From Phaeobacter gallaeciensis DSM 26640 (GTDB lineage Bacteria; Pseudomonadota; Alphaproteobacteria; Rhodobacterales; Rhodobacteraceae): a stretch of 64,000 nucleotides of DNA. Both the position numbers and the translations under genes were made by a program. The notes under the pieces are model-generated. The model saw only the letters and a program-made list of their open reading frames with translations, searched no databases and had not been told where the DNA came from. How positions within the stretch are numbered: the first letter of the stretch is position 1; each line of letters starts with the position of its first letter. The stretch covers positions 2,239,001-2,303,000 of the forward strand of contig NC_023137.1 of NCBI RefSeq assembly GCF_000511385.1, given 5' to 3'. Positions 1-64,000 of the stretch are shown one piece after another.

Positions 1-2
1 AA

Positions 3-1235
3 GCGGCAAAGGCCGCTTGTGACGGGCCCGGCCCGCTGATCATCGAGGTACCGGATGATCAGGCCGGCCATCCAGCATCAGGCCGCCATCCGATCTATGA
101 GGATATTCTGGCCGCTGCCGCCCATGATTTCGACTGGATCATGCCCCGGGACGAATGGGAAAGCCTTGCGCTGAATTATACTTCCGGCACCACGGGTCGG
201 CCCAAGGGCGTTGTCTATCATCATCGCGGCGCGTACCTCATGACCATGGGTACCGTGATTTCCTGGCGCATGGTGATGCAGCCGAAATATCTCGCCATTG
301 TGCCCCTGTTTCATTGCAACGGCTGGAACCACAGCTGGATGATGCCGGTTCTGGGGGGCACGCTGATCTGTTGTCGTGATATCACCGCGCCTGCAATCTA
401 TGATGCCATCGCCGACGAAGGTGTAACCCATTTCGGAGGTGCTCCGATTGTGCTGAACATGCTGGTCAATGCGCCCGAAGAGGAGCGCCGCAGCTTTGAT
501 CACACGGTAGAAGTCTTCACCGCAGGCGCCCCGCCCGCGCCCGCAACGCTGGAGAAAATCGAAGCGCTCGGCTTTCATGTCACACAGGTCTACGGGCTTA
601 CGGAAACCTACGGCCATGTCACCGAATGCCTGTGGAAAGGCGACAGCTGGGATACGCTGGACCAACAGGGGCGCGCCGCGATCAAAGCCCGTCAGGGCGT
701 CGCCTTCCCGATGATGGATCATATCACGGTCATGTCCGATGAGATGCAGCAGATCGCGATGAACGGGCAAGATCAGGGCGAAATCGTGATGCGCGGCAAC
801 TCGGTCATGAAAGGCTATCTGAAGAACCCCGAGGCCACCGCCGAAGCATTCCAAGGCGGATATTTCCACTCAGGCGATATCGCCGTGCAGCACCCGGATG
901 GCTACATCCAGATCGCGGATCGCGCGAAGGATATCATCATCTCCGGCGGCGAGAATATCTCTTCGGTTGAGGTGGAGGGCGTGTTGATGGGGCACCCGGA
1001 TGTAAACCTTGCAGCTGTGGTTGCCAAACCAGACGAGAAATGGGGCGAGGTGCCCTGCGCCTTTGTCGAACTGAAACCCGGAGCAACCGTGGCCCCCGCC
1101 GATCTGATCCGTTTTGCACGCGAAACGCTGGCAGGTTTCAAGGCGCCAAAACAGGTGATCTTTCAAGAACTTCCCAAAACCTCGACCGGGAAAATCCAGA
1201 AATTCGAACTGCGCCAACAGGCCAAGTCACTCTGA
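3..1235 (+). CDS. Acyl-CoA synthetase (AMP-binding), 5' truncated by window edge
   Basis: ATP-dependent acyl-CoA ligase of the adenylate-forming superfamily, activating a carboxylic acid to acyl-AMP and then acyl-CoA. The frame is open from base 3, so the N-terminus lies left of the window; 410 residues are visible. The P-loop motif TSGTTGRPKG is encoded near 183-212, followed by the YGLTET motif, the DRAKDIIISGGENIS hinge region and the C-terminal catalytic lysine motif PKTSTGKIQK. The variant VVYHHRGAYL after the P-loop is typical of medium-chain or methylmercaptopropionate-type (DmdB-like) ligases, but the substrate cannot be read from sequence. Family call is secure. Confidence 0.93.
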   Translation, partial: AAKAACDGPGPLIIEVPDDQAGHPASGRHPIYEDILAAAAHDFDWIMPRDEWESLALNYTSGTTGRPKGVVYHHRGAYLMTMGTVISWRMVMQPKYLAIVPLFHCNGWNHSWMMPVLGGTLICCRDITAPAIYDAIADEGVTHFGGAPIVLNMLVNAPEEERRSFDHTVEVFTAGAPPAPATLEKIEALGFHVTQVYGLTETYGHVTECLWKGDSWDTLDQQGRAAIKARQGVAFPMMDHITVMSDEMQQIAMNGQDQGEIVMRGNSVMKGYLKNPEATAEAFQGGYFHSGDIAVQHPDGYIQIADRAKDIIISGGENISSVEVEGVLMGHPDVNLAAVVAKPDEKWGEVPCAFVELKPGATVAPADLIRFARETLAGFKAPKQVIFQELPKTSTGKIQKFELRQQAKSL

Positions 1236-1348
1236 TATGGGTTCATAAAGCACGCGCGGGCGGAACGGTCGCAAAGTCAATTGCTGACGCCCGGATCGCC
1301 GTGCTATTTGATCTGTGAACAATTATCAGAAAAGGTGCATCGTTTTTC

Positions 1349-2359
1349 ATGACGGCATTGCGGGAATATCAACGGCTTGAGGCTGCAGCCCTGTGGCGGG
1401 CCGCCCCTGATGCGCAGCGGCGCGATGTTATCGTTTCGGTCGGGGACGCGACCCTGACCATCGCCGATATGAACGACCGGCCGCTGGCGCATTGGTCGCT
1501 GGCGGCACTCGAGCGTCAGAACCCCGGCGGCTTCCCTGCCCTGTTTCACCCCTTTGGCGACCCCGGTGAAACGCTGGAGATTGCCGAAGATGAAACGGCC
1601 ATGCTGGATGCGATCAACCGGTTGCAATCCGCCCTCACCCGTGCCCGTGCCCGCCCGGGTCGCCTGCGCGCTGTTACACTGCTCTCGACACTGGCCGTTG
1701 CCGCCGGGCTTGCCGTATTCTGGCTGCCGAATGCGCTGCTGTCCCATACGGTCGACGTGGTGCCGGATATCAAGCGCAAGGCGCTGGGGCAGGCCTTGCT
1801 CGGCCGGATTGAGCGGGTGTCGGGTCAGGCCTGCAGCACGCTGGAGACCGCGCCCATTCTGGACCGGCTGGCGGAGCGGCTGGATGTACGCCAACTGGTG
1901 ATCCTGCGCAGCGGTGTGGCCAGCAGCCTCTATCTGCCCGGCGGTATCGTCCTGCTGAACCGTGATCTGGTCGAGGATCACGAAGATCCGGCTGTCGCAG
2001 CTGGCGCCGTTCTGGTTGAACGCGCCCGCGCTGTGGAACAGGATCCGCTGGCTGAACTGCTGGCCGCCGGGGGCATCCGGGCGACCTTCAGGATGCTGAC
2101 AACCGGTGAACTGACCCGCGCGACCTTGGACCGCTATGCCGAAACCGTCATCAGCGCGCCGCGCCCGACCCCGGATGAGACCACGACGCTGGCGGAGTTC
2201 GCACGCGCAGCAGTGCCCTCCAGCCCCTACGCCTATGCGCAGGACATCACCGGTGAAACCGTGCTTGGCCTGATTGAGGCTGACCCGATGGCCGGGCGCG
2301 AGTTACAGCCTGTGCTGAATGATCGTGACTGGGTTCAATTGCAGAGCATCTGTGGCTGA
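1349..2359 (+). CDS. Membrane-anchored M48-like protein lacking HExxH (pseudo-peptidase)
   Basis: 336 residues. One transmembrane segment (about residues 111-130, LLSTLAVAAGLAVFWL) separates a cytoplasmic N-terminal part from a C-terminal part. The stretch SSLYLPGGIVLLNRDLVED resembles the region just before the zinc helix of M48 peptidases, where families have an N-A-F-x-LPGG-x-I-x-V pattern. Where HExxH should follow, the sequence reads VERAR, so both histidines are gone. I infer a non-catalytic M48-fold protein. A purine-rich AAAAGG lies about 12 bases before the ATG. Alternative: an unrelated membrane protein with a chance match. Confidence 0.6.
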   Translation: MTALREYQRLEAAALWRAAPDAQRRDVIVSVGDATLTIADMNDRPLAHWSLAALERQNPGGFPALFHPFGDPGETLEIAEDETAMLDAINRLQSALTRARARPGRLRAVTLLSTLAVAAGLAVFWLPNALLSHTVDVVPDIKRKALGQALLGRIERVSGQACSTLETAPILDRLAERLDVRQLVILRSGVASSLYLPGGIVLLNRDLVEDHEDPAVAAGAVLVERARAVEQDPLAELLAAGGIRATFRMLTTGELTRATLDRYAETVISAPRPTPDETTTLAEFARAAVPSSPYAYAQDITGETVLGLIEADPMAGRELQPVLNDRDWVQLQSICG

Positions 2360-2448
2360 GCCGACCCAAATTTCTCTCAGGGGCAACCCTTAGACGTCGC
2401 AAACCACGCGCCCTTAGCATGCCCTATGCCGGTCTTCTCGCCTTCTGA

Positions 2449-3771
2449 CTAGTTGCTCAACCGCGCTCCGGCAAAGCCTGCTGCGCGTACTTTGGATAGG
2501 GCCGACTGCGCAGCCTCCCCACCAACGAAAGGCCCAGCCAGCACCACCTGCAAAGTTTGTCCCTTGCGGTTCACACGTCCCAGACGCACCGGCAGTCCCT
2601 TTTGACGCAACCGCTGCGCCACCGCTTCCGCCTGCGTCACATCAGCAAGGGTGGCGGCCCGTACATAGCGAGACTGCGCAACAGGCGCAGACAAGACCGC
2701 AGAAGGGTTGCTGCGCGAGGTGGTTCCCGCCGATGGTTGCGAGCGCGTAGACAGACGGGTGACGAGAATATCATCCTCCGCGATATCCGCTGCGGCATCG
2801 GCCCGCTGTCTTGCAGAGAGGGTCACAACAGGCCTGTCTACCGGGCGGCGGATCCCCTCGCGCGGGACCGTGCGTGTCCAGATTGCGGTCCCCTGCGGCC
2901 CCCGGTTCGGATTGTAACGATCCTGATGGGTAATTCGCACGTACCCTGCTGGCACACCGCCATTGGCGCGCGCCAGAACGCCGCCAAGTGACATTTCGGC
3001 ACGGCGCGGGTTAAGACGATCATCGCCCCAGGCCCGACGATAGCCCTCAGGCACCTTCAGACCACGGCTCAGCGCGCGTTCCTGATAGACATGTTTGGGA
3101 ACCACGCGGGTGTTGGGGTCCAGAACCGATGACAAACGGCTGCTGCCCCCCTGCGGTCCACAGCGTACATCGCCGGTCTGGTTGATATATTGCTGGCTCA
3201 GCGCCGAAGCACCTGCACAGCGACCATATCCCTGACCGATGATTGTGGGCGCAGCGGCGGGCGGGCGATAGGCGTCATCCAGCAGCGGGCGCGGTCGTGG
3301 CGCACGGCCGGTAGAGGCCGCAGTCCGCACCGGCTTGGCCTGCCGAACGGGGCTGCGCTGCGGCTTAGTGGTCGTGACAGTGCGCGGTGCGGTGGATGCG
3401 GCGACCGGGGCTGCGCTCTCGTCAGCGACGGTGATCTCAGCGCCATTCGCGCGTTGGTCCGCTGGCAACGTGATCAACTCAGGCGCCGGTGCGGAGGCCG
3501 CTTTCGGCGCGCTTGGTGCGGCAGCCACTTGTGTCGGTTCAAAACCACACAGCTGCTTGCGGCTTCGGGTCACGCGCGGCACCCATGTGACATTGCCATC
3601 AATACCCGCCCGGATGAAAACACACCCGCGACTGTCGACATATTGCTTGCCCTCAAAGGAGGCAGGCGGAAACTCAGCCGGGGCTTCGGTCGTCCGGGCT
3701 GACTGCGCCTCCGCCCCGCCAAAGCTGGCCGCCGCAATCAAGGCACTTGCAATAATTCTAGTAAGCGTCAT
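2449..3771 (-). CDS. SPOR-domain envelope protein with signal peptide
   Basis: 440 residues from the ATG at 3771, which has GGGG about 7 bases upstream; a TTG five codons earlier is less likely. Residues 1-22 form a Sec signal peptide (MTLTRIIASALIAAASFGGAEA). A cysteine-containing region follows (RGCVFIRAG...KQLCGFEP), then a long Ala/Pro/Arg-rich linker. The C-terminal 70 residues are a SPOR domain (YVRAATLADVTQAEAVAQRL... VVLAGPF), which in known proteins binds denuded peptidoglycan glycan strands at the division site. Probably periplasmic, with a role in division or wall remodelling. No operon partner on the same strand. Confidence 0.8.
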   Translation of the reverse strand: MTLTRIIASALIAAASFGGAEAQSARTTEAPAEFPPASFEGKQYVDSRGCVFIRAGIDGNVTWVPRVTRSRKQLCGFEPTQVAAAPSAPKAASAPAPELITLPADQRANGAEITVADESAAPVAASTAPRTVTTTKPQRSPVRQAKPVRTAASTGRAPRPRPLLDDAYRPPAAAPTIIGQGYGRCAGASALSQQYINQTGDVRCGPQGGSSRLSSVLDPNTRVVPKHVYQERALSRGLKVPEGYRRAWGDDRLNPRRAEMSLGGVLARANGGVPAGYVRITHQDRYNPNRGPQGTAIWTRTVPREGIRRPVDRPVVTLSARQRADAAADIAEDDILVTRLSTRSQPSAGTTSRSNPSAVLSAPVAQSRYVRAATLADVTQAEAVAQRLRQKGLPVRLGRVNRKGQTLQVVLAGPFVGGEAAQSALSKVRAAGFAGARLSN

Positions 3772-3913
3772 CCGAAAGCCCCACAAGATATGGCGGTAGG
3801 ATGCCTGAAAAGCGAATCTGAGTAAAGCAGGGTTTCCGCAAATTAACGAAAGTTCCCAGAGACATCAGACCGCCCGACACGCCCCAGATTGGGCAGGCCC
3901 TCTCCCGGAACGC

Positions 3914-3945
3914 AACAGGGACGCCCGCTATCGGACGCCCCTGTT
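3914..3945 (-). terminator. Stem-loop after upp (operon 3' end)
   Basis: Imperfect inverted repeat AACAGGGACGCCCG / CGGACGCCCCTGTT around a four-base loop, 12 of 14 positions paired, about 33 bases past the upp stop codon. It lacks a strong T-run, so it may be a 3' stability hairpin rather than a complete intrinsic terminator. Confidence 0.45.
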
Positions 3946-3978
3946 TCTACGCGCAGCACATGCCGAAAAGGCACGTGC

Positions 3979-4611
3979 TTACTTGGTCCCGAACATCCGG
4001 TCGCCCGCGTCACCTAGTCCCGGCAGGATATACCCCTTCTCATTCAGCTGACGATCAAGAGAGGCCGTCACGATCGGCACATCCGGATGCTTCTCCTTCA
4101 TCAGTTCCACCCCTTCGGGCGAAGCCAGCAGGCAAAGAAAGCGGATGTCATTGGCACCGGCCTCTTTCAGCAGATCAATCGCCGCTGCAGAGCTGTTGCC
4201 AGTGGCGAGCATCGGGTCCACCGCGATCACCAAACGATCCTTCAGCCCCTCCGGTGCCTTGAAGTAATATTGAACCGGCTGCAGGGTTTCCTCATCCCGG
4301 TAGAGACCGACAAAGCCGACCCGCGCCGAGGGGATCAGCTCCAGAACGCCATCCAGCATCCCGTTGCCCGCCCGCAGGATTGACACAAGTGCCAGTTTCT
4401 TACCCGCAAGGATCGGCGCTTCCATTTCTTCCATCGGTGTGTCGATGGTGGTGGTGGTCAGCGGCATCTCGCGGGTGATCTCATAGGCAAGCAGCTGGGT
4501 GATCTCACGCAGCAGGCGCCGGAACCCGGCAGTTGAGGTGCCCTTGTCGCGCATCAGAGTCAGCTTGTGCTGCACCAGCGGGTGATCGACAACGGTCAGG
4601 TGATCGGACAT
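3979..4611 (-). CDS. upp: Uracil phosphoribosyltransferase
   Basis: Converts uracil and PRPP to UMP in pyrimidine salvage. 210 residues, the normal family length. The PRPP-binding loop [18 protein letters not shown] and the C-terminal uracil-binding loop [16 protein letters not shown] are intact. AAGGAG precedes the ATG. It is the last gene of the minus-strand cdd-deoA-deoB-upp cluster, 142 bases after deoB, which completes salvage of the base released by thymidine/uridine phosphorolysis. Cytoplasmic enzyme; identification is firm. Confidence 0.97.
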
Positions 4612-4673
4612 TGGGCACTCCTTTCAGGAAAATTCAAACTCTCTTAGTCCTTGCACCGCAGGACAGGCAAGGC

Positions 4674-4700
4674 GGATTTGGCGCGCATTGGCGCAAATCC
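4674..4700 (-). promoter_or_regulatory. Stem-loop in deoB-upp intergenic region
   Basis: GGATTTG (4674-4680) pairs with CAAATCC (4694-4700), with three further G-C pairs inside and a six-base loop. It lies between deoB and upp on the transcribed minus strand. No T-run follows, so an mRNA processing or stability element is more likely than a terminator. Confidence 0.35.
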
Positions 4701-4753
4701 CTGCAAACATCGCGGTGGAACAAGGGTACCGGATCCTTCACCGGCCCGCTGCG

Positions 4754-5974
4754 CTATACCGCAAGTGCTGGCTTACCCGGCCCTTGCGCAGGTACGTTCA
4801 GATGCGCGGCAACCGTGGCCGCAACATCCGCGAAACCAATGGTGCCCATAGGGCCGATCCCGGCCCCAGCGATCAGCACCGGCACCTGTTCACGCGTGTG
4901 ATCGGTCCCCGGCCAGCTGGGATCGTTGCCGTGGTCCGCAGTCAGGATCAGCAGGTCCCCGTCCCGCAGCTGTGACAGCAATCGGCCGATTTCGCCATCG
5001 AACCATTCCAGCGCCCTCGCATAGCCCGAGATATCGCGCCGGTGCCCATAGAGACTGTCAAATTCCACAAAATTGGCGAAGGTGAGGCTCCCCTCCTCGG
5101 CCTCTGCCACCGCATCGTGTAGATGCTGCATCAGGGTCGCATCGTCGCCTTTCTTCAGTGTATCAATCCCCTGCATAGAGAAAATATCACCAATCTTACC
5201 AATGGCATGCACCGGCTGGCCTGCGTCCTGCACCCAATTGGTCAGGATCGGCGCAGGTGGCATGATGGCATAGTCGCGCCTGTTGGTGGTACGCTGGAAC
5301 CCAACTTCCGGTGTCCCGGTAAAGGGCCGCGCAATGACCCGGCCCACTTTCATCTGATGCAGATAAGGCGCCACCGCCTCGCAGAGCGACAGCAATCTCT
5401 CTAGGCCGAAAGTCTCCTCATGCGCCGCGATCTGGAACACGCTGTCAGCAGAGGTATAGCAGATCGGCAAACCCGACTGCATATGCGCGGCGCCATGTTG
5501 GGCTATGATCGCAGTGCCCGATGCATGACAATTGCCAAGGATTGCCTCGGTTCCTGCCGCTGCGCAGACATGTGCAACCAGGTCGTCCGGAAAGGCCGGT
5601 GTCTGATCCGGGAAGTAACACCAATCCCATGGCACCGGCAGCCCGGCCAGTTCCCAATGGCCCGACGGCGTATCCTTGCCCCGGCTGATCTCACGAGCTG
5701 CGCCCCAGCGCCCGGTGATCCCGGCGCCCCCGAGATCAGGACAGGGCACAGCGGACGCCAGCACCACCGCAGCCCCCAAGCCCAACTGATCCAGATTGGG
5801 CAGGTGCAGGGGGCCACTGCGCCCCTCCTCCGCCTGTCCCGCAGCGCAGGCCTGGGCGATATGGGCCAGCGTGTTGGCGCCCAGATCAGGCAGATCACCG
5901 TTGAAATAGGCCCCGGCATCCGGTGCTCCGCCGATCCCGACCGAGTCCATCACCACAAGAAAGGCGCGCGGCAT
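4754..5974 (-). CDS. deoB: Phosphopentomutase
   Basis: Interconverts (deoxy)ribose-1-phosphate and (deoxy)ribose-5-phosphate, feeding nucleoside sugars into central metabolism. 406 residues, alkaline-phosphatase superfamily. The N-terminal metal motif [13 protein letters not shown] and the C-terminal metal/phosphate motif [19 protein letters not shown] are both present. Its ATG overlaps the deoA stop by one base (TAATG), indicating translational coupling. It processes the product of the upstream thymidine phosphorylase. Confidence 0.97.
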
Positions 5975-7284
5975 TATGAAATCCTCTTGTAGATCAGAGG
6001 CGGCACCTCCGGTGCGGCCTTCGACAGCTGATAGGCTGCGCGCAGGCGTGCTTCGGCCACATCCGCCGCCGCCTCATTCGCCGCGTGAATGATCCCCAGC
6101 TGGTCGCCCACAGATAGTTTCTGGCCCAGCGGCGCCAGTTCCGACAGCCCGACCGCAGGGTCCACCACATCGCTTTCGATCATGCGCCCGCCGCCCAGCT
6201 GGACCACCGCCAAACCTAGCGCTTCGCCATCAATGGCACTGACGTAGCCCGCCTGCTCCACCTTTATAACGCGTTGCACCGACGCGGTCGGCAGGGTGCT
6301 TTGCCAGCTTTCGGCAAAATCACCCGGTCCGCCCATAGCAGCCACCATCCGGGCAAAGCGCTCAGCGACGGCTCCGCTGGCAATCGCCTTGCGGATCATC
6401 TCGGTCCCCGCCTCGGCATCCGCTGCGAGCCCACCATGGGCCAGCAACACACCGCCCTGCGCCGCCGTCAGATCCGCCAATGCACCCTCTTCACCTGACA
6501 CGCCGGTGAGCACCCGCATGACCTCCGCCACCTCCAGCGCATTGCCCAAGGCAGGCGCCAACGGCTGGTTCATATCGGTGATCAAAGCCGAAGTTCGGCA
6601 CCCTGCCGCATTGGCAGTCTCACTGAGACTGCGCGCCAGCGCCTCCGCCTCATCAAGCGTTTTCATAAAGGCGCCGGAGCCGATCTTCACATCCAGCACC
6701 AGCGCATCTGTGCTGGCCGCCAGTTTCTTCGACAGGATCGACGCGGTGATCAGATCGAGACTGTCCACTGTGGCCGTCACATCGCGGATCGCATATAGCC
6801 GCTTGTCCGCCGGAGCGATCTTCGCGGTCGCCCCAACGATGGCACAGCCCACACCCTGCATCATGGCCACCAGATCCTGCTCGGACACCTGGGTGCTGAC
6901 GCCCGGAATGGCTTCCATCTTGTCGAGCGTGCCGCCGGTATGGCCCAGCCCTCGCCCCGAAATCATCGGAACATACGCCCCGCATTCCGCCAGAGCCGGA
7001 GCCAGTAGCAGCGACACACAATCGCCGACGCCGCCGGTGGAGTGTTTATCCAACACCGGCCCGTCCAGATCCCAGCGCAGCACATCACCGCTGTCCCGCA
7101 TCGCAAGCGTCAGCGCCCGGCGGGCCTCCACGCCCAATCCCTGCAGACACACCACCATGGCAAAGGCGCCGGCCTGCGCGTCGGACACGGTGCCATTGGC
7201 CAGCCCTTCAGCGAACCAGCGTAAATCTGCGTCGCTTGGGGTGTTCCCCCGGCGCAGGCTGGCAATAATTGCGCGCGCATCCAT
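5974..7284 (-). CDS. deoA: Thymidine phosphorylase
   Basis: Phosphorolysis of thymidine (and deoxyuridine) to base plus deoxyribose-1-phosphate. 436 residues, usual for the proteobacterial enzyme. The phosphate-binding KHSTGGVGD and the family signature [20 protein letters not shown] are intact. It begins four bases after the cdd stop codon and overlaps deoB by one base, so cdd-deoA-deoB read as one transcript. Cytoplasmic homodimer in known relatives. Confidence 0.97.
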
Positions 7285-7287
7285 ATC

Positions 7288-7680
7288 TTAGCTCCGCTCC
7301 ATGTGATCCGCGCCAAACGCCCCCGGAAGCAGGTCACCAATGGTGGTTTCACGTTCCAGACCGTCGGTTGTGGCAAGCGTCACCTGAACGTCGGCCGCGC
7401 CAAACTCGGCCAGTTTCTGACGGCACCCCCCGCAGGGTGGAATCGGTGCCGGGCAGTCGGCAATCACATAAGCAGCTTCCAGCCGCGTCTCACCGGCGGC
7501 CACCATGGCCGCAATTGCGCCCGCCTCAGCGCAGGTCCCCTCAGGGTAGGCAACATTTTCGACATTGCAGCCAACATAGACGGTTCCGGACGCCGCTCTG
7601 ATCGCCGCGCCGACCTTGAAATTGGAATAGGGCGCGTGTGCGTTTTCACGAACGGCGGTGGCAGCGTCTTTGAGGTTCAT
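7288..7680 (-). CDS. cdd: Cytidine deaminase
   Basis: Hydrolytic deamination of (deoxy)cytidine to (deoxy)uridine, supplying the substrate for deoA. 130 residues, the short homotetrameric type. Zinc ligands and the catalytic glutamate are in TCAEAGAI and PCGGCRQ, both intact. First gene of the salvage operon; the 138-base gap to the bicupin gene at 8916 should hold the promoter, though I see no convincing boxes. Confidence 0.95.
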   Translation of the reverse strand: MNLKDAATAVRENAHAPYSNFKVGAAIRAASGTVYVGCNVENVAYPEGTCAEAGAIAAMVAAGETRLEAAYVIADCPAPIPPCGGCRQKLAEFGAADVQVTLATTDGLERETTIGDLLPGAFGADHMERS

Positions 7681-7818
7681 GGCGATTCCCTGATTTTTTT
7701 GATCACTTGGTCAGAATTGGTGACCCTAGCGGATTTTGCCGAGGGAGTGAAAGCCCCCGGCATCTGCTGGCAAGTGTATCACATCATCCGACCCAAGCCG
7801 CCATCCGCAGATCGCGCC

Positions 7819-8916
7819 TTAGGCCGATGGATCGTCCAATGTGGTGTTGAACACCCCGGGCAGGGTCACTTCAAGCAGCTCCACATCGGCCGACGGCGCG
7901 CTCAACCGGGTCTTCATGCCCGGCGGAATGACGAATGCGTCGCCCTGTTCCAGCTGAAACGGCTCTCGCCCCTGCCCTTCAAGCGTCAGCGTGCCATTCA
8001 TCACAAAGGTGAAGTGAATATCGGTGTCATGGGCCGCCCATTGGGGCGCGCCCTCCCCTCGGCGCACGACCTGCACCCCGGCCACGCCCTTTGTGTTTTC
8101 GGCAATTGTGGTGTCGCGGCAGATATATCCTGGCAGGCGGAACGGCACCCATTCGGCCCCCTCGGCCGTGTTGTAGACAAACCGCTGGCCCTGCCATTCG
8201 CGCTCTGGCCTCAGATGTGGCGTCGGCAGCGTCATCTCATGATCAATCTCGGTCACATGCTCGGCGGGCACGCCAATTTCGATCACCTGCACATTGTCGC
8301 TGGCTTCCAGCACCCGGTGACGGATCTCCGGCGGCTGAATGAAGCAATCGCCCGCCGTCAGCCGCATCTTCTCGCCTTGATCCTCGTAGACCACATCAAC
8401 CCAGCCATGGATGCAGAAGATCAGCTGAAAGCCGACCTTGTGAAAATGGACCATATCCGGAACCGGGCCCCCATCAGGGATGCGAATATGGCTGGCAATG
8501 ATTGATCCGCCCAACCGGTCCGGCACCAGATCGCGGTAGTGCATGCCAGCACGGCCAATGATCCAGGGGGCCTGATCCTTTAGTCGGCGCACCACAAAAC
8601 TGTGAACAGTTTCCGGCATCACCAGTGGCGGATTGCGCTCCTCAATCTCGATTTTGGTGCCATTGGGTGCTGTCAAACGGCGGGCTCCTTCTGCAAACCC
8701 GTCAGGATCGTCTGTCAGAATACGAATGGTGCCAGGCGCTTCACTCGCGCCCCGTTCGATCCGCAGCCGCAAACCATGGCCGGAGAACACCCCGATCGCC
8801 GGATCATCTGCCGGATAGATGGAATCAAGCTTCATCCCAAGTGTTTTCGTATAAAATGGAATGTCGTCCCGCAGCTCCTGCGTAGGCAATCGCAGCTCCG
8901 CAATCGTATCGGTCAT
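7819..8916 (-). CDS. Bicupin with N-terminal glyoxalase-like (VOC) segment
   Basis: 365 residues from the ATG at 8916, chosen because AGGGAG lies 7 bases upstream; the longer frame to 9027 lacks this. Residues 1-75 resemble a VOC/glyoxalase half-domain (RLPTQELRDDIPFYTKTLGMKL). Two cupin barrels follow: one around DMVHFHKVGFQLIFCIHGWVDVVYEDQ...GDCFIQPPEIRH, the second around HDTDIHFTFVMNGTLTLEGQG...GDAFVIPPG. Metal-binding His residues are visible in both. Probably an oxygenase, isomerase or binding protein of unknown substrate. The fusion of VOC-like and cupin parts is the notable point. Confidence 0.75.
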   Translation of the reverse strand: MTDTIAELRLPTQELRDDIPFYTKTLGMKLDSIYPADDPAIGVFSGHGLRLRIERGASEAPGTIRILTDDPDGFAEGARRLTAPNGTKIEIEERNPPLVMPETVHSFVVRRLKDQAPWIIGRAGMHYRDLVPDRLGGSIIASHIRIPDGGPVPDMVHFHKVGFQLIFCIHGWVDVVYEDQGEKMRLTAGDCFIQPPEIRHRVLEASDNVQVIEIGVPAEHVTEIDHEMTLPTPHLRPEREWQGQRFVYNTAEGAEWVPFRLPGYICRDTTIAENTKGVAGVQVVRRGEGAPQWAAHDTDIHFTFVMNGTLTLEGQGREPFQLEQGDAFVIPPGMKTRLSAPSADVELLEVTLPGVFNTTLDDPSA

Positions 8917-9066
8917 TGGTTGCTCCCTTGTCGTCTTTTGCACCACAGTGAGACGAACCGTGTTCAGGTGCAAGCACTTGCCCACCCTGCTGCGGAAGCC
9001 ATGAATAGCCTGTTTCCCTGACGTCAAAAGTCGTTTAACACTAAACTATAGTCTCTGGAGCGCCTG

Positions 9067-11355
9067 ATGACCAAAAATCCGAAATCCGACACCCAAACCC
9101 TGCGCGACGCCGCATTGCATTACCATGCCTATCCCAATCCGGGGAAGCTGGAGATCCGCGCGACCAAGCCGATGGCCAATGGCCGGGATCTGGCGCGCGC
9201 ATATTCCCCCGGCGTGGCTGAGGCCTGTATCGAGATCAAATCCGATCCGGCGGATGCGGCAAAATACACCTCACGCGGCAATCTGGTTGCAGTGGTTACC
9301 AATGGCACGGCGGTTCTGGGTCTGGGCAATATCGGTGCGCTGGCCTCCAAACCGGTGATGGAGGGCAAGGCCGTCCTGTTCAAAAAATTCGCCAGCATCG
9401 ACTGTTTCGATATTGAGGTGAACGAGAGCGATCCAGAGAAGCTCGCCGATATTGTGTGTGCGCTGGAACCAACCTTCGGCGCTATCAATCTTGAGGACAT
9501 CAAGGCGCCGGATTGCTTCATCGTTGAGAAGATCTGCCGCGAGCGGATGAACATCCCGGTTTTCCACGACGACCAGCATGGCACAGCGATTGTCGTGGGC
9601 GCTGCGGCCAAGAATGCGCTGCATGTGGCTGGGAAGCGGTTTGAGGATATCAAGATCGTATCGACCGGTGGCGGCGCTGCCGGAATTGCCTGCCTCAACA
9701 TGCTGGTGAAACTCGGCGTCAAGCGCGAGAATATCTGGCTCTGCGATCTGCACGGTCTGGTCTATGAGGGCCGCACCGAGGATATGAACCCGCATAAATC
9801 CGCCTTCGCCCAGAAAACCGATCTGCGCACATTGGATCAGGTCATTCACGGCGCCGACCTCTTCCTCGGCCTCTCTGGCCCGAATGTGCTGAAGCCAGAG
9901 ATGGTCGCCAAGATGACCGATCGGCCGATCATTTTTGCCCTCGCCAACCCCAACCCGGAAATCCTGCCGGATGTGGCACGCGAGGTCTCGCCGAATGCGA
10001 TCATCGCTACGGGCCGCAGCGACTTTCCCAATCAGGTCAACAACGTCCTTTGCTTTCCCTTCATCTTTCGGGGCGCGTTGGATGTCGGCGCAACAGAGAT
10101 CAACGACGCCATGCAGATCGCCTGCGTCGAGGGCATTGCTGAAATGGCCCGTATGACCACCTCTGCCGAAGCCGCCGCCGCCTATCAGGGCGAACAGCTG
10201 ACCTTTGGCGCCGACTATCTTATTCCCAAACCGTTCGATCCACGTCTCGTCGGGGTAGTGTCCTCCGCCGTGGCCAAGGCCGCGATGGAAAGTGGCGTGG
10301 CACAGCGGCCCATAGACGATCTTGCAGCCTATCGGGCGAAGCTAAATCAGACCGTGTTCAAATCCGCTCTGTTGATGAAACCCGTATTTGAGGCTGCAAA
10401 GGCCGCTGCCCGCCGCATCGTCTTCACCGAGGGCGAAGATGAACGTGTCTTGCGCACCGCCCAGGGCATTCTGGAAGAAACCACCGAAACACCGATCTTG
10501 ATCGGTCGCCCAGAGGTGATCGAAACCCGCTGCGAACGCCTTGGCCTGCACATTCGGCCCGGCACCGATTTCCAGATCGTGAACCCGGAAAACGATCCGC
10601 GCTACTATGATTACTGGACCAGCTATCACCGTGTCATGCAGCGCGAAGGTGTGACCCCTGATCTCGCGAAGGCGATCATGCGCACCAACACCACCGCAAT
10701 TGGTGCCATCATGGTTCATCGGGGCGAAGCGGACAGCATGATCTGTGGTACCTTTGGTGAGTATCGCTGGCATATGAACTATGTGAACCAGGTCCTTGGT
10801 GGCGGCACCTACGAGCCTCATGGTGCGTTGTCACTGGTGATCCTAGAGGACGGGCCACTGTTCATCGGGGACACCCATGTGCGGATTGAACCCACCCCCG
10901 AACAGATTGCGCAGACCGTTATCGGTGCCGCGCGCCATGTCCGCCGCTTTGGCCTGGAACCGAAAATTGCACTCTGTTCGCAATCCCAGTTTGGCAACAC
11001 CCGTTGCGATTCCGGTGCCCGCCTGCGCGCTGCAATCGAGATTTTGGACGAGACGCCCCGCGATTTCATCTACGAGGGCGAGATGAACATCGACACCGCG
11101 CTGGATCCCGAGCTGCGCGCCCGCATTTTCCCGAACTCACGGCTGGAGGGCGAGGCCAATGTGCTGATCTTTGCCCATGCCGATGCCGCCAGCGGCGTGC
11201 GCAATATCCTGAAGATGCGCGCCGGTGGGCTGGAGGTCGGGCCAATCCTGATGGGCATGGGCAACCGGGCACATATCGTCTCCCCGTCAATCACCGCGCG
11301 GGGACTGCTGAACATGGCCGCCATCGCGGGCACCCCGGTCACCCACTACAGCTGA
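9067..11355 (+). CDS. maeB: NADP-dependent malic enzyme with phosphotransacetylase-like C-terminus
   Basis: Oxidative decarboxylation of malate to pyruvate with NADPH production. 762 residues, the long two-domain form. Residues 1-430 are the malic enzyme core (YSPGVAEACIEI, HDDQHGTAIV, dinucleotide loop STGGGAAGIACL). Residues 430-762 are a phosphotransacetylase-like domain (FTEGEDERVLRTAQ..., SQSQFGNTRCDSG), which in characterised MaeB proteins is regulatory, responding to acetyl-CoA, rather than catalytic. Single gene; flanked by divergent bicupin and prpE. Confidence 0.96.
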   Translation: MTKNPKSDTQTLRDAALHYHAYPNPGKLEIRATKPMANGRDLARAYSPGVAEACIEIKSDPADAAKYTSRGNLVAVVTNGTAVLGLGNIGALASKPVMEGKAVLFKKFASIDCFDIEVNESDPEKLADIVCALEPTFGAINLEDIKAPDCFIVEKICRERMNIPVFHDDQHGTAIVVGAAAKNALHVAGKRFEDIKIVSTGGGAAGIACLNMLVKLGVKRENIWLCDLHGLVYEGRTEDMNPHKSAFAQKTDLRTLDQVIHGADLFLGLSGPNVLKPEMVAKMTDRPIIFALANPNPEILPDVAREVSPNAIIATGRSDFPNQVNNVLCFPFIFRGALDVGATEINDAMQIACVEGIAEMARMTTSAEAAAAYQGEQLTFGADYLIPKPFDPRLVGVVSSAVAKAAMESGVAQRPIDDLAAYRAKLNQTVFKSALLMKPVFEAAKAAARRIVFTEGEDERVLRTAQGILEETTETPILIGRPEVIETRCERLGLHIRPGTDFQIVNPENDPRYYDYWTSYHRVMQREGVTPDLAKAIMRTNTTAIGAIMVHRGEADSMICGTFGEYRWHMNYVNQVLGGGTYEPHGALSLVILEDGPLFIGDTHVRIEPTPEQIAQTVIGAARHVRRFGLEPKIALCSQSQFGNTRCDSGARLRAAIEILDETPRDFIYEGEMNIDTALDPELRARIFPNSRLEGEANVLIFAHADAASGVRNILKMRAGGLEVGPILMGMGNRAHIVSPSITARGLLNMAAIAGTPVTHYS

Positions 11356-11405
11356 CAGCAGATATCCGAGCTGCCGGTCACTTGTCAGCAACAGGCGAAA
11401 GGCCC

Positions 11406-11436
11406 GCAGGCGCACGCATAGAATCACTGCGCCTGC
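11406..11436 (+). terminator. Stem-loop downstream of maeB
   Basis: Perfect nine-base inverted repeat GCAGGCGCA / TGCGCCTGC with a 13-base loop, 51 bases past the maeB stop. No T-run follows; possibly a Rho-dependent end with a protective hairpin. Confidence 0.4.
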
Positions 11437-11477
11437 GACCTGATCTCTGCCAGGGGTCCAACGCGCGGTCACCGGCT

Positions 11478-11547
11478 AAACTTTGCAAACTCACCGCCAT
11501 CTTGCTGTTAATTCCGCGAACAAGCTCTGTTTGCAAAACTTTGCAAC
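11478..11547 (+). promoter_or_regulatory. TTTGCAAA-type sites upstream of prpE (candidate ScfR/RamB-family operator)
   Basis: AAACTTTGCAAAC at 11478-11490 and the double site TTTGCAAAACTTTGCAAC at 11530-11547 lie 120-190 bases before prpE. The short-chain fatty acyl-CoA regulator family (RamB in corynebacteria, PccR in Rhodobacter) is known to bind TTTGCAAA-type motifs and to control propionyl-CoA or acetate metabolism. The rest of the 11356-11667 gap contains no gene. Confidence 0.55.
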
Positions 11548-11667
11548 ATCGAATTGGCAAAAAATGCAAATTTCTTGCGCCAATCTGACGCGACGTCGCG
11601 CAGCACGCTTGCCCGGTGGCGATCCATGCGCCTAACTCACTGCCAAGGATGAGTGAGGAGAAACCGC

Positions 11668-13557
11668 ATGTCGTATTCAGAGGTCTATGAAGGCTGGAAA
11701 GCCAATCCGGAACAGTTCTGGATGGAGGCAGCTGAGGCGATCAGCTGGGACCGCGCCCCAACCAAGGCCCTGACCGACAAGGGCGATGACCTTTATGAAT
11801 GGTTCGCCGATGCCAAGGTGAACACCTGCTACAACGCCGTCGACCGCCATGTTGAGCAGGGGCGTGGCGAGCAAACAGCGATCATCTACGACAGCCCGAT
11901 CACCCATACGAAGCGCGAAATCTCCTATGTCGAGCTGCGCAACCGTGTCGCCACATTGGCCGGCGCCCTGCGCGCCAAAGGCGTAGAGAAAGGCGACCGC
12001 GTCATCATCTACATGCCGATGATCCCCGAGGCACTGGAGGCCATGCTGGCCTGTGCCCGTCTGGGGGCTGTGCATTCCGTGGTCTTTGGTGGATTTGCGG
12101 CCAACGAATTGGCCGTGCGCATCGACGACGCCACGCCGAAGGCGATCATCGCTGCCTCCTGCGGGCTGGAGCCGGGCCGCACAGTGCATTACAAACCCCT
12201 TCTGGACGGCGCGATTGAGTTGGCCACCCACAAACCGGACTTCTGCGTGATCTTCCAGCGCGAGCAGGAGGTGGCCGAGCTGGTCGAAGGCCGCGATGTG
12301 AACTGGCACGGGTTCCAATATGGCGTCGAACCCGCAGACTGCGTCCCGGTTGAGGGCAACCATCCGGCCTACATCCTTTATACTTCCGGCACCACCGGCC
12401 AGCCCAAGGGCGTGATCCGCCACACCGCCGGACAGCTGGTTGCGCTCAATTGGACGATGAAGAACATCTACAACGTCGATCCCGGCGATGTGTTCTGGGC
12501 GGCCTCAGATGTGGGTTGGGTCGTGGGCCATAGCTACATCTGCTATGCGCCACTCATCCATGGCAACACCACCATCGTGTTTGAGGGCAAACCCATCGGC
12601 ACACCGGATGCGGGCACGTTCTGGCGGGTGATTTCCGAACATAAGGTCAAGAGCTTCTTCACCGCCCCCACCGCGTTCCGCGCGGTGAAGCGAGAGGACC
12701 CCAAGGGCGAATACGTCAAGAAATACGACCTCAGCGGCCTCAAGCAGGTCTATCTGGCCGGTGAGCGCGCCGACCCTGACACCATTACCTGGGCGCAAGA
12801 GCAGCTGAACGTTCCGGTAATTGACCACTGGTGGCAGACGGAGACCGGCTGGTCGATTGCCGCCAACCCGCTGGGGATTGAAGAGCTGCCAACCAAACTC
12901 GGCTCGCCCGCCGTGCCGATGCCGGGCTATGAGGTCGATATCCTTGACGAGGGCGGCCACCCTGTAGCGCCGGGCGAGCTGGGTGCCATTGCAGTTAAGC
13001 TGCCGCTACCGCCGGGCACGTTGCCGACGCTCTGGAATGCGGAAGACCGGTTCAGAAAAAGCTACCTCACCACCTTTCCCGGATATTATGAAACCGGTGA
13101 TGCAGGCATGAAGGATGAGGATGGCTATCTCTACATCATGGCGCGCACCGATGATGTCATCAATGTCGCGGGCCACCGCCTGTCCACTGGCGCGATGGAG
13201 GAGGTTCTGGCAAGCCACCCGGATGTCGCGGAATGCGCGGTGATTGGCGTCGGCGACAGTCTGAAGGGGCAGATGCCCCTCGGCTTCCTCTGCCTCAATT
13301 CAGGCTGTGAGACCGCGCATGACGAGGTCGTCGCGCAGGTGGTCAAGCTGGTGCGCGAGAAAATCGGACCCGTTGCCGCCTTTAAGCTGGCCTGTGTGGT
13401 GGACCGGCTGCCGAAGACCCGCTCCGGCAAGATCCTTCGTGGCACCATGGTGAACATCGCCGATGGCACCGATTGGAAAATGCCCGCAACCATCGATGAT
13501 CCCGCTATTCTGGATGAAATCACCACTGCATTGCAGGGGCTTGGCTACGCGAAGTAG
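11668..13557 (+). CDS. prpE: Propionyl-CoA synthetase
   Basis: Activates propionate to propionyl-CoA by way of propionyl-AMP. 629 residues from the ATG at 11668, which has GAGGAG 8 bases upstream; an in-frame start 15 bases earlier has none. The N-terminus (EVYEGWKANPEQFWMEAAEAI) is the ACAS_N type. The P-loop YTSGTTGQPKG, WWQTETGWSI, and C-terminal PKTRSGKILR with the acetylatable catalytic lysine are present. Length and N-terminus favour propionyl- over acetyl-CoA synthetase. Candidate acyl-CoA regulator sites lie upstream. Confidence 0.88.
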   Translation: MSYSEVYEGWKANPEQFWMEAAEAISWDRAPTKALTDKGDDLYEWFADAKVNTCYNAVDRHVEQGRGEQTAIIYDSPITHTKREISYVELRNRVATLAGALRAKGVEKGDRVIIYMPMIPEALEAMLACARLGAVHSVVFGGFAANELAVRIDDATPKAIIAASCGLEPGRTVHYKPLLDGAIELATHKPDFCVIFQREQEVAELVEGRDVNWHGFQYGVEPADCVPVEGNHPAYILYTSGTTGQPKGVIRHTAGQLVALNWTMKNIYNVDPGDVFWAASDVGWVVGHSYICYAPLIHGNTTIVFEGKPIGTPDAGTFWRVISEHKVKSFFTAPTAFRAVKREDPKGEYVKKYDLSGLKQVYLAGERADPDTITWAQEQLNVPVIDHWWQTETGWSIAANPLGIEELPTKLGSPAVPMPGYEVDILDEGGHPVAPGELGAIAVKLPLPPGTLPTLWNAEDRFRKSYLTTFPGYYETGDAGMKDEDGYLYIMARTDDVINVAGHRLSTGAMEEVLASHPDVAECAVIGVGDSLKGQMPLGFLCLNSGCETAHDEVVAQVVKLVREKIGPVAAFKLACVVDRLPKTRSGKILRGTMVNIADGTDWKMPATIDDPAILDEITTALQGLGYAK

Positions 13558-13607
13558 CCCGCACCCCGCCGTACTAGGCACCACCATTGTTCTGATACTG
13601 AACAGTT

Positions 13608-13638
13608 GCCGGAAACCTGAACAGGTTTTCGGCTTTTT
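13608..13638 (+). terminator. Intrinsic terminator of prpE
   Basis: GCCGGAAACCTG (13608-13619) pairs along its whole length, one G-T included, with CAGGTTTTCGGC (13622-13633), followed by TTTTT. It lies 51 bases past the prpE stop and separates it from the amidase gene. Confidence 0.85.
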
Positions 13639-13700
13639 GCCGTGCGGTTTCCCTTGCAACTCGGATGCCCCCGCCTACCCTGCAGCAAGGAGGCATCGAT

Positions 13701-15143
13701 ATGACACAGAGCGACATCTGGCGATTGAGCGCAACAGAACTGAGCCAACGCACCATAGCAGGCGACCTCACGGCGGAGGCGGCGGTCACGGCCTCGCTCG
13801 TGCGCATGGCTGCTGTAAACCCTGATCTGAATGCGGTGGTGGAGGATCTGGGCAGCGACGCCCTTGATCGCGCACAACAGCTGGATAAAGCACGCGCTGG
13901 CGGCGCGCCCTGTGGCCCGCTGCATGGTGTCCCTGTCACGATCAAGATCAACGTCGATCAGGCGGGTCATGCGACCTCCAATGGGGTCAGCGCGCTGAAG
14001 GATCTGATTGCACCGGATGATGCCCCGGTGGTGAAGAATCTGCAGGATGCAGGTGCAGTGGTGATTGGGCGCACCAACACGCCTGAGTTCTCCTTTCGCG
14101 CCGATACAGATAACCCGCTACATGGCCGCACGCATAATCCCTGGGGACGGCATATCTCGCCGGGCGGCTCCTCCGGTGGAGCGGGCGCCGCCGTCATGGC
14201 CGGGATCGGCGCGCTGGCCCATGGCAATGATATTGGCGGCAGCTTGCGCTTCCCCGCCGCCGCCAATGGCGCGGTGACCGTGAAGCCGGGTCTGGGCCGG
14301 GTGCCAGCCTGGAATCCCAGCCAATCGGCAGAACGGGGCATTCTGGCGCAGAGCATGTCCGTCCAGGGGTTGATAACCCGCAGCGCCCGCGACCTGCACC
14401 TGTCGATGCCCAGCCTGATTGCGCCAGATCCACGCGACCCGTTCCATGTGCCCATGCCCTGGCGTGGCGACACACCGGACGGCCCGACCCGCGTCGCCTT
14501 CTCCAAGGAGACTTACGGCTATGATCTGCACCCCGAGGTCGACGCCGCATTGGAAGAGGCCCGTGTAGCCCTGTTGGATGCGGGATATCAGGTCGAAGAA
14601 GTCACCCTGCCTGATGTCTTCGACGCAGGCCGCACCGGCTATCGCGCCCTGATGGGGGAGGTCTATGCCCTCATGAAGGGGGATGTTGATGCCGCTGGTT
14701 CAAAGACCGTACGCGATATTTTTTTTGTGTATTTTGAGGAGTTCCCCCCTTTCGCCGGAGCGGAACTCTTGCAGATGATGGCCAAACGCACCCAATACGC
14801 GCGGGAGTGGTCACTGTTCATGCAGCGCTACCCGCTTGTCCTGACCCCTTTCCTGCCACAGCCCTTCTTCAAACCGGATCGTGACACGGAAGGTGCCGCG
14901 GGTGTGCATGAGGTGCTGGGTTGTGCAGTCTATTCCTATGCGATGAATTTTCTGGGCCTGCCCGCCGCCTCAGTGCCAAGCCGCCTTGCCGAGTTGCCAT
15001 CCGGGCCACAGCCCATCAATGTGCAGATCGCAGCCCCCCGGTGGCGCGAGGATATGGCCGTGGACGCCTGTATCGCAATCGAGGATCGCCTTGGCCGCAT
15101 GTGCGACCCGCTGTGGCAACGGATCTCGAATACGAGTGGGTGA
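13701..15143 (+). CDS. Amidase-signature family amidase
   Basis: 480 residues from the ATG at 13701, selected because AAGGAGG lies 8 bases upstream. Amidase-signature serine hydrolase: the catalytic lysine is in GVPVTIKINVDQ, the cis-serine in SPGGSSGGAGAAV and the nucleophile serine in NDIGGSLRFPAAANG, all intact. Hydrolyses an amide bond; substrate unknown (the family spans indoleacetamide hydrolase, acetamidase and GatA). It is not GatA, since there is no gatC/gatB nearby and the C-terminus differs. Stands alone between two hairpins. Confidence 0.88.
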   Translation: MTQSDIWRLSATELSQRTIAGDLTAEAAVTASLVRMAAVNPDLNAVVEDLGSDALDRAQQLDKARAGGAPCGPLHGVPVTIKINVDQAGHATSNGVSALKDLIAPDDAPVVKNLQDAGAVVIGRTNTPEFSFRADTDNPLHGRTHNPWGRHISPGGSSGGAGAAVMAGIGALAHGNDIGGSLRFPAAANGAVTVKPGLGRVPAWNPSQSAERGILAQSMSVQGLITRSARDLHLSMPSLIAPDPRDPFHVPMPWRGDTPDGPTRVAFSKETYGYDLHPEVDAALEEARVALLDAGYQVEEVTLPDVFDAGRTGYRALMGEVYALMKGDVDAAGSKTVRDIFFVYFEEFPPFAGAELLQMMAKRTQYAREWSLFMQRYPLVLTPFLPQPFFKPDRDTEGAAGVHEVLGCAVYSYAMNFLGLPAASVPSRLAELPSGPQPINVQIAAPRWREDMAVDACIAIEDRLGRMCDPLWQRISNTSG

Positions 15144-15152
15144 TGCAAAGAA

Positions 15153-15184
15153 ATCCGGGGCTCGGTATGCGCCGACCCCCGGAT
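15153..15184 (+). terminator. Stem-loop after the amidase gene; rest of 15144-15501 without genes
   Basis: ATCCGGGG (15153-15160) pairs with CCCCGGAT (15177-15184), with a further TCGG/CCGA pairing inside. No clear T-run. In the remaining sequence up to the nadK stop at 15502 I see no convincing gene or regulatory element. Confidence 0.5.
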
Positions 15185-15501
15185 ATTCCGATACCACCGG
15201 ATACTCGTTCACGAAAATCATCACACGAAGGATGCGGGACCATCGCCCCGGCGTTTCCCGCCTTCGAGGACCCAAACGCGCGCAGATGGCAACCACCGCA
15301 CAGTCCGGCTAACGCAAAGTTTAGGTGCTTAAATAAGGGGCCGATGGCCATCCCGGTAGATCGTGCGTCCCTCTTCGGGTACGCTATGCCCCTTGGCTGT
15401 CACCGCTGGCATCGGCCTTATGTAGAGTTCGATTATCGCACAAAATCGCGAGATTTGCGTTCACAAACGCGTGATACAACCCTAGGGTGCCACCCCTTTC
15501 G

Positions 15502-16263
15502 TCAGGTGAACTGCTCCGAGATCAACCGCTCCTCCAGTCCATGGCCGGGATCAAACAGGATCTTGTGGCGGATCTTGGTCTGGGTTGCGATCTCCACCCA
15601 ACGGATATTGGCAAAGGAGACAGAGTCCGCATCGGCCATCACTGGTCGCTTCTCCGGCTCCAGCACGTCAAACCGGACTATGGCATTGCTGGGCAACAAC
15701 GCGCCACGCCAACGGCGCGGGCGGAACGCTGCGATGGCGGTCAGCGCCAGCACGTCGGATCCGATCGGCAGGATCGGCCCATGGGCGGAATAGTTATAGG
15801 CGGTGGACCCCGCAGGTGTTGAGACCAGCGCCCCATCACAGACCAGCTCCGCCATACGTTGCCGCCCGTCGACAGAGATTTTCAGCTTCGCCGCCTGCGG
15901 TCCAGCCCGCAGCAAGGACACTTCGTTGATGGCGAGCGCCCGGTGGCTGCGCCCCTCACCATCCATGGCCACCATGGACAGAGGGTTGATGATCTCTTCT
16001 TCGGCGGCCTCAAGCCGCGCCAGCAGCCCGCTTGCACTAAATTCATTCATCAAGAAACCAATCGTGCCCCGGTTCATGCCATAGACCGGGGCTGGCAGAT
16101 CAATCGTTTCATGCAGGGTGTCCAGCATGAAGCCATCACCGCCTAGGGCGACAATCACATCCGCCTCTTCCTTTGGCACATTGCCGTACCGTCTTACCAT
16201 CTCGGTCTGTGCTGACTGCGCCACCGGAGCCCGGCTGGCCAGAAAGGCGATTCTCATGGTCAT
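15502..16263 (-). CDS. nadK: NAD kinase
   Basis: Phosphorylates NAD to NADP. 253 residues from ATG 16263 (another ATG is at 16257). The family motif [12 protein letters not shown] carries the catalytic Asp of [17 protein letters not shown] and the second motif [24 protein letters not shown] are conserved. Divergent from glyA across a 170-base gap. Cytoplasmic and essential in most bacteria. Confidence 0.95.
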
Positions 16264-16433
16264 CAAATCTGTTTCCGGTGTTACGCAATTCGTTCCGAAA
16301 CAATCACAGCTTTCCCAAGATTGCCAGTCTTGCCGCTCTCAGCGAGGAATTCGTCGTATTCCGGGCTTTCAGGGCTGTGGTGTTTCCGATAGGAAATCTC
16401 TCAAATGGAATGCCAACTCATGGAGCCAGCAAC

Positions 16434-17732
16434 ATGACTGAGACCACCTCCCGCGACCCCGGTTTTTTCACCCAATCCCTCGCCGAGCGCGATCCGGAGC
16501 TGTTCGGCTCGGTCACGGACGAACTTGGCCGTCAGCGCGACGAGATCGAACTGATCGCATCGGAAAACATCGTCTCCGCCGCCGTGATGGAGGCGCAAGG
16601 CAGTGTTCTGACCAACAAATACGCCGAGGGCTACCCCGGTCGTCGTTACTACGGCGGCTGCCAATATGTTGATGTTGCAGAGAACCTTGCCATCGACCGT
16701 GCCAAGCAACTGTTTGGTTGTGAGTTCGCCAATGTACAGCCCAATTCCGGCTCGCAGGCGAACCAGGGTGTGTTCCAGGCGCTGATCCAGCCCGGCGACA
16801 CCATCCTCGGTATGGATCTGGCCTCCGGCGGTCACCTCACTCACGGTGCGCGCCCCAACCAGTCCGGCAAATGGTTCAACGCCGTTCACTACGGTGTGCG
16901 CGAAGACGACTGCCTGATTGACTACGATCAGGTCGAGGCCCTCGCGGTCGAACATCAGCCCAAGCTGATCATCGCCGGTGGCTCCGCCATTCCGCGCGTC
17001 ATCGACTTTGCTCGTTTCCGCGCAATCGCGGATAAGGTTGGCGCCTACCTGCATGTCGACATGGCCCATTTCGCTGGTCTAGTTGCTGCGGGTGAGCACC
17101 CCTCACCCTTCCCGCACGCCCATGTGGCCACCACCACCACCCATAAAACCCTGCGCGGCCCGCGCGGTGGCATGATCCTGACCAACGATGCCGATATCGC
17201 AAAGAAAGTGAACTCCGCGATCTTCCCCGGTATTCAGGGTGGCCCGCTGATGCATGTGATCGCCGCCAAGGCCGTGGCTTTTGGGGAAGCACTGCGTCCG
17301 GAGTTCAAAGACTACCAGAAGCAGGTGCGCGCCAATGCCGTGGCCCTCGCGGATCAGCTGATCAAGGGCGGTCTGGATATCGTCACCGGTGGCACCGATA
17401 CCCATGTCATGCTGGTCGACCTGCGCCCCAAAGGCGTGACCGGCAACATCGTGGACAAGGCTCTGGGCCGCGCCCATATCACCACCAACAAGAACGGCAT
17501 CCCGTTCGACCCGGAAAAGCCGACTGTGACCTCGGGCATCCGTCTTGGCACCCCTGCCGGCACCACCCGCGGCTTTGGAGAAGCCGAATTCCGCGAGATC
17601 GCGGATCTGATCATCGAAGTTGTCGACGGTCTGGCCGCCAATGGCGAAGATGGCAACGCTGCGGTCGAGGCTTCGGTACGTGAGAAAGTGGCCGCCCTCT
17701 GCGCCCGCTTCCCGCTTTACCCAAACCACTAA
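16434..17732 (+). CDS. glyA: Serine hydroxymethyltransferase
   Basis: PLP enzyme that interconverts serine and glycine with transfer of a one-carbon unit to tetrahydrofolate. 432 residues from the ATG at 16434, with GGAG 8 bases upstream; the longer in-frame extension (from 16173) overlaps nadK and is not protein-like. The PLP lysine is in [16 protein letters not shown], and the N-terminal [19 protein letters not shown] is typical. Followed by a strong terminator. Monocistronic. Confidence 0.97.
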
Positions 17733-17751
17733 GCCGTTCGAATTAAAAAAG

Positions 17752-17787
17752 AACCGCCGCGCACCCTTCGTGCGCGGCGGTTTTCTT
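17752..17787. terminator. Bidirectional intrinsic terminator between glyA and the YiaAB gene
   Basis: AACCGCCGCGCAC (17752-17764) pairs perfectly with GTGCGCGGCGGTT (17770-17782) over a five-base loop. TTTTCTT follows on plus, and an A-rich run precedes the stem so that T's follow on minus. Serves convergent glyA and the gene at 17811. Confidence 0.92.
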
Positions 17788-17810
17788 ATGGGCTGTAACT
17801 GCCTGCCGGA

Positions 17811-18095
17811 TCAGAGCTGTTTGGTCTCAGCCAAGGCCTCTTCCAACATCTTCTCATTGCGCGCCTCTTCGATGCGGCGGATACGATCCTCGCTTGAACG
17901 GATGTCAAAGCGGTATTTCACAACGTTGATCAGGCTCAGTGTCAGCAGCATGATGCCCATGCCCCAGAAGCCTTTGGTTGCCAGCGGCACCTCGGTCGAA
18001 AGCCAGAGCGAAATCCCCAGCATCCCGTAGGCCACGGCCACACCGGCCACATTGAGGGTGATGATCAGGTTGTTGTCGTTGCGTGCATTGGTCAT
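17811..18095 (-). CDS. YiaA/YiaB two-helix-type inner-membrane protein
   Basis: 94 residues. Two hydrophobic helices (about 10-32, ITLNVAGVAVAYGMLGISLWL, and 40-60, KGFWGMGIMLLTLSLINVVKY) followed by a charged coiled tail (SSEDRIRRIEEARNEKMLEEAL). This layout and the GFWGMGIM...VKYRFD segment match the YiaAB two-helix domain, whose function is unknown. It follows the PspA-like gene on the same strand 77 bases downstream, suggesting a membrane-stress operon (inference). Confidence 0.65.
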   Translation of the reverse strand: MTNARNDNNLIITLNVAGVAVAYGMLGISLWLSTEVPLATKGFWGMGIMLLTLSLINVVKYRFDIRSSEDRIRRIEEARNEKMLEEALAETKQL

Positions 18096-18172
18096 TGGGT
18101 CTCTCCCAGTTGGTCGATTTATTGTTCAGATAGTTAAGAAAGTTGCGCCGATTTACAGGCGCGCGTGTTGTG

Positions 18173-18850
18173 TCAGCGCTTCGCTGAGAGCCGCGCCAGA
18201 ACATCGGCGGCGGTGCTACGTGTCGGAGCGCCAAACCCTGCGTCCGCCAGATCATCGGCTACCGAGCCATGGCTCAGACCGGTTTCGATCTCCTTCAGGA
18301 TCTCGCTCTGTTCAAAAGGATCTTCGGCAGACATCACCCGATTGATCAGCGCCTCTGCCTCCCCCAGCGTGTCGCTCGGGCCGGTGTTGCGCGCCATGCC
18401 GCTATGTGCCGTTTGTACCTTACGAGTGGCCCGTGCCGCAATCGCACCCTGCTTCAGATCCATCAGACGACGATGACTGGCTTCTACTGACTGGCGTAAT
18501 TGCAGGCTACGCTGTTCCAGCATATCAACCGTCCGGCGGCGCGTGCCCTCCTCATTCTCAAGCTCGGCAATGGCGGACGCGGCAGTCTGGGCCAGATCTT
18601 CACGGCCATCAGCCAAAGCCGCCTGCGCCCGCTCAATCAAATCGGCGATCCGCACAGACACCGCATCCAGTTGCCGCGTCTCCATACGGGATTTCTGGAT
18701 CAACCCAGCCAGCGCCTGTTTGGCACGGGTCAGATCGGCCTCACTGCTGCGGATCTTCTGATCAATCAGCTCAATCGCATAGGTATCGCTCAACCGCTCT
18801 TCTGCACGGGCGTCGGCACCGCGGATCAAGGTCTTTATCGTTGCAAACAT
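18173..18850 (-). CDS. PspA/IM30 (Vipp1) family membrane-stress protein
   Basis: 225 residues from the ATG at 18850, with GGAGG 5 bases upstream; longer in-frame starts are rejected. Almost entirely coiled-coil helical, rich in Arg/Glu/Ala, with the PspA-like opening FATIKTLIRGADARAEERL. Family members polymerise on stressed cytoplasmic membrane. The TetR-type gene lies immediately upstream on the same strand, with palindromic operators in the 93-base gap, so it is probably derepressed by an inducer of that regulator. E. coli pspF-style sigma54 control is not seen. Confidence 0.75.
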   Translation of the reverse strand: MFATIKTLIRGADARAEERLSDTYAIELIDQKIRSSEADLTRAKQALAGLIQKSRMETRQLDAVSVRIADLIERAQAALADGREDLAQTAASAIAELENEEGTRRRTVDMLEQRSLQLRQSVEASHRRLMDLKQGAIAARATRKVQTAHSGMARNTGPSDTLGEAEALINRVMSAEDPFEQSEILKEIETGLSHGSVADDLADAGFGAPTRSTAADVLARLSAKR

Positions 18851-18901
18851 GGCTTCCTCCAGATCGCGAACGTTGTTCATGAATCTGGTATAGAAAATTC
18901 C

Positions 18902-18942
18902 TGAACGTCGTTCAAGTAATTTTTTGAACACCGTTCAAAAAA
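18902..18942 (-). promoter_or_regulatory. Two TetR-type operator palindromes before the pspA-like gene
   Basis: TGAAC-GTC-GTTCA at 18902-18914 and TTTTTTGAAC-ACC-GTTCAAAAAA at 18920-18942. Both share the TGAAC-N3-GTTCA core with the palindrome upstream of the tetR gene. The outer sequence (18915-18950) is also nearly palindromic, overlaps the tetR stop codon, and could fold into a hairpin. Confidence 0.75.
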
Positions 18943-18943
18943 A

Positions 18944-19531
18944 TTACTTGAGCCGCGATAATACTTCAGAAATCATCTTCTCGATCTGGTCGGTCGGCAC
19001 ACCTGAGATCCGGTTTTCCAAACCCAGCAAAACGATTCCATGCACTGCCGAGAACAGCGCCCGCACCATCAGGGCCAGATCCTGGGGAGTTTTGTCGGGA
19101 AAAATCTCCGCAACCGGCGCTGCAATATTTGAAAACAGATTCTCCAGCGCAGCGCGGTACCAGTCAGGGACCGCCTCCTCCTCCGCCTGCACATCGAACA
19201 ACGCGCGCCACAGCCGCGTATTCTCTGCCGCGAATCCCAGATACGCATTGCTCATCAAGATCAGCCGCTCAGTCGGCGCAGCCCCCTCCGCGCCATCGAG
19301 AGACTGCCGCACAGCCTGCCCCAACGCCTGAAAAGTCTGCCCGTTCACCGCCATCACAATGGCATTCATATCTTCAAAGGCATTGTAGATAGCACCCACC
19401 GCGCACCCCGCATCCGTCGCCAGATCGCGTGCACGCAGCGCCCCTGCCCCATCACGGCGAATACGGATCTCAGCTGCTGCCACCAGTTTTTCACGCAACT
19501 CTTGCTTGCGGATTTCGGCCTTACTTGCCAT
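18944..19531 (-). CDS. TetR/AcrR family transcriptional regulator
   Basis: 195 residues. The N-terminal helix-turn-helix (about 12-58: AAAEIRIRRDGAGALRARDL... GCAVGAIYNAFEDM) is of TetR type. The C-terminal ligand domain resembles the WHG/TetR_C_33 group (YLGFAAENTRLWRALFDV). It transcribes toward the PspA-like gene. A perfect palindrome sits 16 bases upstream of its own ATG and two related ones sit upstream of the next gene, indicating autorepression and control of the PspA-like gene. Ligand unknown. Confidence 0.9.
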   Translation of the reverse strand: MASKAEIRKQELREKLVAAAEIRIRRDGAGALRARDLATDAGCAVGAIYNAFEDMNAIVMAVNGQTFQALGQAVRQSLDGAEGAAPTERLILMSNAYLGFAAENTRLWRALFDVQAEEEAVPDWYRAALENLFSNIAAPVAEIFPDKTPQDLALMVRALFSAVHGIVLLGLENRISGVPTDQIEKMISEVLSRLK

Positions 19532-19546
19532 CTGCTCTGCCCTTCA

Positions 19547-19567
19547 ATCTTGAACCACGTTCAAGAT
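19547..19567 (-). promoter_or_regulatory. TetR autoregulatory operator
   Basis: Perfect palindrome with nine-base arms ATCTTGAAC / GTTCAAGAT around CAC, 16 bases upstream of the tetR ATG. Shares the TGAAC-N3-GTTCA core with the two sites before the PspA-like gene. Confidence 0.8.
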
Positions 19568-19602
19568 ACCGGGCCGCGCCCAAAAGTGAAAGGGGTCAAG
19601 CC

Positions 19603-19968
19603 TTAGACAAACCCCCGCCAGCGCAGCACCACCACGAGCAAGATCGCAACCACAATTAACGAGAAGGCCATTGTGGCGACGATATCCAATAGCCGTCCGC
19701 GGCGGCGGTCTGCCAGATCAATGGACTTCAGGTGCTTGATCACCTCACGTGCTGCGCGCTGCAACGGTGGCTGTTCTACTGTCAGCCGCAGTTTCGGGTG
19801 CGCCAGCAAATGCTGTGCTTCGGCAAGCCGCATGCCCTGTCGATAGATCCGGCGCGGCAACCGGCGTCGCGCATGTTTCAGCGCAGAGGCAAGATCACCG
19901 CCAGCCTGTTCGCGGTCTTTCAGCAGCTCCTGAACCTGTTCGATATCGCTGAGAAGTGTATCTGCCAT
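19603..19968 (-). CDS. Small tail-anchored membrane protein, unknown function
   Basis: 121 residues: a soluble, Arg/Leu-rich helical N-terminal part (LLKDREQAGGDLASALKHARRRLPRRIYRQG) and one C-terminal transmembrane helix (about 98-116, AFSLIVVAILLVVVL). The topology suggests a tail anchor with the N-terminus in the cytoplasm. I do not recognise a family. It is divergent from the alpha/beta hydrolase gene and 71 bases from the tetR start. Confidence 0.7.
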   Translation of the reverse strand: MADTLLSDIEQVQELLKDREQAGGDLASALKHARRRLPRRIYRQGMRLAEAQHLLAHPKLRLTVEQPPLQRAAREVIKHLKSIDLADRRRGRLLDIVATMAFSLIVVAILLVVVLRWRGFV

Positions 19969-20112
19969 GGATGGTCCGGGATCTGAAAAACTAACGGCAC
20001 ATTAACGACGCTTTGCGGTGCGCTCAATGGCCAGCCGGAGATATAAAAAAGAACAGCAACCCTTCGCGCAAAGGGGCTGGCGAGTGGACGATGCCGACGT
20101 TATCACGGGGAT

Positions 20113-20871
20113 ATGCTGAACACGATCCGCCATGGCGCCCCGACCGACAAGCCCACCTTGATGATCGCGCATGGGCTCTACGGCTCTGCCCGCAATTGGG
20201 GCGCAATTGCCAAGCGGATTTGCGATGACCGTGAGGTCATCGCAATCGATATGCGCAACCATGGCAACAGCCCCTGGACCGAAACACATAGCTACCGCGA
20301 TCTGGCTGATGATCTGGCCGAGGTGATCCAGTCCCATGGTGCCCCCGTCGATCTGATCGGTCATTCGATGGGCGGTAAAGCGGCGATGACGCTGGCCCTC
20401 ACTCACCCCCAAACGCTGCGCCGTCTGCTAGTCGCTGATATCGCACCGGTGGCCTACAAGCACAGCCAGATCCAGTACATCCACGCGATGCGTCAGGTTG
20501 ATCTTGCCAAGGTCGAACGCCGCTCGGACGCTGAAGCGCAGTTGGCCGACCTCGGTGTCGAGAAAGCCCTACAGAGTTTCTTCACGCAGTCCCTTGACCT
20601 GCCCAACGGACGCTGGCGCCTGAACTTGGACACTCTGGAACGCGACATGCCCCACATCATGGGCTTTCCCGAGATCGAAGCGCAATGGGACGGCAGCACA
20701 CTGTTTCTGTCCGGCGCGGCATCGGATTATGTCCTGCCGGAGCATCGCCCCCTGATCAAGGCGCGGTTCAGCCGGTCACATTTTGCCAAACTTCCCGATT
20801 GCGGACATTGGCTACATGCCGAAAACCCGCGCGCCTTTGTGGCGACGGCCCGAGGGTTCTTCGACGCCTGA
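20113..20871 (+). CDS. Alpha/beta-hydrolase (YbfF-type esterase)
   Basis: 252 residues. Alpha/beta-hydrolase fold with HGLYGSARNW (oxyanion region), the nucleophile elbow GHSMGGKAAM, and a C-terminal GHWLHAENP supplying the catalytic histidine. The pattern HGLxGSxxNW...DMRNHGxSPW matches the YbfF group of short-chain acyl (thio)esterases. Cytoplasmic, no signal peptide. Physiological substrate unknown. Confidence 0.85.
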   Translation: MLNTIRHGAPTDKPTLMIAHGLYGSARNWGAIAKRICDDREVIAIDMRNHGNSPWTETHSYRDLADDLAEVIQSHGAPVDLIGHSMGGKAAMTLALTHPQTLRRLLVADIAPVAYKHSQIQYIHAMRQVDLAKVERRSDAEAQLADLGVEKALQSFFTQSLDLPNGRWRLNLDTLERDMPHIMGFPEIEAQWDGSTLFLSGAASDYVLPEHRPLIKARFSRSHFAKLPDCGHWLHAENPRAFVATARGFFDA

Positions 20872-20898
20872 ACGGCCCCAGCCCGGGACACGAGGTGA

Positions 20899-21081
20899 TC
20901 AGCCCTGATATAGGCGTCGCGCCACCAGATAGGACACCGGCAACCCTGCAACCGCACCAACAGCAGCCGCCATCAGAATAGCAGGAACAGAGACATGCCC
21001 GGCCACCAGAACCGCGATCACAGCGGCCCCCGCAAGGCTGCTGCCAATCAGGGAATAGAGGATGGATGCTAGGCGGATCAT
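20899..21081 (-). CDS. Small two-helix membrane protein
   Basis: 60 residues from the ATG at 21081, with GGAG 8 bases upstream; a GTG six codons earlier is less likely. Two hydrophobic helices (ILYSLIGSSLAGAAVIAVLVAG and AILMAAAVGAVAGLPVSYLVA). Short proteins of this kind are common in Rhodobacteraceae and have no established function. Convergent with the hydrolase gene. Confidence 0.6.
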   Translation of the reverse strand: MIRLASILYSLIGSSLAGAAVIAVLVAGHVSVPAILMAAAVGAVAGLPVSYLVARRLYQG

Positions 21082-21364
21082 GGCGGTCACTCCGGTCACG
21101 GGTTGGCAAGAATTGGTTATCTGTCACCATAAATCATGGTGTCGGAAGACCGGTCTTTGATCCTGATCAGTTCCATGGCAGCACAGCGCCGAAATGGCCC
21201 TTGGTCAGCCCCCTGAAAACGTGGCGATCAAAATACCAACCGCCGCAGCTGCTGGTGCAGTGCGGCGGCCATGTGCTGAGGACATTTCGTACAGATGTTT
21301 CCCCAGATCGTTCTTCTGACTGGGAGAGACGGCGCCTCAGATGGACCGCCTTTTGACGCCCCAT

Positions 21365-22738
21365 TCAGCCGGTTGCACGGACACCATAGCCCTGCGCTCC
21401 AGTGCCGCCGCTTCCAAATGACACGATGTTCTGGGTGCCTGATCCGGTCTTGAAGATGGAAATCTGGCGGGTCAGTTCGTTGGCGTCATTGGAGAGCGTC
21501 TGGCTGGCCGCGGTTGCTTCCTCAACCATGGCTGCATTGTGTTGGGTCACCTGATCCAGCTGGCTGACACCGGTGTTGATCTCCACCAGAGTCACAGATT
21601 GTTCTGCAGCGCCGGTTGCAATCTGGCTGACATGCCCAGAAATGGTGCTGACGCTGCCAATGATTTTCTGCAGCTCCTCACCCGCTCGGCTCACCAGTTT
21701 CACGCCGTTGCCGACATATTGCGAACTCTCGTTGATCAACTGCTTGATCTCACCCGCCGCGTCAGAGGAGCGCTGCGCTAACGCGCGCACTTCAGAGGCC
21801 ACAACTGCAAAACCGCGTCCGGCCTCGCCTGCCCGCGCGGCCTCAACACCTGCGTTCAACGCCAGCAGATTGGTCTGAAAGGCGATATCATCGATCACCG
21901 AAATAATCTGCGAGATCTTGCCTGAGGATTCTTCGATCTGCGACATGGCGGTCACCGCGCTACTCACAACTTCACCGCTTTCCTCAGCAGTTGTGCGCGC
22001 GTTGCTGACGATGTTCTCGACCTCGCGGGCCCCATCAGCGGCAGAGCGCACGGTTGAGGTCAGCTGCTCGATTGCAGCTGCGGTTTCTTCCAGTGTGGCG
22101 GCCTGGGTTTCGGTACGATGCGACAGCTCGCTAGAGGATTGGCTGATTTCGGATGCCGTGCTGCCAACCGCCTCGGCGACCACCTTCACCGTTTCAACGG
22201 CGCCATTCAGTGTATCCTGCGCATTGTTGAATGCTTCACAGAGAACCTGCATGTCCGGCAGCTCGCATGGTTGCACGCGGTAGCTGAGGTCACCCTTGCT
22301 CAAGGCTTCCAACCCGCTTGAGATATCGGTGACACTGTTTTGACGGGCCGTGATATCAGTTGCCAGCTTGATCACCCGAACGGTCTGCCCCTCACTGTCC
22401 AGAACCGGGGCATAGGTCGCTTGGATCCAGATCGTCTGGCCTGCCTTGGTGACACGTGGAAACTGGTCCGTAAAAAACTTCCCCGATGCAAGATCCTGCC
22501 AGAACGCTTTATACTCCGCGCTGCTTGCGTATTCAGGGTCTACGAACATCGAATGATGGTTGCCCTGGATCTCATTCAGCGCATAGCCAACCGCGCCCAG
22601 AAAATTTGCATTGGCTTCTAGAATCGTTCCGTCGGGTTCGAATTGGATCATGGCCTGCGTTCGATCAATCATATCCATGATCGACCGTTCCATTGTCGAT
22701 TCAGCTTGCTGCTTTTTTGCATCACGTTTGAAAAACAT
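21365..22738 (-). CDS. Cytoplasmic PAS-domain methyl-accepting chemotaxis protein
   Basis: 457 residues without a transmembrane segment. A PAS domain (about 20-125: [23 protein letters not shown]... [15 protein letters not shown]) is followed by a linker and the MCP signalling domain with the canonical hairpin tip region ([23 protein letters not shown], then [16 protein letters not shown]). A soluble receptor probably sensing redox or a small cytosolic ligand through PAS and signalling through CheA/CheW. No chemotaxis genes adjoin. Divergent from the hybrid kinase gene. Confidence 0.93.
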
Positions 22739-23180
22739 CGTTACCCTCGGCCATACATTGAAAGTTCATAGAAAAATCAATACCGGATGTTCGTTGCCCA
22801 AACATTAACCTCGAAGGTGGCCGTGAGCCGAGGTTCGAGCGCGCGCGCTCACCTTTTTCAGAGGGAGTTTCATATTATAATATAGTTACTTACAACCCAG
22901 CTATTGCGCCCAGACACGTTCAAAAAACACGCTTTAGGAATGCAGGTTGTTAACACGCTCAACTTAAGATGGCAGATCGACAGCTGGCGGATATCTAAAA
23001 TCCCACTCATTTTGAGGCTAATAAAAGAGATTATTCTCCTCCAACCCTCACTCACCCCCCCCTTACGTGAGTCGATATCGAGAAAACCCCTCAAAGTGGA
23101 AAAATTTGAGCATCGTTAATATTGGTTGAACAGTTTTGCGCCAGGAATGACTGTATATTTACAGTAGACGATAATCACCG
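22739..23180. other. 442-base divergent intergenic region, no gene seen
   Basis: AT-richer gap between the chemoreceptor and the CHASE kinase genes. A 74-codon frame at 22870-23094 on minus has no ribosome site and looks non-coding. It should hold both promoters, but I see no convincing pair of boxes, operator or RNA element. Confidence 0.4.
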
Positions 23181-25721
23181 GTGTACCCCTTCATGAGATT
23201 TCGGCCCAAAGCGTGGATCCAGGCGCTGAACAATCGGACCTATCTGCCAACGCTGGTCGCCTTGATAGTGATCGTCGCCGCGGGCATATCTGCCGAATCC
23301 CAGAATGACACCATCTATGAACAAAAGCTGCGAGCCGATGTCCAATACGAGGCGGGGTTAATTCGTGCCCGGATCGAGGGCAACCTGGCGGCTGACATTC
23401 AACTGGTCCGCGGACTGCAGGCAGTGCTGTCAACAGAACCCGATATGACACAAAGCCGTTTTGCTGAACTGGCAGCCCATCTGCTTGAAGCCGAAGATAG
23501 TCTGCGCAATATCGCTGCAGCGCCCGACCTTGTCATCAAACTGATGCACCCGATTGAAGGCAACGAGGCCGCGATTGGATTGGATTATAACAAAAACGAC
23601 GCTCAACGCGCCGCCGCCCTCCTGGCACGCGACAGCGGCGAGCTTGTACTGGCAGGACCTGTCGATCTGCTGCAGGGAGGGCGTGGCATGATTGCGCGTT
23701 TCCCAATCTTTATTGGGCCACAGGGAGACAAAACCTTCTGGGGCATCCTCTCCTCCGTGATCGATATTGACGCGGTCTACTCAAAAGGAGGGCTGACGGA
23801 TCCTGATCTGATGATCGACGTTGCCCTCATCGGCAAGGATGGCAAAGGCGCCAGTGGCGCACAGTTTTACGGCGATCCGAGTATTCTACAGGACCGCCCC
23901 GTTTTGATGGACATTGTTCTGCCTGTGGGCACCTGGCAGCTTGCCGCGCGCCCGAAGGAGGGTTGGCCCACCCGCGCCGACAACAAATGGCAACTGCGGT
24001 TCACAATCCTTCTGGCCGGTGCCTTCATTCTCTTTCCGACCGCGCTGGCGGGTCGGTTGTCTGCGGCCCGACGCTCGGTAATCCAGACACTCAAACGGCG
24101 TGAGCGTGAGCTCGAGGCATTGTCACGACGTTTGGAAATGGCGGTTGAAACCTCAAAGATCGGCATCTGGGAAATTGAGGACAACTCAGATATTGCCATC
24201 TGGGACCACAGAATGCGGGAACTTTATGGAGATCCGGCCGGTTCAGGCGAGGTGCCGCTGACCGTCTGGAGGTCCTTTTTGCATCCCAATGACCGTGATC
24301 GCGTCATCAACGGTTTTCAAGACGCGCTGCGCCAAGTGCGCAGCCACTCTATTGATTTTCGGGTCCGGCTGGAAAACGGCACCCACAAGAATATCCGCGC
24401 AATGGGCTGTTCCTTTCGCGACTCGCGGGGACGCAACCGGATGATCGGCGTCGAATGGGATGTGACCCGCGACGTAGACCTCAACAATGAACTGAAACAC
24501 ACCAATCAGCAGCTGACCCACCGCAACGCCCAGCTGACCTACGCAAAACAAGCCGCCGAAAAGGCTGATCAGGCCAAGACAGAGTTTCTTGCCAATATGA
24601 GCCATGAGATCCGTACACCTATGAACGGTATCATCGGGATGTCCGATATCCTCGCCGAAAGCTCACTTTCTGCGGAACAGGAGCAATGCGTTGACACGAT
24701 ACGGGACTCCTCTGTCGCTCTGTTGAAAATCATCAATGACATTCTGGATCTGTCCCGTCTGGAGGCGGGTAAGATGGAGATCAGCGCCGTTGATTTCAAT
24801 CTCCGTAAATGTGTCGATGGAGCCGTCGATGTGCTGCGTCCGAAGCTGCGCGAAAAGGGCCTCACCTTTACCCAGACCTTCGCCCATGAGTTGCCAGAAC
24901 AGGTTCATGGCGACGACGGTCGGCTGCGCCAGATCCTCGTCAACCTACTCAGCAATGCGGTGAAATTCACCCAGGATGGTAGCGTTTCCCTGCATGTCAG
25001 TCACGATGCGCAAGACCCCTATCACTTGTTCATTGATGTTGTGGACACCGGTATAGGTATCTCAGAAGATCAAGCCAGACATGTGTTCGAGCGGTTCTCG
25101 CAGGCGGATGCAGCTACGACGCGTCACTATGGCGGCACCGGACTGGGGCTGACCATTTCCAATATTTTGGCACAGCGCATGGGCGGCGGCATCAGCTTGA
25201 ACTCAATTCAGGGTCAGGGCTCCTGTTTCCGGCTCGAAATTCGGCTGTCTGCCGCCCACACTGCGCCCACCGCCCCGGCACAGATCAGCCCGGAGGCCGC
25301 GCAAAGGAAGCTTGGCCCCGGTGTTCTCCTTCTGGCTGATGACAACCGGACCAACCGCCTGCTGATCCGAAAATTTCTTGCCGACACCCCGCTCAAAGTG
25401 ATCGAGGCTGAAAACGGACGCGAAGCGGTAGATATGTGCCGCGACCATCAGCCCGCCATCATCCTGATGGACATGTCCATGCCAGAGGTCGACGGCCTGA
25501 CCGCGACCCGCCAGATCCGGGCCAGCGACATGGCTCAGCCCGCAATCATCGCCCTGACGGCCAACGCCTTCGAAAGCGACCGGCGCGCCTGTCTTGACGC
25601 CGGGATGGATCGCTTTTTGCAAAAACCCATCCGGAAACCGCTACTACTGGAGACCCTCGCCTCGGTTCAGGCCGAACGTGCCGCGCCGCCGGATCAAACA
25701 AAAGACGGCACCAATTCCTGA
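23181..25721 (+). CDS. CHASE-PAS hybrid sensor histidine kinase
   Basis: 846 residues, inner membrane. Start is GTG 23181 or ATG 23193; neither has a clear ribosome site. TM1 at about 20-38, a periplasmic CHASE-type sensor (about 45-270, including a [16 protein letters not shown] segment), TM2 about 275-295, PAS (about 310-430), HisKA with phosphoacceptor His475 in [15 protein letters not shown], HATPase_c (DTGIGIS, GTGLGL), and a receiver domain with Asp764 in [17 protein letters not shown] domains bind small extracellular ligands; the ligand here is unknown. The absence of an adjacent response regulator or Hpt gene suggests phosphorelay to a distant partner. Confidence 0.93.
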
Positions 25722-25750
25722 TCTCCTAAGGGGCCAGTCACCGGGCACAA

Positions 25751-26731
25751 TCAGTCTCTTGTGGCCAGACCGGGATTTTCCAGACAATAAGTATAGAGGT
25801 CACGGTACGCAGTAGCAGGATCTTCCATCAGCGCGTCAAACCGGCTGCGGTGCAATTCGATCGCCTGGTGCCGCAGGTCAAGCAATCGCCCGCCCGACGC
25901 CGCATCCAGTTCCTGCATCCGATCACGAATTGCATCGGTTCTTGCGGCCAGATGCAGATCTTCCTGACTATTGTGGTTGCGCCGCGTCCAGTATTTTCGA
26001 TCGATGGCGCGATTGGCCTGATGCGCGCTGCCACGGTACGACTTCAGAACAAAACTCGCCGCGTCCTTCGTGATATAGTGATTAATCTGCGCCAAAGCCC
26101 GCTGGCCTGGATCTTTGGCCCGAAAATTACGATGCTCGTAGGCGCTGAGCGGCAGGCCGGAGCCGTTGCAGATGCGGATCTGCTCTTCCGGGATTAGTTG
26201 CCCCTGCGGCCGGTGGATACCGCAACGCGTATATGCATTTGGATCAAACATTGTCTTGAATGGCGTCAGGCGCGTTTTGACCCGCGCCTCATCCTCGGCC
26301 AGCGTGAAGGTTTCAACCACCAGATCCTGCGAGATCCGCGTCTTGCCTGAACCTCCAAAGTGCTTCCAGTTCAACATGATCTGATTGCACTCTGGCATCG
26401 CGTCAATGAGGTCCTGCACGGTTCCGCCATCCGCATGGACGACCAGAAACTCGTCAAGATCCAGCGCCAATACCCAGTGTGCATCACGAAACGCGGCCTG
26501 ACGTGCGGCGCGTTTATAGGCCTTCACCTGATGCCGCCCGCGCTCTGCACGGTTGTAAAAATAAGCAATCTCGCCCATGTCCCTTAGGGTTTTCAAGATC
26601 TCATGGGTAAAGTCATCTGAATCGTTCTGATAGATGATGATGGTCTCAAAACCGATCATCTTGTGATAGGCGACCCACTCCAGAATGGTCGGCCCCTCGT
26701 TCTTGGCAGTTGCCACCAATGTGTAGCGCAT
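25751..26731 (-). CDS. Glycosyltransferase family 2-like (Glyco_tranf_2_4 type)
   Basis: 326 residues. The N-terminus TLVATAKNEGPTILEWVAYHKMIGFETIIIYQN and the metal/sugar motif LALDLDEFLV match the Glyco_tranf_2_4 group of putative glycosyltransferases with a GT-A fold. No transmembrane segment. Donor and acceptor unknown. It is the last host gene before the prophage integrase; convergent with the hybrid kinase gene. Confidence 0.8.
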   Translation of the reverse strand: MRYTLVATAKNEGPTILEWVAYHKMIGFETIIIYQNDSDDFTHEILKTLRDMGEIAYFYNRAERGRHQVKAYKRAARQAAFRDAHWVLALDLDEFLVVHADGGTVQDLIDAMPECNQIMLNWKHFGGSGKTRISQDLVVETFTLAEDEARVKTRLTPFKTMFDPNAYTRCGIHRPQGQLIPEEQIRICNGSGLPLSAYEHRNFRAKDPGQRALAQINHYITKDAASFVLKSYRGSAHQANRAIDRKYWTRRNHNSQEDLHLAARTDAIRDRMQELDAASGGRLLDLRHQAIELHRSRFDALMEDPATAYRDLYTYCLENPGLATRD

Positions 26732-26885
26732 TCACTGTTTCCGATACGACGCCTTCCAAAACTGGTGCGGACGGCGCGCACCAACATTCCGTCCGACTAT
26801 ATCCGTTTTTATTTGCCCGTCCACTGATATCAGGCCATAAATTCCACAGGCTGTCGCATTCTGTACGCCCCTGTCCGATTGCAGC

Positions 26886-26920
26886 GGGGGCCAGTTTGGG
26901 GGCCAGAGTGGGGGCCAAGC
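26886..26920 (+). repeat. Three 12-base GGGGGCCA repeats abutting the integrase start
   Basis: GGGGGCCA recurs at 26886, 26898 and 26910, a 12-base period, ending at the integrase ATG. The last G-run is the only candidate ribosome site. May be an arm-type or regulatory site, or simply a local expansion. Confidence 0.5.
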
Positions 26921-28123
26921 ATGGCGAGAAACAAGCTGAAGGCGGTAGAAGTCAAAAACGGCAATGGCAAGCTGTTCGACGGCGCAGGTCTGTATTTGCT
27001 GAAAAGAGATGCCGACAAAGGCCGCTGGATCTACCGCTACAAGCACCAAGGGCGCAGCCGTGAAATGGGTCTTGGCCCCTACCCTGCCGTCAGTCTCGCG
27101 GAGGCGCGCAAGTCTCGTGACACCTGGGAGGCGGCGCTAAGGTCCGGGGAAGACCCGATTGCGACCCGTGACCGGCAGCGGGCGGATCAGCGCGCAGAAG
27201 CCAGTCGATCAGACCCGACATTCGCAGAAGCCGCAGAAACCACGTTTGAAGCGAAGAAGGCGGGGCTGCGGCGAGATGGTGCAAGCGGGCGCTGGCTAAG
27301 CCCGATCAAGCTTTACATGGTGCCGGCCATCGGGGGCATGAGAATGTCCCAGATCCACCAGACGGACATTCACCGGGCGCTGGCGCCGATCTGGCGGAAA
27401 AAGCACCCGACCGCAGAAAAGGCCATTCAGCGCACCAAGATCATATTTGAGCATATGCGGTTCTCAGGCGTGGAATGTGACCCGTTTACGGTGGACATGG
27501 CAAAGCACATGCTGGGCGAGGTGCGGCACCAGATCAAGAAAACCCCAGCATCAGCATGGCAGGACATTCCCCGGATCTATGCAGCCTTGAACCGAGATGA
27601 CGCCTCCCACCTCTGCCTCCGCTTCAAGATCCTGACGCTTGTTCGATCTGCCGGGGTCCGAGATGCACGGTTTGCCGAGATAGACGGCGACGTGTGGACG
27701 GTGCCAGAGGATCGAATGAAGGGCAGCGAGGGAAAGGTGTCCGATTTCCGCGTCCCGCTATCATCAGCAGCGCTTGAGGTGGTTGCAAGGGCTGAGAAAT
27801 GGAAGCGCAGCGCCTATATGTTCCCCGGCGGGCGATCCGGCGGTATATCTGACGTTGCTATCGGGAAGGTGTTCAGGAAGATCGACCCGAACGGGACACC
27901 CCATGGCCTGCGCACCAGCTTCAGAACATGGGTTCAGGATACCGACGCCGCGCATTATGACGTTGCTGAGACTGCGCTATCCCACATCATCGGCGGGAAA
28001 GTCGAAAGGGCCTATGCCCGATCTGATATGCTGGAACGTCGCCGCTCGCTTATGGAGGCATGGGCGCAGTTCGTGACAGGGGCGAAAGAAAACGTGGTGC
28101 CTATTCGGGGCGGGGCGGTGTGA
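26921..28123 (+). CDS. int: Tyrosine recombinase, P4-type prophage integrase
   Basis: 400 residues from ATG 26921. An N-terminal DUF4102-like arm-binding domain (LFDGAGLYLLKRDADKGRWIYRY... MGLGPYPAVSLAEARK), a SAM-like core-binding domain, and the catalytic domain with Arg in AGVRDARFAEI, HxLR in HGLRTSFRTW, His in LSHIIGG and the nucleophile Tyr in RAYARSD. All catalytic residues are present, so it should be active in site-specific integration and excision. Its 3' end overlaps the convergent gene at 28101 by 23 bases. Confidence 0.95.
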   Translation: MARNKLKAVEVKNGNGKLFDGAGLYLLKRDADKGRWIYRYKHQGRSREMGLGPYPAVSLAEARKSRDTWEAALRSGEDPIATRDRQRADQRAEASRSDPTFAEAAETTFEAKKAGLRRDGASGRWLSPIKLYMVPAIGGMRMSQIHQTDIHRALAPIWRKKHPTAEKAIQRTKIIFEHMRFSGVECDPFTVDMAKHMLGEVRHQIKKTPASAWQDIPRIYAALNRDDASHLCLRFKILTLVRSAGVRDARFAEIDGDVWTVPEDRMKGSEGKVSDFRVPLSSAALEVVARAEKWKRSAYMFPGGRSGGISDVAIGKVFRKIDPNGTPHGLRTSFRTWVQDTDAAHYDVAETALSHIIGGKVERAYARSDMLERRRSLMEAWAQFVTGAKENVVPIRGGAV

Positions 28124-28358
28124 TATCCGCCCAATGGGTGGGCTGGAAGGTGCGAGAGAAGCCAGAGGCGGCGCGGCCTGAGAAATTCCACCTGCGGTCG
28201 CGATCTGACCAGTAGATAGGGACACACCTGCACCAATCCCCTCCCAACCCATCCAGCGGGAACCAGGCCAAGAAGTTGCTCCCATCGCGAGGTGCTTTTT
28301 CCATATCTGAGCGCCATACTATGCCGCTGGTACCTAGGTGCGCCGTCACTTGCTGCAT
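28101..28358 (-). CDS. DUF551-like small phage protein
   Basis: 85 residues from ATG 28358, with GGAG 8 bases upstream. The segment SDMEKAPRDGSNFLAWFPLDG resembles the W-x-x-M-x-x-APRDG motif of the DUF551-type small phage proteins of unknown function. Convergent with and overlapping the end of int. Follows the RHH gene by 10 bases on the same strand. Confidence 0.6.
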   Translation of the reverse strand: MQQVTAHLGTSGIVWRSDMEKAPRDGSNFLAWFPLDGLGGDWCRCVPIYWSDRDRRWNFSGRAASGFSRTFQPTHWADITPPRPE

Positions 28359-28368
28359 CGCCCCTCTC

Positions 28369-28596
28369 CTATTCCGGTTTGTCGGTGTCTGACTGGTCAG
28401 CTTCATCGCGATCCAGCTTTTCACTGATGGCAGCGCGGACGAACTCCATCCAATGCAGCTCTTGCGCGGCGAGGTGATCGTTCACGCGATCCCACTGCCC
28501 CGGCGTAAGCGTAACCTGTTTGGGGCTGCCGAACTTATCCTGCGCTCTCTTAGGTGGTCTGCCCACTGTGGCGGCCTCAACATTTGCTGCGATCAT
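28369..28596 (-). CDS. Ribbon-helix-helix-like DNA-binding protein
   Basis: 75 residues. A basic N-terminus (VGRPPKRAQDKFGSPKQVTLTPGQWDRVNDHL) followed by a helix pair (ELHWMEFVRAAISEKLDRD) is the CopG/Arc-like layout, a beta strand then two helices. GAGGTGG precedes the ATG. Divergent from the methyltransferase gene across an AT-rich gap with a 10-base inverted repeat that it may bind. Could be an autoregulator; no toxin partner is seen. Confidence 0.6.
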   Translation of the reverse strand: MIAANVEAATVGRPPKRAQDKFGSPKQVTLTPGQWDRVNDHLAAQELHWMEFVRAAISEKLDRDEADQSDTDKPE

Positions 28597-28663
28597 TCGT
28601 CCACCTCGCTTTTAGTTTCCGCACGATTTTTTATCCATACAAAAACGCCTCAGTTACAATATG

Positions 28664-28697
28664 TATATTTACACATGTTTCTATATATGTAAATATA
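28664..28697. promoter_or_regulatory. Inverted repeat in the AT-rich divergent promoter region
   Basis: TATATTTACA (28664-28673) and TGTAAATATA (28688-28697) are perfect inverted repeats separated by 14 bases, between the divergent RHH gene and the methyltransferase gene. Candidate operator for the RHH protein. Confidence 0.45.
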
Positions 28698-28709
28698 AGT
28701 TTGCAAACA

Positions 28710-29849
28710 CCCCTTTGATGGAGAAGGCAATGGTCGCCTACTACAACGAGCACAACTCCACCTCCGCTAAGTGGCTTAGGTTGCTGATTGAGAACGACTT
28801 AATTGCGCCTGGCGAGGTGGACGATAGGAGCATTGAAGATGTTACTCCATCAGAACTTTCTGGATATTCTCAACACCATTTCTTTGCCGGTATCGGTGGC
28901 TGGTCTCTCGCACTCAGGCTTGCCGGGTGGCCCGATAGTCGCCCAGTCTGGACCGGATCCTGCCCATGCCAACCTTTCAGCGCGGCAGGCAAAAGCCTTG
29001 GGTTTGACGACGAGCGCCACCTCTGGCCATCTTTCGAATGGCTCATTCGCCAGTGTCACCCTGCAACTGTCTATGGAGAACAGGTTGCGCGAAAGGCTGG
29101 GCGAGAATGGCTCGCCGTGGTGCGGTCTGATCTGGAAGCGACAGGATATGCCATGGGGGCCGCCGATCTCCCGGCTTGCGCGGTCGGGGCGTGGCACGAA
29201 CGCCCCCGGCATTACTGGGTTGCCCACTCCCTCAGGGTGCAGCAACGGCGGCAAAAACCATGTCGTCGGACGGCTGGACGAATGGGGCGGCTCATCAAAT
29301 CCGTTTCGTGGGACAGAGGTTGGCAAGAGGCGCTGCGGGAGCTTCGAAGCCTGGATGATGGGCTATCCTATGGTGTGGGCCTCACTGATGGCTTTCGAAA
29401 TGCAATCGTCCCACCGCTCGCGCAAGCGTACGTAGAATGCACGATGTAAATTCCAACAATCCCCCCCTTGATGGAGAGAGAGATGCCAGTCGTAGACTTC
29501 GAACCAAAGAGGCCCAAGGCCGCAATCGAACTAGCGCGATATCTGCGCACGCTGTCTGATCTTATTGAGGCAGGCGAGACAGAAACTGACCCAAGAGCTG
29601 CGCTTGTCGTCCTGACAGGGCCGCTACAGCACGAGGTTCTTCATGTCGGTCATGATGCTGATCCAGGGTTTATTCTCGGCGCCCTAAGCGCAGCTGAGGC
29701 CGTCTATCGGACAAATTACAAAACGATTGGCGAAAATATTCGCCCTAGAAGCCACCAATATACAGGCGGGAAAAAGCGCAGTGACGTGGTGTCAATCTGT
29801 CGCAAGGACCAATCCACCTACCCCCCCAACCCCACCCCTTTGATGGAGA
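28710..29849 (+). repeat. Three copies of a CCCCTTTGATGGAGA leader, each ahead of a start codon
   Basis: Copies at 28710-28724, 29464-29477 (one T shorter) and 29835-29849. In each, the ATG inside the element is in frame with, and exactly 12 bases before, a second ATG that has GGAGA as its ribosome site, giving the dual-start pattern M-E-(K/R)-x-M. The conservation indicates duplicated expression modules. Confidence 0.8.
28730..29449 (+). CDS. DNA (cytosine-5) methyltransferase, small phage type
   Basis: 239 residues from ATG 28730 (ATG 28718 is the in-frame alternative). Motif I FAGIGGWSLALRLAG binds S-adenosylmethionine, motif IV GSCPCQPFSAAG holds the catalytic cysteine, YGEQV replaces the usual ENV of motif VI, RPRHYWVA is motif VIII, and a degenerate motif IX/X ends the protein (NAIVPPLAQAYV, with R instead of G before NA). 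The target-recognition region is very short. No restriction partner: an orphan methylase that may protect phage DNA from host restriction. Confidence 0.88.
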   Translation: MVAYYNEHNSTSAKWLRLLIENDLIAPGEVDDRSIEDVTPSELSGYSQHHFFAGIGGWSLALRLAGWPDSRPVWTGSCPCQPFSAAGKSLGFDDERHLWPSFEWLIRQCHPATVYGEQVARKAGREWLAVVRSDLEATGYAMGAADLPACAVGAWHERPRHYWVAHSLRVQQRRQKPCRRTAGRMGRLIKSVSWDRGWQEALRELRSLDDGLSYGVGLTDGFRNAIVPPLAQAYVECTM

Positions 29850-30118
29850 GACCGATGAAGTACGTCGTGACGATGAGAGTAGAGACTAAAGCCGCTCTGG
29901 TGATTGAAGCCGACAATGAAGAACACGCCCACGAGGAAGCAATGAAGATTGCGAAAGCTGGTGGCGAAGAAACACTGGATGCCTTTGTCGATCCTCGCGA
30001 CTTCGTTGAATTTGATTGGTCATCAGATGTCGATGAAATTCAGACTGCCGAGAGCGTGGGCTGGGACAAGCCAAACGTGCAAGCCGTCAACGTGCCGCTT
30101 GCACCCCTTAATCCATAA
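29483..30118 (+). CDS. Fused small phage protein (two cassette genes joined by loss of a stop codon)
   Basis: 211 residues as read. Residues 1-112 form one unit (helical start PKAAIELARYLRTLSDLIEAG) ending in QST. Neighbouring genes end in the same way, with TCCACC followed by TAA or TAG; here the codon is TAC (29819-29821). Translation then runs through a proline-rich stretch, which is a translated copy of the repeated leader, into a second unit starting at ATG 29855 (MKYVVTMRVETKAALVIEADNEEHAHEEA), which has its own GGAGA. The second unit (87 residues) may also be made alone. Functions unknown. Confidence 0.6.
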   Translation: MPVVDFEPKRPKAAIELARYLRTLSDLIEAGETETDPRAALVVLTGPLQHEVLHVGHDADPGFILGALSAAEAVYRTNYKTIGENIRPRSHQYTGGKKRSDVVSICRKDQSTYPPNPTPLMERPMKYVVTMRVETKAALVIEADNEEHAHEEAMKIAKAGGEETLDAFVDPRDFVEFDWSSDVDEIQTAESVGWDKPNVQAVNVPLAPLNP

Positions 30119-30156
30119 TCCCCAACCCCGAAACGCACCAATCACCGGAGGGTGAA

Positions 30157-30366
30157 ATGACCGAAGCCGCCACCTCGATACGCCACCACATCAAGGGACT
30201 GGTTCACGCCCAGTCAGAGCTTATCCAGATGCTCGATCACCTTGACCAGCACGGCAAAGTGCTGCGCGGCAAAGGCGGACGGGTGGCCGAAAGTTTGCGT
30301 GAAATTGCCGCCGATCTTGATCTCGACATGGCGGCGGCTCCCGCCGTCACTGACGAATCCACCTAA
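30157..30366 (+). CDS. Small helical phage protein, unknown function
   Basis: 69 residues preceded by CCGGAGGG. Mostly helical (IKGLVHAQSELIQMLDHLDQHGKVL, then RVAESLREIAADLDLDM). Not recognised. It ends in the shared TCCACCTAA boundary and lies downstream of repeat copy one. Confidence 0.6.
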   Translation: MTEAATSIRHHIKGLVHAQSELIQMLDHLDQHGKVLRGKGGRVAESLREIAADLDLDMAAAPAVTDEST

Positions 30367-30379
30367 CCTCGGAGGCATC

Positions 30380-30613
30380 ATGAGTGCATACAACCAAAGC
30401 GAAATCTGGCAACACGTCAAAAGCGGCGGCCTCTACACCGTGATCGGACGCGGGATGATCGAGGCCGATCTAACCCCAGTGACCATTTACCGGAGCCTAT
30501 GGGATGGCGCGGTGTGGGTCAGTCCGACCGCAGAATTTGAGGATGGAAGGTTCCGAAACATCGCCGTCGATGACGTCGCCGACTGTCGCCCTCAGTCGGA
30601 TTATTCCACCTAA
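30380..30613 (+). CDS. Small phage protein, DUF1653-like at best
   Basis: 77 residues from ATG 30380, with GGAGG 5 bases upstream. The segment EIWQHVKSGGLYTVIGRGMIE... TPVTIYRSLWDGAVWVSPTAEFEDGRF has the G-x-Y-x-V-x-G-x(n)-V-x-Y pattern of small DUF1653-type folds; the match is weak. It ends in TCCACCTAA directly before the tRNA-like gene. Confidence 0.6.
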   Translation: MSAYNQSEIWQHVKSGGLYTVIGRGMIEADLTPVTIYRSLWDGAVWVSPTAEFEDGRFRNIAVDDVADCRPQSDYST

Positions 30614-30621
30614 CCCTCTCT

Positions 30622-30698
30622 CTGCGCGTAGCCCAACAGGACAAGGCACGGAACTTCTATTTCTGAGATTGCGGGTTCGAATCCCGCCGCGAAGTCCA
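30622..30698 (+). tRNA. tRNA-Arg(UCU)-like gene, CCA encoded
   Basis: A cloverleaf can be drawn by hand. Acceptor CTGCGCG/CGCGAAG has six of seven pairs (G3-A70 mismatch); T8, A9; D-stem GCCC/AGGC with loop AACAGGACA containing A14, G18G19, A21; anticodon stem CGGAA/TTCTG with loop CTTCTAT (T33, anticodon TCT, A37); variable AGATT; T-arm GCGGG-TTCGAAT-CCCGC; discriminator T; then CCA. It should decode AGA/AGG. The mismatch and U73 are unusual for arginine, so it may be degenerate. Confidence 0.8.
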
Positions 30699-30727
30699 AC
30701 CCCGAAACGCACCGATCAGGAACAGCA

Positions 30728-31012
30728 ATGACAAAACCTAAATTCACCTTGATGCAGCGCCTGCTAAGGCCGGTGATCAATTGGCTTGTGGAGGGCTGGT
30801 TCCCGAAGGGGTGTTTCTACGGGCGCAACTACCTAAACGACTTCAAAGTGCTCGACCAAGGCAAGGATGTCGTCGGCAAGACCGCGGCCATGTACCTGCA
30901 GTCGATCATGAGAAAAGCCGACGCAACCTCAATCATCTATGAAATGACAGAGGTCACCGAACGGAACGTTCCAGTCGGCAGCTACAAGCTGACCCTTGAA
31001 AAGATCGACTGA
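30728..31012 (+). CDS. Small phage protein, unknown function
   Basis: 94 residues; AGGA 7 bases before the ATG and repeat copy two just upstream. An amphipathic N-terminus (LMQRLLRPVINWLVEGWF) could be membrane-associated. The C-terminal half (SIIYEMTEVTERNVPVGSYKLTLEKID) looks like a beta-rich domain. Not recognised. Confidence 0.6.
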   Translation: MTKPKFTLMQRLLRPVINWLVEGWFPKGCFYGRNYLNDFKVLDQGKDVVGKTAAMYLQSIMRKADATSIIYEMTEVTERNVPVGSYKLTLEKID

Positions 31013-31044
31013 TCGCCCACCCTGAAACGCACTGGAGATTAAAA

Positions 31045-31305
31045 GTGGCCCCTTTAACGTTTCGCATCATCGACAGCAGACACAAACACGTTCCACTTTG
31101 GCTTGGAGTGCTTAGATGGTCGATTTTCGCATCCATAGTTTTCGCTCCTGGCTTGCTGGTGGAAAGCGACGCAATGCAATGGGCTGGATTTGTTGTGATC
31201 CTCGGCGGCGTGCAGATCGCTGTGCTTGGGAGTACCAGCGAGGAGCTTACAATCGAACAGGCCCGCCTGCGCCTGGATGAAATTGAAGCCAAGACTTCCA
31301 CCTAG
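31045..31305 (+). CDS. Small membrane protein, GTG start
   Basis: 86 residues; GTG start with CTGGAG 9 bases upstream, repeat copy three just before. Two hydrophobic segments (LGVLRWSIFASIVFAPGLLV and AMQWAGFVVILGGVQIAVLG) and a C-terminal acidic helix. It ends in TCCACCTAG. Unknown function; last plus-strand gene of the accessory block, convergent with the lysis genes. Confidence 0.6.
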   Translation: MAPLTFRIIDSRHKHVPLWLGVLRWSIFASIVFAPGLLVESDAMQWAGFVVILGGVQIAVLGSTSEELTIEQARLRLDEIEAKTST

Positions 31306-31335
31306 CCCCAACCCAACAATCCCCAACCCCGAAAC

Positions 31336-31364
31336 GCAAAAAGCCCCGCTCACTGGCGGGGCTT
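31336..31364 (-). terminator. Intrinsic terminator of the late operon
   Basis: AAGCCCCGC (31341-31349) and GCGGGGCTT (31356-31364) pair perfectly. Read on minus, the stem is followed by TTTTTGCG, so it ends late transcription just past the spanin gene. It overlaps repeat copy four and may also end the plus-strand block weakly. Confidence 0.85.
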
Positions 31365-31562
31365 ACACGTTGCTGTCATGCGGGTATCTGTTCGCGTCAC
31401 CCATGACAGCCAGTTATCCGGTAACACCTCAGGATCACCGGGCATTGTCGCCCGCGCCTCCCCATAGGAACCACATCCCGCATCACCAGCGATCAGAGTT
31501 TCGCCGCAGCTGCTCAATGTCATCAGGGCGGCTATTCCCGCGCAGATCTTCCACTGCTTCAC
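31350..31562 (-). CDS. Rz1-like outer-membrane spanin lipoprotein
   Basis: 70 residues. Lipoprotein signal with lipobox TLSSC (Cys19); the mature part is short. It overlaps the gene at 31483 by 80 bases in another frame, which is the classic arrangement of an o-spanin within or behind its i-spanin. Together they would disrupt the outer membrane at lysis. Last gene of the late operon. No clear proline-rich stretch, so the family is inferred from position and lipobox. Confidence 0.7.
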   Translation of the reverse strand: MKQWKICAGIAALMTLSSCGETLIAGDAGCGSYGEARATMPGDPEVLPDNWLSWVTRTDTRMTATCKPRQ

Positions 31563-31731
31563 GACCGGCCTCCTTTCGTTTTGCGCTGTCTGTCAGCGTC
31601 TCGATGTACGTTTCCTTGCGTCCCTCTGCCTTCTGTGACCGCCCATAAGCCCAGATAGCCGCGAGGAACGCCCCAGCGGCCACCAGATAGCCCCAGAAGC
31701 GGGACAGGAGGGCCGAGATCACAGGTGCCAC
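31483..31731 (-). CDS. Rz-like inner-membrane spanin
   Basis: 82 residues. N-terminal transmembrane anchor (WGYLVAAGAFLAAIWAYG) followed by a charged helix (KAEGRKETYIETLTDSAKRKEAGREAVEDL), the usual i-spanin layout though shorter than lambda Rz. It overlaps the o-spanin gene downstream and the small membrane gene upstream by 13 bases. Confidence 0.68.
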   Translation of the reverse strand: MAPVISALLSRFWGYLVAAGAFLAAIWAYGRSQKAEGRKETYIETLTDSAKRKEAGREAVEDLRGNSRPDDIEQLRRNSDRW

Positions 31732-31907
31732 CCTTTGCGCTTGGCGAGGGCATATGACGCCTCAACCAGCGCGCCGATCAGCAGCGCGCACACTGCCACG
31801 ATATCGGGGTCTGCTGCCAGCTGCGCGCCGATCTGGTCCGAACCGAATAACAAGGCCCCCACGACATAGCGCAGGGCGATCCGGGCAAGCGGAGAGAAGT
31901 TCATCAT
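31719..31907 (-). CDS. Small holin-like membrane protein
   Basis: 62 residues from ATG 31907, which overlaps the amidase stop (ATGA); a longer frame reaches 31952 but is less likely. Two weakly hydrophobic helices (ARIALRYVVGALLFG and IVAVCALLIGALVEASYALA) and a basic C-terminus (KRKGW). Size, position between endolysin and spanins, and topology suggest a class II holin-like or accessory lysis protein; not proven. Confidence 0.55.
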   Translation of the reverse strand: MMNFSPLARIALRYVVGALLFGSDQIGAQLAADPDIVAVCALLIGALVEASYALAKRKGWHL

Positions 31908-32422
31908 TTGCGAAAACCTTTCAGCAGGGAATTGATCAGGGTGAGCCACCAAGGGCGGGCATTGCGCTTGCGCTGGACTTCATCCCACCAACCGGCCGCA
32001 TCAAATCCGGGGCATTGCGTTGCGGCTCCGGGCATATCCCGATGGCCCCGAACAACTGCGCCGGGGAAGCGTTCCAGCATCTTGTCGATAATCTCGATCA
32101 TTGCGCGCGTTTGCGCCGGGGTACGGCTGTCAAACCCGGTGTTCATCGCGGCCTTGCGGACCCCGCCTTCAAAGCAGATCCCAACGCTTATGCTGTTCTC
32201 GCCTTTGCTGTGGGCGCCTGCCTCAAACCGCCCCGGCTGGCTCATATCGCGGCCCATTTCGATTGAACCGCTCTTGCGGATATACCAGTGGTAGCCGATT
32301 TCACGGAACCCGCGCCGCTTGTGCATCCGGTCGATATCCTCAGCGGAAACATCGTCCTCGACCGCCGTAGCTGAATAATGGATCACGATATACTTGACCT
32401 GTCCGTCAGGCTTATATGACAT
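31904..32422 (-). CDS. Endolysin: N-acetylmuramoyl-L-alanine amidase (amidase_2, T7 lysozyme type)
   Basis: 172 residues. Zinc ligands of the amidase_2 fold: His15 in YIVIHYSAT, the His of GHRDMPG and the Cys of TQCPGFD; FREIGYHWYIRKSG carries the conserved tyrosine. Cleaves the amide between MurNAc and L-alanine. No signal peptide, so release needs a holin. A basic, tryptophan-bearing C-terminus (WWLTLINSLLKGFRK) could bind membrane. GGAG precedes the ATG. Confidence 0.93.
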   Translation of the reverse strand: MSYKPDGQVKYIVIHYSATAVEDDVSAEDIDRMHKRRGFREIGYHWYIRKSGSIEMGRDMSQPGRFEAGAHSKGENSISVGICFEGGVRKAAMNTGFDSRTPAQTRAMIEIIDKMLERFPGAVVRGHRDMPGAATQCPGFDAAGWWDEVQRKRNARPWWLTLINSLLKGFRK

Positions 32423-32444
32423 GCGTTATCTCCATGCGAAGAAA

Positions 32445-32458
32445 GCCCGCTGGCGGGC
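32445..32458 (-). terminator. GC hairpin with T-run between holin candidate and endolysin
   Basis: GCCCG/CGGGC around a four-base loop; on minus it is followed by TTTCTTCG. It lies in the 59-base gap before the amidase gene and may act as an attenuator that lowers endolysin mRNA until antitermination. Confidence 0.5.
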
Positions 32459-32481
32459 CGTCTGGTTCGATTGTTGGTGGT

Positions 32482-32898
32482 TTATTTCCGCCGGGACGTA
32501 ATCCGGGCCAGCACCCTCAGGCATAGCCGCCTGTTGGGGTAGAACGCCATTTCAGTCACAGACCACCGGGCCTGCTCCTCGTCACTCAGGGACTTGTGCA
32601 TGGCCTTGAGGTGCAGGTATGCCGCCAGAGCGCCGCCGCCCTTGAACAGCAGGTCAAGCCAGTTGCCGACGCCCCTTATTTGCGACACGCTGAGCAAGCC
32701 GAAGTTTACAATCGGCTGCCCCAACACCTGCCAGAAAAGCGTGTTGCCAACTGCGGCCATGAAGCCGAAGAAGATTGCGGCCTGTAGCCAGCCGGGCGCG
32801 TCGGGATCGGTCCAGCGCGTCGGCCTATAGGCCCACATCACCAGCGAGCCATAGAACAACAGGGCGACACCCGCGCCCCAAGAAACCCAATCACCCAT
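32482..32898 (-). CDS. Multi-pass membrane protein, holin candidate
   Basis: 138 residues from ATG 32898, overlapping the end of the 56-residue gene upstream. At least two hydrophobic helices (WGAGVALLFYGSLVMWAY and LQAAIFFGFMAAVGNTLFW) with a third moderate one near LDLLFKGGGALAAYLHL. Directly upstream of the endolysin. Not a recognised holin family. Confidence 0.6.
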   Translation of the reverse strand: MGDWVSWGAGVALLFYGSLVMWAYRPTRWTDPDAPGWLQAAIFFGFMAAVGNTLFWQVLGQPIVNFGLLSVSQIRGVGNWLDLLFKGGGALAAYLHLKAMHKSLSDEEQARWSVTEMAFYPNRRLCLRVLARITSRRK

Positions 32899-33061
32899 CT
32901 GTCTGCTTCGCCCTTTTGCTCTGTTCGATTGTCTTGCGCAGAAGGTCGTGACGGCGCTGCGCCATTTTTTCGCGCAGCTTGTCCGTGCGAAGCTCAGCCC
33001 GCGCGAGGGCGGCTTTCTTTGCGGCGGCATCAGCCCCGCGTAGGAACTGGGGCCACTTCAT
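32891..33061 (-). CDS. Small basic helical protein, translationally coupled
   Basis: 56 residues. Start ATG overlaps the stop of the gene at 33058 (ATGA), and its own stop overlaps the next start. Highly charged and helical (DAAAKKAALARAELRTDKLREKMAQRRHDLLRKTIEQ, split here only for description). The unbroken chain of overlaps is the main evidence that it is a gene. Function unknown; possibly a lysis regulator. Confidence 0.6.
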   Translation of the reverse strand: MKWPQFLRGADAAAKKAALARAELRTDKLREKMAQRRHDLLRKTIEQSKRAKQTDG

Positions 33062-33261
33062 TGCCTCCGCTCCCTGTCGTACTGGTCGATTGTGCGGATC
33101 GTCTCCACCAGTTCGGCGCTATGCTCACGCTCCCGGTCCAGCGCCCTATCGGTCTGGTCATTACCCCTACGCCAGAGGTGCCAGACAGCCAGAGAAAGCA
33201 CGGCAATGACTGCCGCAGGAAGCCCGCCACCGATTTCCTTGATGATTGCTGTGAGGTCCAT
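33058..33261 (-). CDS. Single-pass membrane protein with charged tail
   Basis: 67 residues from ATG 33261, three bases after the previous stop. One transmembrane helix (AAVIAVLSLAVWHLW) and a coiled, charged C-terminus (DREREHSAELVETIRTIDQYDRERRQ). Resembles pinholin/antiholin or Rz-like proteins in layout only. Part of the lysis cluster. Confidence 0.6.
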   Translation of the reverse strand: MDLTAIIKEIGGGLPAAVIAVLSLAVWHLWRRGNDQTDRALDREREHSAELVETIRTIDQYDRERRQ

Positions 33262-33263
33262 GG

Positions 33264-33671
33264 TTAGCGCAGCTCGCAGGCATAGGTTTGGCCTATAGTA
33301 TATTGAGGCCACGTATCTGGGTTAGGCCATACATCCCAATAGGTGCGCTGGCCCATAAAGACCAATCCGCTTAATGCATATGAAGTGCCATCGACGACAA
33401 ATGTCGTATAAGATGAAACCAGTGGCCTTACATCGCCTGAAAAGCTAAGCCTCGCATCATTAGTATGGGCACCACTCGTACGGCTGAGCTGCGCATGCAG
33501 CACAGCTCCCGGCACAGGCTCATTACTCAATGAGCCGTTATTTGACCTATTTATGAAATAGCCCGGCTCCCCGGGGTACGGCTCCCCCGCCGTCATGCTC
33601 CATGTCACGCCTCCCCCGCCTTGGTTCGCCGCCACATAAGCGCGCATGGCATTTGCAAAGAGGCTTCCCAT
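33264..33671 (-). CDS. Virion-associated protein, unknown, downstream of the spike gene
   Basis: 135 residues, Gly/Ser/Thr/Tyr-rich and predicted beta (FVVDGTSYALSGLVFMGQRTYWDVWPNPDTWPQYTIG). It begins at the last base of the tail spike gene. Composition suggests a tail-tip or fibre-associated chaperone/cap; not recognised. Confidence 0.55.
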   Translation of the reverse strand: MGSLFANAMRAYVAANQGGGGVTWSMTAGEPYPGEPGYFINRSNNGSLSNEPVPGAVLHAQLSRTSGAHTNDARLSFSGDVRPLVSSYTTFVVDGTSYALSGLVFMGQRTYWDVWPNPDTWPQYTIGQTYACELR

Positions 33672-35887
33672 TACGAAACCTCCAAGCCAACGGCATGGGT
33701 ATTAGAAGACCCAATCCTGTGGAAAGCGAAATCCAGCGTTGCAGTGCCGCTTGCGGGCTGACCGGACCCAGCCCATTTAACGCCACCGCCGGGGATAGTG
33801 AAATTGATCATCTGTGAGTTCGGCTCTGCTACAACTACCCGGACATCCTCAGATACAACCAATGCAGACAAATCAATTGTTAGCGTCCCGGTCAGAGGAC
33901 CGCCAGTAACATTCAGCCCTTGGCCTTTAGTCCGGTCCCACACCACGGTCCCAGAGGTATCATTCACCGAGTGCATCCGGGTGTAGTGTCCGATATCCGC
34001 CCCAGCGTTTGATGAAGTATCCCCGGGTGTACCATCGCGGAGGGAGCCATTTTGGGCGCGGAAAAGTTCAAGCTCCGCCGCATCTCCTGCCGCCCCTGTA
34101 TTCGTGCGCGGCTCAAGCACCAGCCCGCGCACCGGGTTCGCGGCATTGCCAAGTGTCCCCGCCGTTGTCGGCACGAGGTTGTTACCGCTCTCCGACCAGT
34201 TTGCCAAGCCAGAGCTGCCCCCATCCAGCGCTGACAGATCCACCGTCAGATCACCACCGACCGACCGTGTGAGCGTTAGAATGTTGGTGCTGCTGTTGAA
34301 AGAAACGCCAGTCACAACCCCGTCAGCTGACCCGCCACCGCCCACGGCATAGCTCTGAATGCCGACATACTTGCCGAGGAAGTCAACCCAAAGGAATTCC
34401 GTGATCTGGAACGCCCCGCCACCGATCCGGGTACTCCCCACGCAAAGTGAGTTGTTCACCACGTCGATGTATGTGCCGGCATCGGAGCTGAGACAGGCCA
34501 GCCAGAACCGGCGCGCTTCCATTTTCTCGACAGTCAAGGTGCAGGCATATCCGGCGGTGTTGACGTAGTAGACGCAGCTTTGTTGAGGGGTAAAGTCGTG
34601 CGGCTCGTCAGGCAAGCGAATGCACTCATCGACGCCCACAGGGTACTCCCCGGCAAAGGACGTGGCAGCATCGAGCAAGGACCGCATTGCGCGCGGGTCA
34701 GGCTCAAGAGCGACATTCACGATATCGCCATTGCGCATTGAATGGCTGTTGTTCACGTCCTGCGCCGCGCCATATGGCCCCTCAGGCCCGCCGGTACTGA
34801 CGAACTCGACCGGAACCCCGCGCAGCTCGTTGTCGCCGTTGCGGTTGTTGGCGGCATGGACACGATATTTCAGGGTTCGCGCGCCCGTGGTAGCATCCTT
34901 GTAGACTTGGCGGACCCAGATTGACCCCTCAAGGCTATTCAAGGTGCCGTCCAGATCAAGAGTGGTGACAGACGACCATGCGCCGCCGATGGGGTCAGTG
35001 GCGGAATGGATCTCAATATTGCGGTTCGCGCTGTTCTTGATGCACATGTACCACGTGTCGTCATCAGCCTGCGTAAGGTCAGGCTCAAGCATCGCAGTCG
35101 TGGTGGTGCCAACATTCATCGCGACCGGCGGGCCGAATGTCATCGCGTCGATATCAAGGCACTCAGCAATATATGGCCGGAACGTCGGGGACTGATTGCC
35201 GAACCCGTCAGTGTAATCGTCCTGCGTCCGAATGCTGATGGTCAGGTAGACCTTATCCCCGATGTTGTGGAAGCGCGGACCCCACAGCAGATCCGCCGCG
35301 CGGGTGGCCCCTGGTAGTGTGGTGCCGCGCACCCCGCCGAAAGCGTTGCTGCCTTGGAGCTGGCATTTGATGTTCACCGGGGTGCCAAGAGCGCTCAGGA
35401 CATAGACCGAAAAGTCGTATTCCAGGCCCTCGCCTGCGGTTACGGGCATCAACCACGGGTCCATGCGGCGACGGCGCGCCCAGAATGGTTGACTGTCACG
35501 CCCGCCGGTTGTCGCATCGCCCGCGCCCCGGATAACAGGGAACTGGTTCAACCGCTTGAGGGTTACGCCATCATTGGACAGGTGAAAATACTGCGCGGTC
35601 ACATCTTGGTTTTTGAAGGCAGACATCAGAAACAGGTTGTCAAGCTGCCCGCCTTCGCGCCGCAGACCGTCAACGCCGAACCCCCACAGTGCGCTGTCCA
35701 GACCTGTTGCGGTACTGTCCACGGTATAGCCCGCACCATTACAGAACACCCGCTGACCGTCGCGTAGGTCGCCGCGCTGGATCGCGCCGCGCAGCTTGTA
35801 GATATCGGAAAACTCAGGGCCGATCTCGAACGCCTTAACCCCGCCGATGGTGGTAAGATCTGGGTCAGCTTCAGACGCATCGGTCAC
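33671..35887 (-). CDS. Tail spike/fibre, distal part; separated from proximal part by an in-frame amber codon
   Basis: 738 residues as called from GTG 35887. Upstream of that GTG the same frame stays protein-like back to a TAG at 35909-35911, and continues beyond it as the gene at 35909-36259. There is no good ribosome site for a fresh start. The body contains a beta-propeller-like region with repeated aromatic-Asp motifs (about 100-420) and Gly/Ser/Thr-rich C-terminal beta structure (SFNSSTNILTLTRSVGGDLTVDL). Probably the receptor-binding or glycan-depolymerising spike. Enzyme class cannot be assigned. Confidence 0.7.
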   Translation of the reverse strand: MTDASEADPDLTTIGGVKAFEIGPEFSDIYKLRGAIQRGDLRDGQRVFCNGAGYTVDSTATGLDSALWGFGVDGLRREGGQLDNLFLMSAFKNQDVTAQYFHLSNDGVTLKRLNQFPVIRGAGDATTGGRDSQPFWARRRRMDPWLMPVTAGEGLEYDFSVYVLSALGTPVNIKCQLQGSNAFGGVRGTTLPGATRAADLLWGPRFHNIGDKVYLTISIRTQDDYTDGFGNQSPTFRPYIAECLDIDAMTFGPPVAMNVGTTTTAMLEPDLTQADDDTWYMCIKNSANRNIEIHSATDPIGGAWSSVTTLDLDGTLNSLEGSIWVRQVYKDATTGARTLKYRVHAANNRNGDNELRGVPVEFVSTGGPEGPYGAAQDVNNSHSMRNGDIVNVALEPDPRAMRSLLDAATSFAGEYPVGVDECIRLPDEPHDFTPQQSCVYYVNTAGYACTLTVEKMEARRFWLACLSSDAGTYIDVVNNSLCVGSTRIGGGAFQITEFLWVDFLGKYVGIQSYAVGGGGSADGVVTGVSFNSSTNILTLTRSVGGDLTVDLSALDGGSSGLANWSESGNNLVPTTAGTLGNAANPVRGLVLEPRTNTGAAGDAAELELFRAQNGSLRDGTPGDTSSNAGADIGHYTRMHSVNDTSGTVVWDRTKGQGLNVTGGPLTGTLTIDLSALVVSEDVRVVVAEPNSQMINFTIPGGGVKWAGSGQPASGTATLDFAFHRIGSSNTHAVGLEVS

Positions 35888-35908
35888 GATGTACCGGGTG
35901 TTTTCCGT

Positions 35909-36259
35909 CTAAGCGCTGAGAATAGTCCCGACCGGGTAACTATCTGTCGCGTCCGCGCGCAAATCGGTCCCGTTGGCGAATGACTTGATATCGCCCGCGC
36001 CGCCGGTTCCATCAGGCAGGGTCACGGTCGCAAGGTTCCCGGTCAGCTCCACATCGCCGCCAACAACATCGATCGCTGTCGCGGTGCCCAGCGGGTTGCC
36101 ATCGCTGCGGATCGCAACGCCCTGAACCGCCGACGTGCTGAGAGCGCTGGCCGGAGCGCGGGAGATATCGCCATCAACCTCGACCAGAACAGTGTTCTCA
36201 GGGCCAAGCGTATCGACCTGTGGGAGTTCGTTCGCGTTTTTCTGCGGTGTTCTTGTCAT
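35909..36259 (-). CDS. Tail spike/fibre, proximal part ending at an in-frame amber codon
   Basis: 116 residues ending ...SYPVGTILSA then TAG. The sequence after the stop, in the same frame, reads TENTRYIVTDASEADPDLTT. In phage fibre proteins a run such as PxGTIL...(R)TRxExxxYxV...DADLTTxGGVK is usually continuous, so this looks like one gene cut by a nonsense codon, or one with programmed readthrough. Gly/Val/Thr-rich, as in fibre shafts. Confidence 0.65.
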   Translation of the reverse strand: MTRTPQKNANELPQVDTLGPENTVLVEVDGDISRAPASALSTSAVQGVAIRSDGNPLGTATAIDVVGGDVELTGNLATVTLPDGTGGAGDIKSFANGTDLRADATDSYPVGTILSA

Positions 36260-36269
36260 GCTCTATCCC

Positions 36270-37106
36270 TCAGCGAAGCTCAGACCAGTTTGTAAAGCCG
36301 CCGGTTGTCCGGTAGAAATGATCCGGCGGAATTGTTACGGAGGCTGCGGTCTCAAACGAACCCGGCGCGCCAAGGGTGGCGATGGGCACCCATGCGCTCC
36401 CGTCAGCTGAAACCTGCGCGATGCCACCGCTGGAGCCGTGGACCATCCACTGAATGGGGCGACCAGCGTCGTTCTGATAGGAGATGTTGGCGGTGCGTGA
36501 TCCGTTCAGGTTCTGCCAATACTGCCCCACCCCCAGCGCTTTACCGTCCACCTCAGTGCCCACAAACGCCTTGACCGACTGCTGGCTGGGCGCGGCGGTT
36601 GCGCTGTCGCTTGCCATGTCGTCCTCATCGAGAAAACCGCGTGTGGCCACAGCCCCCAGGCCAAGGGTGGTTCGGGCCGACGCCGCATCAGACGCTGCAA
36701 TGAGCGACTTCCCATAGGCCGTTACCGCGTTCCAAAGCCCGGTAAGGTTCGCAATCGCCGCCTGCACGTTGGTCGCGCTGTTCCCGGTGATCGGGGTGAA
36801 CTTCACCAGCCCCGCGCCCGTCTCATCCGTGGTGGTGACGTGCCAATTGTCCGACGGGAACCCCGGCAAGCTGGTGTTCGTTTCAGGATCGCGGATATCC
36901 AGTTTCAGAACCTTGTCCGTGAACACGGCAGTGAAGTTGCCCGCGCTGTCCGCCACCAGAGGCGGAGGGACAACAACCGTTCCGGCCTTGTCCGAATAGA
37001 CCGTCAGAGGGGAAACCGTGCCCTCCTTGTAGAAATACGCCATTGCGCCGGGGACAATGTTGCCATTGCCATCCAGCGCACGGGGCATAAGAACCCTGTT
37101 CGCCAT
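36270..37106 (-). CDS. Tail fibre/spike adaptor protein
   Basis: 278 residues. The N-terminus (PRALDGNGNIVPGAMAYFYKEGTVSPLTVYSDKAGT... ) is the conserved head-binding type seen at the start of many podovirus and siphovirus tail fibres. The C-terminal part (ISYQNDAGRPIQWMVHGSSGGIAQVSADG... FYRTTGGFTNWSELR) is a small beta domain. Probably attaches the spike to the tail hub. Confidence 0.75.
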   Translation of the reverse strand: MANRVLMPRALDGNGNIVPGAMAYFYKEGTVSPLTVYSDKAGTVVVPPPLVADSAGNFTAVFTDKVLKLDIRDPETNTSLPGFPSDNWHVTTTDETGAGLVKFTPITGNSATNVQAAIANLTGLWNAVTAYGKSLIAASDAASARTTLGLGAVATRGFLDEDDMASDSATAAPSQQSVKAFVGTEVDGKALGVGQYWQNLNGSRTANISYQNDAGRPIQWMVHGSSGGIAQVSADGSAWVPIATLGAPGSFETAASVTIPPDHFYRTTGGFTNWSELR

Positions 37107-37143
37107 GGTGTTCGCCTCTATGTGGGGAATTGGAACGCAAGAG

Positions 37144-37161
37144 ACCCCGCCGAAGCGGGGT
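37144..37161 (-). terminator. Hairpin between fibre adaptor and the Tat-signal gene
   Basis: ACCCCGC/GCGGGGT with a stable tetraloop (TTCG on minus) in the 86-base gap between 37106 and 37193. On minus it is followed by CTCTTGCG, with little T-run, so a weak internal terminator or processing hairpin. Confidence 0.5.
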
Positions 37162-37192
37162 TGTGCCTTGCTATTGAAATCAGTGATTTAGA

Positions 37193-37555
37193 TTACGCCG
37201 CTGCGTCCAGGGTTGCGGCTATGTTGCGGAACATGCGCTCATCAAGACCGTCGAAAACCCCACCTCTGTAGACTTCCCCAACAAGCCTGTCCTCAAGCGC
37301 AAACTGGATCTGCGCGGCAATGCCAGCCAGCGTGGCGGGCATTGTTTCCATTAGATTGCGTTCCAACTCGTCTCCACGCTCAAGGATGCGCTCGGCGGCG
37401 TCACTGCCATCTTCATGCAGCAACCAATCCGCCCGCAAGGCCCGCCACTGGTCCAGCCATTCGGGATGTGGGTCCTTTGCGGCAGCGCCTGCGGCGATCC
37501 CCACGCCGAGAGCGGGGATGGTGATAGACCCGGTGAGAAAGGAACGGCGCTTCAT
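37193..37555 (-). CDS. Exported phage protein with twin-arginine-like signal
   Basis: 120 residues from ATG 37555, with AAAGGAGG upstream. N-terminus MKRRSFLTGSITIPALGVG has an RRxFL twin-arginine motif, a mild hydrophobic core and an AxA-type cleavage region. The mature part is acidic and helical (DAAERILERGDELERNLMETMPATLAG). Overlaps the next gene upstream by four bases (ATGA). Function unknown; periplasmic location inferred. Confidence 0.65.
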   Translation of the reverse strand: MKRRSFLTGSITIPALGVGIAAGAAAKDPHPEWLDQWRALRADWLLHEDGSDAAERILERGDELERNLMETMPATLAGIAAQIQFALEDRLVGEVYRGGVFDGLDERMFRNIAATLDAAA

Positions 37556-38070
37556 GCTGCGCCTCCTTTCGGAGGGAAAGGGCCACCAGATTTTGTAGTT
37601 TGCGCCACCGTGGCGCAAACCTCCCCGAACTCGGAAAGAGCGCTAAGATGCCGGTCGATTGCGGAGCGTAACTTGCGGCGGGAATAATAGACCTTCTCTT
37701 TAGCTTTCATCTTAGCAGTGTATTCACCCTTGGTGGAAGCCATCATCGCCTCATAGTCTGCGCTTCCAGTTTCGATACTGTCCAATCCGTTCATGCGGCG
37801 AAAGTCTGCATACGCCTCTGTCAACGTGCGGCTTTCGTTGTTCGCCGCAATCTCAGCACGGCGCAATTGGATAGCGAGGTCGGCAATCAAAACCGCATCA
37901 GCGGTCTTTTCGCCCTCAGTCTTTTCGGCAATCCTCGCTGGAGGATGGGGAAAGCCCAGTTTTTCTGACAGCTGCCGAGCGGCCAAAATGCCAAAGGTTT
38001 CCCGGCACTCATCGACCATAGCAGTTTTCCAGCCCATTTCTTCGGCGGTCCATTCGCTGAACGGCTTCAT
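37552..38070 (-). CDS. Hypothetical phage protein, helical
   Basis: 172 residues, charged and helical throughout (LAIQLRRAEIAANNESRTLTEAYADF, AKMKAKEKVYYSRRKLRSAIDRHL). Four-base overlaps with genes on both sides (ATGA) show co-translation with the KilA-N gene. Not recognised. Confidence 0.6.
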   Translation of the reverse strand: MKPFSEWTAEEMGWKTAMVDECRETFGILAARQLSEKLGFPHPPARIAEKTEGEKTADAVLIADLAIQLRRAEIAANNESRTLTEAYADFRRMNGLDSIETGSADYEAMMASTKGEYTAKMKAKEKVYYSRRKLRSAIDRHLSALSEFGEVCATVAQTTKSGGPFPPKGGAA

Positions 38071-38840
38071 TTCGCACCCCCGATCAGCTTGAGTTTGCTT
38101 TGACCCATCCGCTCCGAAGCATAGACCTTTGCTTTATGCAGAAGGCCGTTTTTCATGCAGGCGGACGCTTTATCCGGGTCGAACATCCGCGCCCCACGCA
38201 TCCCAAGCTGGGCCGTGCGGCAGTGCTCGATCTGGCAGCCCATTTCTGCAAGGCGGTTGCCGAGCCAGCGCGGCGCGTTCTTGAGCGGCGGCAGGTTGTG
38301 AGAACTCCAGATTTGACCAGAGGTCTTTCCCTCGACGTAAACTCCCGGTGATGACGGCTGAACAACAGTGGCGATTGCGGTAACTGCTGTGGCCATTGTG
38401 GCGATCTGCCCCTCAATCGCGGTGACCTTGCCCGAAAGCATCCGAGCAATGCCATTGGTTCGGACGATCTGCTCCAAAACGTCCGCCGGAAGGTGCTGCA
38501 CTACACCCTCCATTTTCTCGCGAATTGCCTGGTTCCCCCACATATGAAAATCATGGCTCAGATACTTGGCGTAGGCGATCCCGATCTGCCAGTGCGCGAA
38601 AGTGCCCCCGTTCTTCCCCCGCTTGGAGGTCAAAACCTGTGCCTCACTCAGGTTTTGGGAAACGGCGACAGCGTCAATGAAGGCCCTACCCTCGAAGCGC
38701 GCCCAATTGTACGGCTCCTTGTTCTCAGTCGAGCCTGCCGCCTTCCACATATCGGTGAGCGATAGCATTTCGCCCTTCTCACGAATTGCCACGCCACCGT
38801 AGACAAGTTCGCTTCCAGTGATTATCTCATGCTTAGTCAT
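38067..38840 (-). CDS. KilA-N domain protein, antirepressor-like
   Basis: 257 residues. Residues 10-105 are a KilA-N DNA-binding domain (ISLTDMWKAAG-like: LSLTDMWKAAGSTENKEPYNW... GGTFAHWQIGIAYAKYLSHDFHMWGN). The C-terminal part is a separate basic domain. KilA-N proteins of temperate phages often act as antirepressors. It is downstream of the Arc-like gene, as Ant is behind Arc in the P22 immI region. Confidence 0.82.
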   Translation of the reverse strand: MTKHEIITGSELVYGGVAIREKGEMLSLTDMWKAAGSTENKEPYNWARFEGRAFIDAVAVSQNLSEAQVLTSKRGKNGGTFAHWQIGIAYAKYLSHDFHMWGNQAIREKMEGVVQHLPADVLEQIVRTNGIARMLSGKVTAIEGQIATMATAVTAIATVVQPSSPGVYVEGKTSGQIWSSHNLPPLKNAPRWLGNRLAEMGCQIEHCRTAQLGMRGARMFDPDKASACMKNGLLHKAKVYASERMGQSKLKLIGGAK

Positions 38841-38869
38841 TCAGATGTCCTTTCATCTGCTTGGTTAGA

Positions 38870-39088
38870 CTAACCGCGCGCTAACGCGGTGCTGTTGTCT
38901 TCAGCAGCGGGGGCTGTTCCGCCAAGATCGCCCCCCGCTGCCTCTCCCACCACACTCTCAAGCGCGGCGAGAACTTCACTGTTCATAGAGCGGCGGTTTT
39001 GTGCTGCTCGGGCTTTGATTGCGTCACGCCATCCATTCGGCAGGCGAATATTGATGCAATCAGCAAGTTGGCTGGGATATTTTTTCAA
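38870..39088 (-). CDS. Arc-family ribbon-helix-helix repressor
   Basis: 72 residues from a TTG start with GGAGAAGG upstream. INIRLPNGWRDAIKARAAQNRRSMNSEVLAALESVV is the Arc/Mnt fold: a beta strand of NIRLP type and two helices with RSMNSE. The C-terminal tail is disordered. It precedes the KilA-N gene on the same strand and is divergent from a second Arc/Mnt-like gene. Likely autorepresses and represses the antirepressor. Confidence 0.85.
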   Translation of the reverse strand: MKKYPSQLADCINIRLPNGWRDAIKARAAQNRRSMNSEVLAALESVVGEAAGGDLGGTAPAAEDNSTALARG

Positions 39089-39103
39089 ATTCCTTCTCCA
39101 TAG

Positions 39104-39180
39104 TTGCGACTAGCACCTACGTAGCAACTTAAAACCATGATTGCAAGTCGCACCCATTGCTTTTTTGGGTGCAAGTCGCA
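39104..39180. promoter_or_regulatory. Operator region between divergent Arc-like and Mnt-like genes
   Basis: GCAAGTCGCA occurs as direct repeats at 39143-39152 and 39171-39180, and an inverted related core TTGCGACT at 39104-39111. AGTTGC/GCAACT arms flank 39102-39128, and GCACCCA/TGGGTGC (39150-39156, 39166-39172) can form a hairpin. Probable binding sites for the two RHH proteins. Confidence 0.65.
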
Positions 39181-39191
39181 ATTACCTAAAT

Positions 39192-39485
39192 ATGAGCGAT
39201 AATGATTCCAAATACCCGAGCGAGCTTGCCGAGCGTTTTCAGGTACGGCTCCCAGAAGGGATGCGCGACCGCATCAAGGCTGCTGCGGCAGAGAACAACC
39301 GTTCCATGAACGCCGAAATTGTTCATGCGCTTCAGCTCTACCTAGACTTCGACTTTGAAAAACACCCATCTGCCACGATGACAGAGGAGCAGAAGGAAGA
39401 GATTTCCGAGACCTACCATAGAATTCTCCAAGAGCGTCTGATGGAGAAAATGGTCCAAGCGGGCTGGAAGCAGCCCGAAGACTAG
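39192..39485 (+). CDS. Mnt/Arc-like ribbon-helix-helix repressor
   Basis: 97 residues from ATG 39192, with almost no ribosome site, so possibly leaderless. FQVRLPEGMRDRIKAAAAENNRSMNAEIVHAL is the Arc/Mnt fold, with an extended charged C-terminal helix (EEISETYHRILQERLMEKM) that could tetramerise as in Mnt. Opposes the Arc-like/KilA-N pair. By analogy with P22 it would keep the antirepressor off in the lysogen. Confidence 0.83.
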   Translation: MSDNDSKYPSELAERFQVRLPEGMRDRIKAAAAENNRSMNAEIVHALQLYLDFDFEKHPSATMTEEQKEEISETYHRILQERLMEKMVQAGWKQPED

Positions 39486-39517
39486 ACCCCGCCCCCTTTC
39501 GTGATTAGGTTGAGCAG

Positions 39518-39700
39518 ATGGACGATTTCACCACGATTGCTGTAGGTGCTTTCTTTGGCAACGGCTTGTTCGTCGTTTTCCTTTGGGGCTGTCGGCGCTG
39601 GATGAGTGATGAGGCGCGAGGGGTGGAACGCATCAGCACAATGGCTCTAGTCGCCATACCGATGGTGCTTTTGATGGCCTATCTCGTCGTGGCAGGGTGA
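39518..39700 (+). CDS. Small membrane protein, first of a tandem pair
   Basis: 60 residues with two hydrophobic helices (TTIAVGAFFGNGLFVVFLWGC and MALVAIPMVLLMAYLVVAG) joined by a charged loop with RGVERIST. Clear paralogue of the next gene (FFGNG, GVERIST shared). Plus strand, downstream of the Mnt-like gene, so expected to be expressed in the lysogen. Superinfection-exclusion role is inference. Confidence 0.6.
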   Translation: MDDFTTIAVGAFFGNGLFVVFLWGCRRWMSDEARGVERISTMALVAIPMVLLMAYLVVAG

Positions 39701-39883
39701 ATGTCTGAGGTGTTAGATATCGCCATGGCTGTTTTCTTTGGAAACGGTATGCTTGCCATCTTCCTGTGCGGGTGCAGCCTCTGGCTCAAAGGCGGCGAGA
39801 GAGGGGTGGAACGGATCAGCACTTTAGCGATGATCGCTGCTCCCCTGCTGATTGTCATGGCTCATTTGGCGACAATGAACTAA
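39701..39883 (+). CDS. Small membrane protein, second of a tandem pair
   Basis: 60 residues, ATG immediately after the preceding TGA. Same two-helix layout (IAMAVFFGNGMLAIFLCGCSLWL and LAMIAAPLLIVMAHLATMN) with the shared FFGNG and RGVERIST segments; about half the residues match its neighbour. Its 3' end overlaps the convergent ejection-protein gene by 29 bases. Confidence 0.6.
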   Translation: MSEVLDIAMAVFFGNGMLAIFLCGCSLWLKGGERGVERISTLAMIAAPLLIVMAHLATMN

Positions 39884-41375
39884 CCGCCTCCCCGCCCCTG
39901 CCAGCCATCTTTGTCAACAGATCATCAATCGCGTGACGGCGGGCGGCCTCAAGCAACGGGTCTTGGATCTGCGCGCCTGATGCAACCAGCGCCCTCGCAA
40001 TCTCCGCGTTCTTCACAGTCGCCCGCTCCCCCAGGCGCTGGACTGCGGTTCCGATAACTGGCGCGGCGATCCCGAACTCCTTGAGCGCAAGCATTGCCAT
40101 CAGGCCGTTGCTCTGCGCGCCCTGACCCACCCCGAACTTGCCCGCCTTCTTGAGCGCGTTTGAGGCGCTGGTCCCTTGGACAACGGCCTCCATCGCCTTC
40201 ACTTCCTCATCGCCGAACAGACGGCGCTGTTTAGGGTTGTTCAGGATACGGCGAACCTGCACCCGGATACCGTTCTCAAAGCCAGAGGCTGCGTTCTGGG
40301 CACGGTACACAGCATCGTCAATAAGCTCTGTGCGCCGCAATTGACCCCACATGCGGCGGGCCAAATCCACCTCACTCGCGGTGTCTGGCGCTGCTTGGCG
40401 CAATACATCGTCCAGCCCTTCGACCATCTGAGAGCCGATTGCAGCCTCAACGCGGTTTGAAGCATTGCCAGCCGGGACTTGTGCCTGCCTGCGCAGAATA
40501 TCCAGATCACGGAAACCCATTTCCGCTCGCGGGTCAGTGGCGGCGTCCATTATGCGGTCATTTGCACGGCTAGCCTGCGGCGTCAGTACGTCGTCCATAC
40601 CCTGCCGGATCGCCCTGTCCTGCATTGCAGGCGCCGCTTTGGTCAGCGCGCGCCGGTCGAGGTTGGCCTGAGCGTCCGCGCGCTCGAAAATGGCGCTGGC
40701 TTTCGTTCTGAGTTCTTCAAGAGAGGGGGCCGACTTGACCATCTCACGGACTTTCCGACCTCTCATCGCCCGACGTGCAACTGTCCCCATCATGCGGCCA
40801 ACGAGAGGAACGCCAACCCCAAATGCGCCGGACCATTTCGCACCCTCCACTGCATTTTTTCTGCGGCTTGTGAAATCTCCTTCCCCTTCCATGAAGCCAT
40901 ATACGCCACCTGAAACCGCCGCCACACCACCGGCCTTAGCCGCCCTTAGAACCCCACTGCCGGTCCTAAGCGCAGAGAATGCGCCAAGTCCGGGGATTGC
41001 TGCGGGTGCCAGTTCGGAAACTATGCTTGAGGCTCGGTTTTCCTTTGCGAATTGCTCTTGCTGCCCGCGATAGTGCTGCAGACGTTCGTCATACCCTCCG
41101 CGCCCCAGTGCCGCGTCCGTGGCGGCGGCTGCCTCATCACCAACAAGGCCGAGTGTCAGGCTTTCACCAGCGTTGTTCAGGAAGGTGCCAACCTTTTCGC
41201 CAAAATTCTGTGTCGTCGGGTCGTCGTCACCTAGCAGGTTTTCTTTGATGACTTGCCCCACGCCCTTCGGCGTTTTCTGCTCTTTTGCGAGCTGAAGAAA
41301 GCGCTTGGCTGCGTGGGTGTCGCCCGCGCCATCCGCACGGCGGGCAGCGTCCATCAGTTGCTCATAGTTTGCCAT
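39855..41375 (-). CDS. Large virion/ejection protein
   Basis: 506 residues from ATG 41375, with GGAG 5 bases upstream. Ala/Gly/Arg-rich, helical, with amphipathic glycine-rich segments (LAPAAIPGLGAFSALRTGSGVL, AGGVAAVSGGVYGFMEG) like the membrane-inserting ejection (pilot) proteins of P22-like phages. Last of four genes from tail lysozyme to ejection proteins. Family assignment by position and composition. Confidence 0.65.
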   Translation of the reverse strand: MANYEQLMDAARRADGAGDTHAAKRFLQLAKEQKTPKGVGQVIKENLLGDDDPTTQNFGEKVGTFLNNAGESLTLGLVGDEAAAATDAALGRGGYDERLQHYRGQQEQFAKENRASSIVSELAPAAIPGLGAFSALRTGSGVLRAAKAGGVAAVSGGVYGFMEGEGDFTSRRKNAVEGAKWSGAFGVGVPLVGRMMGTVARRAMRGRKVREMVKSAPSLEELRTKASAIFERADAQANLDRRALTKAAPAMQDRAIRQGMDDVLTPQASRANDRIMDAATDPRAEMGFRDLDILRRQAQVPAGNASNRVEAAIGSQMVEGLDDVLRQAAPDTASEVDLARRMWGQLRRTELIDDAVYRAQNAASGFENGIRVQVRRILNNPKQRRLFGDEEVKAMEAVVQGTSASNALKKAGKFGVGQGAQSNGLMAMLALKEFGIAAPVIGTAVQRLGERATVKNAEIARALVASGAQIQDPLLEAARRHAIDDLLTKMAGRGGEAVSSLSPNEP

Positions 41376-41377
41376 GT

Positions 41378-42637
41378 TCACTCCAAGCCATATTTGCGGA
41401 ATAGCTCGTCATCTGTTGCTGGGGCCGCACGGGATTGCTCGTAAATCTTGTCACCAGCGCTCTTGCCGTGGATGACCCTCAGCAGTGTTTGCTCATAGTT
41501 CTCCAAATCCCTTTGGAAATTCGGGCTGGTCGGGTCGAGCGCGCCAGACATATCTTGCAAGAGCTTCAGTTCTTTCTCGGTGACGTTGCCGAGCGCGCCG
41601 CCTGTTTTAGACTGCCGACGCATTGCATTCAGGTTCTCAGCGGCTGCCAGCGACTTAAGGGTGTCGGTTTGGCGGATAACCTCTGCGCTATCGGTCCATG
41701 GCGCAAGCGCAGCGATGCGCGTACCAGCAGGCCCGAAGTCTTGATTGGACGCCGCTTCACGCGCAAGTGTGGCGGCATTCAAAACAATATCCGTTGCGGT
41801 GTCCTTGGCGCTTTGCTGGGCCGCCTCCTGAATGCTTGTGTCCTTTGGGCCGCCAGCAACCGGCGCAGCCATCGGGCGCCCTTGATCGTCCAGCTTGATC
41901 GTGCCGTCTGGATTGTACAGGTAGGTGAAACCCTCTCCTAGCTTGCTAAGGCCAGGGACAGGGTTTTGGGAGCCGCTGCTGACATTGACGGTAGTCTGCG
42001 GACTGTTGCTAAGCGGGGTGCCTTCCGGCAGCAGCCCAGCAGCGATATCAGCCTGAACCTTGCCGGGGCCTGACATGGGCTTCGGCGGTGCATTCAGTTC
42101 CTGAACCGCTTTCAGCTTGTCCAGAACATCGCCATACATCGCGGCAACTGTCGGGAATTCATCAAGGCTTTGCAATGGCTCCTCGCCAACGGTGCCCAGA
42201 AGCTGGTTCAGGCCGTCAAGATCCCCACGCTGATAGAACTGCATCCCCTGAGCGATACCCTGTTCCACCCGCGCCGCCTCTGCGGCCCGTTCTTGTGCGC
42301 CAAGAGACGCGGCGTAGGCTTCGGCCTCTCGGCCCATTGCAATCCGGCGCTGTTCCATCATCTGCGCGCGCGACTGCATGTTCTGCTGTGCGCTCTGCAT
42401 CTGAACCGCCTGCATCGGGTCCAGCTGGGCCAGCGCATTCAACGCCTGCGGCTGACCAGCTGCGATATCCGCGCCCTGCGTCTGGAAGAGGTTGCGCAGC
42501 GCGTTCTGGCTCTGCACTTGGTTCGCCTGCTTGCGCGCTTGGTGGGTCTGCTGCGCTGCCATCGCAGACTGAGACAGCGCGTTCACGATATCCGGCTGTT
42601 GGGCCATAAGGGGCAAGCGGGTGTCGAGTTGGGCCAT
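41378..42637 (-). CDS. Virion/ejection protein, Gln/Ala-rich
   Basis: 419 residues. The N-terminal third is a Gln/Ala-rich helix (SAMAAQQTHQARKQANQVQSQNALRNLF, MQSAQQNMQSRAQMMEQRR); the rest is mixed. Overlaps the following gene at TGA/ATG. Composition and position suit an ejected internal virion protein delivered with the DNA. Confidence 0.62.
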   Translation of the reverse strand: MAQLDTRLPLMAQQPDIVNALSQSAMAAQQTHQARKQANQVQSQNALRNLFQTQGADIAAGQPQALNALAQLDPMQAVQMQSAQQNMQSRAQMMEQRRIAMGREAEAYAASLGAQERAAEAARVEQGIAQGMQFYQRGDLDGLNQLLGTVGEEPLQSLDEFPTVAAMYGDVLDKLKAVQELNAPPKPMSGPGKVQADIAAGLLPEGTPLSNSPQTTVNVSSGSQNPVPGLSKLGEGFTYLYNPDGTIKLDDQGRPMAAPVAGGPKDTSIQEAAQQSAKDTATDIVLNAATLAREAASNQDFGPAGTRIAALAPWTDSAEVIRQTDTLKSLAAAENLNAMRRQSKTGGALGNVTEKELKLLQDMSGALDPTSPNFQRDLENYEQTLLRVIHGKSAGDKIYEQSRAAPATDDELFRKYGLE

Positions 42638-42646
42638 GTGCTGTCC

Positions 42647-43240
42647 TCAGGTAAATTTGAGTTTGGCGCGCGGTGCGACCTGCGTCAGGAAGTTGCGCGG
42701 GTCAATCTGCTGCATTTGCGGCGGCTGCGGTGGCTGTTGCTGGGCGAGGGCATTCACAGGCGCGCCCTGCTGTCCCATAGGGGCCGAAAGCGCGTTCTGC
42801 GGGGGCTGCCCCCCGAAATCACCGCCAGCCAGCGCGTTGGCCGCCTCTATGCGCCGGTCAAGGTGCGGAATACCGGGGCGGAGGAACTGCTGGCTGTAGA
42901 TCCGCGCCGCCTCTGCCGGGGTTTGGGCTTGGGAAAGTGCCGTCCCCGCCCGTTTCTCGGTGTTTGCCAGCTCCCACATCGTGAAATCAAGCTGAGCGTC
43001 CAGATCGTCCAGCGCCACCCCGCGATCTGCGGCGTAGCTCTCGAACTGACGGCGGCGCGGCCCGGTCCACTGGTTCAGCCCATAGCCGCCACGCGATCCG
43101 GGCACAACGGGGGCATATTCGTTCACGCCGGTCTGAAACCCGTCGCTCTCTATCTGCATATTCCCGGCAACACCGATTGCGATATGGCGCGGCAACCCCC
43201 GCGCGATCAGACCGTTGACGACTTCCTGAGCGCTTGCCAT
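42647..43240 (-). CDS. Virion-associated tail lysozyme
   Basis: 197 residues. Residues 1-130 are a phage tail lysozyme domain (LPRHIAIGVAGNMQIESDGF... GGYGLNQWTGPRRRQFESYA), with the catalytic glutamate expected in QIESDGF. The C-terminus is a Gln/Pro-rich tail. Would open peptidoglycan locally during DNA ejection, unlike the amidase at 31904, which acts at lysis. Confidence 0.85.
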   Translation of the reverse strand: MASAQEVVNGLIARGLPRHIAIGVAGNMQIESDGFQTGVNEYAPVVPGSRGGYGLNQWTGPRRRQFESYAADRGVALDDLDAQLDFTMWELANTEKRAGTALSQAQTPAEAARIYSQQFLRPGIPHLDRRIEAANALAGGDFGGQPPQNALSAPMGQQGAPVNALAQQQPPQPPQMQQIDPRNFLTQVAPRAKLKFT

Positions 43241-43243
43241 AGC

Positions 43244-44128
43244 CTACCCCCAGAACCCGCCAGAGGCCCACGGGGCGCTGAGAGCGTTCGCAGGCTGAGG
43301 CGTGGCACCGCTGGTCTGGTTCTGGTAGTTCCAGATCCCGACAGTTTGATCCACGCCCTTCGCGAAGGCGTTGCCGACGCCGATTGCGCCTGCCGCCTGC
43401 GCGTTACCTATGGCTGAAAGTGCATTTGCACCGCCGCTGGCATAGTTTGCCCCGGCATTGGCCAGATTTGCAGCAGCAGCCTGACCTTGCGCAGCCTGCC
43501 CCGTCAGACGGTCAATATAATTTCCATAGAATGCACCAGAAAGGTCATTCGCTCGATCCTGTTGCGCCTTGATGGTCGCGCCGCTGAACAGGCTCCCTTG
43601 GCTTGCTGCGCTGCCGTCGATCTGGTCCTGAGACGTCTGGAGGACGTATTTTTGATACGGGGTGGCTTCAAAGCCTCCGTATTCAGTCCCGCCAGTCGGG
43701 TTCGCCTTGGCATAGGCATCAGCCGCAGCCCGGTCGCCGAATGTTTGGTCGCCGACCCGATATCGCGTCACATCTCGCGGGCCGTAGTCTCGCACCTGCT
43801 CGGTGTATTCGTCCGACCACCCGGCATTATGCACAACGTCCTTCATGGAACCGTCGCCATAGACCTGATCGGTGAACTCAACCACCCTCTGAGGATCGCC
43901 ACCGACCATGGGCCGATCACCGCCCAGTAGTTCGAAGTTCAGGACGTTCTGATAGTTCAGGCCGCTGTCGTAAAAAGGCTGGAACCGCTCCTTCGTCTCA
44001 TCGTAAATGCGGCCTTCAAGCTCAAGCTGGCTGTTTGCTGCCCGCTCTTGAGATTTCGCCGCCTTGCGCGATGAGGACGCGCCCAGAAGGGCCGACCCAC
44101 CGCCGATTGCTGCTGCTGGTCCTGGCAT
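43244..44128 (-). CDS. DNA-transfer/ejection protein
   Basis: 294 residues. An N-terminal GPAAAIGGGSALLGASSSRKAAKSQ segment, a central acidic beta-containing region (DQVYGDGSMKDVVHNAGWSDEY), and a C-terminal Ala/Gly/Asn-rich helix (GQAAAANLANAGANYASGGANALSAIGNA) as in P22 gp7-like ejection proteins and many prophage homologues. Four bases from the lysozyme gene. Confidence 0.7.
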   Translation of the reverse strand: MPGPAAAIGGGSALLGASSSRKAAKSQERAANSQLELEGRIYDETKERFQPFYDSGLNYQNVLNFELLGGDRPMVGGDPQRVVEFTDQVYGDGSMKDVVHNAGWSDEYTEQVRDYGPRDVTRYRVGDQTFGDRAAADAYAKANPTGGTEYGGFEATPYQKYVLQTSQDQIDGSAASQGSLFSGATIKAQQDRANDLSGAFYGNYIDRLTGQAAQGQAAAANLANAGANYASGGANALSAIGNAQAAGAIGVGNAFAKGVDQTVGIWNYQNQTSGATPQPANALSAPWASGGFWG

Positions 44129-44556
44129 CAGTTCATTTCCTTCCAGAGTTCTTCGGGGGTCTCGGCATACATCCGGTAGATTTCAGGTCCGACCTGAGCC
44201 GCCCAGTCATCGCCACCGACAATCCACGCGATGTTGTGGAAGACGCCGTAAATCGCAGCCCTCAGCATATAGGCCTTCGCGACGTCATTCCGGTCGCCGC
44301 GCTCCAGCACATTGGCCGCGCGCCATTGCAGATACATATTGAGCATGGCCGGGCGCAGGATGTGGGCGTGATCTGCAAAGAAGGGCGTGTATTCCTTGCC
44401 GAACGCCAGCCATGACAGAAGCGCATTATGGTTCGCGCATTTGCCTTCGTCTTCCAAATCGTCCCACTCTTGGGTCGCATGCCAGAGGTGCTCGGCAAAA
44501 TCGACGGCGGCAGTATCACCCCTGAACCAGCGCGCGAAATGATCCTCAAGCGTCAC
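44128..44556 (-). CDS. Hypothetical phage protein in tail region
   Basis: 142 residues from a GTG that overlaps the preceding stop (GTGA). Trp/Tyr/His-rich helical protein (EHLWHATQEWDDLEDEGKCANHNALLSWLAFG). Recurs in position in related prophages as far as I recall, without function. Possibly a packaging or tail assembly factor. Confidence 0.6.
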   Translation of the reverse strand: MTLEDHFARWFRGDTAAVDFAEHLWHATQEWDDLEDEGKCANHNALLSWLAFGKEYTPFFADHAHILRPAMLNMYLQWRAANVLERGDRNDVAKAYMLRAAIYGVFHNIAWIVGGDDWAAQVGPEIYRMYAETPEELWKEMN

Positions 44557-44705
44557 GGCTGCTGCGCCTCCAACGCCTCGACCTTCGCTTGCAGCTCCCG
44601 GATCGCCTGCGCCATCTTCTCAAGCGTGATCTGTGTTTCTATCGTGCTGTGGCCGTCCGGCTTGACCAACGGGACGTTTGCCTGTGGTGTCTCAACGGTA
44701 ATCAT
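44553..44705 (-). CDS. Small coiled-coil protein, coupled
   Basis: 50 residues. ATG overlaps the stop of the gp10-like gene (ATGA), and its TGA overlaps the GTG of the next gene. N-terminal extended region (ITVETPQANVPLVKPDGHS) and C-terminal coiled coil (TLEKMAQAIRELQAKVEALEAQQ). The perfect overlaps and low-complexity helix make it a credible gene. Confidence 0.65.
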   Translation of the reverse strand: MITVETPQANVPLVKPDGHSTIETQITLEKMAQAIRELQAKVEALEAQQP

Positions 44706-46138
44706 GCCAGCTCAATCTCCCCCACAGCCTCAATCGTCATATCGGTGTTGTCGCTGAGGGTGATTTCAAAATTGGCGTTGCGGAACTGGCCCAGGGATCG
44801 CCAGCGCACCACCTTGTCGTATTCGCCCGCGCGGCCCATCGACCGCACCTTGTCCCGCGACCACGTTTTGCCCCGATCCTTTGATGTCCGCAGTGAAACC
44901 TTGCTGTCCGTGCTGACTGTGACGTCGTCGCCAGTGGCAAGGGCGGTGTAACCATCCGTCGCCATCATGTACCCGCCGCCGATATGCAGCCCCGGTGAAC
45001 GCTGCGCCGTTAGCGTGGAATTGCCTACCGCCCCGACCAGCGTCAAACGAGGCACACGGAACCGATTGCCGTTGTTGCGGATCGTGCGAGATACGGCCTT
45101 GCCGATCAGCGGCTGGCCATCGTCGCTAGGAATGCGATCAAGGCTGAACATCCGGCCAAAGGCTGAGCCGACAAAATCAGCACCAAAGGCCCGCACCGAA
45201 TGCGTGGCCGACCACGGCGTCAGGCTTCCACCCTCGGCGCGCTCGTGCCATTCATCCATGACCATGTCATAAACCCACGCCTCGCGGTCAGCGAAGCGGA
45301 TGACACAGAACTTGTGGCCCTCATCTTGGTAGTAGAGGCAATGGGTGGCGTCCTTCTGCTCCAGCGCCGTCTCAACGCCGCGCGTCGATACAGGCCGCAT
45401 GGACCCGCCGGAAACCAGATAGGCGATGCCATCGTTGCCGACAAAGAAAGCGCCGTTCGGGAACTTGATAAACAGGCCAAACCGCAACAGTCCGGTGTCC
45501 ATGTCGCCGCCGCTCATGGGGGCAAGGAAATTCTCCCCGCCGGTCTGGTACCAGCGTTCGATGGACTGTTCTTTGAAGATCCAGTAAATGCCCTGGATCA
45601 CGGCCCCGCGAATAATGTTGTCGTCCGTGCTTTCTGCCGTCGCAAAGCTAAGCCCGTCGAATGTCTCCGGCTCGGTCACGTCGGACCAGCCGAAGCGCCG
45701 GCCATTCAGTTCTGTGACCACAGTGCGCTGGCCAAGAAACTCAACAGAGCCAACGTCGGAGAATGCCCCAGTGTCGGGCTGCGTCAGCGTTTCACCGTCC
45801 CAAACGTAGTAATCCCCGCCCGCAGACACGACAGCAGACCCATTGTTGCCTGAAATGGAAACATCCCCGTCAGCGGACACCCGCCCCAGCTGTGAAACCG
45901 TGCCGTTGCCGTCGATGCAGGACAGATCCGCGCCGGATACCGCAAACACCTTGCCCGCTTCCTGCTCCATCGCCCGCAGGGGAGCCGATGCCAGATCGAC
46001 AAAGGGAACCATGCCGGGAACCCGTTTCAGGATGGGCTTATCGCCCGCCTTCTCGCGGTAGATGTTGATCAGCCGCGCCGGATCCGCCTGCTGGTTGTCG
46101 CCGTCCTGTCGGCTGCGCCCGATCCACTCAACGCGCAT
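44702..46138 (-). CDS. P22 gp10-like packaged-DNA stabilisation (tail hub) protein
   Basis: 478 residues. The start RLINIYREKAGDKPILKRVPGMVPFVDL and the repeated beta-propeller-like strands (DVGSVEFLGQRTVVTELNGRRFGWSD, GIYWIFKEQSIERWYQTGG) match the P22 gp10 family of tail proteins that close the portal after packaging. Follows the gp4-like gene as in P22 (order 4-10). Confidence 0.85.
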   Translation of the reverse strand: MRVEWIGRSRQDGDNQQADPARLINIYREKAGDKPILKRVPGMVPFVDLASAPLRAMEQEAGKVFAVSGADLSCIDGNGTVSQLGRVSADGDVSISGNNGSAVVSAGGDYYVWDGETLTQPDTGAFSDVGSVEFLGQRTVVTELNGRRFGWSDVTEPETFDGLSFATAESTDDNIIRGAVIQGIYWIFKEQSIERWYQTGGENFLAPMSGGDMDTGLLRFGLFIKFPNGAFFVGNDGIAYLVSGGSMRPVSTRGVETALEQKDATHCLYYQDEGHKFCVIRFADREAWVYDMVMDEWHERAEGGSLTPWSATHSVRAFGADFVGSAFGRMFSLDRIPSDDGQPLIGKAVSRTIRNNGNRFRVPRLTLVGAVGNSTLTAQRSPGLHIGGGYMMATDGYTALATGDDVTVSTDSKVSLRTSKDRGKTWSRDKVRSMGRAGEYDKVVRWRSLGQFRNANFEITLSDNTDMTIEAVGEIELA

Positions 46139-46142
46139 CAGA

Positions 46143-46541
46143 TCAGCTGTCCAAGATGCTGCTGGAATTGCGGCGAGCGGCCTTGCTCGGCACCTCAGTC
46201 AGGCCGCGCTCAAAGGAAACGGTGTCGATGACCATATATGCCGCCTGGATTGACCGGAAAAAGTCGTCAGCGTCGAACGATGGCGGCACCACAAAATCCG
46301 GTGACAGCCGGGTTGCCAGCATGTAGACCACGCCGTCGTGATACTCCGGCCCCAGTGGGAACACATCCGACAGGCCAGCGTCCGTATGCTCGATATCCAC
46401 GCTACGGAGCTTCCATTCATGGAGCATGCCGTTCAGCGCCTCAATACCAACTGCGGCTTCGTCGCCGGTCGCCTCGTCATCAAGGGCAACCACGCCGATC
46501 TTGCGATACGCGCGGTTGATGATTTCCGCCATTGTGGTCAC
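46143..46541 (-). CDS. P22 gp4-like tail accessory factor
   Basis: 132 residues from GTG 46541 overlapping the preceding stop; ATG 46532 is the alternative. AEIINRAYRKIGVVALDDEATGDEAAVGIEALNGMLHEWK is the signature of the gp4-like head-completion family (P22 gp4), which binds the portal first. Lies directly before the gp10-like gene. Confidence 0.85.
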   Translation of the reverse strand: MTTMAEIINRAYRKIGVVALDDEATGDEAAVGIEALNGMLHEWKLRSVDIEHTDAGLSDVFPLGPEYHDGVVYMLATRLSPDFVVPPSFDADDFFRSIQAAYMVIDTVSFERGLTEVPSKAARRNSSSILDS

Positions 46542-46720
46542 GCTTTTGCGCCCTTGAGATTGGCGGGGCTATCCACCCAACCCTTGGGCAGCTTCCCATC
46601 GGGGAAAATCTCGCCAACAGGTTCACCGTCGGGGCCAGCCTTATAACCCCAGGTCGGGCCTTTTTTCGCCTCATCTGTCATGGTTTTCGCCTCATCTGTC
46701 ATGGGAAAGGCCGAGGCCAT
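46538..46720 (-). CDS. Small protein after the coat gene, with duplicated start region
   Basis: 60 residues. The N-terminus contains MTDEAKTMTDEAKK because a 21-base block is tandemly repeated, giving three possible starts (46720, 46702, 46681). The C-terminal part (GPTWGYKAGPDGEPVGEIFPDGKLPKGW) resembles short head-region proteins that follow coat genes. Function unknown. Confidence 0.55.
   Translation of the reverse strand: MASAFPMTDEAKTMTDEAKKGPTWGYKAGPDGEPVGEIFPDGKLPKGWVDSPANLKGAKA
46663..46704 (-). repeat. Tandem 21-base duplication spanning start codons
   Basis: Two perfect copies of a block beginning TTTTCGCCTCATCTGTCATG at 46663-46683 and 46684-46704. Each carries an ATG on minus, in frame with the other. 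Confidence 0.9.
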
Positions 46721-46737
46721 AAGCCCCGGCCAGTCTG

Positions 46738-47979
46738 TTAGCTAGTCAGGCGCGCACCGAGGCGAGCATCAACGGTTTCGGCCTTGTAAAGGATGTCAAA
46801 ACGGAAGGTCTGGGCCAGAGTGTTACCGTCAACAAATTCCGTGCAGGAGATTGTGACCTTTTCGCCCGACTTGGTCGTGGTTTTGACACCGGAGCCGTTG
46901 GGGATGTCCAAAGGCCGCGTGACAAGCGCAATCGCCTTAGGGTTCAGAAGCATGGACTGCTTGTGGACGCCATTGGCAGAGCCGGTCTTGACGGTAATCG
47001 CGGCGTTGTCCGCCGGAGCGGCAGAAACGGTCTGATACGCACCGGAAGTCACAAGGGGCGGTGACAGTTGAACTGTCGCATTGCCAGAGCCGTCAGAGTT
47101 CACATCGGCTTTCACCACGAAGGTCTGAAGGCGTCCGGTGTCCTCTTTCGAGACCGGGTTGACCGCGTTCACGCCAGCGATAGTGATGATATCGCCCTTC
47201 TTGAGAAGACCTGTGCGAGACGCCGCCCATCCATCAGTGACCAGAGGAGACGAAAAGCTCTGTTTCGCAGCTGCATAAGTCACGTTTTGGGACGCACCGT
47301 TCACCAGCGGGGTGCCGCCATGGTTGCCAACAGTGTGCGTCGGCGCGTAGACGGTCTGATAGTTGGTAAAACCGCCGTAACGTCCGATGGTTGCCTCTTC
47401 AAAGGCGGTCTTGGCCTTGCCTTGGACATAGACACCCTTCAGCCCATCGGCCAGCTCAAGAGACGCGTCCGTGCCGTGGAACGCAACGCGGCCAGAGTTC
47501 GAGACCGCGCCATCGGTGAGGATTGCCCCAACTCGGCCCAAATCCTTAAATGTGGACGGGACGGTGCCAGGAGTGCCGGAGAAGTGATAGAAGTCGGAGT
47601 ATTTCGACGCGATATGCGCTTCCACCCGATCTTTCATCGTGATCATAGCTGGTTTCAGGATATCCTCAGAAAACCGGTTGAAGTCAAAGGTCCGCTCAAG
47701 CGCCCCGATCTGGACCGGGACGGTGTGCGTCTTGTCCAGGGTAATCGGGATCGTGGCCTGCTCGATATCTTCGCGGTAGCCTGTGATGTCGATATCATCC
47801 GCTTGGCCCTGGTACTGTGTCGGGCGGCGAATGCTGATCGTGTTGCCGACCTTCTCCGCGCCTCCGGGAGCCTGCCCTTGCAAGTCGGTGTGGACAGCGT
47901 TGCCCATGACCAGCTCATTCTCAAGGAGCATGATCGCTTCCTTAAGGATCTTGTCGGTAGTGTAGAAGTCGTTTGCCAT
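46738..47979 (-). CDS. Major capsid protein, P22 coat-like
   Basis: 413 residues. Position after scaffold and portal identifies it. The N-terminus (KILKEAIMLLENELVMGNAVHTDL... VGNTISIRRPTQY) fits P22 gp5/N4 gp56-type HK97-fold coats. An inserted Ig-like region (GDIITIAGVNAVNPVSKEDTGRLQTFVV... DNAAITVKTG) corresponds to the insertion domain of P22 coat. No delta domain is expected because a separate scaffold exists. Confidence 0.88.
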   Translation of the reverse strand: MANDFYTTDKILKEAIMLLENELVMGNAVHTDLQGQAPGGAEKVGNTISIRRPTQYQGQADDIDITGYREDIEQATIPITLDKTHTVPVQIGALERTFDFNRFSEDILKPAMITMKDRVEAHIASKYSDFYHFSGTPGTVPSTFKDLGRVGAILTDGAVSNSGRVAFHGTDASLELADGLKGVYVQGKAKTAFEEATIGRYGGFTNYQTVYAPTHTVGNHGGTPLVNGASQNVTYAAAKQSFSSPLVTDGWAASRTGLLKKGDIITIAGVNAVNPVSKEDTGRLQTFVVKADVNSDGSGNATVQLSPPLVTSGAYQTVSAAPADNAAITVKTGSANGVHKQSMLLNPKAIALVTRPLDIPNGSGVKTTTKSGEKVTISCTEFVDGNTLAQTFRFDILYKAETVDARLGARLTS

Positions 47980-47991
47980 TTTTCAGGGTCC

Positions 47992-48834
47992 TTAGTGGGT
48001 TCCACCGGCCTCACGCCAAGCGCGGTACTCCGCTGCCGACATTTTTGAGGGGTCTTTGCTGACACCCGCACCGCCTTTCAGGGGCGTAACCGGGTCCGGT
48101 GCTGTGGTTGTGGTGCGGGGCTTTGGCGTCTGCGCCTTCACGGTGCGTTCAAGCATCCGCATGGCCCCTGCGAGTTCGGGCGCTGGCATAGCTGCAAGAT
48201 CAGCCGCCAATTCCTTGTTGCTGCCAAGGTAATAGGCAACGTCAGCGCCATTGTCGGATAGGCCCATGAAATAGGCCATGTCCTGACTGATCGGCACACT
48301 GTTGTCGCGGGCCACGGCGTCAAAGTCTGCATAGCGGGTGCGGGCGTCATCGAATTGGGCAGCCAGATTTCCAAAGGCTTCCTCAACTTGCTTTTGATGC
48401 AGTGCCTGCGTCTGCTTTGTGCTTTCCTCGGTCTCGCGCTCAAGATCCTTGACTTGACGGTCTTTCAAGCGTTGCTCAGCCTTGTAGGCCGACAATTCCG
48501 CAAGATATTCGTCGTGGTCCTGGAAGTCTTCAGCGTTGGGCCGGTTGCTCTCAACACCTCTGACGCGGTCAAGCTCTGCCTGCAATTTGGCGGCTCGGTC
48601 CTGCGCGTCTTTGGCCTCCTGCTTCACGCGGTCCATCTGTGCCTTTCGGCGCTGGTTCCGCGTTGTGCGATCACTCTTATCCTCGGGTTCCGGCTCTGCG
48701 CCTTCCACCTCGGCGGGCTGACCCTCAGTCTGCCCTTCTGTGTTTCCCGTCGCTTCCGACGCCTGATCTGCCTCAGGGGTCACGGCTTCTGGGGCTGCCT
48801 CCGCTTCGGGGGCAACCTGCGCTTCTTCCGTCAT
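47992..48834 (-). CDS. Scaffolding protein
   Basis: 280 residues. Acidic disordered N-terminus (many EAxPE repeats), long coiled coil (RNQRRKAQMDRVKQEAKDAQDRAAKLQAELDRV), and a basic C-terminus with a helix (SKMSAAEYRAWREAG) suited to binding coat. Between portal and coat genes, as in P22 (gp8). Confidence 0.85.
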   Translation of the reverse strand: MTEEAQVAPEAEAAPEAVTPEADQASEATGNTEGQTEGQPAEVEGAEPEPEDKSDRTTRNQRRKAQMDRVKQEAKDAQDRAAKLQAELDRVRGVESNRPNAEDFQDHDEYLAELSAYKAEQRLKDRQVKDLERETEESTKQTQALHQKQVEEAFGNLAAQFDDARTRYADFDAVARDNSVPISQDMAYFMGLSDNGADVAYYLGSNKELAADLAAMPAPELAGAMRMLERTVKAQTPKPRTTTTAPDPVTPLKGGAGVSKDPSKMSAAEYRAWREAGGTH

Positions 48835-48847
48835 CGCTCATTTTTCC

Positions 48848-50839
48848 TTAGAAAATGGGGGCTGGCCCCTGCTGCTGTTGCGCCGCCATCATCGACAGCG
48901 CCCGCGCGACCTCCGCTTGCACAAGCTGGGATACCGCTGCGTTCAGTTGACCGTTCTTGGCGGCCAATTCGAGTTGTTCGTTCATGACTTCAAACTGCGC
49001 TTTCTGAGCGTCGGCCTCAGCCTCGGTGGCCTCGGCTCCCGCCTTGCGCATTTCGATCTGCATCGCGGCCTGTTGAGCCTGCGCCTGTTGCGCTTGTTGC
49101 TGCATGGCCGCCTGCATTTGCTGCTGTTCTTCTGGCGTCATATCGTCAGGGTCGCGGAACTGGGGCGGCAGACCCTTCTTCAGGCGCTCGGCAAACTGAT
49201 CAGCGTTCGGCCAATCCATGGCGTCCGCGATAAGATCCCCTGTGACCTGAGCTGCGCCCGGAACAACGCGGATGAACTCCAGCATGCCCTCAGCGGTTTC
49301 CTGACGCTTGGTGGCGTAGTTTGGCCCGACATTGACGCGGATGTCATACTTGCCGACCGTCAAATCATTCACCGGCACTGCGACGGCCTGCCCGTCTGGC
49401 GAAAGCGCAATCTGCTGGTCGTTGATTGTCGTCATCTTCTCAGCGTCATCCTTGCCGAGAATACGAACGTTGCGCTTGGTGTCGTAGATCTTGGGGATCA
49501 TATCGACCAGAATACGACCGGCGGTGGCGATGGCCTCTGCCATGTTGTCGGAATAAATCGAGGTCGAAACGTCGCTTTCCATCTGTCGCTGACGAATTGC
49601 GACACCTGATTTCTCGTTGCTCGACTGGCCCAAGGCGCTGTCATAGATACCCGTCGTGGCCTTCATATCCTCAGCCGCGCCCATGACCTGCTCAAGCATG
49701 GCCTGAGAGCTGATAGGAGGCGTAGCGCGCTGCGGTGCGCCAGGGGCCTTCTCGTCGGGATTGTAAGGGAGGTATGGCCGGTTCCTTGAATTGGCCTCAT
49801 TCCAGAACTGTTCAAGGCCTGCAATCTGCTTTGCAGTGACCAGATACGGCGCCTTAGGTTGCATCCCGGCGAACTCTGTTTGAGCTGAACGCCAGTAGTT
49901 GTACATCTGCTGCGCGTCTTTGGCGTAGCGGATCACGCTGGACCGGTGAACGCGGTCACCGACGTGCCATTCCTCACCAGTGACGGCGACGACAGGAATG
50001 AACCGGGACGGCATCTCCTGCGGCCCCTCTAGGACGTCCTGACCGCTTATCTTGGACCACATGACCTTGTGGGTGTTGACCTTGCGGCGCTTAATTGCGG
50101 GCATGGGTGCAACGAAGTCCTCGGCATCAACAACTGAACCATCAGCCAAAAGCACGATCTCGCGGCTGACCGGCTCTTTCCAGAAGTACTCAGCGACGAC
50201 TACCTTGTCGCCTTCCTGCCAGTGCTCAAGGCCGTCTGTGGTGCCATCGACCTCAACATCAGACGCAGACTTGCCGGGGTATGCCTCGTCAAACTCATCG
50301 CGCGCGATCTGCTCTGTGATAAACAGGTAACCGGCATCCTCGCGGGTTGGCAGCTCAGCCTTGGGGTCGCAATAGACGCTGAGGGAGTTGCGAATTCCCT
50401 TCAGCTTGATCTCTTGCAGAAAGCTTTCGTCGCTCTCGTATTCCGTCAAGATGCGGAACCAACCGATGGAAGACCCGGCCGCCAGTTCTGCCGACCGTTC
50501 ATAGATGCGGCTGGCGTTGCTGGCATATTCGATTTGCCGGATCAGGCCTTCGTAGATCTCGGCGGTTTCGCTGCTGGCACCCTCATCGGCGGGCATCACA
50601 TTGATTGCCGGGTTCATCCGGCGGATATCGCCTGTGACTTGGCGCACAAACTGAGGCATGCGGTTCATGGTCAAACAAGGCTTGCCCTCGGCCTCGCGCT
50701 CTTTGCGGATATCATCCGGCCACTGTTTGCCAACCAGCTTTTCCAGATCGTCAAGCGCTTCCTCGCGGTTCTCTCGATCTGCTTCAATCGCCTCGGCCAT
50801 CCGGCTCCGCGCCAGCTTCAAGATCTTGTCGTTTGTCAT
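48848..50839 (-). CDS. Portal protein, P22 gp1-like
   Basis: 663 residues. NREEALDDLEKLVGKQWPDDIRKEREAEGKPCLTMNRM and TGIYDSALGQSSNEKSGVAIRQRQ are characteristic of the P22-type portal (the latter in the stem region). The Gln-rich C-terminal coiled coil corresponds to the barrel of P22 gp1. Overlaps the terminase stop by four bases. Confidence 0.92.
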   Translation of the reverse strand: MTNDKILKLARSRMAEAIEADRENREEALDDLEKLVGKQWPDDIRKEREAEGKPCLTMNRMPQFVRQVTGDIRRMNPAINVMPADEGASSETAEIYEGLIRQIEYASNASRIYERSAELAAGSSIGWFRILTEYESDESFLQEIKLKGIRNSLSVYCDPKAELPTREDAGYLFITEQIARDEFDEAYPGKSASDVEVDGTTDGLEHWQEGDKVVVAEYFWKEPVSREIVLLADGSVVDAEDFVAPMPAIKRRKVNTHKVMWSKISGQDVLEGPQEMPSRFIPVVAVTGEEWHVGDRVHRSSVIRYAKDAQQMYNYWRSAQTEFAGMQPKAPYLVTAKQIAGLEQFWNEANSRNRPYLPYNPDEKAPGAPQRATPPISSQAMLEQVMGAAEDMKATTGIYDSALGQSSNEKSGVAIRQRQMESDVSTSIYSDNMAEAIATAGRILVDMIPKIYDTKRNVRILGKDDAEKMTTINDQQIALSPDGQAVAVPVNDLTVGKYDIRVNVGPNYATKRQETAEGMLEFIRVVPGAAQVTGDLIADAMDWPNADQFAERLKKGLPPQFRDPDDMTPEEQQQMQAAMQQQAQQAQAQQAAMQIEMRKAGAEATEAEADAQKAQFEVMNEQLELAAKNGQLNAAVSQLVQAEVARALSMMAAQQQQGPAPIF

Positions 50840-52185
50840 GTTGCCAAGAACCCTTTGCCGCCTGCGCTGCTGTAGAATTTGGACACATCAGGCGCAGGGG
50901 CCGTATGCTCCTCGTAGGCTATCGCCATCAGGCCGAACGCGTCGGCAGCGTGCGAAGACCAGTCGTGTTCGGGTCCAAGGCCGATATTCCGCGCCTCGTC
51001 CCGCTTCTCGTGATACCAGCCGAGCGCGTCCAAGCCGGCTTCGGTGGCTTCTGCGTTGAAGTAGCAGTTGGGCAGAAGGCGACGAACGGCCTCGACCCGC
51101 TTGCTTGCGGCACCCTTGCCTTGGTTTGGGATCACTAGGGTTTCAAACTCAGCGTCCTGCAGCGCCTTTTCGTAGGAGGCGTCATGCACTTTGTCCTGCG
51201 CGCTGCCATCATGCGGCAAGACGCACATGCAGCCGCCATATCCGTTGTCCCGCAACCAGTTGACATGTGTTGCAAGAGGCTGGCCTTGCGCCTCGTAGTA
51301 GTTCAGCACCCTGATTTCACGCCCCACGAACTGAACAATCCAGATCGAGGTCGCGTCCGCCTTTGCCCCGGTGCCACCAATGTCCCAATATGCCCGGACA
51401 CTCAGCAGCGGATCTGCGTTCACCCGGCCAATACGGCGGTCTGCGCGGGCTTGACTGAGAAGGTGCGCGAAATAGGCGCCGCTGAACACGGTCGCATACC
51501 CGCCCCCCCAGATGTGGTCGTATTGATCTGGTGTGTCCCTCAGGCAGTCTTGACGCTCAGCCTCAAGGACGCTGGGAAACCACGGGTTGTGCTTCCAGTT
51601 CGCCTGAACCACTGCTGCGCCGGTCGGGAGCGCGGCACCGCGCAGGAGCTGGTCTACAGGGTCAATCTTGCGCCGAGGGTTCCAGCCGAACCAGAGTTCC
51701 GATTTCAACCCCCGGCCCGGATCTTCCCAACGGATCGTAGGTCGCAGAAGGCTCATCGAGAACGCAGAAAGAGTTTGCGCCTCCTCCACCCATGCGCGGT
51801 GAAATCCCTCAAGGGACTTGATGCTGTCCGCTGTGTGGTCTTGCATCCCCTGAAAGATGATCAGGCCGTCTTTGGGGGTTTTGATTACGTCGTTGTAGGC
51901 TTTGAAGCCTTGGCTTTCGTCAAGTCCGTGTTCCCGCAGTTTGCTTTCAATCAGGCTCTTGGCCGAATGCTTTAGTGACTTCTGGACCTCGCGGATGCAT
52001 ACCATCCGAAGCCCCTCGCCCATGTCACCAGGCGCCGCGACTGCATCCTCGACTGCCAGGCCGCCAAAGAACTGCGATTTGCCAGAGCCTCGCCCGCCGT
52101 GCGCGCCCTTGTATCGGGCTGCCTCCAGAAGCGGGGTAAAGACCTCCGCCGTGTCAATTGTCAGCTTTGACAATGCGGCGCTCAA
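50836..52185 (-). CDS. terL: Terminase large subunit
   Basis: 449 residues. ATPase Walker A-like GGRGSGKSQFFGGLAVED near residue 30 and Walker B/Glu in HRAWVEEAQTLS; nuclease domain with Asp in RAYWDIGGTGAKADATSIWIVQ and later CVLPHDGSAQDKVHD and HAADAFGLMAIAY. Packages DNA by headful or cos cutting. Its start overlaps the preceding gene by 32 bases. Confidence 0.95.
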   Translation of the reverse strand: MSAALSKLTIDTAEVFTPLLEAARYKGAHGGRGSGKSQFFGGLAVEDAVAAPGDMGEGLRMVCIREVQKSLKHSAKSLIESKLREHGLDESQGFKAYNDVIKTPKDGLIIFQGMQDHTADSIKSLEGFHRAWVEEAQTLSAFSMSLLRPTIRWEDPGRGLKSELWFGWNPRRKIDPVDQLLRGAALPTGAAVVQANWKHNPWFPSVLEAERQDCLRDTPDQYDHIWGGGYATVFSGAYFAHLLSQARADRRIGRVNADPLLSVRAYWDIGGTGAKADATSIWIVQFVGREIRVLNYYEAQGQPLATHVNWLRDNGYGGCMCVLPHDGSAQDKVHDASYEKALQDAEFETLVIPNQGKGAASKRVEAVRRLLPNCYFNAEATEAGLDALGWYHEKRDEARNIGLGPEHDWSSHAADAFGLMAIAYEEHTAPAPDVSKFYSSAGGKGFLAT

Positions 52186-52456
52186 TCAGAGCAACAGGGA
52201 TCGGATTGTCACCCTCACCCTTCACCTGCAGCGGCAGGAGCTTGGTGTAAATCTGGCTCCAGAAGATCCGCTCGTTGCCGGGATCTTCCTTGGCCCATGA
52301 AACAAGGCGCTCCGTGCCGCCGAGCTTTTCCGCTGCGGCCTCGATAGCGTCCTTGACGGCTACCGTTACCTTGTTTGGGGTGCCTTTCTTGCGCCCGCCT
52401 GTCTTCTTGCGCCTTCCAGATCCGTCTACTTTAGAAGTCGCGTTATCGCCGCTCAT
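52154..52456 (-). CDS. Terminase small subunit-like protein
   Basis: 100 residues. Basic N-terminus GRRKKTGGRKKGTPNKVTVAVKDAIEAAAEKLGG and a following helical domain. Small proteins of this GRKKGTPNK type immediately precede large terminases in many alphaproteobacterial prophages and are taken as DNA-recognition subunits. Good GGAGG at the start. Confidence 0.65.
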   Translation of the reverse strand: MSGDNATSKVDGSGRRKKTGGRKKGTPNKVTVAVKDAIEAAAEKLGGTERLVSWAKEDPGNERIFWSQIYTKLLPLQVKGEGDNPIPVALIERRIVKADN

Positions 52457-53083
52457 AGGGGCAACCTCCGCTGATATTGTTGATTTATGGGTATCGAAAC
52501 GCGCCCAAGCGTGTATTCACCACCGGGCGGCATGTTCCATTTGTGATATTATAAGCCCCGCCGCCCCACATTCAGCACCGTAATGAAAGCTCTCGCTTCC
52601 CCGCACATGCCGTTTACGCCTTAGCGCATGATGGGTTCTGACCGGTGACGGGGAGCGCCAGTGACAGAAGCGGTGCAGGAGGTTTTGATATCCGACGCGT
52701 ACCCAAAGGCAGAGGCGCCGGACAGGTCTGGGACGCATTGCGAACCAGGACTAGCAAGTTGAGCGCGGGCCGGGATCGTCTACGGACATAATGCCCGGTC
52801 TTTGCCGCCGCGCTCAGAAAGACGAACCTGCTGACTGATTGCGGCCCCGGCCAGCGTCGGATGCAAATAGGCCTTCGGTTCGTCCGCCAGAAAGCGGCTG
52901 TGCGGGTCTTTCCCCGCCTGTCAGCCCTGCGCTGGACCTGCGAAAGGGGCGCGACCCCAATATGCTCTGTATTGCAGTAGCACCCAAGGCCGCTGGGGCT
53001 TTGGGTTGCGCTCGCACCTACCGTCTCACCGGGTCTGGCGGTCACCGGCTGGGCCGGATACGGAAAATATACCACCCGAAGTG
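52457..53083 (-). promoter_or_regulatory. 627-base region between NusG-like gene and terminase; late control region
   Basis: No convincing gene. A TATAAT -10 box on minus (52548-52553) lies 92 bases before terS, with a poor -35. GAGCGCGG (52761-52768) pairs with CCGCGCTC (52808-52815), with inner CCGGG/CCCGG pairing, a long stem-loop in the leader path. GCGGG/CCCGC at 52902-52917 is a second hairpin. Fits a late promoter plus an antitermination/pausing region. Confidence 0.4.
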
Positions 53084-53674
53084 TCACCCGGCAACCCTTT
53101 GCACAAGCCCTTGCGTATCTTCACCAGATACACGCCGGTCACCAAATGTCATCTCATACCAAACCCGACCGGCCTCAACTTTTTTCACATCCACAAAGAA
53201 GCCCTTGAACGGCCCGCCGATCAGTTTGGCCGGCTCTCCCGCGCACGGCATGAATGCGCGGATGCGCTCTTGCTCTTGCCGCTCCTGTTCAGTCGGCAGG
53301 CCCATTGCTTGATCAACGTCGTCTTGCGTCAACCGTACAGGCTTGTCAGCTATCGAGAACACGCCAGACACGATGCGGCGCTGACGCATAACGTCCCAAT
53401 GGGGTTCGTAACTGAACTTGGCATAGATGATGCGGGCTATCATCGGCGACACGAATTCCCTATCCTGGCCGTTCACCTTGCGGAACTTGGATACCTCCGG
53501 GTAAACGACCTGCACCCCCGCGCCATCAAGGACACGCCCTAGCACCTCCTTGGTGTGGGCCTCTTTCTGCGGGGCGGTGATAAGGGCATGCCATACGGGT
53601 TCGCAGGGCTTGCCCACGATGCCGCGTGATGACCGGAACGGCCACGGGTCGCCTTCTTTCAGGTTTAGCGTCAT
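53084..53674 (-). CDS. NusG-like transcription factor (candidate phage antiterminator)
   Basis: 196 residues from ATG 53674, which overlaps the preceding stop (ATGA). WHALITAPQKEAHTKEVLGRVLDGAGVQVVYPEV is an NGN-type start (NusG: W-Y-x-x-x-x-x-x-G-x-E). The C-terminal GEPAKLIGGPFKGFFVDVKKVEAGRVWYEMTFGDRRV is a KOW domain. In NusG paralogues NGN binds RNA polymerase and KOW binds ribosome, Rho or RNA. Last gene of the early-left operon, next to the late region: the place of a Q-like late activator. Confidence 0.78.
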   Translation of the reverse strand: MTLNLKEGDPWPFRSSRGIVGKPCEPVWHALITAPQKEAHTKEVLGRVLDGAGVQVVYPEVSKFRKVNGQDREFVSPMIARIIYAKFSYEPHWDVMRQRRIVSGVFSIADKPVRLTQDDVDQAMGLPTEQERQEQERIRAFMPCAGEPAKLIGGPFKGFFVDVKKVEAGRVWYEMTFGDRRVSGEDTQGLVQRVAG

Positions 53675-53946
53675 TGGCGCGGCCCCATCAGCCGTGAAAT
53701 CACGCGATTTGGCCAGCAGAAAAACCGGCAGAGAACCACCCAAGCGCGAGACAGCCCCGCATCAGCGACTGCATTAGGTATTTCGGCATATATCCAATAG
53801 ACCTCAATACCGTCGTCCTCCAAATTACGGCCTAGCCCTAGGTCAACCTTAACGCACCACTCATGGCGATGGCCTCTGACCCTTATCTCTCCATGCGCTG
53901 GATAGTAATCAAGCTGGCTGAATTTCATTGGCTTAACTCTCGTCAT
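53671..53946 (-). CDS. Small phage protein, unknown
   Basis: 91 residues, with ATGA overlaps to both neighbours. KFSQLDYYPAHGEIRVRGHRHEWCVKVDLGLGRN is beta-like, then a more hydrophobic end (AWVVLCRFFCWPNRVISRL). Not recognised. Co-translated with the NusG-like gene. Confidence 0.6.
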   Translation of the reverse strand: MTRVKPMKFSQLDYYPAHGEIRVRGHRHEWCVKVDLGLGRNLEDDGIEVYWIYAEIPNAVADAGLSRAWVVLCRFFCWPNRVISRLMGPRQ

Positions 53947-54344
53947 TGCTTTCCCCCTGCCTGCTTACGGTGCAGCGAAATGCCCGAACTGATGGTCGTC
54001 GCGCTCCTGTTCCCAAACACCTGCGCTATGATCCGTTGCGGGACGCTGTGGTCCTCGGTAAGCACTCGCCAGCACTCGCGGCGCAACGATGTAAGGCCGC
54101 AGGAAGGGCTCGCACCGCCGCTGCTGGCGCCTGCGAGGAACTCAGACAGATCAACGCCCCGACAAGCGGCAAACTCTTCGGCGACTTCCATAACCTGCTT
54201 TTCGTGCTGCCGATCAGAGATGGCCTGTTTCTTCGGCTTGGTGCGCGACCTGACGCGAACCGGCTCCGCTCCGGAGGCTCGCCAACTCCTGTGCATTGCC
54301 AAGTTTTCAGCGCGGGCAAGCTCAATCATTCTGTGCATGCTCAT
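53943..54344 (-). CDS. DnaA-domain-IV-like DNA-binding protein (first of two)
   Basis: 133 residues. The C-terminal part LRRECWRVLTEDHSVPQRIIAQVFGNRSATTISSGISLHRKQ aligns with the helix-turn-helix and signature helix of DnaA domain IV (IGRxFGxRDHTTVxxAxxK). No AAA+ ATPase part. N-terminal Arg/Lys-rich region. Likely a replication initiator helper or transcription regulator within the replication operon. Confidence 0.65.
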   Translation of the reverse strand: MSMHRMIELARAENLAMHRSWRASGAEPVRVRSRTKPKKQAISDRQHEKQVMEVAEEFAACRGVDLSEFLAGASSGGASPSCGLTSLRRECWRVLTEDHSVPQRIIAQVFGNRSATTISSGISLHRKQAGGKQ

Positions 54345-54763
54345 AAGTTAGGCCCTCGATAATCGTCATGCCTATGGGTCAAGGTGGCGCCGAGGTCTCG
54401 GGTCTCTCTGTACTTCTTGAAGCCCGGCGCATTGAGGTTCTCTTTTTGTGTTCCCCAAGCGAGATTGTCAGGGCGGTTGTTTGCAGGGTTTTCGTCAAGG
54501 TGCATTACCACTGACTTTTCAGATGGGCTCGGGCCGTGGAACGCCTCGCATACAAGCCGATGGACTTTGAAAGTCTTGCCCTTGTAGACGGCGATAAATC
54601 GGCAATCCTGCTTGTTCCAAACGCCGAAGTGGGGCTGCCCGCCATATTGACGTTTGCCCCCACGCGGCATCCGCGCCGAGTACGGTTTGACCATTATGCG
54701 GCCCTCACTTGAAACAAGATATTGGGGTGCGCTCTCCGGGATTTTCCAAACTTCGCCCATCAT
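54341..54763 (-). CDS. HNH endonuclease with NUMOD4-like N-terminus
   Basis: 140 residues. EVWKIPESAPQYLVSSEGRI is a NUMOD4 motif; FKVHRLVCEAFHG... VVMHLDENPANNRPDNLAWGTQKEN is an HNH core with the final NxxH/N pattern. Free-standing HNH proteins of this type are often homing endonucleases inserted between phage genes. Overlaps ssb by one base (TAATG). Confidence 0.88.
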   Translation of the reverse strand: MMGEVWKIPESAPQYLVSSEGRIMVKPYSARMPRGGKRQYGGQPHFGVWNKQDCRFIAVYKGKTFKVHRLVCEAFHGPSPSEKSVVMHLDENPANNRPDNLAWGTQKENLNAPGFKKYRETRDLGATLTHRHDDYRGPNL

Positions 54764-55233
54764 TAGAAAGGTATCTCCGTATCATCAATGTTGTGCGAAG
54801 ACCCGCCCTGGCTCCCGTAGCCGGACCCCTGATCCCCGCAGCCGCCGCTATCCCCGCCACCGCCGGAGCTACTGCCGCCCTGAGCGCTGTCCAGCATGGT
54901 CAGCGTCCCGCCGATGCCCTGCAATACGACCTCAGTTGAGTACCGGTCCTGGCCGCTCTGGTCCTGCCATTTTCGGGTCTGCAACTGGCCTTCGATGTAG
55001 ACCTTGGAGCCTTTGCGAAGGTATTGCTCTGCCACGCGAACCAAGCCCTCGGAGAAGATCGAGACAGAATGCCACTCCGTCTTTTCGCGGCGTTCGCCCG
55101 TGTTGCGGTCTTTCCACGTCTCAGAAGTTGCCAAACGCAGGTTGCAGACCTTGCCGCCGTTCTGGAAGCTGCGGACTTCGGGGTCACGGCCCAAATTTCC
55201 GATCAACTGGACCTTGTTCAAACTGCCTGCCAT
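54763..55233 (-). CDS. ssb: Single-stranded DNA-binding protein
   Basis: 156 residues. OB-fold (1-110: [52 protein letters not shown], split by the usual W and F contacts), Gly/Ser-rich linker, and the canonical acidic tail DDTEIPF that recruits replication partners. Phage copy, in the replication operon, one base overlap with neighbours. Confidence 0.97.
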
Positions 55234-55601
55234 CAGCTGGCCTCCAATTCTGCTTTGTGTTTCTGGATGCCTGAAAGGATCGTGGTGTGATGCCGCCCAA
55301 AGTGCTGGCCGATCTGCTCAAGGCTGTAACCTCGGCCATGAAGCTCGGCCCAGATCTTCCGACGGGGGATCTTGAAGTGATCGAACCGCGAGGGGCCGCG
55401 AAGCTCACTCGGCAAGACCTTGTGCGCCATGGCAACGGTCTCCGTGACCTGCTCCATCAGGCTTGATGGGGTTGCGACGGAACCGGGCTTCATCCGGTCG
55501 TGCAGCCCAGCGGTGTAGGCGTCCTGACGGATCTTTTCCACCAGTTCTGCGCGCTCTTTGGCGTGGCGCAGCTCCATTTCTATGAGGCTCTCGGTGGTCA
55601 T
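55233..55601 (-). CDS. DnaA-domain-IV-like DNA-binding protein (second of two)
   Basis: 122 residues. [43 protein letters not shown] closely follows DnaA domain IV, including the HHTTI equivalent of DHTTV that contacts the DnaA box. N-terminal helical region ([23 protein letters not shown]). No ATPase. Directly upstream of ssb; probably recognises the phage origin or host DnaA boxes. Confidence 0.72.
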
Positions 55602-56071
55602 TCTGCGGCCCCCTGCGAAGAGGCTCCAAAGCGGCGAGGCTTGAAACCGATATCGCGCATGATCTGATCCGCGTTGGCCGGATCCCCGCGCCGGGCGCTC
55701 GGCTCAGGCTCAGGGCGCGGAAGGCTCTGCACCGCCTTGGCACGGGCCTTGATGATCTCTGCGCGGATATGCCCCTCGTTGGGCATCTTGTTCGGGTTGC
55801 TGAGAACAGCGGCGCGGCAAGCGGCCTGAACCTCGGTGAGCGGGAAATCTTGCAGGGCGTTCATCCAGTCGACCAGCATCCGGTCGTGCGCTGCTGATCC
55901 TCGGTCGCGCTCCCAGCCGAAACGGTCGAACTTCTTGGCGAGAACTTCAAGCTCAACCGCCACCATAGCCCGATGTTTCGCCAAGTCCTGCGAGCCGAGC
56001 GATCTGCTCAAGGGCAGGGTCAGGCCGGTTTTCGGGTCGGCGGGAAGCTGGTGCGTTGCGGGGGTGGACAT
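55598..56071 (-). CDS. Replication-region protein, possible helicase-loader-like
   Basis: 157 residues. WMNALQDFPLTEVQAACRAAVLSNPNKMPNEGHIRAEIIKAR resembles, loosely, the domain of phage P-type and DnaT-like loaders that scan cut-offs by crop-like repeats (W-x-x-A-L-x-x-F-P). It overlaps the initiator gene upstream by 119 bases, unusually long. AAAGG precedes the ATG. Assigned by position. Confidence 0.5.
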   Translation of the reverse strand: MSTPATHQLPADPKTGLTLPLSRSLGSQDLAKHRAMVAVELEVLAKKFDRFGWERDRGSAAHDRMLVDWMNALQDFPLTEVQAACRAAVLSNPNKMPNEGHIRAEIIKARAKAVQSLPRPEPEPSARRGDPANADQIMRDIGFKPRRFGASSQGAAE

Positions 56072-56750
56072 GGTTTTCGCCTTTCAGAACTTCGGTGATG
56101 TAAGGGATCGGGTCGTGGGTTCCGGCCTGCTGCGCGGCCTCAATTGCAAAGAGGACGGCGGGCGGCCCGGCCTCCTTGATCCACTTTCCGATCATCCGGC
56201 CGGGGTCTTTGACGCCCATCGCCGCAAGGATTGGCTTGCCAACTTTCCAGACGGCTTGCGTGGATGCGGAAACAACAACGATCTCGCCGCTAGGCTCAGT
56301 CGGCGGCGCAGCCGCGCGCTCTCCGTCAGGAGAGGTTGTTTTATTGTTTAATTGTTCTTTATTGGGTTGCTGGCGGGTTGCTGGTGGGTTGGCGCTTGGG
56401 TTTCCGGGCGTTTCCTTAGCCTGATATTCCTCATAATTACATATGGTTATGATGGTGCGCCTTTGGGTTGCCTTGCCGGTTACGATTTGGGTTATCGCGC
56501 CTTCGGCCTCCAGCAGCCCCAAGAACGTGCGGAGCGCCTGCCGTCCCATGCCGGTTTCAGCTTCCATCTGACGCTGAGAAACGCAGAGTTGCCCGCGCTT
56601 CACGTCGATCATCTTGCCGCCGACGTTGAACCGGGTATCCTTCCATGCAGCCTTGTGCAGCATCCAGTGCCACGCGCCGACTCGGTGCGCGGATCCAGAG
56701 AAAATGGGGTGGTCCCAAATCTTGCGGTAACTACAGATCCAGCCACTCAT
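55953..56750 (-). CDS. Phage replication initiator (O/DnaD-like, winged helix)
   Basis: 265 residues. N-terminal winged-helix part (SYRKIWDHPIF... VKRGQLCVSQRQMEAETGMGRQALRTFLGLLEAEGAI) is the form found in phage replisome organisers. Central Gln/Pro/Asn-rich region (NPSANPPATRQQPNKEQLNNK) contains the candidate origin in its DNA. C-terminal domain (VWKVGKPILAAMGVKDPGRMIGKWIKEAG) helical. As in lambda O, origin within the initiator gene is likely. Confidence 0.72.
   Translation of the reverse strand: MSGWICSYRKIWDHPIFSGSAHRVGAWHWMLHKAAWKDTRFNVGGKMIDVKRGQLCVSQRQMEAETGMGRQALRTFLGLLEAEGAITQIVTGKATQRRTIITICNYEEYQAKETPGNPSANPPATRQQPNKEQLNNKTTSPDGERAAAPPTEPSGEIVVVSASTQAVWKVGKPILAAMGVKDPGRMIGKWIKEAGPPAVLFAIEAAQQAGTHDPIPYITEVLKGENHVHPRNAPASRRPENRPDPALEQIARLAGLGETSGYGGG
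56337..56409. other. Candidate replication origin inside the initiator gene
   Basis: A 27-base A+T-rich tract (56337-56363) is followed by repeats GGGTTGCTGGC (56364), GGGTTGCTGGT (56375), and looser GGGTTGGCGCTT (56386) and GGGTTTCC (56398), an iteron-like array of 11-12 base period. The location matches ori within lambda O. Confidence 0.45.
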
Positions 56751-57280
56751 GACGCACCCACAATGCGAAGGCTCTTTGCCTCTTGCTGGCGTTTCCTGGC
56801 AGCCTCTGCCTGCCTCTCTACAGCTGGGAGGATATCGGCACCTTCGACGTGATAGAGAACATCCACGACCTCCGATGGGTGGAAAGCATCTCTCATGACC
56901 TCATACACGGATGGCCTGAGGGCGGAGATGTCCACAAAGTAGTCGGTATCGACAATCGTTTGGTCTGGGATGAACTCGCCCACCAGGCACTCGACCTGCC
57001 ACCTCAGGTCATTATCCAGGTGCTGCATTACCTCTGAAACCTCGACGCGAAAGAACTCACGGGAGGCATTGACGCGCTGATCATGAAACTTCTCATGTGC
57101 GCGCAACTCCATCTCAACGCAATTGGGCGAAAAAACCTCGTATGCGACCTGAAATGGTGTAGGCACTCCCGTCTGCCATAGCTCGTTGGCTCGCTGCGCG
57201 ACGGACCTTTCCGTCCGGCCTATTTTCAGGATCCCGGGCATGCTCGGGTTTCTCAAAACATAGACGTATCCCTTGCTCAT
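56747..57280 (-). CDS. T5orf172/GIY-YIG-type domain protein
   Basis: 177 residues. GYVYVLRNPSMPGILKIGRTERSVAQRANELWQTG is the GIY-YIG-like T5orf172 motif with the conserved Y, R and later E (ELRAHEKFHDQRVNASREFFRV). Role uncertain: nuclease or DNA-end processing. Overlaps neighbours by four bases. Confidence 0.8.
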   Translation of the reverse strand: MSKGYVYVLRNPSMPGILKIGRTERSVAQRANELWQTGVPTPFQVAYEVFSPNCVEMELRAHEKFHDQRVNASREFFRVEVSEVMQHLDNDLRWQVECLVGEFIPDQTIVDTDYFVDISALRPSVYEVMRDAFHPSEVVDVLYHVEGADILPAVERQAEAARKRQQEAKSLRIVGAS

Positions 57281-57585
57281 GAGATCTCACCTCGATATTC
57301 CACGCCAATCACCGCGAGGGCCTCAGCGACAGTCGATGCCACCGCTTTCTGCCCGCGCCATGTGGCGTGCCATTTCTGTTGATCAGGGGTCAGCTTGCGG
57401 GCGCTTGGCGGCTTGCTGCCGTCCTTCACCTCGATCAGGAAGCTTTGCCCGCGAAAGCCGACGGCGAGGTCAGGAAAGCCATCACCAGCGGCGTGTGTGG
57501 GTGTGACAGTGGCCCCAGCGGCGCGAAGGGCTGCGACGACCTCACCCTGATTGGCGTCCACCTTGGCTGCGTATCGTCTTGCCAT
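57277..57585 (-). CDS. VRR-NUC-type nuclease
   Basis: 102 residues. DGFPDLAVGFRGQSFLIEVKDG carries the PD-(D/E)xK core (D, E-x-K). VRR-NUC domains of this size act as phage Holliday-junction or flap nucleases. In the replication operon; four-base overlap with the previous gene. Confidence 0.85.
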   Translation of the reverse strand: MARRYAAKVDANQGEVVAALRAAGATVTPTHAAGDGFPDLAVGFRGQSFLIEVKDGSKPPSARKLTPDQQKWHATWRGQKAVASTVAEALAVIGVEYRGEIS

Positions 57586-57887
57586 CAGTTCTGCCCCCTT
57601 GCGCGGCGCATACGGCGAATGCAGCGGTTCATGATCTTGGTGCGCTCCGCGATGGTGTCTGAGAGGATCTTCTGGCGGCGCATGATACGAGGAGCCAGTT
57701 TGGCCAGACGCGCCAGCTCCGCCTCATTGGCGTGTTCCATCCATGGGGCGCCAAGGCCGAATAGGTCGTCCAGAGGCGGCCCGCCGTTGTCGCCAATCGC
57801 GGCAGCCCATTCAGCGGCCATGCGGTCTTCTGCGGCCTCTTGCGCTTCAACGAGGCGCAGCAGTCGATCAAGTCCATCATCAAGCAT
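57585..57887 (-). CDS. Small helical phage protein
   Basis: 100 residues, helical and charged (LDRLLRLVEAQEAAEDRMAAEWAAA, then ELARLAKLAPRIMRRQKILSDTIAERTKIMNRCIRRMRRARG). One-base overlap with the nuclease gene. Not recognised; basic C-terminus suggests nucleic acid contact. Confidence 0.6.
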   Translation of the reverse strand: MLDDGLDRLLRLVEAQEAAEDRMAAEWAAAIGDNGGPPLDDLFGLGAPWMEHANEAELARLAKLAPRIMRRQKILSDTIAERTKIMNRCIRRMRRARGQN

Positions 57888-57929
57888 GGCTTATTGCCTC
57901 TCTGTGTGTAGTGCAGGTCGGTGTACTGC

Positions 57930-58112
57930 TCAGCGTGAAATCAGCCGCCCCAGCGCCTTTGACAGGCGGTTGCGAATGCTCTTGGTGGAATTGGATTTGA
58001 CTGCGCGGCACGGGCACTCAGCCAGCGCCACCATCAGTCCATGAGCCTCTGAGCGCGGCAGGCGGATGACGATTTCGTCACCCTCAGCCCTGACGGTTGG
58101 CGCGGCACTCAT
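57930..58112 (-). CDS. Small phage protein
   Basis: 60 residues from ATG 58112, overlapping the previous stop. AEGDEIVIRLPRSEAHGLMVALAECPCRAVKSNSTKSIRNRLSKALGR: one strand then helices, with positive charge at the C-terminus. Unknown function; early-left operon. Confidence 0.55.
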   Translation of the reverse strand: MSAAPTVRAEGDEIVIRLPRSEAHGLMVALAECPCRAVKSNSTKSIRNRLSKALGRLISR

Positions 58113-58234
58113 ACCCGCCACCCCATGTGTGTGCGGATGCGCTCTGCGCGGGCTTTGAGGGCTTGATACCTGCGATATGCACGGCGGGATCTGGCCTCGT
58201 ACCAACGGGCCAAGAGGTGCAAGCGGACACTCAT
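58109..58234 (-). CDS. Very small basic protein, coupled
   Basis: 41 residues, SVRLHLLARWYEARSRRAYRRYQALKARAERIRTHMGWRV. Its ATG overlaps the preceding stop (ATGA), and its TGA overlaps the next ATG. The double overlap supports translation. Strongly Arg-rich; function unknown. Confidence 0.55.
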   Translation of the reverse strand: MSVRLHLLARWYEARSRRAYRRYQALKARAERIRTHMGWRV

Positions 58235-58554
58235 TTCGGCCCCTCTATCTGCTGGAAGACGATCTCAGCGCCAGCGATCAGAAGCACTTTGAGAACAATC
58301 GGCCCCGGCGCGTCATTGTGGCAGTTCAGCCAGTTGTTGACCGTGCGGGCGTTGACCTCCAATGCCACCGCCGCGCGCTTGCAGAGGTCATGATCCGAGG
58401 TGGCCGGGAACGCGACCCAGAGCATATCCGAGAAAAACCGGCGGGCCGTTTTACGGTTGCTTTGCGGTTTTGCAAGATTTTTCCAGCCGTCGCGCATACG
58501 TCTGATGCGTGAGGATGAAACGGGTGTAGCCAAGGAGGATCGTGAATGGGTCAT
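58231..58554 (-). CDS. Helix-turn-helix-like phage regulator
   Basis: 107 residues from ATG 58554 (an in-frame start lies at 58566). DLCKRAAVALEVNARTVNNWLNCHNDAPGPIVLKVLLIAG is HTH-like: helix, turn (EVNART), recognition helix with NNW. Position immediately after the Cro-like gene parallels a CII-type regulator. Inference. Confidence 0.55.
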   Translation of the reverse strand: MTHSRSSLATPVSSSRIRRMRDGWKNLAKPQSNRKTARRFFSDMLWVAFPATSDHDLCKRAAVALEVNARTVNNWLNCHNDAPGPIVLKVLLIAGAEIVFQQIEGPK

Positions 58555-58587
58555 GTGAAGTCCCAAATTCTGATTTTACAGGGAGGG

Positions 58588-58803
58588 TTAGGCGGCGGAG
58601 AGCTGCATGGCTTTACGAAGCTCTTGCATCTTCTCGCGAACCTTGGAGCGCGTCCCTTCGCGCGGCTCCATGCCGCTCCGAAGCCCAGACACAAAGCCTG
58701 GATCATTCAGTGCTTCTCGACCCAAACGAGAAGGGGCGACCCCAGTTTCGCTCAGGAACTTTTCAACTTCGGATTTGAACTCAGGTAGCATCATGATTGG
58801 CAT
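58588..58803 (-). CDS. Cro-like/immunity-region regulator
   Basis: 71 residues from ATG 58803; other starts at 58794 and GTG 58824. FLSETGVAPSRLGREALNDPGFVSGLRSGMEP is a helix-turn-helix of the small Cro/repressor type. First gene of the early-left operon, with operators just upstream shared with the repressor gene on the other strand. Start uncertain because no clear ribosome site exists. Confidence 0.62.
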   Translation of the reverse strand: MPIMMLPEFKSEVEKFLSETGVAPSRLGREALNDPGFVSGLRSGMEPREGTRSKVREKMQELRKAMQLSAA

Positions 58804-58807
58804 GATG

Positions 58808-58879
58808 TAGGATTTATCCCTCACTGTAAAGAGGATTTATCCCATTTGCGGCCATCTGCTGCATGTAGGATAGTCCCTA
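58808..58879. promoter_or_regulatory. Repressor operator cluster, three sites
   Basis: TAGGATTTATCCCT (58808-58821), GAGGATTTATCCCA (58831-58844) and TAGGATAGTCCCTA (58866-58879), half-sites of a TAGGA-N4-TCCTA palindrome, between the divergent Cro-like and repressor genes. The third ends one base before the repressor ATG, so autoregulation is likely. Confidence 0.8.
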
Positions 58880-58880
58880 C

Positions 58881-59516
58881 ATGGACACTGGACAGATGAT
58901 CGCAGAACGAATTGAGAACTTGGTGCAAGCAAAGGGCACCAACCCAAGGGCAGTGTCCTTGGCCGCAGGCATGAGCCCGACCGGTGTTCGTGACATTATC
59001 ATCCGCAAAACGAAGAACCCAACCTTCGCCAACATACTAAAAATTGCTGAAGTATTGGAGGTGGATGTCACGGAGATTATCGGTGGCAAAGCGCCTCAAC
59101 GTGACACCATCGCCATAGCCGGTAAAGTCGGCGCCGGGGCGCAGGTTCCTGTATTCGACGTCTACGAAAAGGGCGACGGCCCGCAGGTTGAGTGTCCACC
59201 CGGCCTATCACCGCACGGCATTGTTGCTGTTGAGGTCGAAGGCGACAGCATGGAGCCGGTATATTCTGCCGGAGACCTGCTGTTTTACACGCGGGATAGC
59301 TCGGAGGGTGTCCCCGGAGACGTCATCGGCCACCGCTGCGTTTGTGAGGATGCTGACGGAATGGGCTGGGTAAAACAGGTCAAGGCTGGGGATGAGCCTG
59401 GGCTCTTTCATCTTATTTCATTGAACCCTACAGGTGCAAATATGTGGAATGTGCACCTCAAGTGGGCTGCGCGGGTCAGGCTGCATTGGCCGGTGGAGTT
59501 TGTGAGGAAAAAATGA
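58881..59516 (+). CDS. CI-like phage repressor, S24 peptidase
   Basis: 211 residues. N-terminal HTH (residues 5-65: IENLVQAKGTNPRAVSLAAGMSPTGVRDIII). Cleavage site AG in AIAGKVGAGAQ. Peptidase S24 part with nucleophile Ser in VEGDSMEPVYSAGD and Lys in GWVKQVKAG. LexA-like, so SOS induction through RecA* is expected. A possible -35 TTGCGG (58846) and -10 GATAGT (58869) would place the start at the ATG, i.e. a leaderless mRNA. Operators overlap. Confidence 0.92.
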   Translation: MDTGQMIAERIENLVQAKGTNPRAVSLAAGMSPTGVRDIIIRKTKNPTFANILKIAEVLEVDVTEIIGGKAPQRDTIAIAGKVGAGAQVPVFDVYEKGDGPQVECPPGLSPHGIVAVEVEGDSMEPVYSAGDLLFYTRDSSEGVPGDVIGHRCVCEDADGMGWVKQVKAGDEPGLFHLISLNPTGANMWNVHLKWAARVRLHWPVEFVRKK

Positions 59517-59773
59517 CTGAAATCAGCACCGAAACTGAGGCCGGAAGTATTAGCGAACTGGTAGCAAGAGTTGAAGCTCTTGAGCTGGAAACTGCATACC
59601 TGAAATCAGCTATCGTTATATTAGCAACCGCCGATCTAAACGCCGCAGCGGTTTCTACGGAGCGATCTTCAAGTTCGAACGGAAAAAGTGAATCATACGA
59701 CAAAATGCTGGAGCTGCATGAGCGGATGTTTGATCTTCTCTCTATAAAGCCAAAGGACAGCGGCGATGAATAG
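59513..59773 (+). CDS. Small coiled protein in repressor operon
   Basis: 86 residues, ATG overlapping the repressor stop (ATGA). SISELVARVEALELETAYLKSAIVILATADLNAA: short coiled coil, then a hydrophobic patch and a Ser/Lys-rich stretch. Expressed with the repressor, so active in the lysogen; unknown function. Confidence 0.6.
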   Translation: MTEISTETEAGSISELVARVEALELETAYLKSAIVILATADLNAAAVSTERSSSSNGKSESYDKMLELHERMFDLLSIKPKDSGDE

Positions 59774-60050
59774 CACAGTTTCCGATCTGGCCGACTATAA
59801 GAAAACCTTGAAATCCAGCGGCGGAGGGGGCACTTATGACCCTATGGAAGTACGCGTTGCAAAGCTTGAGGCTGAACTGCACTCCATCGACAGAAGGCTC
59901 GATGGGATTGATCGCCGCCTTGACCGCATTGAGGATAAGATCCCCTCTAAGTGGGACATGGCGCAGGTTATTTTCTACGTAGTTGGGGCCCTGATGGCTG
60001 CTGCCATCTTTGGCCCGCGACTACTGGGGTTGATATCCGCAGCAACCTAA
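59766..60050 (+). CDS. Lysogeny-expressed coiled-coil membrane protein
   Basis: 94 residues, overlapping the preceding gene by eight bases. Coiled coil (EVRVAKLEAELHSIDRRLDGIDRRLDRIEDKI) and a C-terminal transmembrane helix (VIFYVVGALMAAAIFG). XhlA-like layout. Last gene of the repressor operon, followed by a terminator; candidate superinfection-exclusion or lysogenic conversion protein (inference). Confidence 0.65.
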   Translation: MNSTVSDLADYKKTLKSSGGGGTYDPMEVRVAKLEAELHSIDRRLDGIDRRLDRIEDKIPSKWDMAQVIFYVVGALMAAAIFGPRLLGLISAAT

Positions 60051-60073
60051 TTGTAGCTCTATTGTAAATCGAC

Positions 60074-60100
60074 AACCCCGCTTCGGCGGGGTTTTTCTTT
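60074..60100 (+). terminator. Intrinsic terminator of the repressor operon
   Basis: AACCCCGC (60074-60081), TTCG loop, GCGGGGTT (60086-60093), then TTTCTTT. It lies 23 bases past the 94-residue protein gene. Confidence 0.94.
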
Positions 60101-60178
60101 GCGCGCTATGCAGTGAGTTTTGAGCTGAGGGGTGGCATCACCCTTGTAGCATCTATGGCGATGGGTGAAAATAAATTG

Positions 60179-60229
60179 TAGGATTTATCCTCTTTATTTA
60201 TTGACGTAGGATTTTTCCTACATTATGTT
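60179..60229 (+). promoter_or_regulatory. Early-right promoter with two repressor operators
   Basis: -35 TTGACG (60201-60206) and -10 TATGTT (60224-60229) with a 17-base spacer. Operator TAGGATTTTTCCTA (60207-60220, near-perfect palindrome) fills the spacer; a second, TAGGATTTATCCTC, is at 60179-60192. Repressor binding would block RNA polymerase directly. Drives 60256 onwards. Confidence 0.85.
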
Positions 60230-60255
60230 GGTTCTCAAGCAACGGGAGAGCCAAC

Positions 60256-60600
60256 ATGCAAGACCGCGTATTCAAGACCATCTACCTCGGCGACGATATC
60301 GAGTGCATGGCGCAGGTGTTTTTCACCACCGATTACGACGCGCCTGACGCCTCTGTTGGCTGCGCTGGCGGTCATGGTGTTTACGCCTCAATCGCTGATG
60401 CAGTTGTTGAGGACGTCCTGCACTCCCGCGATGAGCTGGCCGAGATCTTCGGCAAGGCGGACGTGACCCGCGCAGAGCAGATCATTGAGGCGCAGCTCAC
60501 CGAAGCACTGAACGACGGCGAGAGCATCATTGACGATGACGGCGCTGAGTTCGACCCGGCGGATTACGCCGCCCCTATCCATCAAATCGCAGCGGAGTGA
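60256..60600 (+). CDS. First early-right gene, unknown
   Basis: 114 residues, acidic. GGGAG 8 bases before the ATG. CMAQVFFTTDYDAPDASVGCAGGHGVYASIADAVVEDVL, then an acidic helix and DDDGAEFDPADYAAP. Not recognised. Position after the repressor-controlled promoter suggests an immediate-early product, perhaps a host-takeover or anti-defence protein (inference). Confidence 0.62.
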   Translation: MQDRVFKTIYLGDDIECMAQVFFTTDYDAPDASVGCAGGHGVYASIADAVVEDVLHSRDELAEIFGKADVTRAEQIIEAQLTEALNDGESIIDDDGAEFDPADYAAPIHQIAAE

Positions 60601-60605
60601 GCGCT

Positions 60606-60902
60606 ATGACCATTCACCCTATCCACGTCATTCCTAGCGATGACGGCATTTACAAGACGATAGGCGGCGACCTTGACGTGACCGCACCTCTTGGCACTGG
60701 CTTTAGCGACATCTCATCGCTTTCAGATGCTGTGCGGAACTGCTTTGAGGATGCGCACCCTGCGCTGCCTGACCTGATCATCAAGCTTTTTGAGACGGAG
60801 GCCGCAGCGATGGAGAAAAAGGCGAAGGGCGAGATCACTCAATTCCACAAGGCTCAAGGCCTCCGCTTTGCAGCCAAGACAATCGCGCAGTCAACGCCAT
60901 GA
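60606..60902 (+). CDS. Early-right gene, unknown
   Basis: 98 residues from ATG 60606, with GGAG 9 bases upstream; a GTG at 60597 is the alternative. FSDISSLSDAVRNCFEDAHPALPDLIIKLFETEAAAMEKKAKGE helical. Overlaps the next gene by four bases. Unknown function. Confidence 0.6.
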   Translation: MTIHPIHVIPSDDGIYKTIGGDLDVTAPLGTGFSDISSLSDAVRNCFEDAHPALPDLIIKLFETEAAAMEKKAKGEITQFHKAQGLRFAAKTIAQSTP

Positions 60903-61228
60903 ATAGCGCCTGCAACGTCCACCGGATCGGCAAGACCATCGAAAAGCTGCGCACTGACTACGCTGCAGCCTCCACCCCGGCGGGGCCTCTGCCCCCGGAC
61001 CACTCACGGGAGCCCCGCCGGGGGCTGGATACTGGCAATCCCGGCTGTGTCGCTGACGCCTGCGAAACGCTCAATAGCGAAGCTGACCAAGAGCGCTTTC
61101 GGGAGAGCCTGAGCGACGCCTTTATCTGGGGCGTCTGGTTCCTCGCGTTCCTCTGTGCAGCTGGCGCGTATCTCGCCGCTGGCCCCATTCTTCGCCTCAT
61201 CGCGTGGATGGCCGGCGCTGCAATCTGA
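60899..61228 (+). CDS. Early-right membrane protein
   Basis: 109 residues; ATGA overlap with the preceding gene. Soluble N-terminus and two C-terminal hydrophobic helices (FIWGVWFLAFLCAAGAYLAA, ILRLIAWMAGAA). Not recognised. Confidence 0.58.
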   Translation: MNSACNVHRIGKTIEKLRTDYAAASTPAGPLPPDHSREPRRGLDTGNPGCVADACETLNSEADQERFRESLSDAFIWGVWFLAFLCAAGAYLAAGPILRLIAWMAGAAI

Positions 61229-61238
61229 TCCTCCCTGA

Positions 61239-61309
61239 GCCGCGCACCAAGACGCGCGGCCAACTCTCCCCCGGCGCATCCTGTCCCATACTCGCGCCGG
61301 GGGTCTTTT
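61239..61309 (+). terminator. Tandem hairpins, the second an intrinsic terminator, before erf
   Basis: GCCGCGC/GCGCGGC (61239-61245, 61254-61260), then CCCCCGGCGC/GCGCCGGGGG (61268-61277, 61294-61303) followed by TCTTTT. It is inside the early-right operon, 15 bases before erf, so erf expression needs readthrough or antitermination. Confidence 0.8.
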
Positions 61310-61324
61310 CCGAAAGGTGAGACA

Positions 61325-61993
61325 ATGACCAAACATGAAGCGATCCCCGCTCTAGATACCGCAGTAGGGCACAAGTCAATTGCCTCTGCCCTGTCTGCCG
61401 CTCAGATGGAAATGGGCAAGGCCCTCAAGCAAGCGAACAATCCGCATTTCCGCAGCAAATACGCCGACCTCGGCAACGTTATGGATGCCTGCCTTCCTGC
61501 CTTGAATAAGAACGGCATCGCGGTTGTGCAGCCGACCACTGACGACGACACCGGGCGTTATGTCAAAACCATACTGATCCACGGCGAGACCGGCGAAACA
61601 CTGGAATGCCGGGTGCCTCTGATCGTCAGCAAGAACGACATGCAGGGATACGGATCTGCCGTCACCTATGCGCGCCGCTATGGCCTGATGGCGATGGCTG
61701 GGATTGCCCCGGAGGACGACGACGGGAACGCTGCCGCGAAGGCAGCCCCGCAAGTGCAGACCGTCTCCGCTGGACAATACACCAAGCTACGGGATCTGGC
61801 GCAGGCTGCGGGCGTCACCGAGCAGGATATCTGCGCCAAGGTCGGTGCCCCCAGCCTTGAACAGTTCCCCGCCAACCGGTTCGACGCTGTTGCGAAGGGC
61901 TTGCAAAGCAAGATTGACGCGGCCAACCCAAGCCCCGCCGAGCAAATCACAGGCGACGAAATCCCGCATAAGGAGCCTCCACATGCCCCTTGA
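61325..61993 (+). CDS. erf: ERF-family single-strand annealing protein
   Basis: 222 residues. ALSAAQMEMGKALKQANNPHFRSKYADLGNVMDACLPALNKNGIAVVQ is the ERF superfamily signature; P22 Erf promotes strand annealing and circularisation of the infecting genome. The C-terminal third is a flexible tail with an SSB-interacting or nucleic acid-binding region. Overlaps the exonuclease gene by 11 bases. Confidence 0.93.
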   Translation: MTKHEAIPALDTAVGHKSIASALSAAQMEMGKALKQANNPHFRSKYADLGNVMDACLPALNKNGIAVVQPTTDDDTGRYVKTILIHGETGETLECRVPLIVSKNDMQGYGSAVTYARRYGLMAMAGIAPEDDDGNAAAKAAPQVQTVSAGQYTKLRDLAQAAGVTEQDICAKVGAPSLEQFPANRFDAVAKGLQSKIDAANPSPAEQITGDEIPHKEPPHAP

Positions 61994-62687
61994 TATGTCC
62001 ATCATACAAGAAGCCTACGCCGCGCAGCGGTTCGTCTATTTCGACATCGAAACCATCCCCTGCCAGGATGAAAGCTACCTGCATGACCTCGAACGTAAAG
62101 TGAAGCCTCCTGCCAACTTGAAAAAGCCGGAAAGCATTGAAAAGTGGTTGGCTGAGAATCGCAAGAGCGCCGCTATTGACGCGCTTGCGAAGACCAGCTT
62201 CGACGGCGGGCGCGGCCGTGTTTGCACCATCGCATGGGCGAAAAACGACAGCCCTATCAGTGTGCGTCACGCCAAAACCACCGCTGACGAGCGCGATATT
62301 CTCGCAGATTTCTTTGCGGACCTCGACCCGTACCACAGCGAAACACTGGTGGGCCACAATATCGCGGGGTTTGATATCGGCTTTCTCCGCAAGCGGGCGG
62401 TTTATCTTGGGGTGCGGATGCCTGCTCCGAACAGCTTCCCCCGTGATCCGAAGCCGTGGGACCGGTCAATCGTGGACACCATGACGGCATGGGCTGGAGG
62501 AACCGGCTGGATCAGCATGGACGAACTGTGCCAGATCCTCGGCATTCAGGGTAAAGACGGTTTTGACGGCTCTCAGGTTGCCGCAGCATGGGCGGCAGGC
62601 GAACACGACAAGATTGCGGAATACTGCCGCGATGACGTCCACCGCACTCGCGAGATCCACAAGCGCTTTTTGCAGGCCGGTTTCTAA
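61983..62687 (+). CDS. DEDD 3'-5' exonuclease (PolB-exo-like)
   Basis: 234 residues from ATG 61983, with AGGAG upstream. Exo I FVYFDIETIPC (D, E), Exo II GHNIAGFDIGFL (D), Exo III EYCRDDVHRTREIHKRF (Y, D). Partner of the annealase, probably resecting DNA ends, like the Red alpha role by a different fold. Overlap TAATG with the next gene. Confidence 0.9.
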   Translation: MPLDMSIIQEAYAAQRFVYFDIETIPCQDESYLHDLERKVKPPANLKKPESIEKWLAENRKSAAIDALAKTSFDGGRGRVCTIAWAKNDSPISVRHAKTTADERDILADFFADLDPYHSETLVGHNIAGFDIGFLRKRAVYLGVRMPAPNSFPRDPKPWDRSIVDTMTAWAGGTGWISMDELCQILGIQGKDGFDGSQVAAAWAAGEHDKIAEYCRDDVHRTREIHKRFLQAGF

Positions 62688-62875
62688 TGGCCACTCCAAA
62701 GCAAATCCGCAAAACCTATGAGCAGGTAGAAGACGAGGCCAGACGGCTGGTGTCATTTCTCTGCGAGGACACGGTCCAAACGTGTCTTGAGGAAACCGCC
62801 ACGCGCACTGGTGAGAGCCTGGAACAGGTCAAAGAGGTCATGGCCGCTGAGTGGTCGATGGCGGGGAGTGGGTAA
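62687..62875 (+). CDS. Small helical phage protein
   Basis: 62 residues. KTYEQVEDEARRLVSFLCEDTVQTCLEETATRTGESLEQVKEVM: two helices. One-base overlaps (TAATG) on both sides, so translated with its neighbours. Not recognised. Confidence 0.62.
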   Translation: MATPKQIRKTYEQVEDEARRLVSFLCEDTVQTCLEETATRTGESLEQVKEVMAAEWSMAGSG

Positions 62876-63165
62876 TGGGGCGATATGAGCTGCCTGTCAA
62901 CTATGATCGCCTGCACTGGATGGAGCGCCGCGAAGTCCGCGAGCAGTATGCTCAGGAGCAGGGGGGCAAGTGCCAGCATTGCGGCGCCGACTTGGCCGGA
63001 CAGCCGGCGAAGCGCATCCTGCGCAAGCGGATCAACTGGGGCCTGTTCCCCAAGAATTTCCGGAAATACCCGGTTCACCTTCATCACAGCCACGAAACCG
63101 GAATGACCATTGGTGCAGTGCATAATTACTGCAACGCAGTTCTTTGGCAGTACCACGGCGAATAG
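62875..63165 (+). CDS. HNH-type zinc-binding endonuclease-like protein
   Basis: 96 residues from ATG 62875. CQHCGAD zinc pair, then HLHHSHETGMTIGAVHNYCNAVLW, the H-x-x-H and N-x-x-x-N-like HNH core of the endonuclease VII/recombination endonuclease type. Might process recombination intermediates. One-base overlap with the previous gene. Confidence 0.68.
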   Translation: MGRYELPVNYDRLHWMERREVREQYAQEQGGKCQHCGADLAGQPAKRILRKRINWGLFPKNFRKYPVHLHHSHETGMTIGAVHNYCNAVLWQYHGE

Positions 63166-63178
63166 GGAGGCGGAACAA

Positions 63179-63634
63179 ATGGCAACGCGCGTCTTAAATT
63201 CAAAGGAGGGTATTGGGCCGCTCGCGGACTTTCTTGGCGCGCGAGACAAGTTCCCGCTCACCATTACGATCACGAAGGGGGCCGCTCGGCGGGGCAGGCA
63301 GAACCGTCTGGCTCAGCGTTGGTTCACGGACGTTTCACGCCAGAAAGAGGACGAAACCCATGAGGAGGTGCGCGCATACTGCAAGCTGCACTTTGGGGTT
63401 CCCATCCTGCGGGCGGAGAACGAGGCGTTCCGGCAAAGTTATGACCGCACCATGCGCCCGCTCGATTACGAAACCAAACTTGCTGCGATGAAGAACCTGG
63501 ACATTCCCGTAACCCGGCTGATGACCGTGAAGCAAATGACCGCCTTTATGGACGAAATGCAGCGGCACTGGTCCGGCTTGGGCTTTCGACTGACGGACCC
63601 GGAAGCGCTTAAGTACGAGGAAGAGTTTGCATGA
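63179..63634 (+). CDS. NinB-like recombination protein
   Basis: 151 residues from ATG 63179, with GGGAGG upstream. FPLTITITKGAARRGRQNRLAQRWFTDVSRQ and VTRLMTVKQMTAFMDEMQRHWSGLGFRLTDPEAL resemble NinB (Orf family), which replaces RecFOR functions in lambda recombination. Between HNH and DUF1364 genes, as in lambda nin regions. Confidence 0.6.
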   Translation: MATRVLNSKEGIGPLADFLGARDKFPLTITITKGAARRGRQNRLAQRWFTDVSRQKEDETHEEVRAYCKLHFGVPILRAENEAFRQSYDRTMRPLDYETKLAAMKNLDIPVTRLMTVKQMTAFMDEMQRHWSGLGFRLTDPEALKYEEEFA

Positions 63635-64000
63635 CCGACCTCATGGGACGCGGCCCACTCGGCCTGAAAGGCGCCAAGCCTCCGAAGCCACCCCGCAAGC
63701 CGATGAAGGCAAGCGGCCCGAAGACGACCAAGCTGCGCACCGCCGCTAAAGGTCAACCCTGCACACTGCGCCTGCCCTGCTGCAACAGCAACCCTGAGAC
63801 CACCAGCCTTTCCCACATACGCGCATTTGGCTGGGCCGGGACCGCAGAGAAGCCGATGGATTTCCTCGCGGTCTTCGCCTGCTCTGACTGCCACGACGCG
63901 CTGGATCGGCGCAGAAACGGCGAACTCTGGGGCTGGGATGATGTGACCCGCGCCCTTGGGGAAACCCTTATCGCACAACACCGCATGGGCAACCTGATCG
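63631..64000 (+). CDS. DUF1364-like nuclease, 3' truncated by the window edge
   Basis: Starts at ATG 63631 in ATGA overlap with the previous stop; 123 codons visible, no stop. RTAAKGQPCTLRLPCCNSNPETTSLSHIRAFGWAG... CSDCHDALDRRRNGE is the zinc-ribbon HNH-like DUF1364 pattern of phage nin regions (Cys and CxxCH). Continues past base 64000. Confidence 0.75.
   Translation, partial: MTDLMGRGPLGLKGAKPPKPPRKPMKASGPKTTKLRTAAKGQPCTLRLPCCNSNPETTSLSHIRAFGWAGTAEKPMDFLAVFACSDCHDALDRRRNGELWGWDDVTRALGETLIAQHRMGNLI

What the first reader, a model, noticed from the sequence alone, without database searches (positions are those of the whole stretch)
35885..35935. In-frame amber codon splits a tail spike gene: inactivation or programmed readthrough
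The 116- and 738-codon frames at 35909-36259 and 33671-35887 are in the same phase, separated only by TAG at 35909-35911. The eight codons after the TAG (TENTRYIV) are protein-like and lead straight on, and no good ribosome site or ATG starts the second part. The sequence ...PVGTIL-x-x-TxxxxYxV...D-LTT-GGVK is normally continuous in fibre proteins. Either a nonsense mutation disabled the tail, or amber readthrough makes a small amount of long spike. The phage tRNA at 30622 reads AGA, so it is not a suppressor.
Basis: partly seen in the sequence, partly recalled or inferred. Interest (0 to 1): 0.75.

Follow-up and report, generated by a model that had tools for sequence, protein, structure and literature searches.

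The report
Prophage tail-spike gene broken by stop
A single premature stop codon cuts the predicted tail-spike gene of a dormant virus in a marine Phaeobacter bacterium, while a nearly identical virus carries the gene whole, so this copy's particles would likely be unable to recognise cells; it is an ordinary broken gene.

Summary
In detail: a TAG at 35909-35911 (- strand) separates a 116-codon frame from a 738-codon frame in the same phase. The nonsense-mutation reading is well supported; programmed readthrough is not. In 5 of 5 viral records found, the gene is one unbroken frame with the same sense codon here. One record (IMGVR_UViG_2814123091_000003) differs from the window at 2 of 38,701 bases, one of them in this stop. 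None of 52 tRNA genes found reads UAG (tRNA-Tyr escaped the search). The possible GTG restart is absent in 2 of 5 records. Genome and chromosome lengths equal those of Phaeobacter gallaeciensis CIP 105210T. The element is P22-like, and the second part is predicted to fold as a GH43-type propeller, fitting a polysaccharide-binding spike. A sequencing slip is unlikely: the 116-residue form is listed on 4 contigs, the longest not of this chromosome's length. Loss of adsorption is inferred, not shown. Ordinary prophage decay, low interest; both differences from the sibling lie in the spike gene, which two changes cannot explain.

The parts
35909..36259 (-). First piece of the predicted tail-spike gene: 116 codons from ATG, ending in the premature TAG; likely the virion anchor (inferred from position)
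   Evidence: 96-99% identical in L002-L005; no phage-collection match; fold not predictable
35909..35911 (-). Premature TAG stop codon
   Evidence: sense codon at this place in 5 of 5 relatives
35888..35908 (-). Seven in-phase codons between the stop and the GTG
35885..35887 (-). GTG, possible restart codon; not GTG in 2 of 5 relatives
33671..35887 (-). Second piece: 738 codons; predicted GH43-type five-bladed propeller plus C-terminal part
34358..34360 (-). Codon 510 of the second piece: the only other difference from the sibling prophage, a conservative missense difference
36270..37106 (-). Upstream neighbour, 278 aa, weak matches to tail-fibre families; unbroken in L002-L005 (93-95% identity)
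48848..50839 (-). P22-like portal protein, marking the phage type
   Evidence: PF16510, E 2.3e-192

Best explanation
A premature TAG stop codon cuts a predicted tail-spike gene of a P22-like prophage into a 116-codon and a 738-codon part, and it most likely arose as a recent nonsense mutation that would leave the phage without a working receptor-binding spike. Shown: the stop; the continuous frame in 5 of 5 relatives; the almost identical sibling prophage without the stop. Inferred: translation ends after 116 residues; that fragment, if stable, carries no receptor-binding domain; the 738-residue part is made little or not at all; induced particles would form and package DNA but adsorb poorly. 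While the prophage is inherited with the chromosome, such a loss would cost the host little, so it can persist.
Against: No expression or virion data. The contigs behind P0015 could not be opened, and the two entries have different member counts (4 and 2). tRNA-Tyr was not found, so a suppressor cannot be fully excluded. The GTG restart scores no worse than 3 of 12 neighbouring starts. The spike's role rests on a predicted fold and a Pfam score below the cut-off (19.3 against 32.2 bits). Three distant relatives (P0012-P0014) align poorly at the site and say nothing.
Confidence: 0.87

Rival explanations
1. Sequencing or assembly error: the gene is whole in the strain.
For: The genome was built from 454 reads at 22-fold (PMC4148982, passages), and the nearest relative has a sense codon.
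Against: 454 errs mainly by insertions and deletions in base runs (recalled), and this is a substitution; the 116-residue form is listed on 4 contigs, the longest of a different length from this chromosome.
Confidence: 0.05
2. Amber readthrough, programmed or tolerated, makes some full-length spike.
For: The frame continues for 745 codons and only one further difference has accumulated, so the second part is not yet decayed.
Against: The stop is in none of the 5 relatives, so no recoding signal can have been kept by selection; no CTA anticodon among 52 tRNAs; prophage tRNA is Arg(tct). Incomplete: tRNA-Tyr not found.
Confidence: 0.03
3. Restart at the GTG makes the 738-residue part as a separate, unanchored protein with some function.
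For: GTG lies 7 codons after the stop in phase; its site scores -3.3 to -3.5, no worse than 3 of 12 neighbouring starts.
Against: GTG is absent in 2 of 5 relatives; 11 of 42 other start-like codons inside the piece score better; the product would lack the first piece, which the relatives keep at 96-99% identity.
Confidence: 0.05

Closest known systems
Amber (nonsense) mutants of structural genes of phage P22
   Same: A stop inside a late gene of a P22-like phage removes a virion part; PMC3741392 (passages) describes an amber in the P22 needle gene with a null phenotype.
   Different: Those are laboratory mutants of another gene; here it is a natural prophage, a spike-like gene, and no phenotype is known. 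Gene 9 (tailspike) ambers are recalled only.
Intact Phaeobacter prophage spikes (L001-L005; P0002, P0003, P0006-P0011)
   Same: Same body, 51-95% identity to the second piece in the proteins that span the site; same first piece in L001-L005.
   Different: None of them is broken at this place; P0003, P0009 and P0010 carry another N-terminal part on the same body.
P22-like tailspikes with polysaccharide-cleaving activity
   Same: Phage type and the place of a receptor-binding, sugar-cleaving protein (PMC3741392, passages).
   Different: The predicted fold here is a GH43-type propeller, whereas the P22 tailspike is a beta-helix (recalled).

Membership tests
Gene inactivated by a nonsense mutation | Relatives unbroken at the site | tested here: met
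   5 of 5 viral records; 8 of 10 close proteins span it, 2 are fragments
Gene inactivated by a nonsense mutation | Separated from a near-identical intact copy by a point change | tested here: met
   2 of 38,701 bases differ, one in the stop codon
Gene inactivated by a nonsense mutation | Loss of the product's function | not testable with these tools
   Needs virion protein and adsorption data
Programmed stop-codon readthrough | Stop conserved among relatives | tested here: not met
   0 of 5 relatives have the stop
Programmed stop-codon readthrough | A tRNA or signal that decodes the stop | tested here: inconclusive
   No CTA anticodon among 52 tRNAs; tRNA-Tyr not found; RNA signals not tested
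Two separate genes | Own conserved start and separation in relatives | tested here: not met
   One frame in 5 of 5; GTG missing in 2 of 5
P22-like podovirus | P22-type portal with terminase, scaffold, coat and ejection genes | tested here: met
GH43-type spike enzyme | Sequence score over the Pfam cut-off | tested here: not met
   PF04616 19.3 bits, cut-off 32.2
GH43-type spike enzyme | Five-bladed propeller fold | tested here: met
GH43-type spike enzyme | Enzyme activity on a host polysaccharide | not testable with these tools
   Needs a biochemical assay

The most novel reading that the evidence does not exclude
Spike loss is selected in lysogens: near-clonal Phaeobacter carry the same prophage with the spike off or on, both changes in 38.7 kb fall in the spike gene, and the broken prophage has become a domesticated element that releases DNA-filled particles unable to infect.
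Probability: 0.06. Interest if true: 0.5.

Novelty: new member of a known kind. Interest (0 to 1): 0.2.

Why it matters
It settles a choice between a broken gene and recoding in favour of the ordinary one. If the spike is indeed lost, this strain's prophage would be a natural example of a phage that can perhaps still be induced but cannot re-infect, with an almost identical intact sibling for comparison. That both differences between the two prophages lie in the spike gene hints at relaxed or changed selection there, but two changes are too few to say so.

Tried and rejected
Amber recoding of the whole phage: rejected, as the prophage has no suppressor tRNA and relatives lack the stop. A second in-phase pair (197 aa ending in TGA at 42647; 419 aa at 41378-42637) looked like a second split because both parts match phrog_24864. 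It is two ordinary genes: the second has its own ATG with a site score of -5.6, and in G400 the two matches are likewise separated by a short gap. A short anticodon-loop pattern matched once in the genome, but no tRNA lies there. The fold prediction of the first piece failed (pLDDT 31.5). Wider searches with few or no further copies: genus (own genome only, 1 of 7); family, first piece 1 of 394, second piece 3 of 394 with two weak; genome contigs none; phages, 2 records of one distant phage for the second piece, none for the first; plasmids, 1 distant record; solved structures by sequence, 1 weak match. Paper searches: no listed title or shown abstract start mentions this stop. Of papers I saw passages of PMC4148982, PMC5583230, PMC3741392, PMC9703825 and PMC8594841 and the outline with abstract of PMC13345283; the last three did not bear on the question.

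Limits: the tool may leave out viral records very near the window's genome, so 5 of 5 does not count siblings with the stop. The 4 contigs behind P0001 and P0015 could not be opened. The chance that both of two differences fall in the 2,589-base gene of 38,701 is about 0.0045, reckoned after seeing them. In one search one of two scores of the GTG was taken one base out of step, hence the two values.

Full report
What was checked. On the - strand a TAG lies at 35909-35911. It ends a 116-codon frame that starts with ATG at 36259. The frame then stays open for 745 codons: 7 codons, a GTG at 35885-35887, and on to the TAA of the 738-aa ORF. The phase is shared (starts 372 bases apart). In 2,000 shuffles of the second piece the longest stop-free run was 295 codons, and both pieces are under strong purifying selection against 4 relatives (dN/dS 0.017-0.086 for the first piece, 0.040-0.146 for the first 500 codons of the second).

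Where it lies. The genome has 4,540,155 bases in 8 contigs with a chromosome of 3,776,653. These are exactly the figures published for Phaeobacter gallaeciensis CIP 105210T, from a scallop rearing, sequenced by 454 at 22-fold (PMC4148982, passages); the identification rests on this match. The element is region 4 of that paper's prophage table (2,265,763-2,305,412, rated 'incomplete' by PHAST; window 26763 onwards). It has an integrase, large terminase, P22-type portal (PF16510, E 2.3e-192), scaffold, coat, head-tail adaptor, head-closure and ejection genes, so it is a P22-like podovirus. It is probably the Podoviridae prophage that PMC5583230 (passages) reports in all five aquaculture strains of the species.

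Relatives. The second piece finds 5 viral records. A pattern across the site, open at the differing base, finds the same 5 and no more. In 5 of 5 the gene is one frame of 861-864 residues, stop to stop, with the same sense codon at the place of the TAG. Of ten close protein relatives (P0002-P0011), 8 run through the site with a residue there, not the same one in all, and 2 are fragments beginning downstream; three distant ones (P0012-P0014) align poorly there. P0003, P0009 and P0010 carry the same body behind a different N-terminal part, the usual modular make-up of spikes. The nearest record, IMGVR_UViG_2814123091_000003, differs from the window at 2 of 38,701 bases: one in the stop codon, the other a conservative missense difference at codon 510 of the second piece. 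So the stop is a point change between two almost identical prophages.

Direction. As the 5 records share the sense codon, the window copy is most simply the derived one. At the second difference 9 of 13 other aligned proteins agree with the sibling, and one distant protein agrees with the window. Both changes lie in a gene that makes up 6.7% of the element. That would fit relaxed selection after the break, but two changes prove nothing.

Is it real? 454 errs mainly by insertions and deletions (recalled), and this is a substitution. The protein collection lists the 116-residue form on 4 contigs, the longest of 3,776,904 bases, a different length from the window's chromosome. So at least one other assembly appears to hold the split. 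The contigs could not be opened, and member counts differ between the two entries (4 for the first piece, 2 for the second), so I claim no number of strains. PMC5583230 reports 405 SNPs among the five aquaculture strains, so a polymorphic stop within such a clade is plausible.

Readthrough or restart? 52 tRNA genes were found and read by ARAGORN; none has anticodon CTA. The paper counts 59; tRNA-Tyr is among those my search missed, also at a looser limit, which added only one weak partial match. So the absence of a suppressor is likely but not complete. The GTG after the stop scores -3.3 to -3.5; 3 of 12 neighbouring starts score no better, and 11 of 42 other start-like codons inside the piece score better. 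It is absent in 2 of 5 relatives. The stop itself is in none of the 5, so no recoding signal can have been kept by selection. Low-level leakage or restart remains possible.

Verdict. A young nonsense mutation in a prophage spike gene: shown at the level of sequence, inferred at the level of function. The expected consequence is particles that form but do not adsorb. It is ordinary decay of a prophage gene, with the modest attraction of a natural intact twin for comparison.

Noticed in passing
41378-43240 (-): A second in-phase gene pair (197 aa ending in TGA, then 419 aa from its own ATG); both match phrog_24864, which joins the two parts in one family profile. The layout is the same in G400, so it looks like two ordinary genes.
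   Followed up: yes
26897-26917 and 66347-66367 (the second beyond the window, in L019): A 21-base direct repeat near the integrase and beside tRNA-Leu(taa): likely the prophage attachment repeats.
   Followed up: partly
31904-32422 (-): An amidase of endolysin type (PF01510, phrog_822). It may be the gene that PMC4148982 lists as a phage 'moron' negative regulator of beta-lactamase expression (Gal_02239); this equation is my guess.
   Followed up: no
53084-53743 (-): A phage gene with a NusG transcription-factor domain (PF02357, E 2.2e-7) near the packaging genes.
   Followed up: no
38067-38840 (-): A KilA-N domain protein (PF04383) inserted among the tail genes.
   Followed up: no
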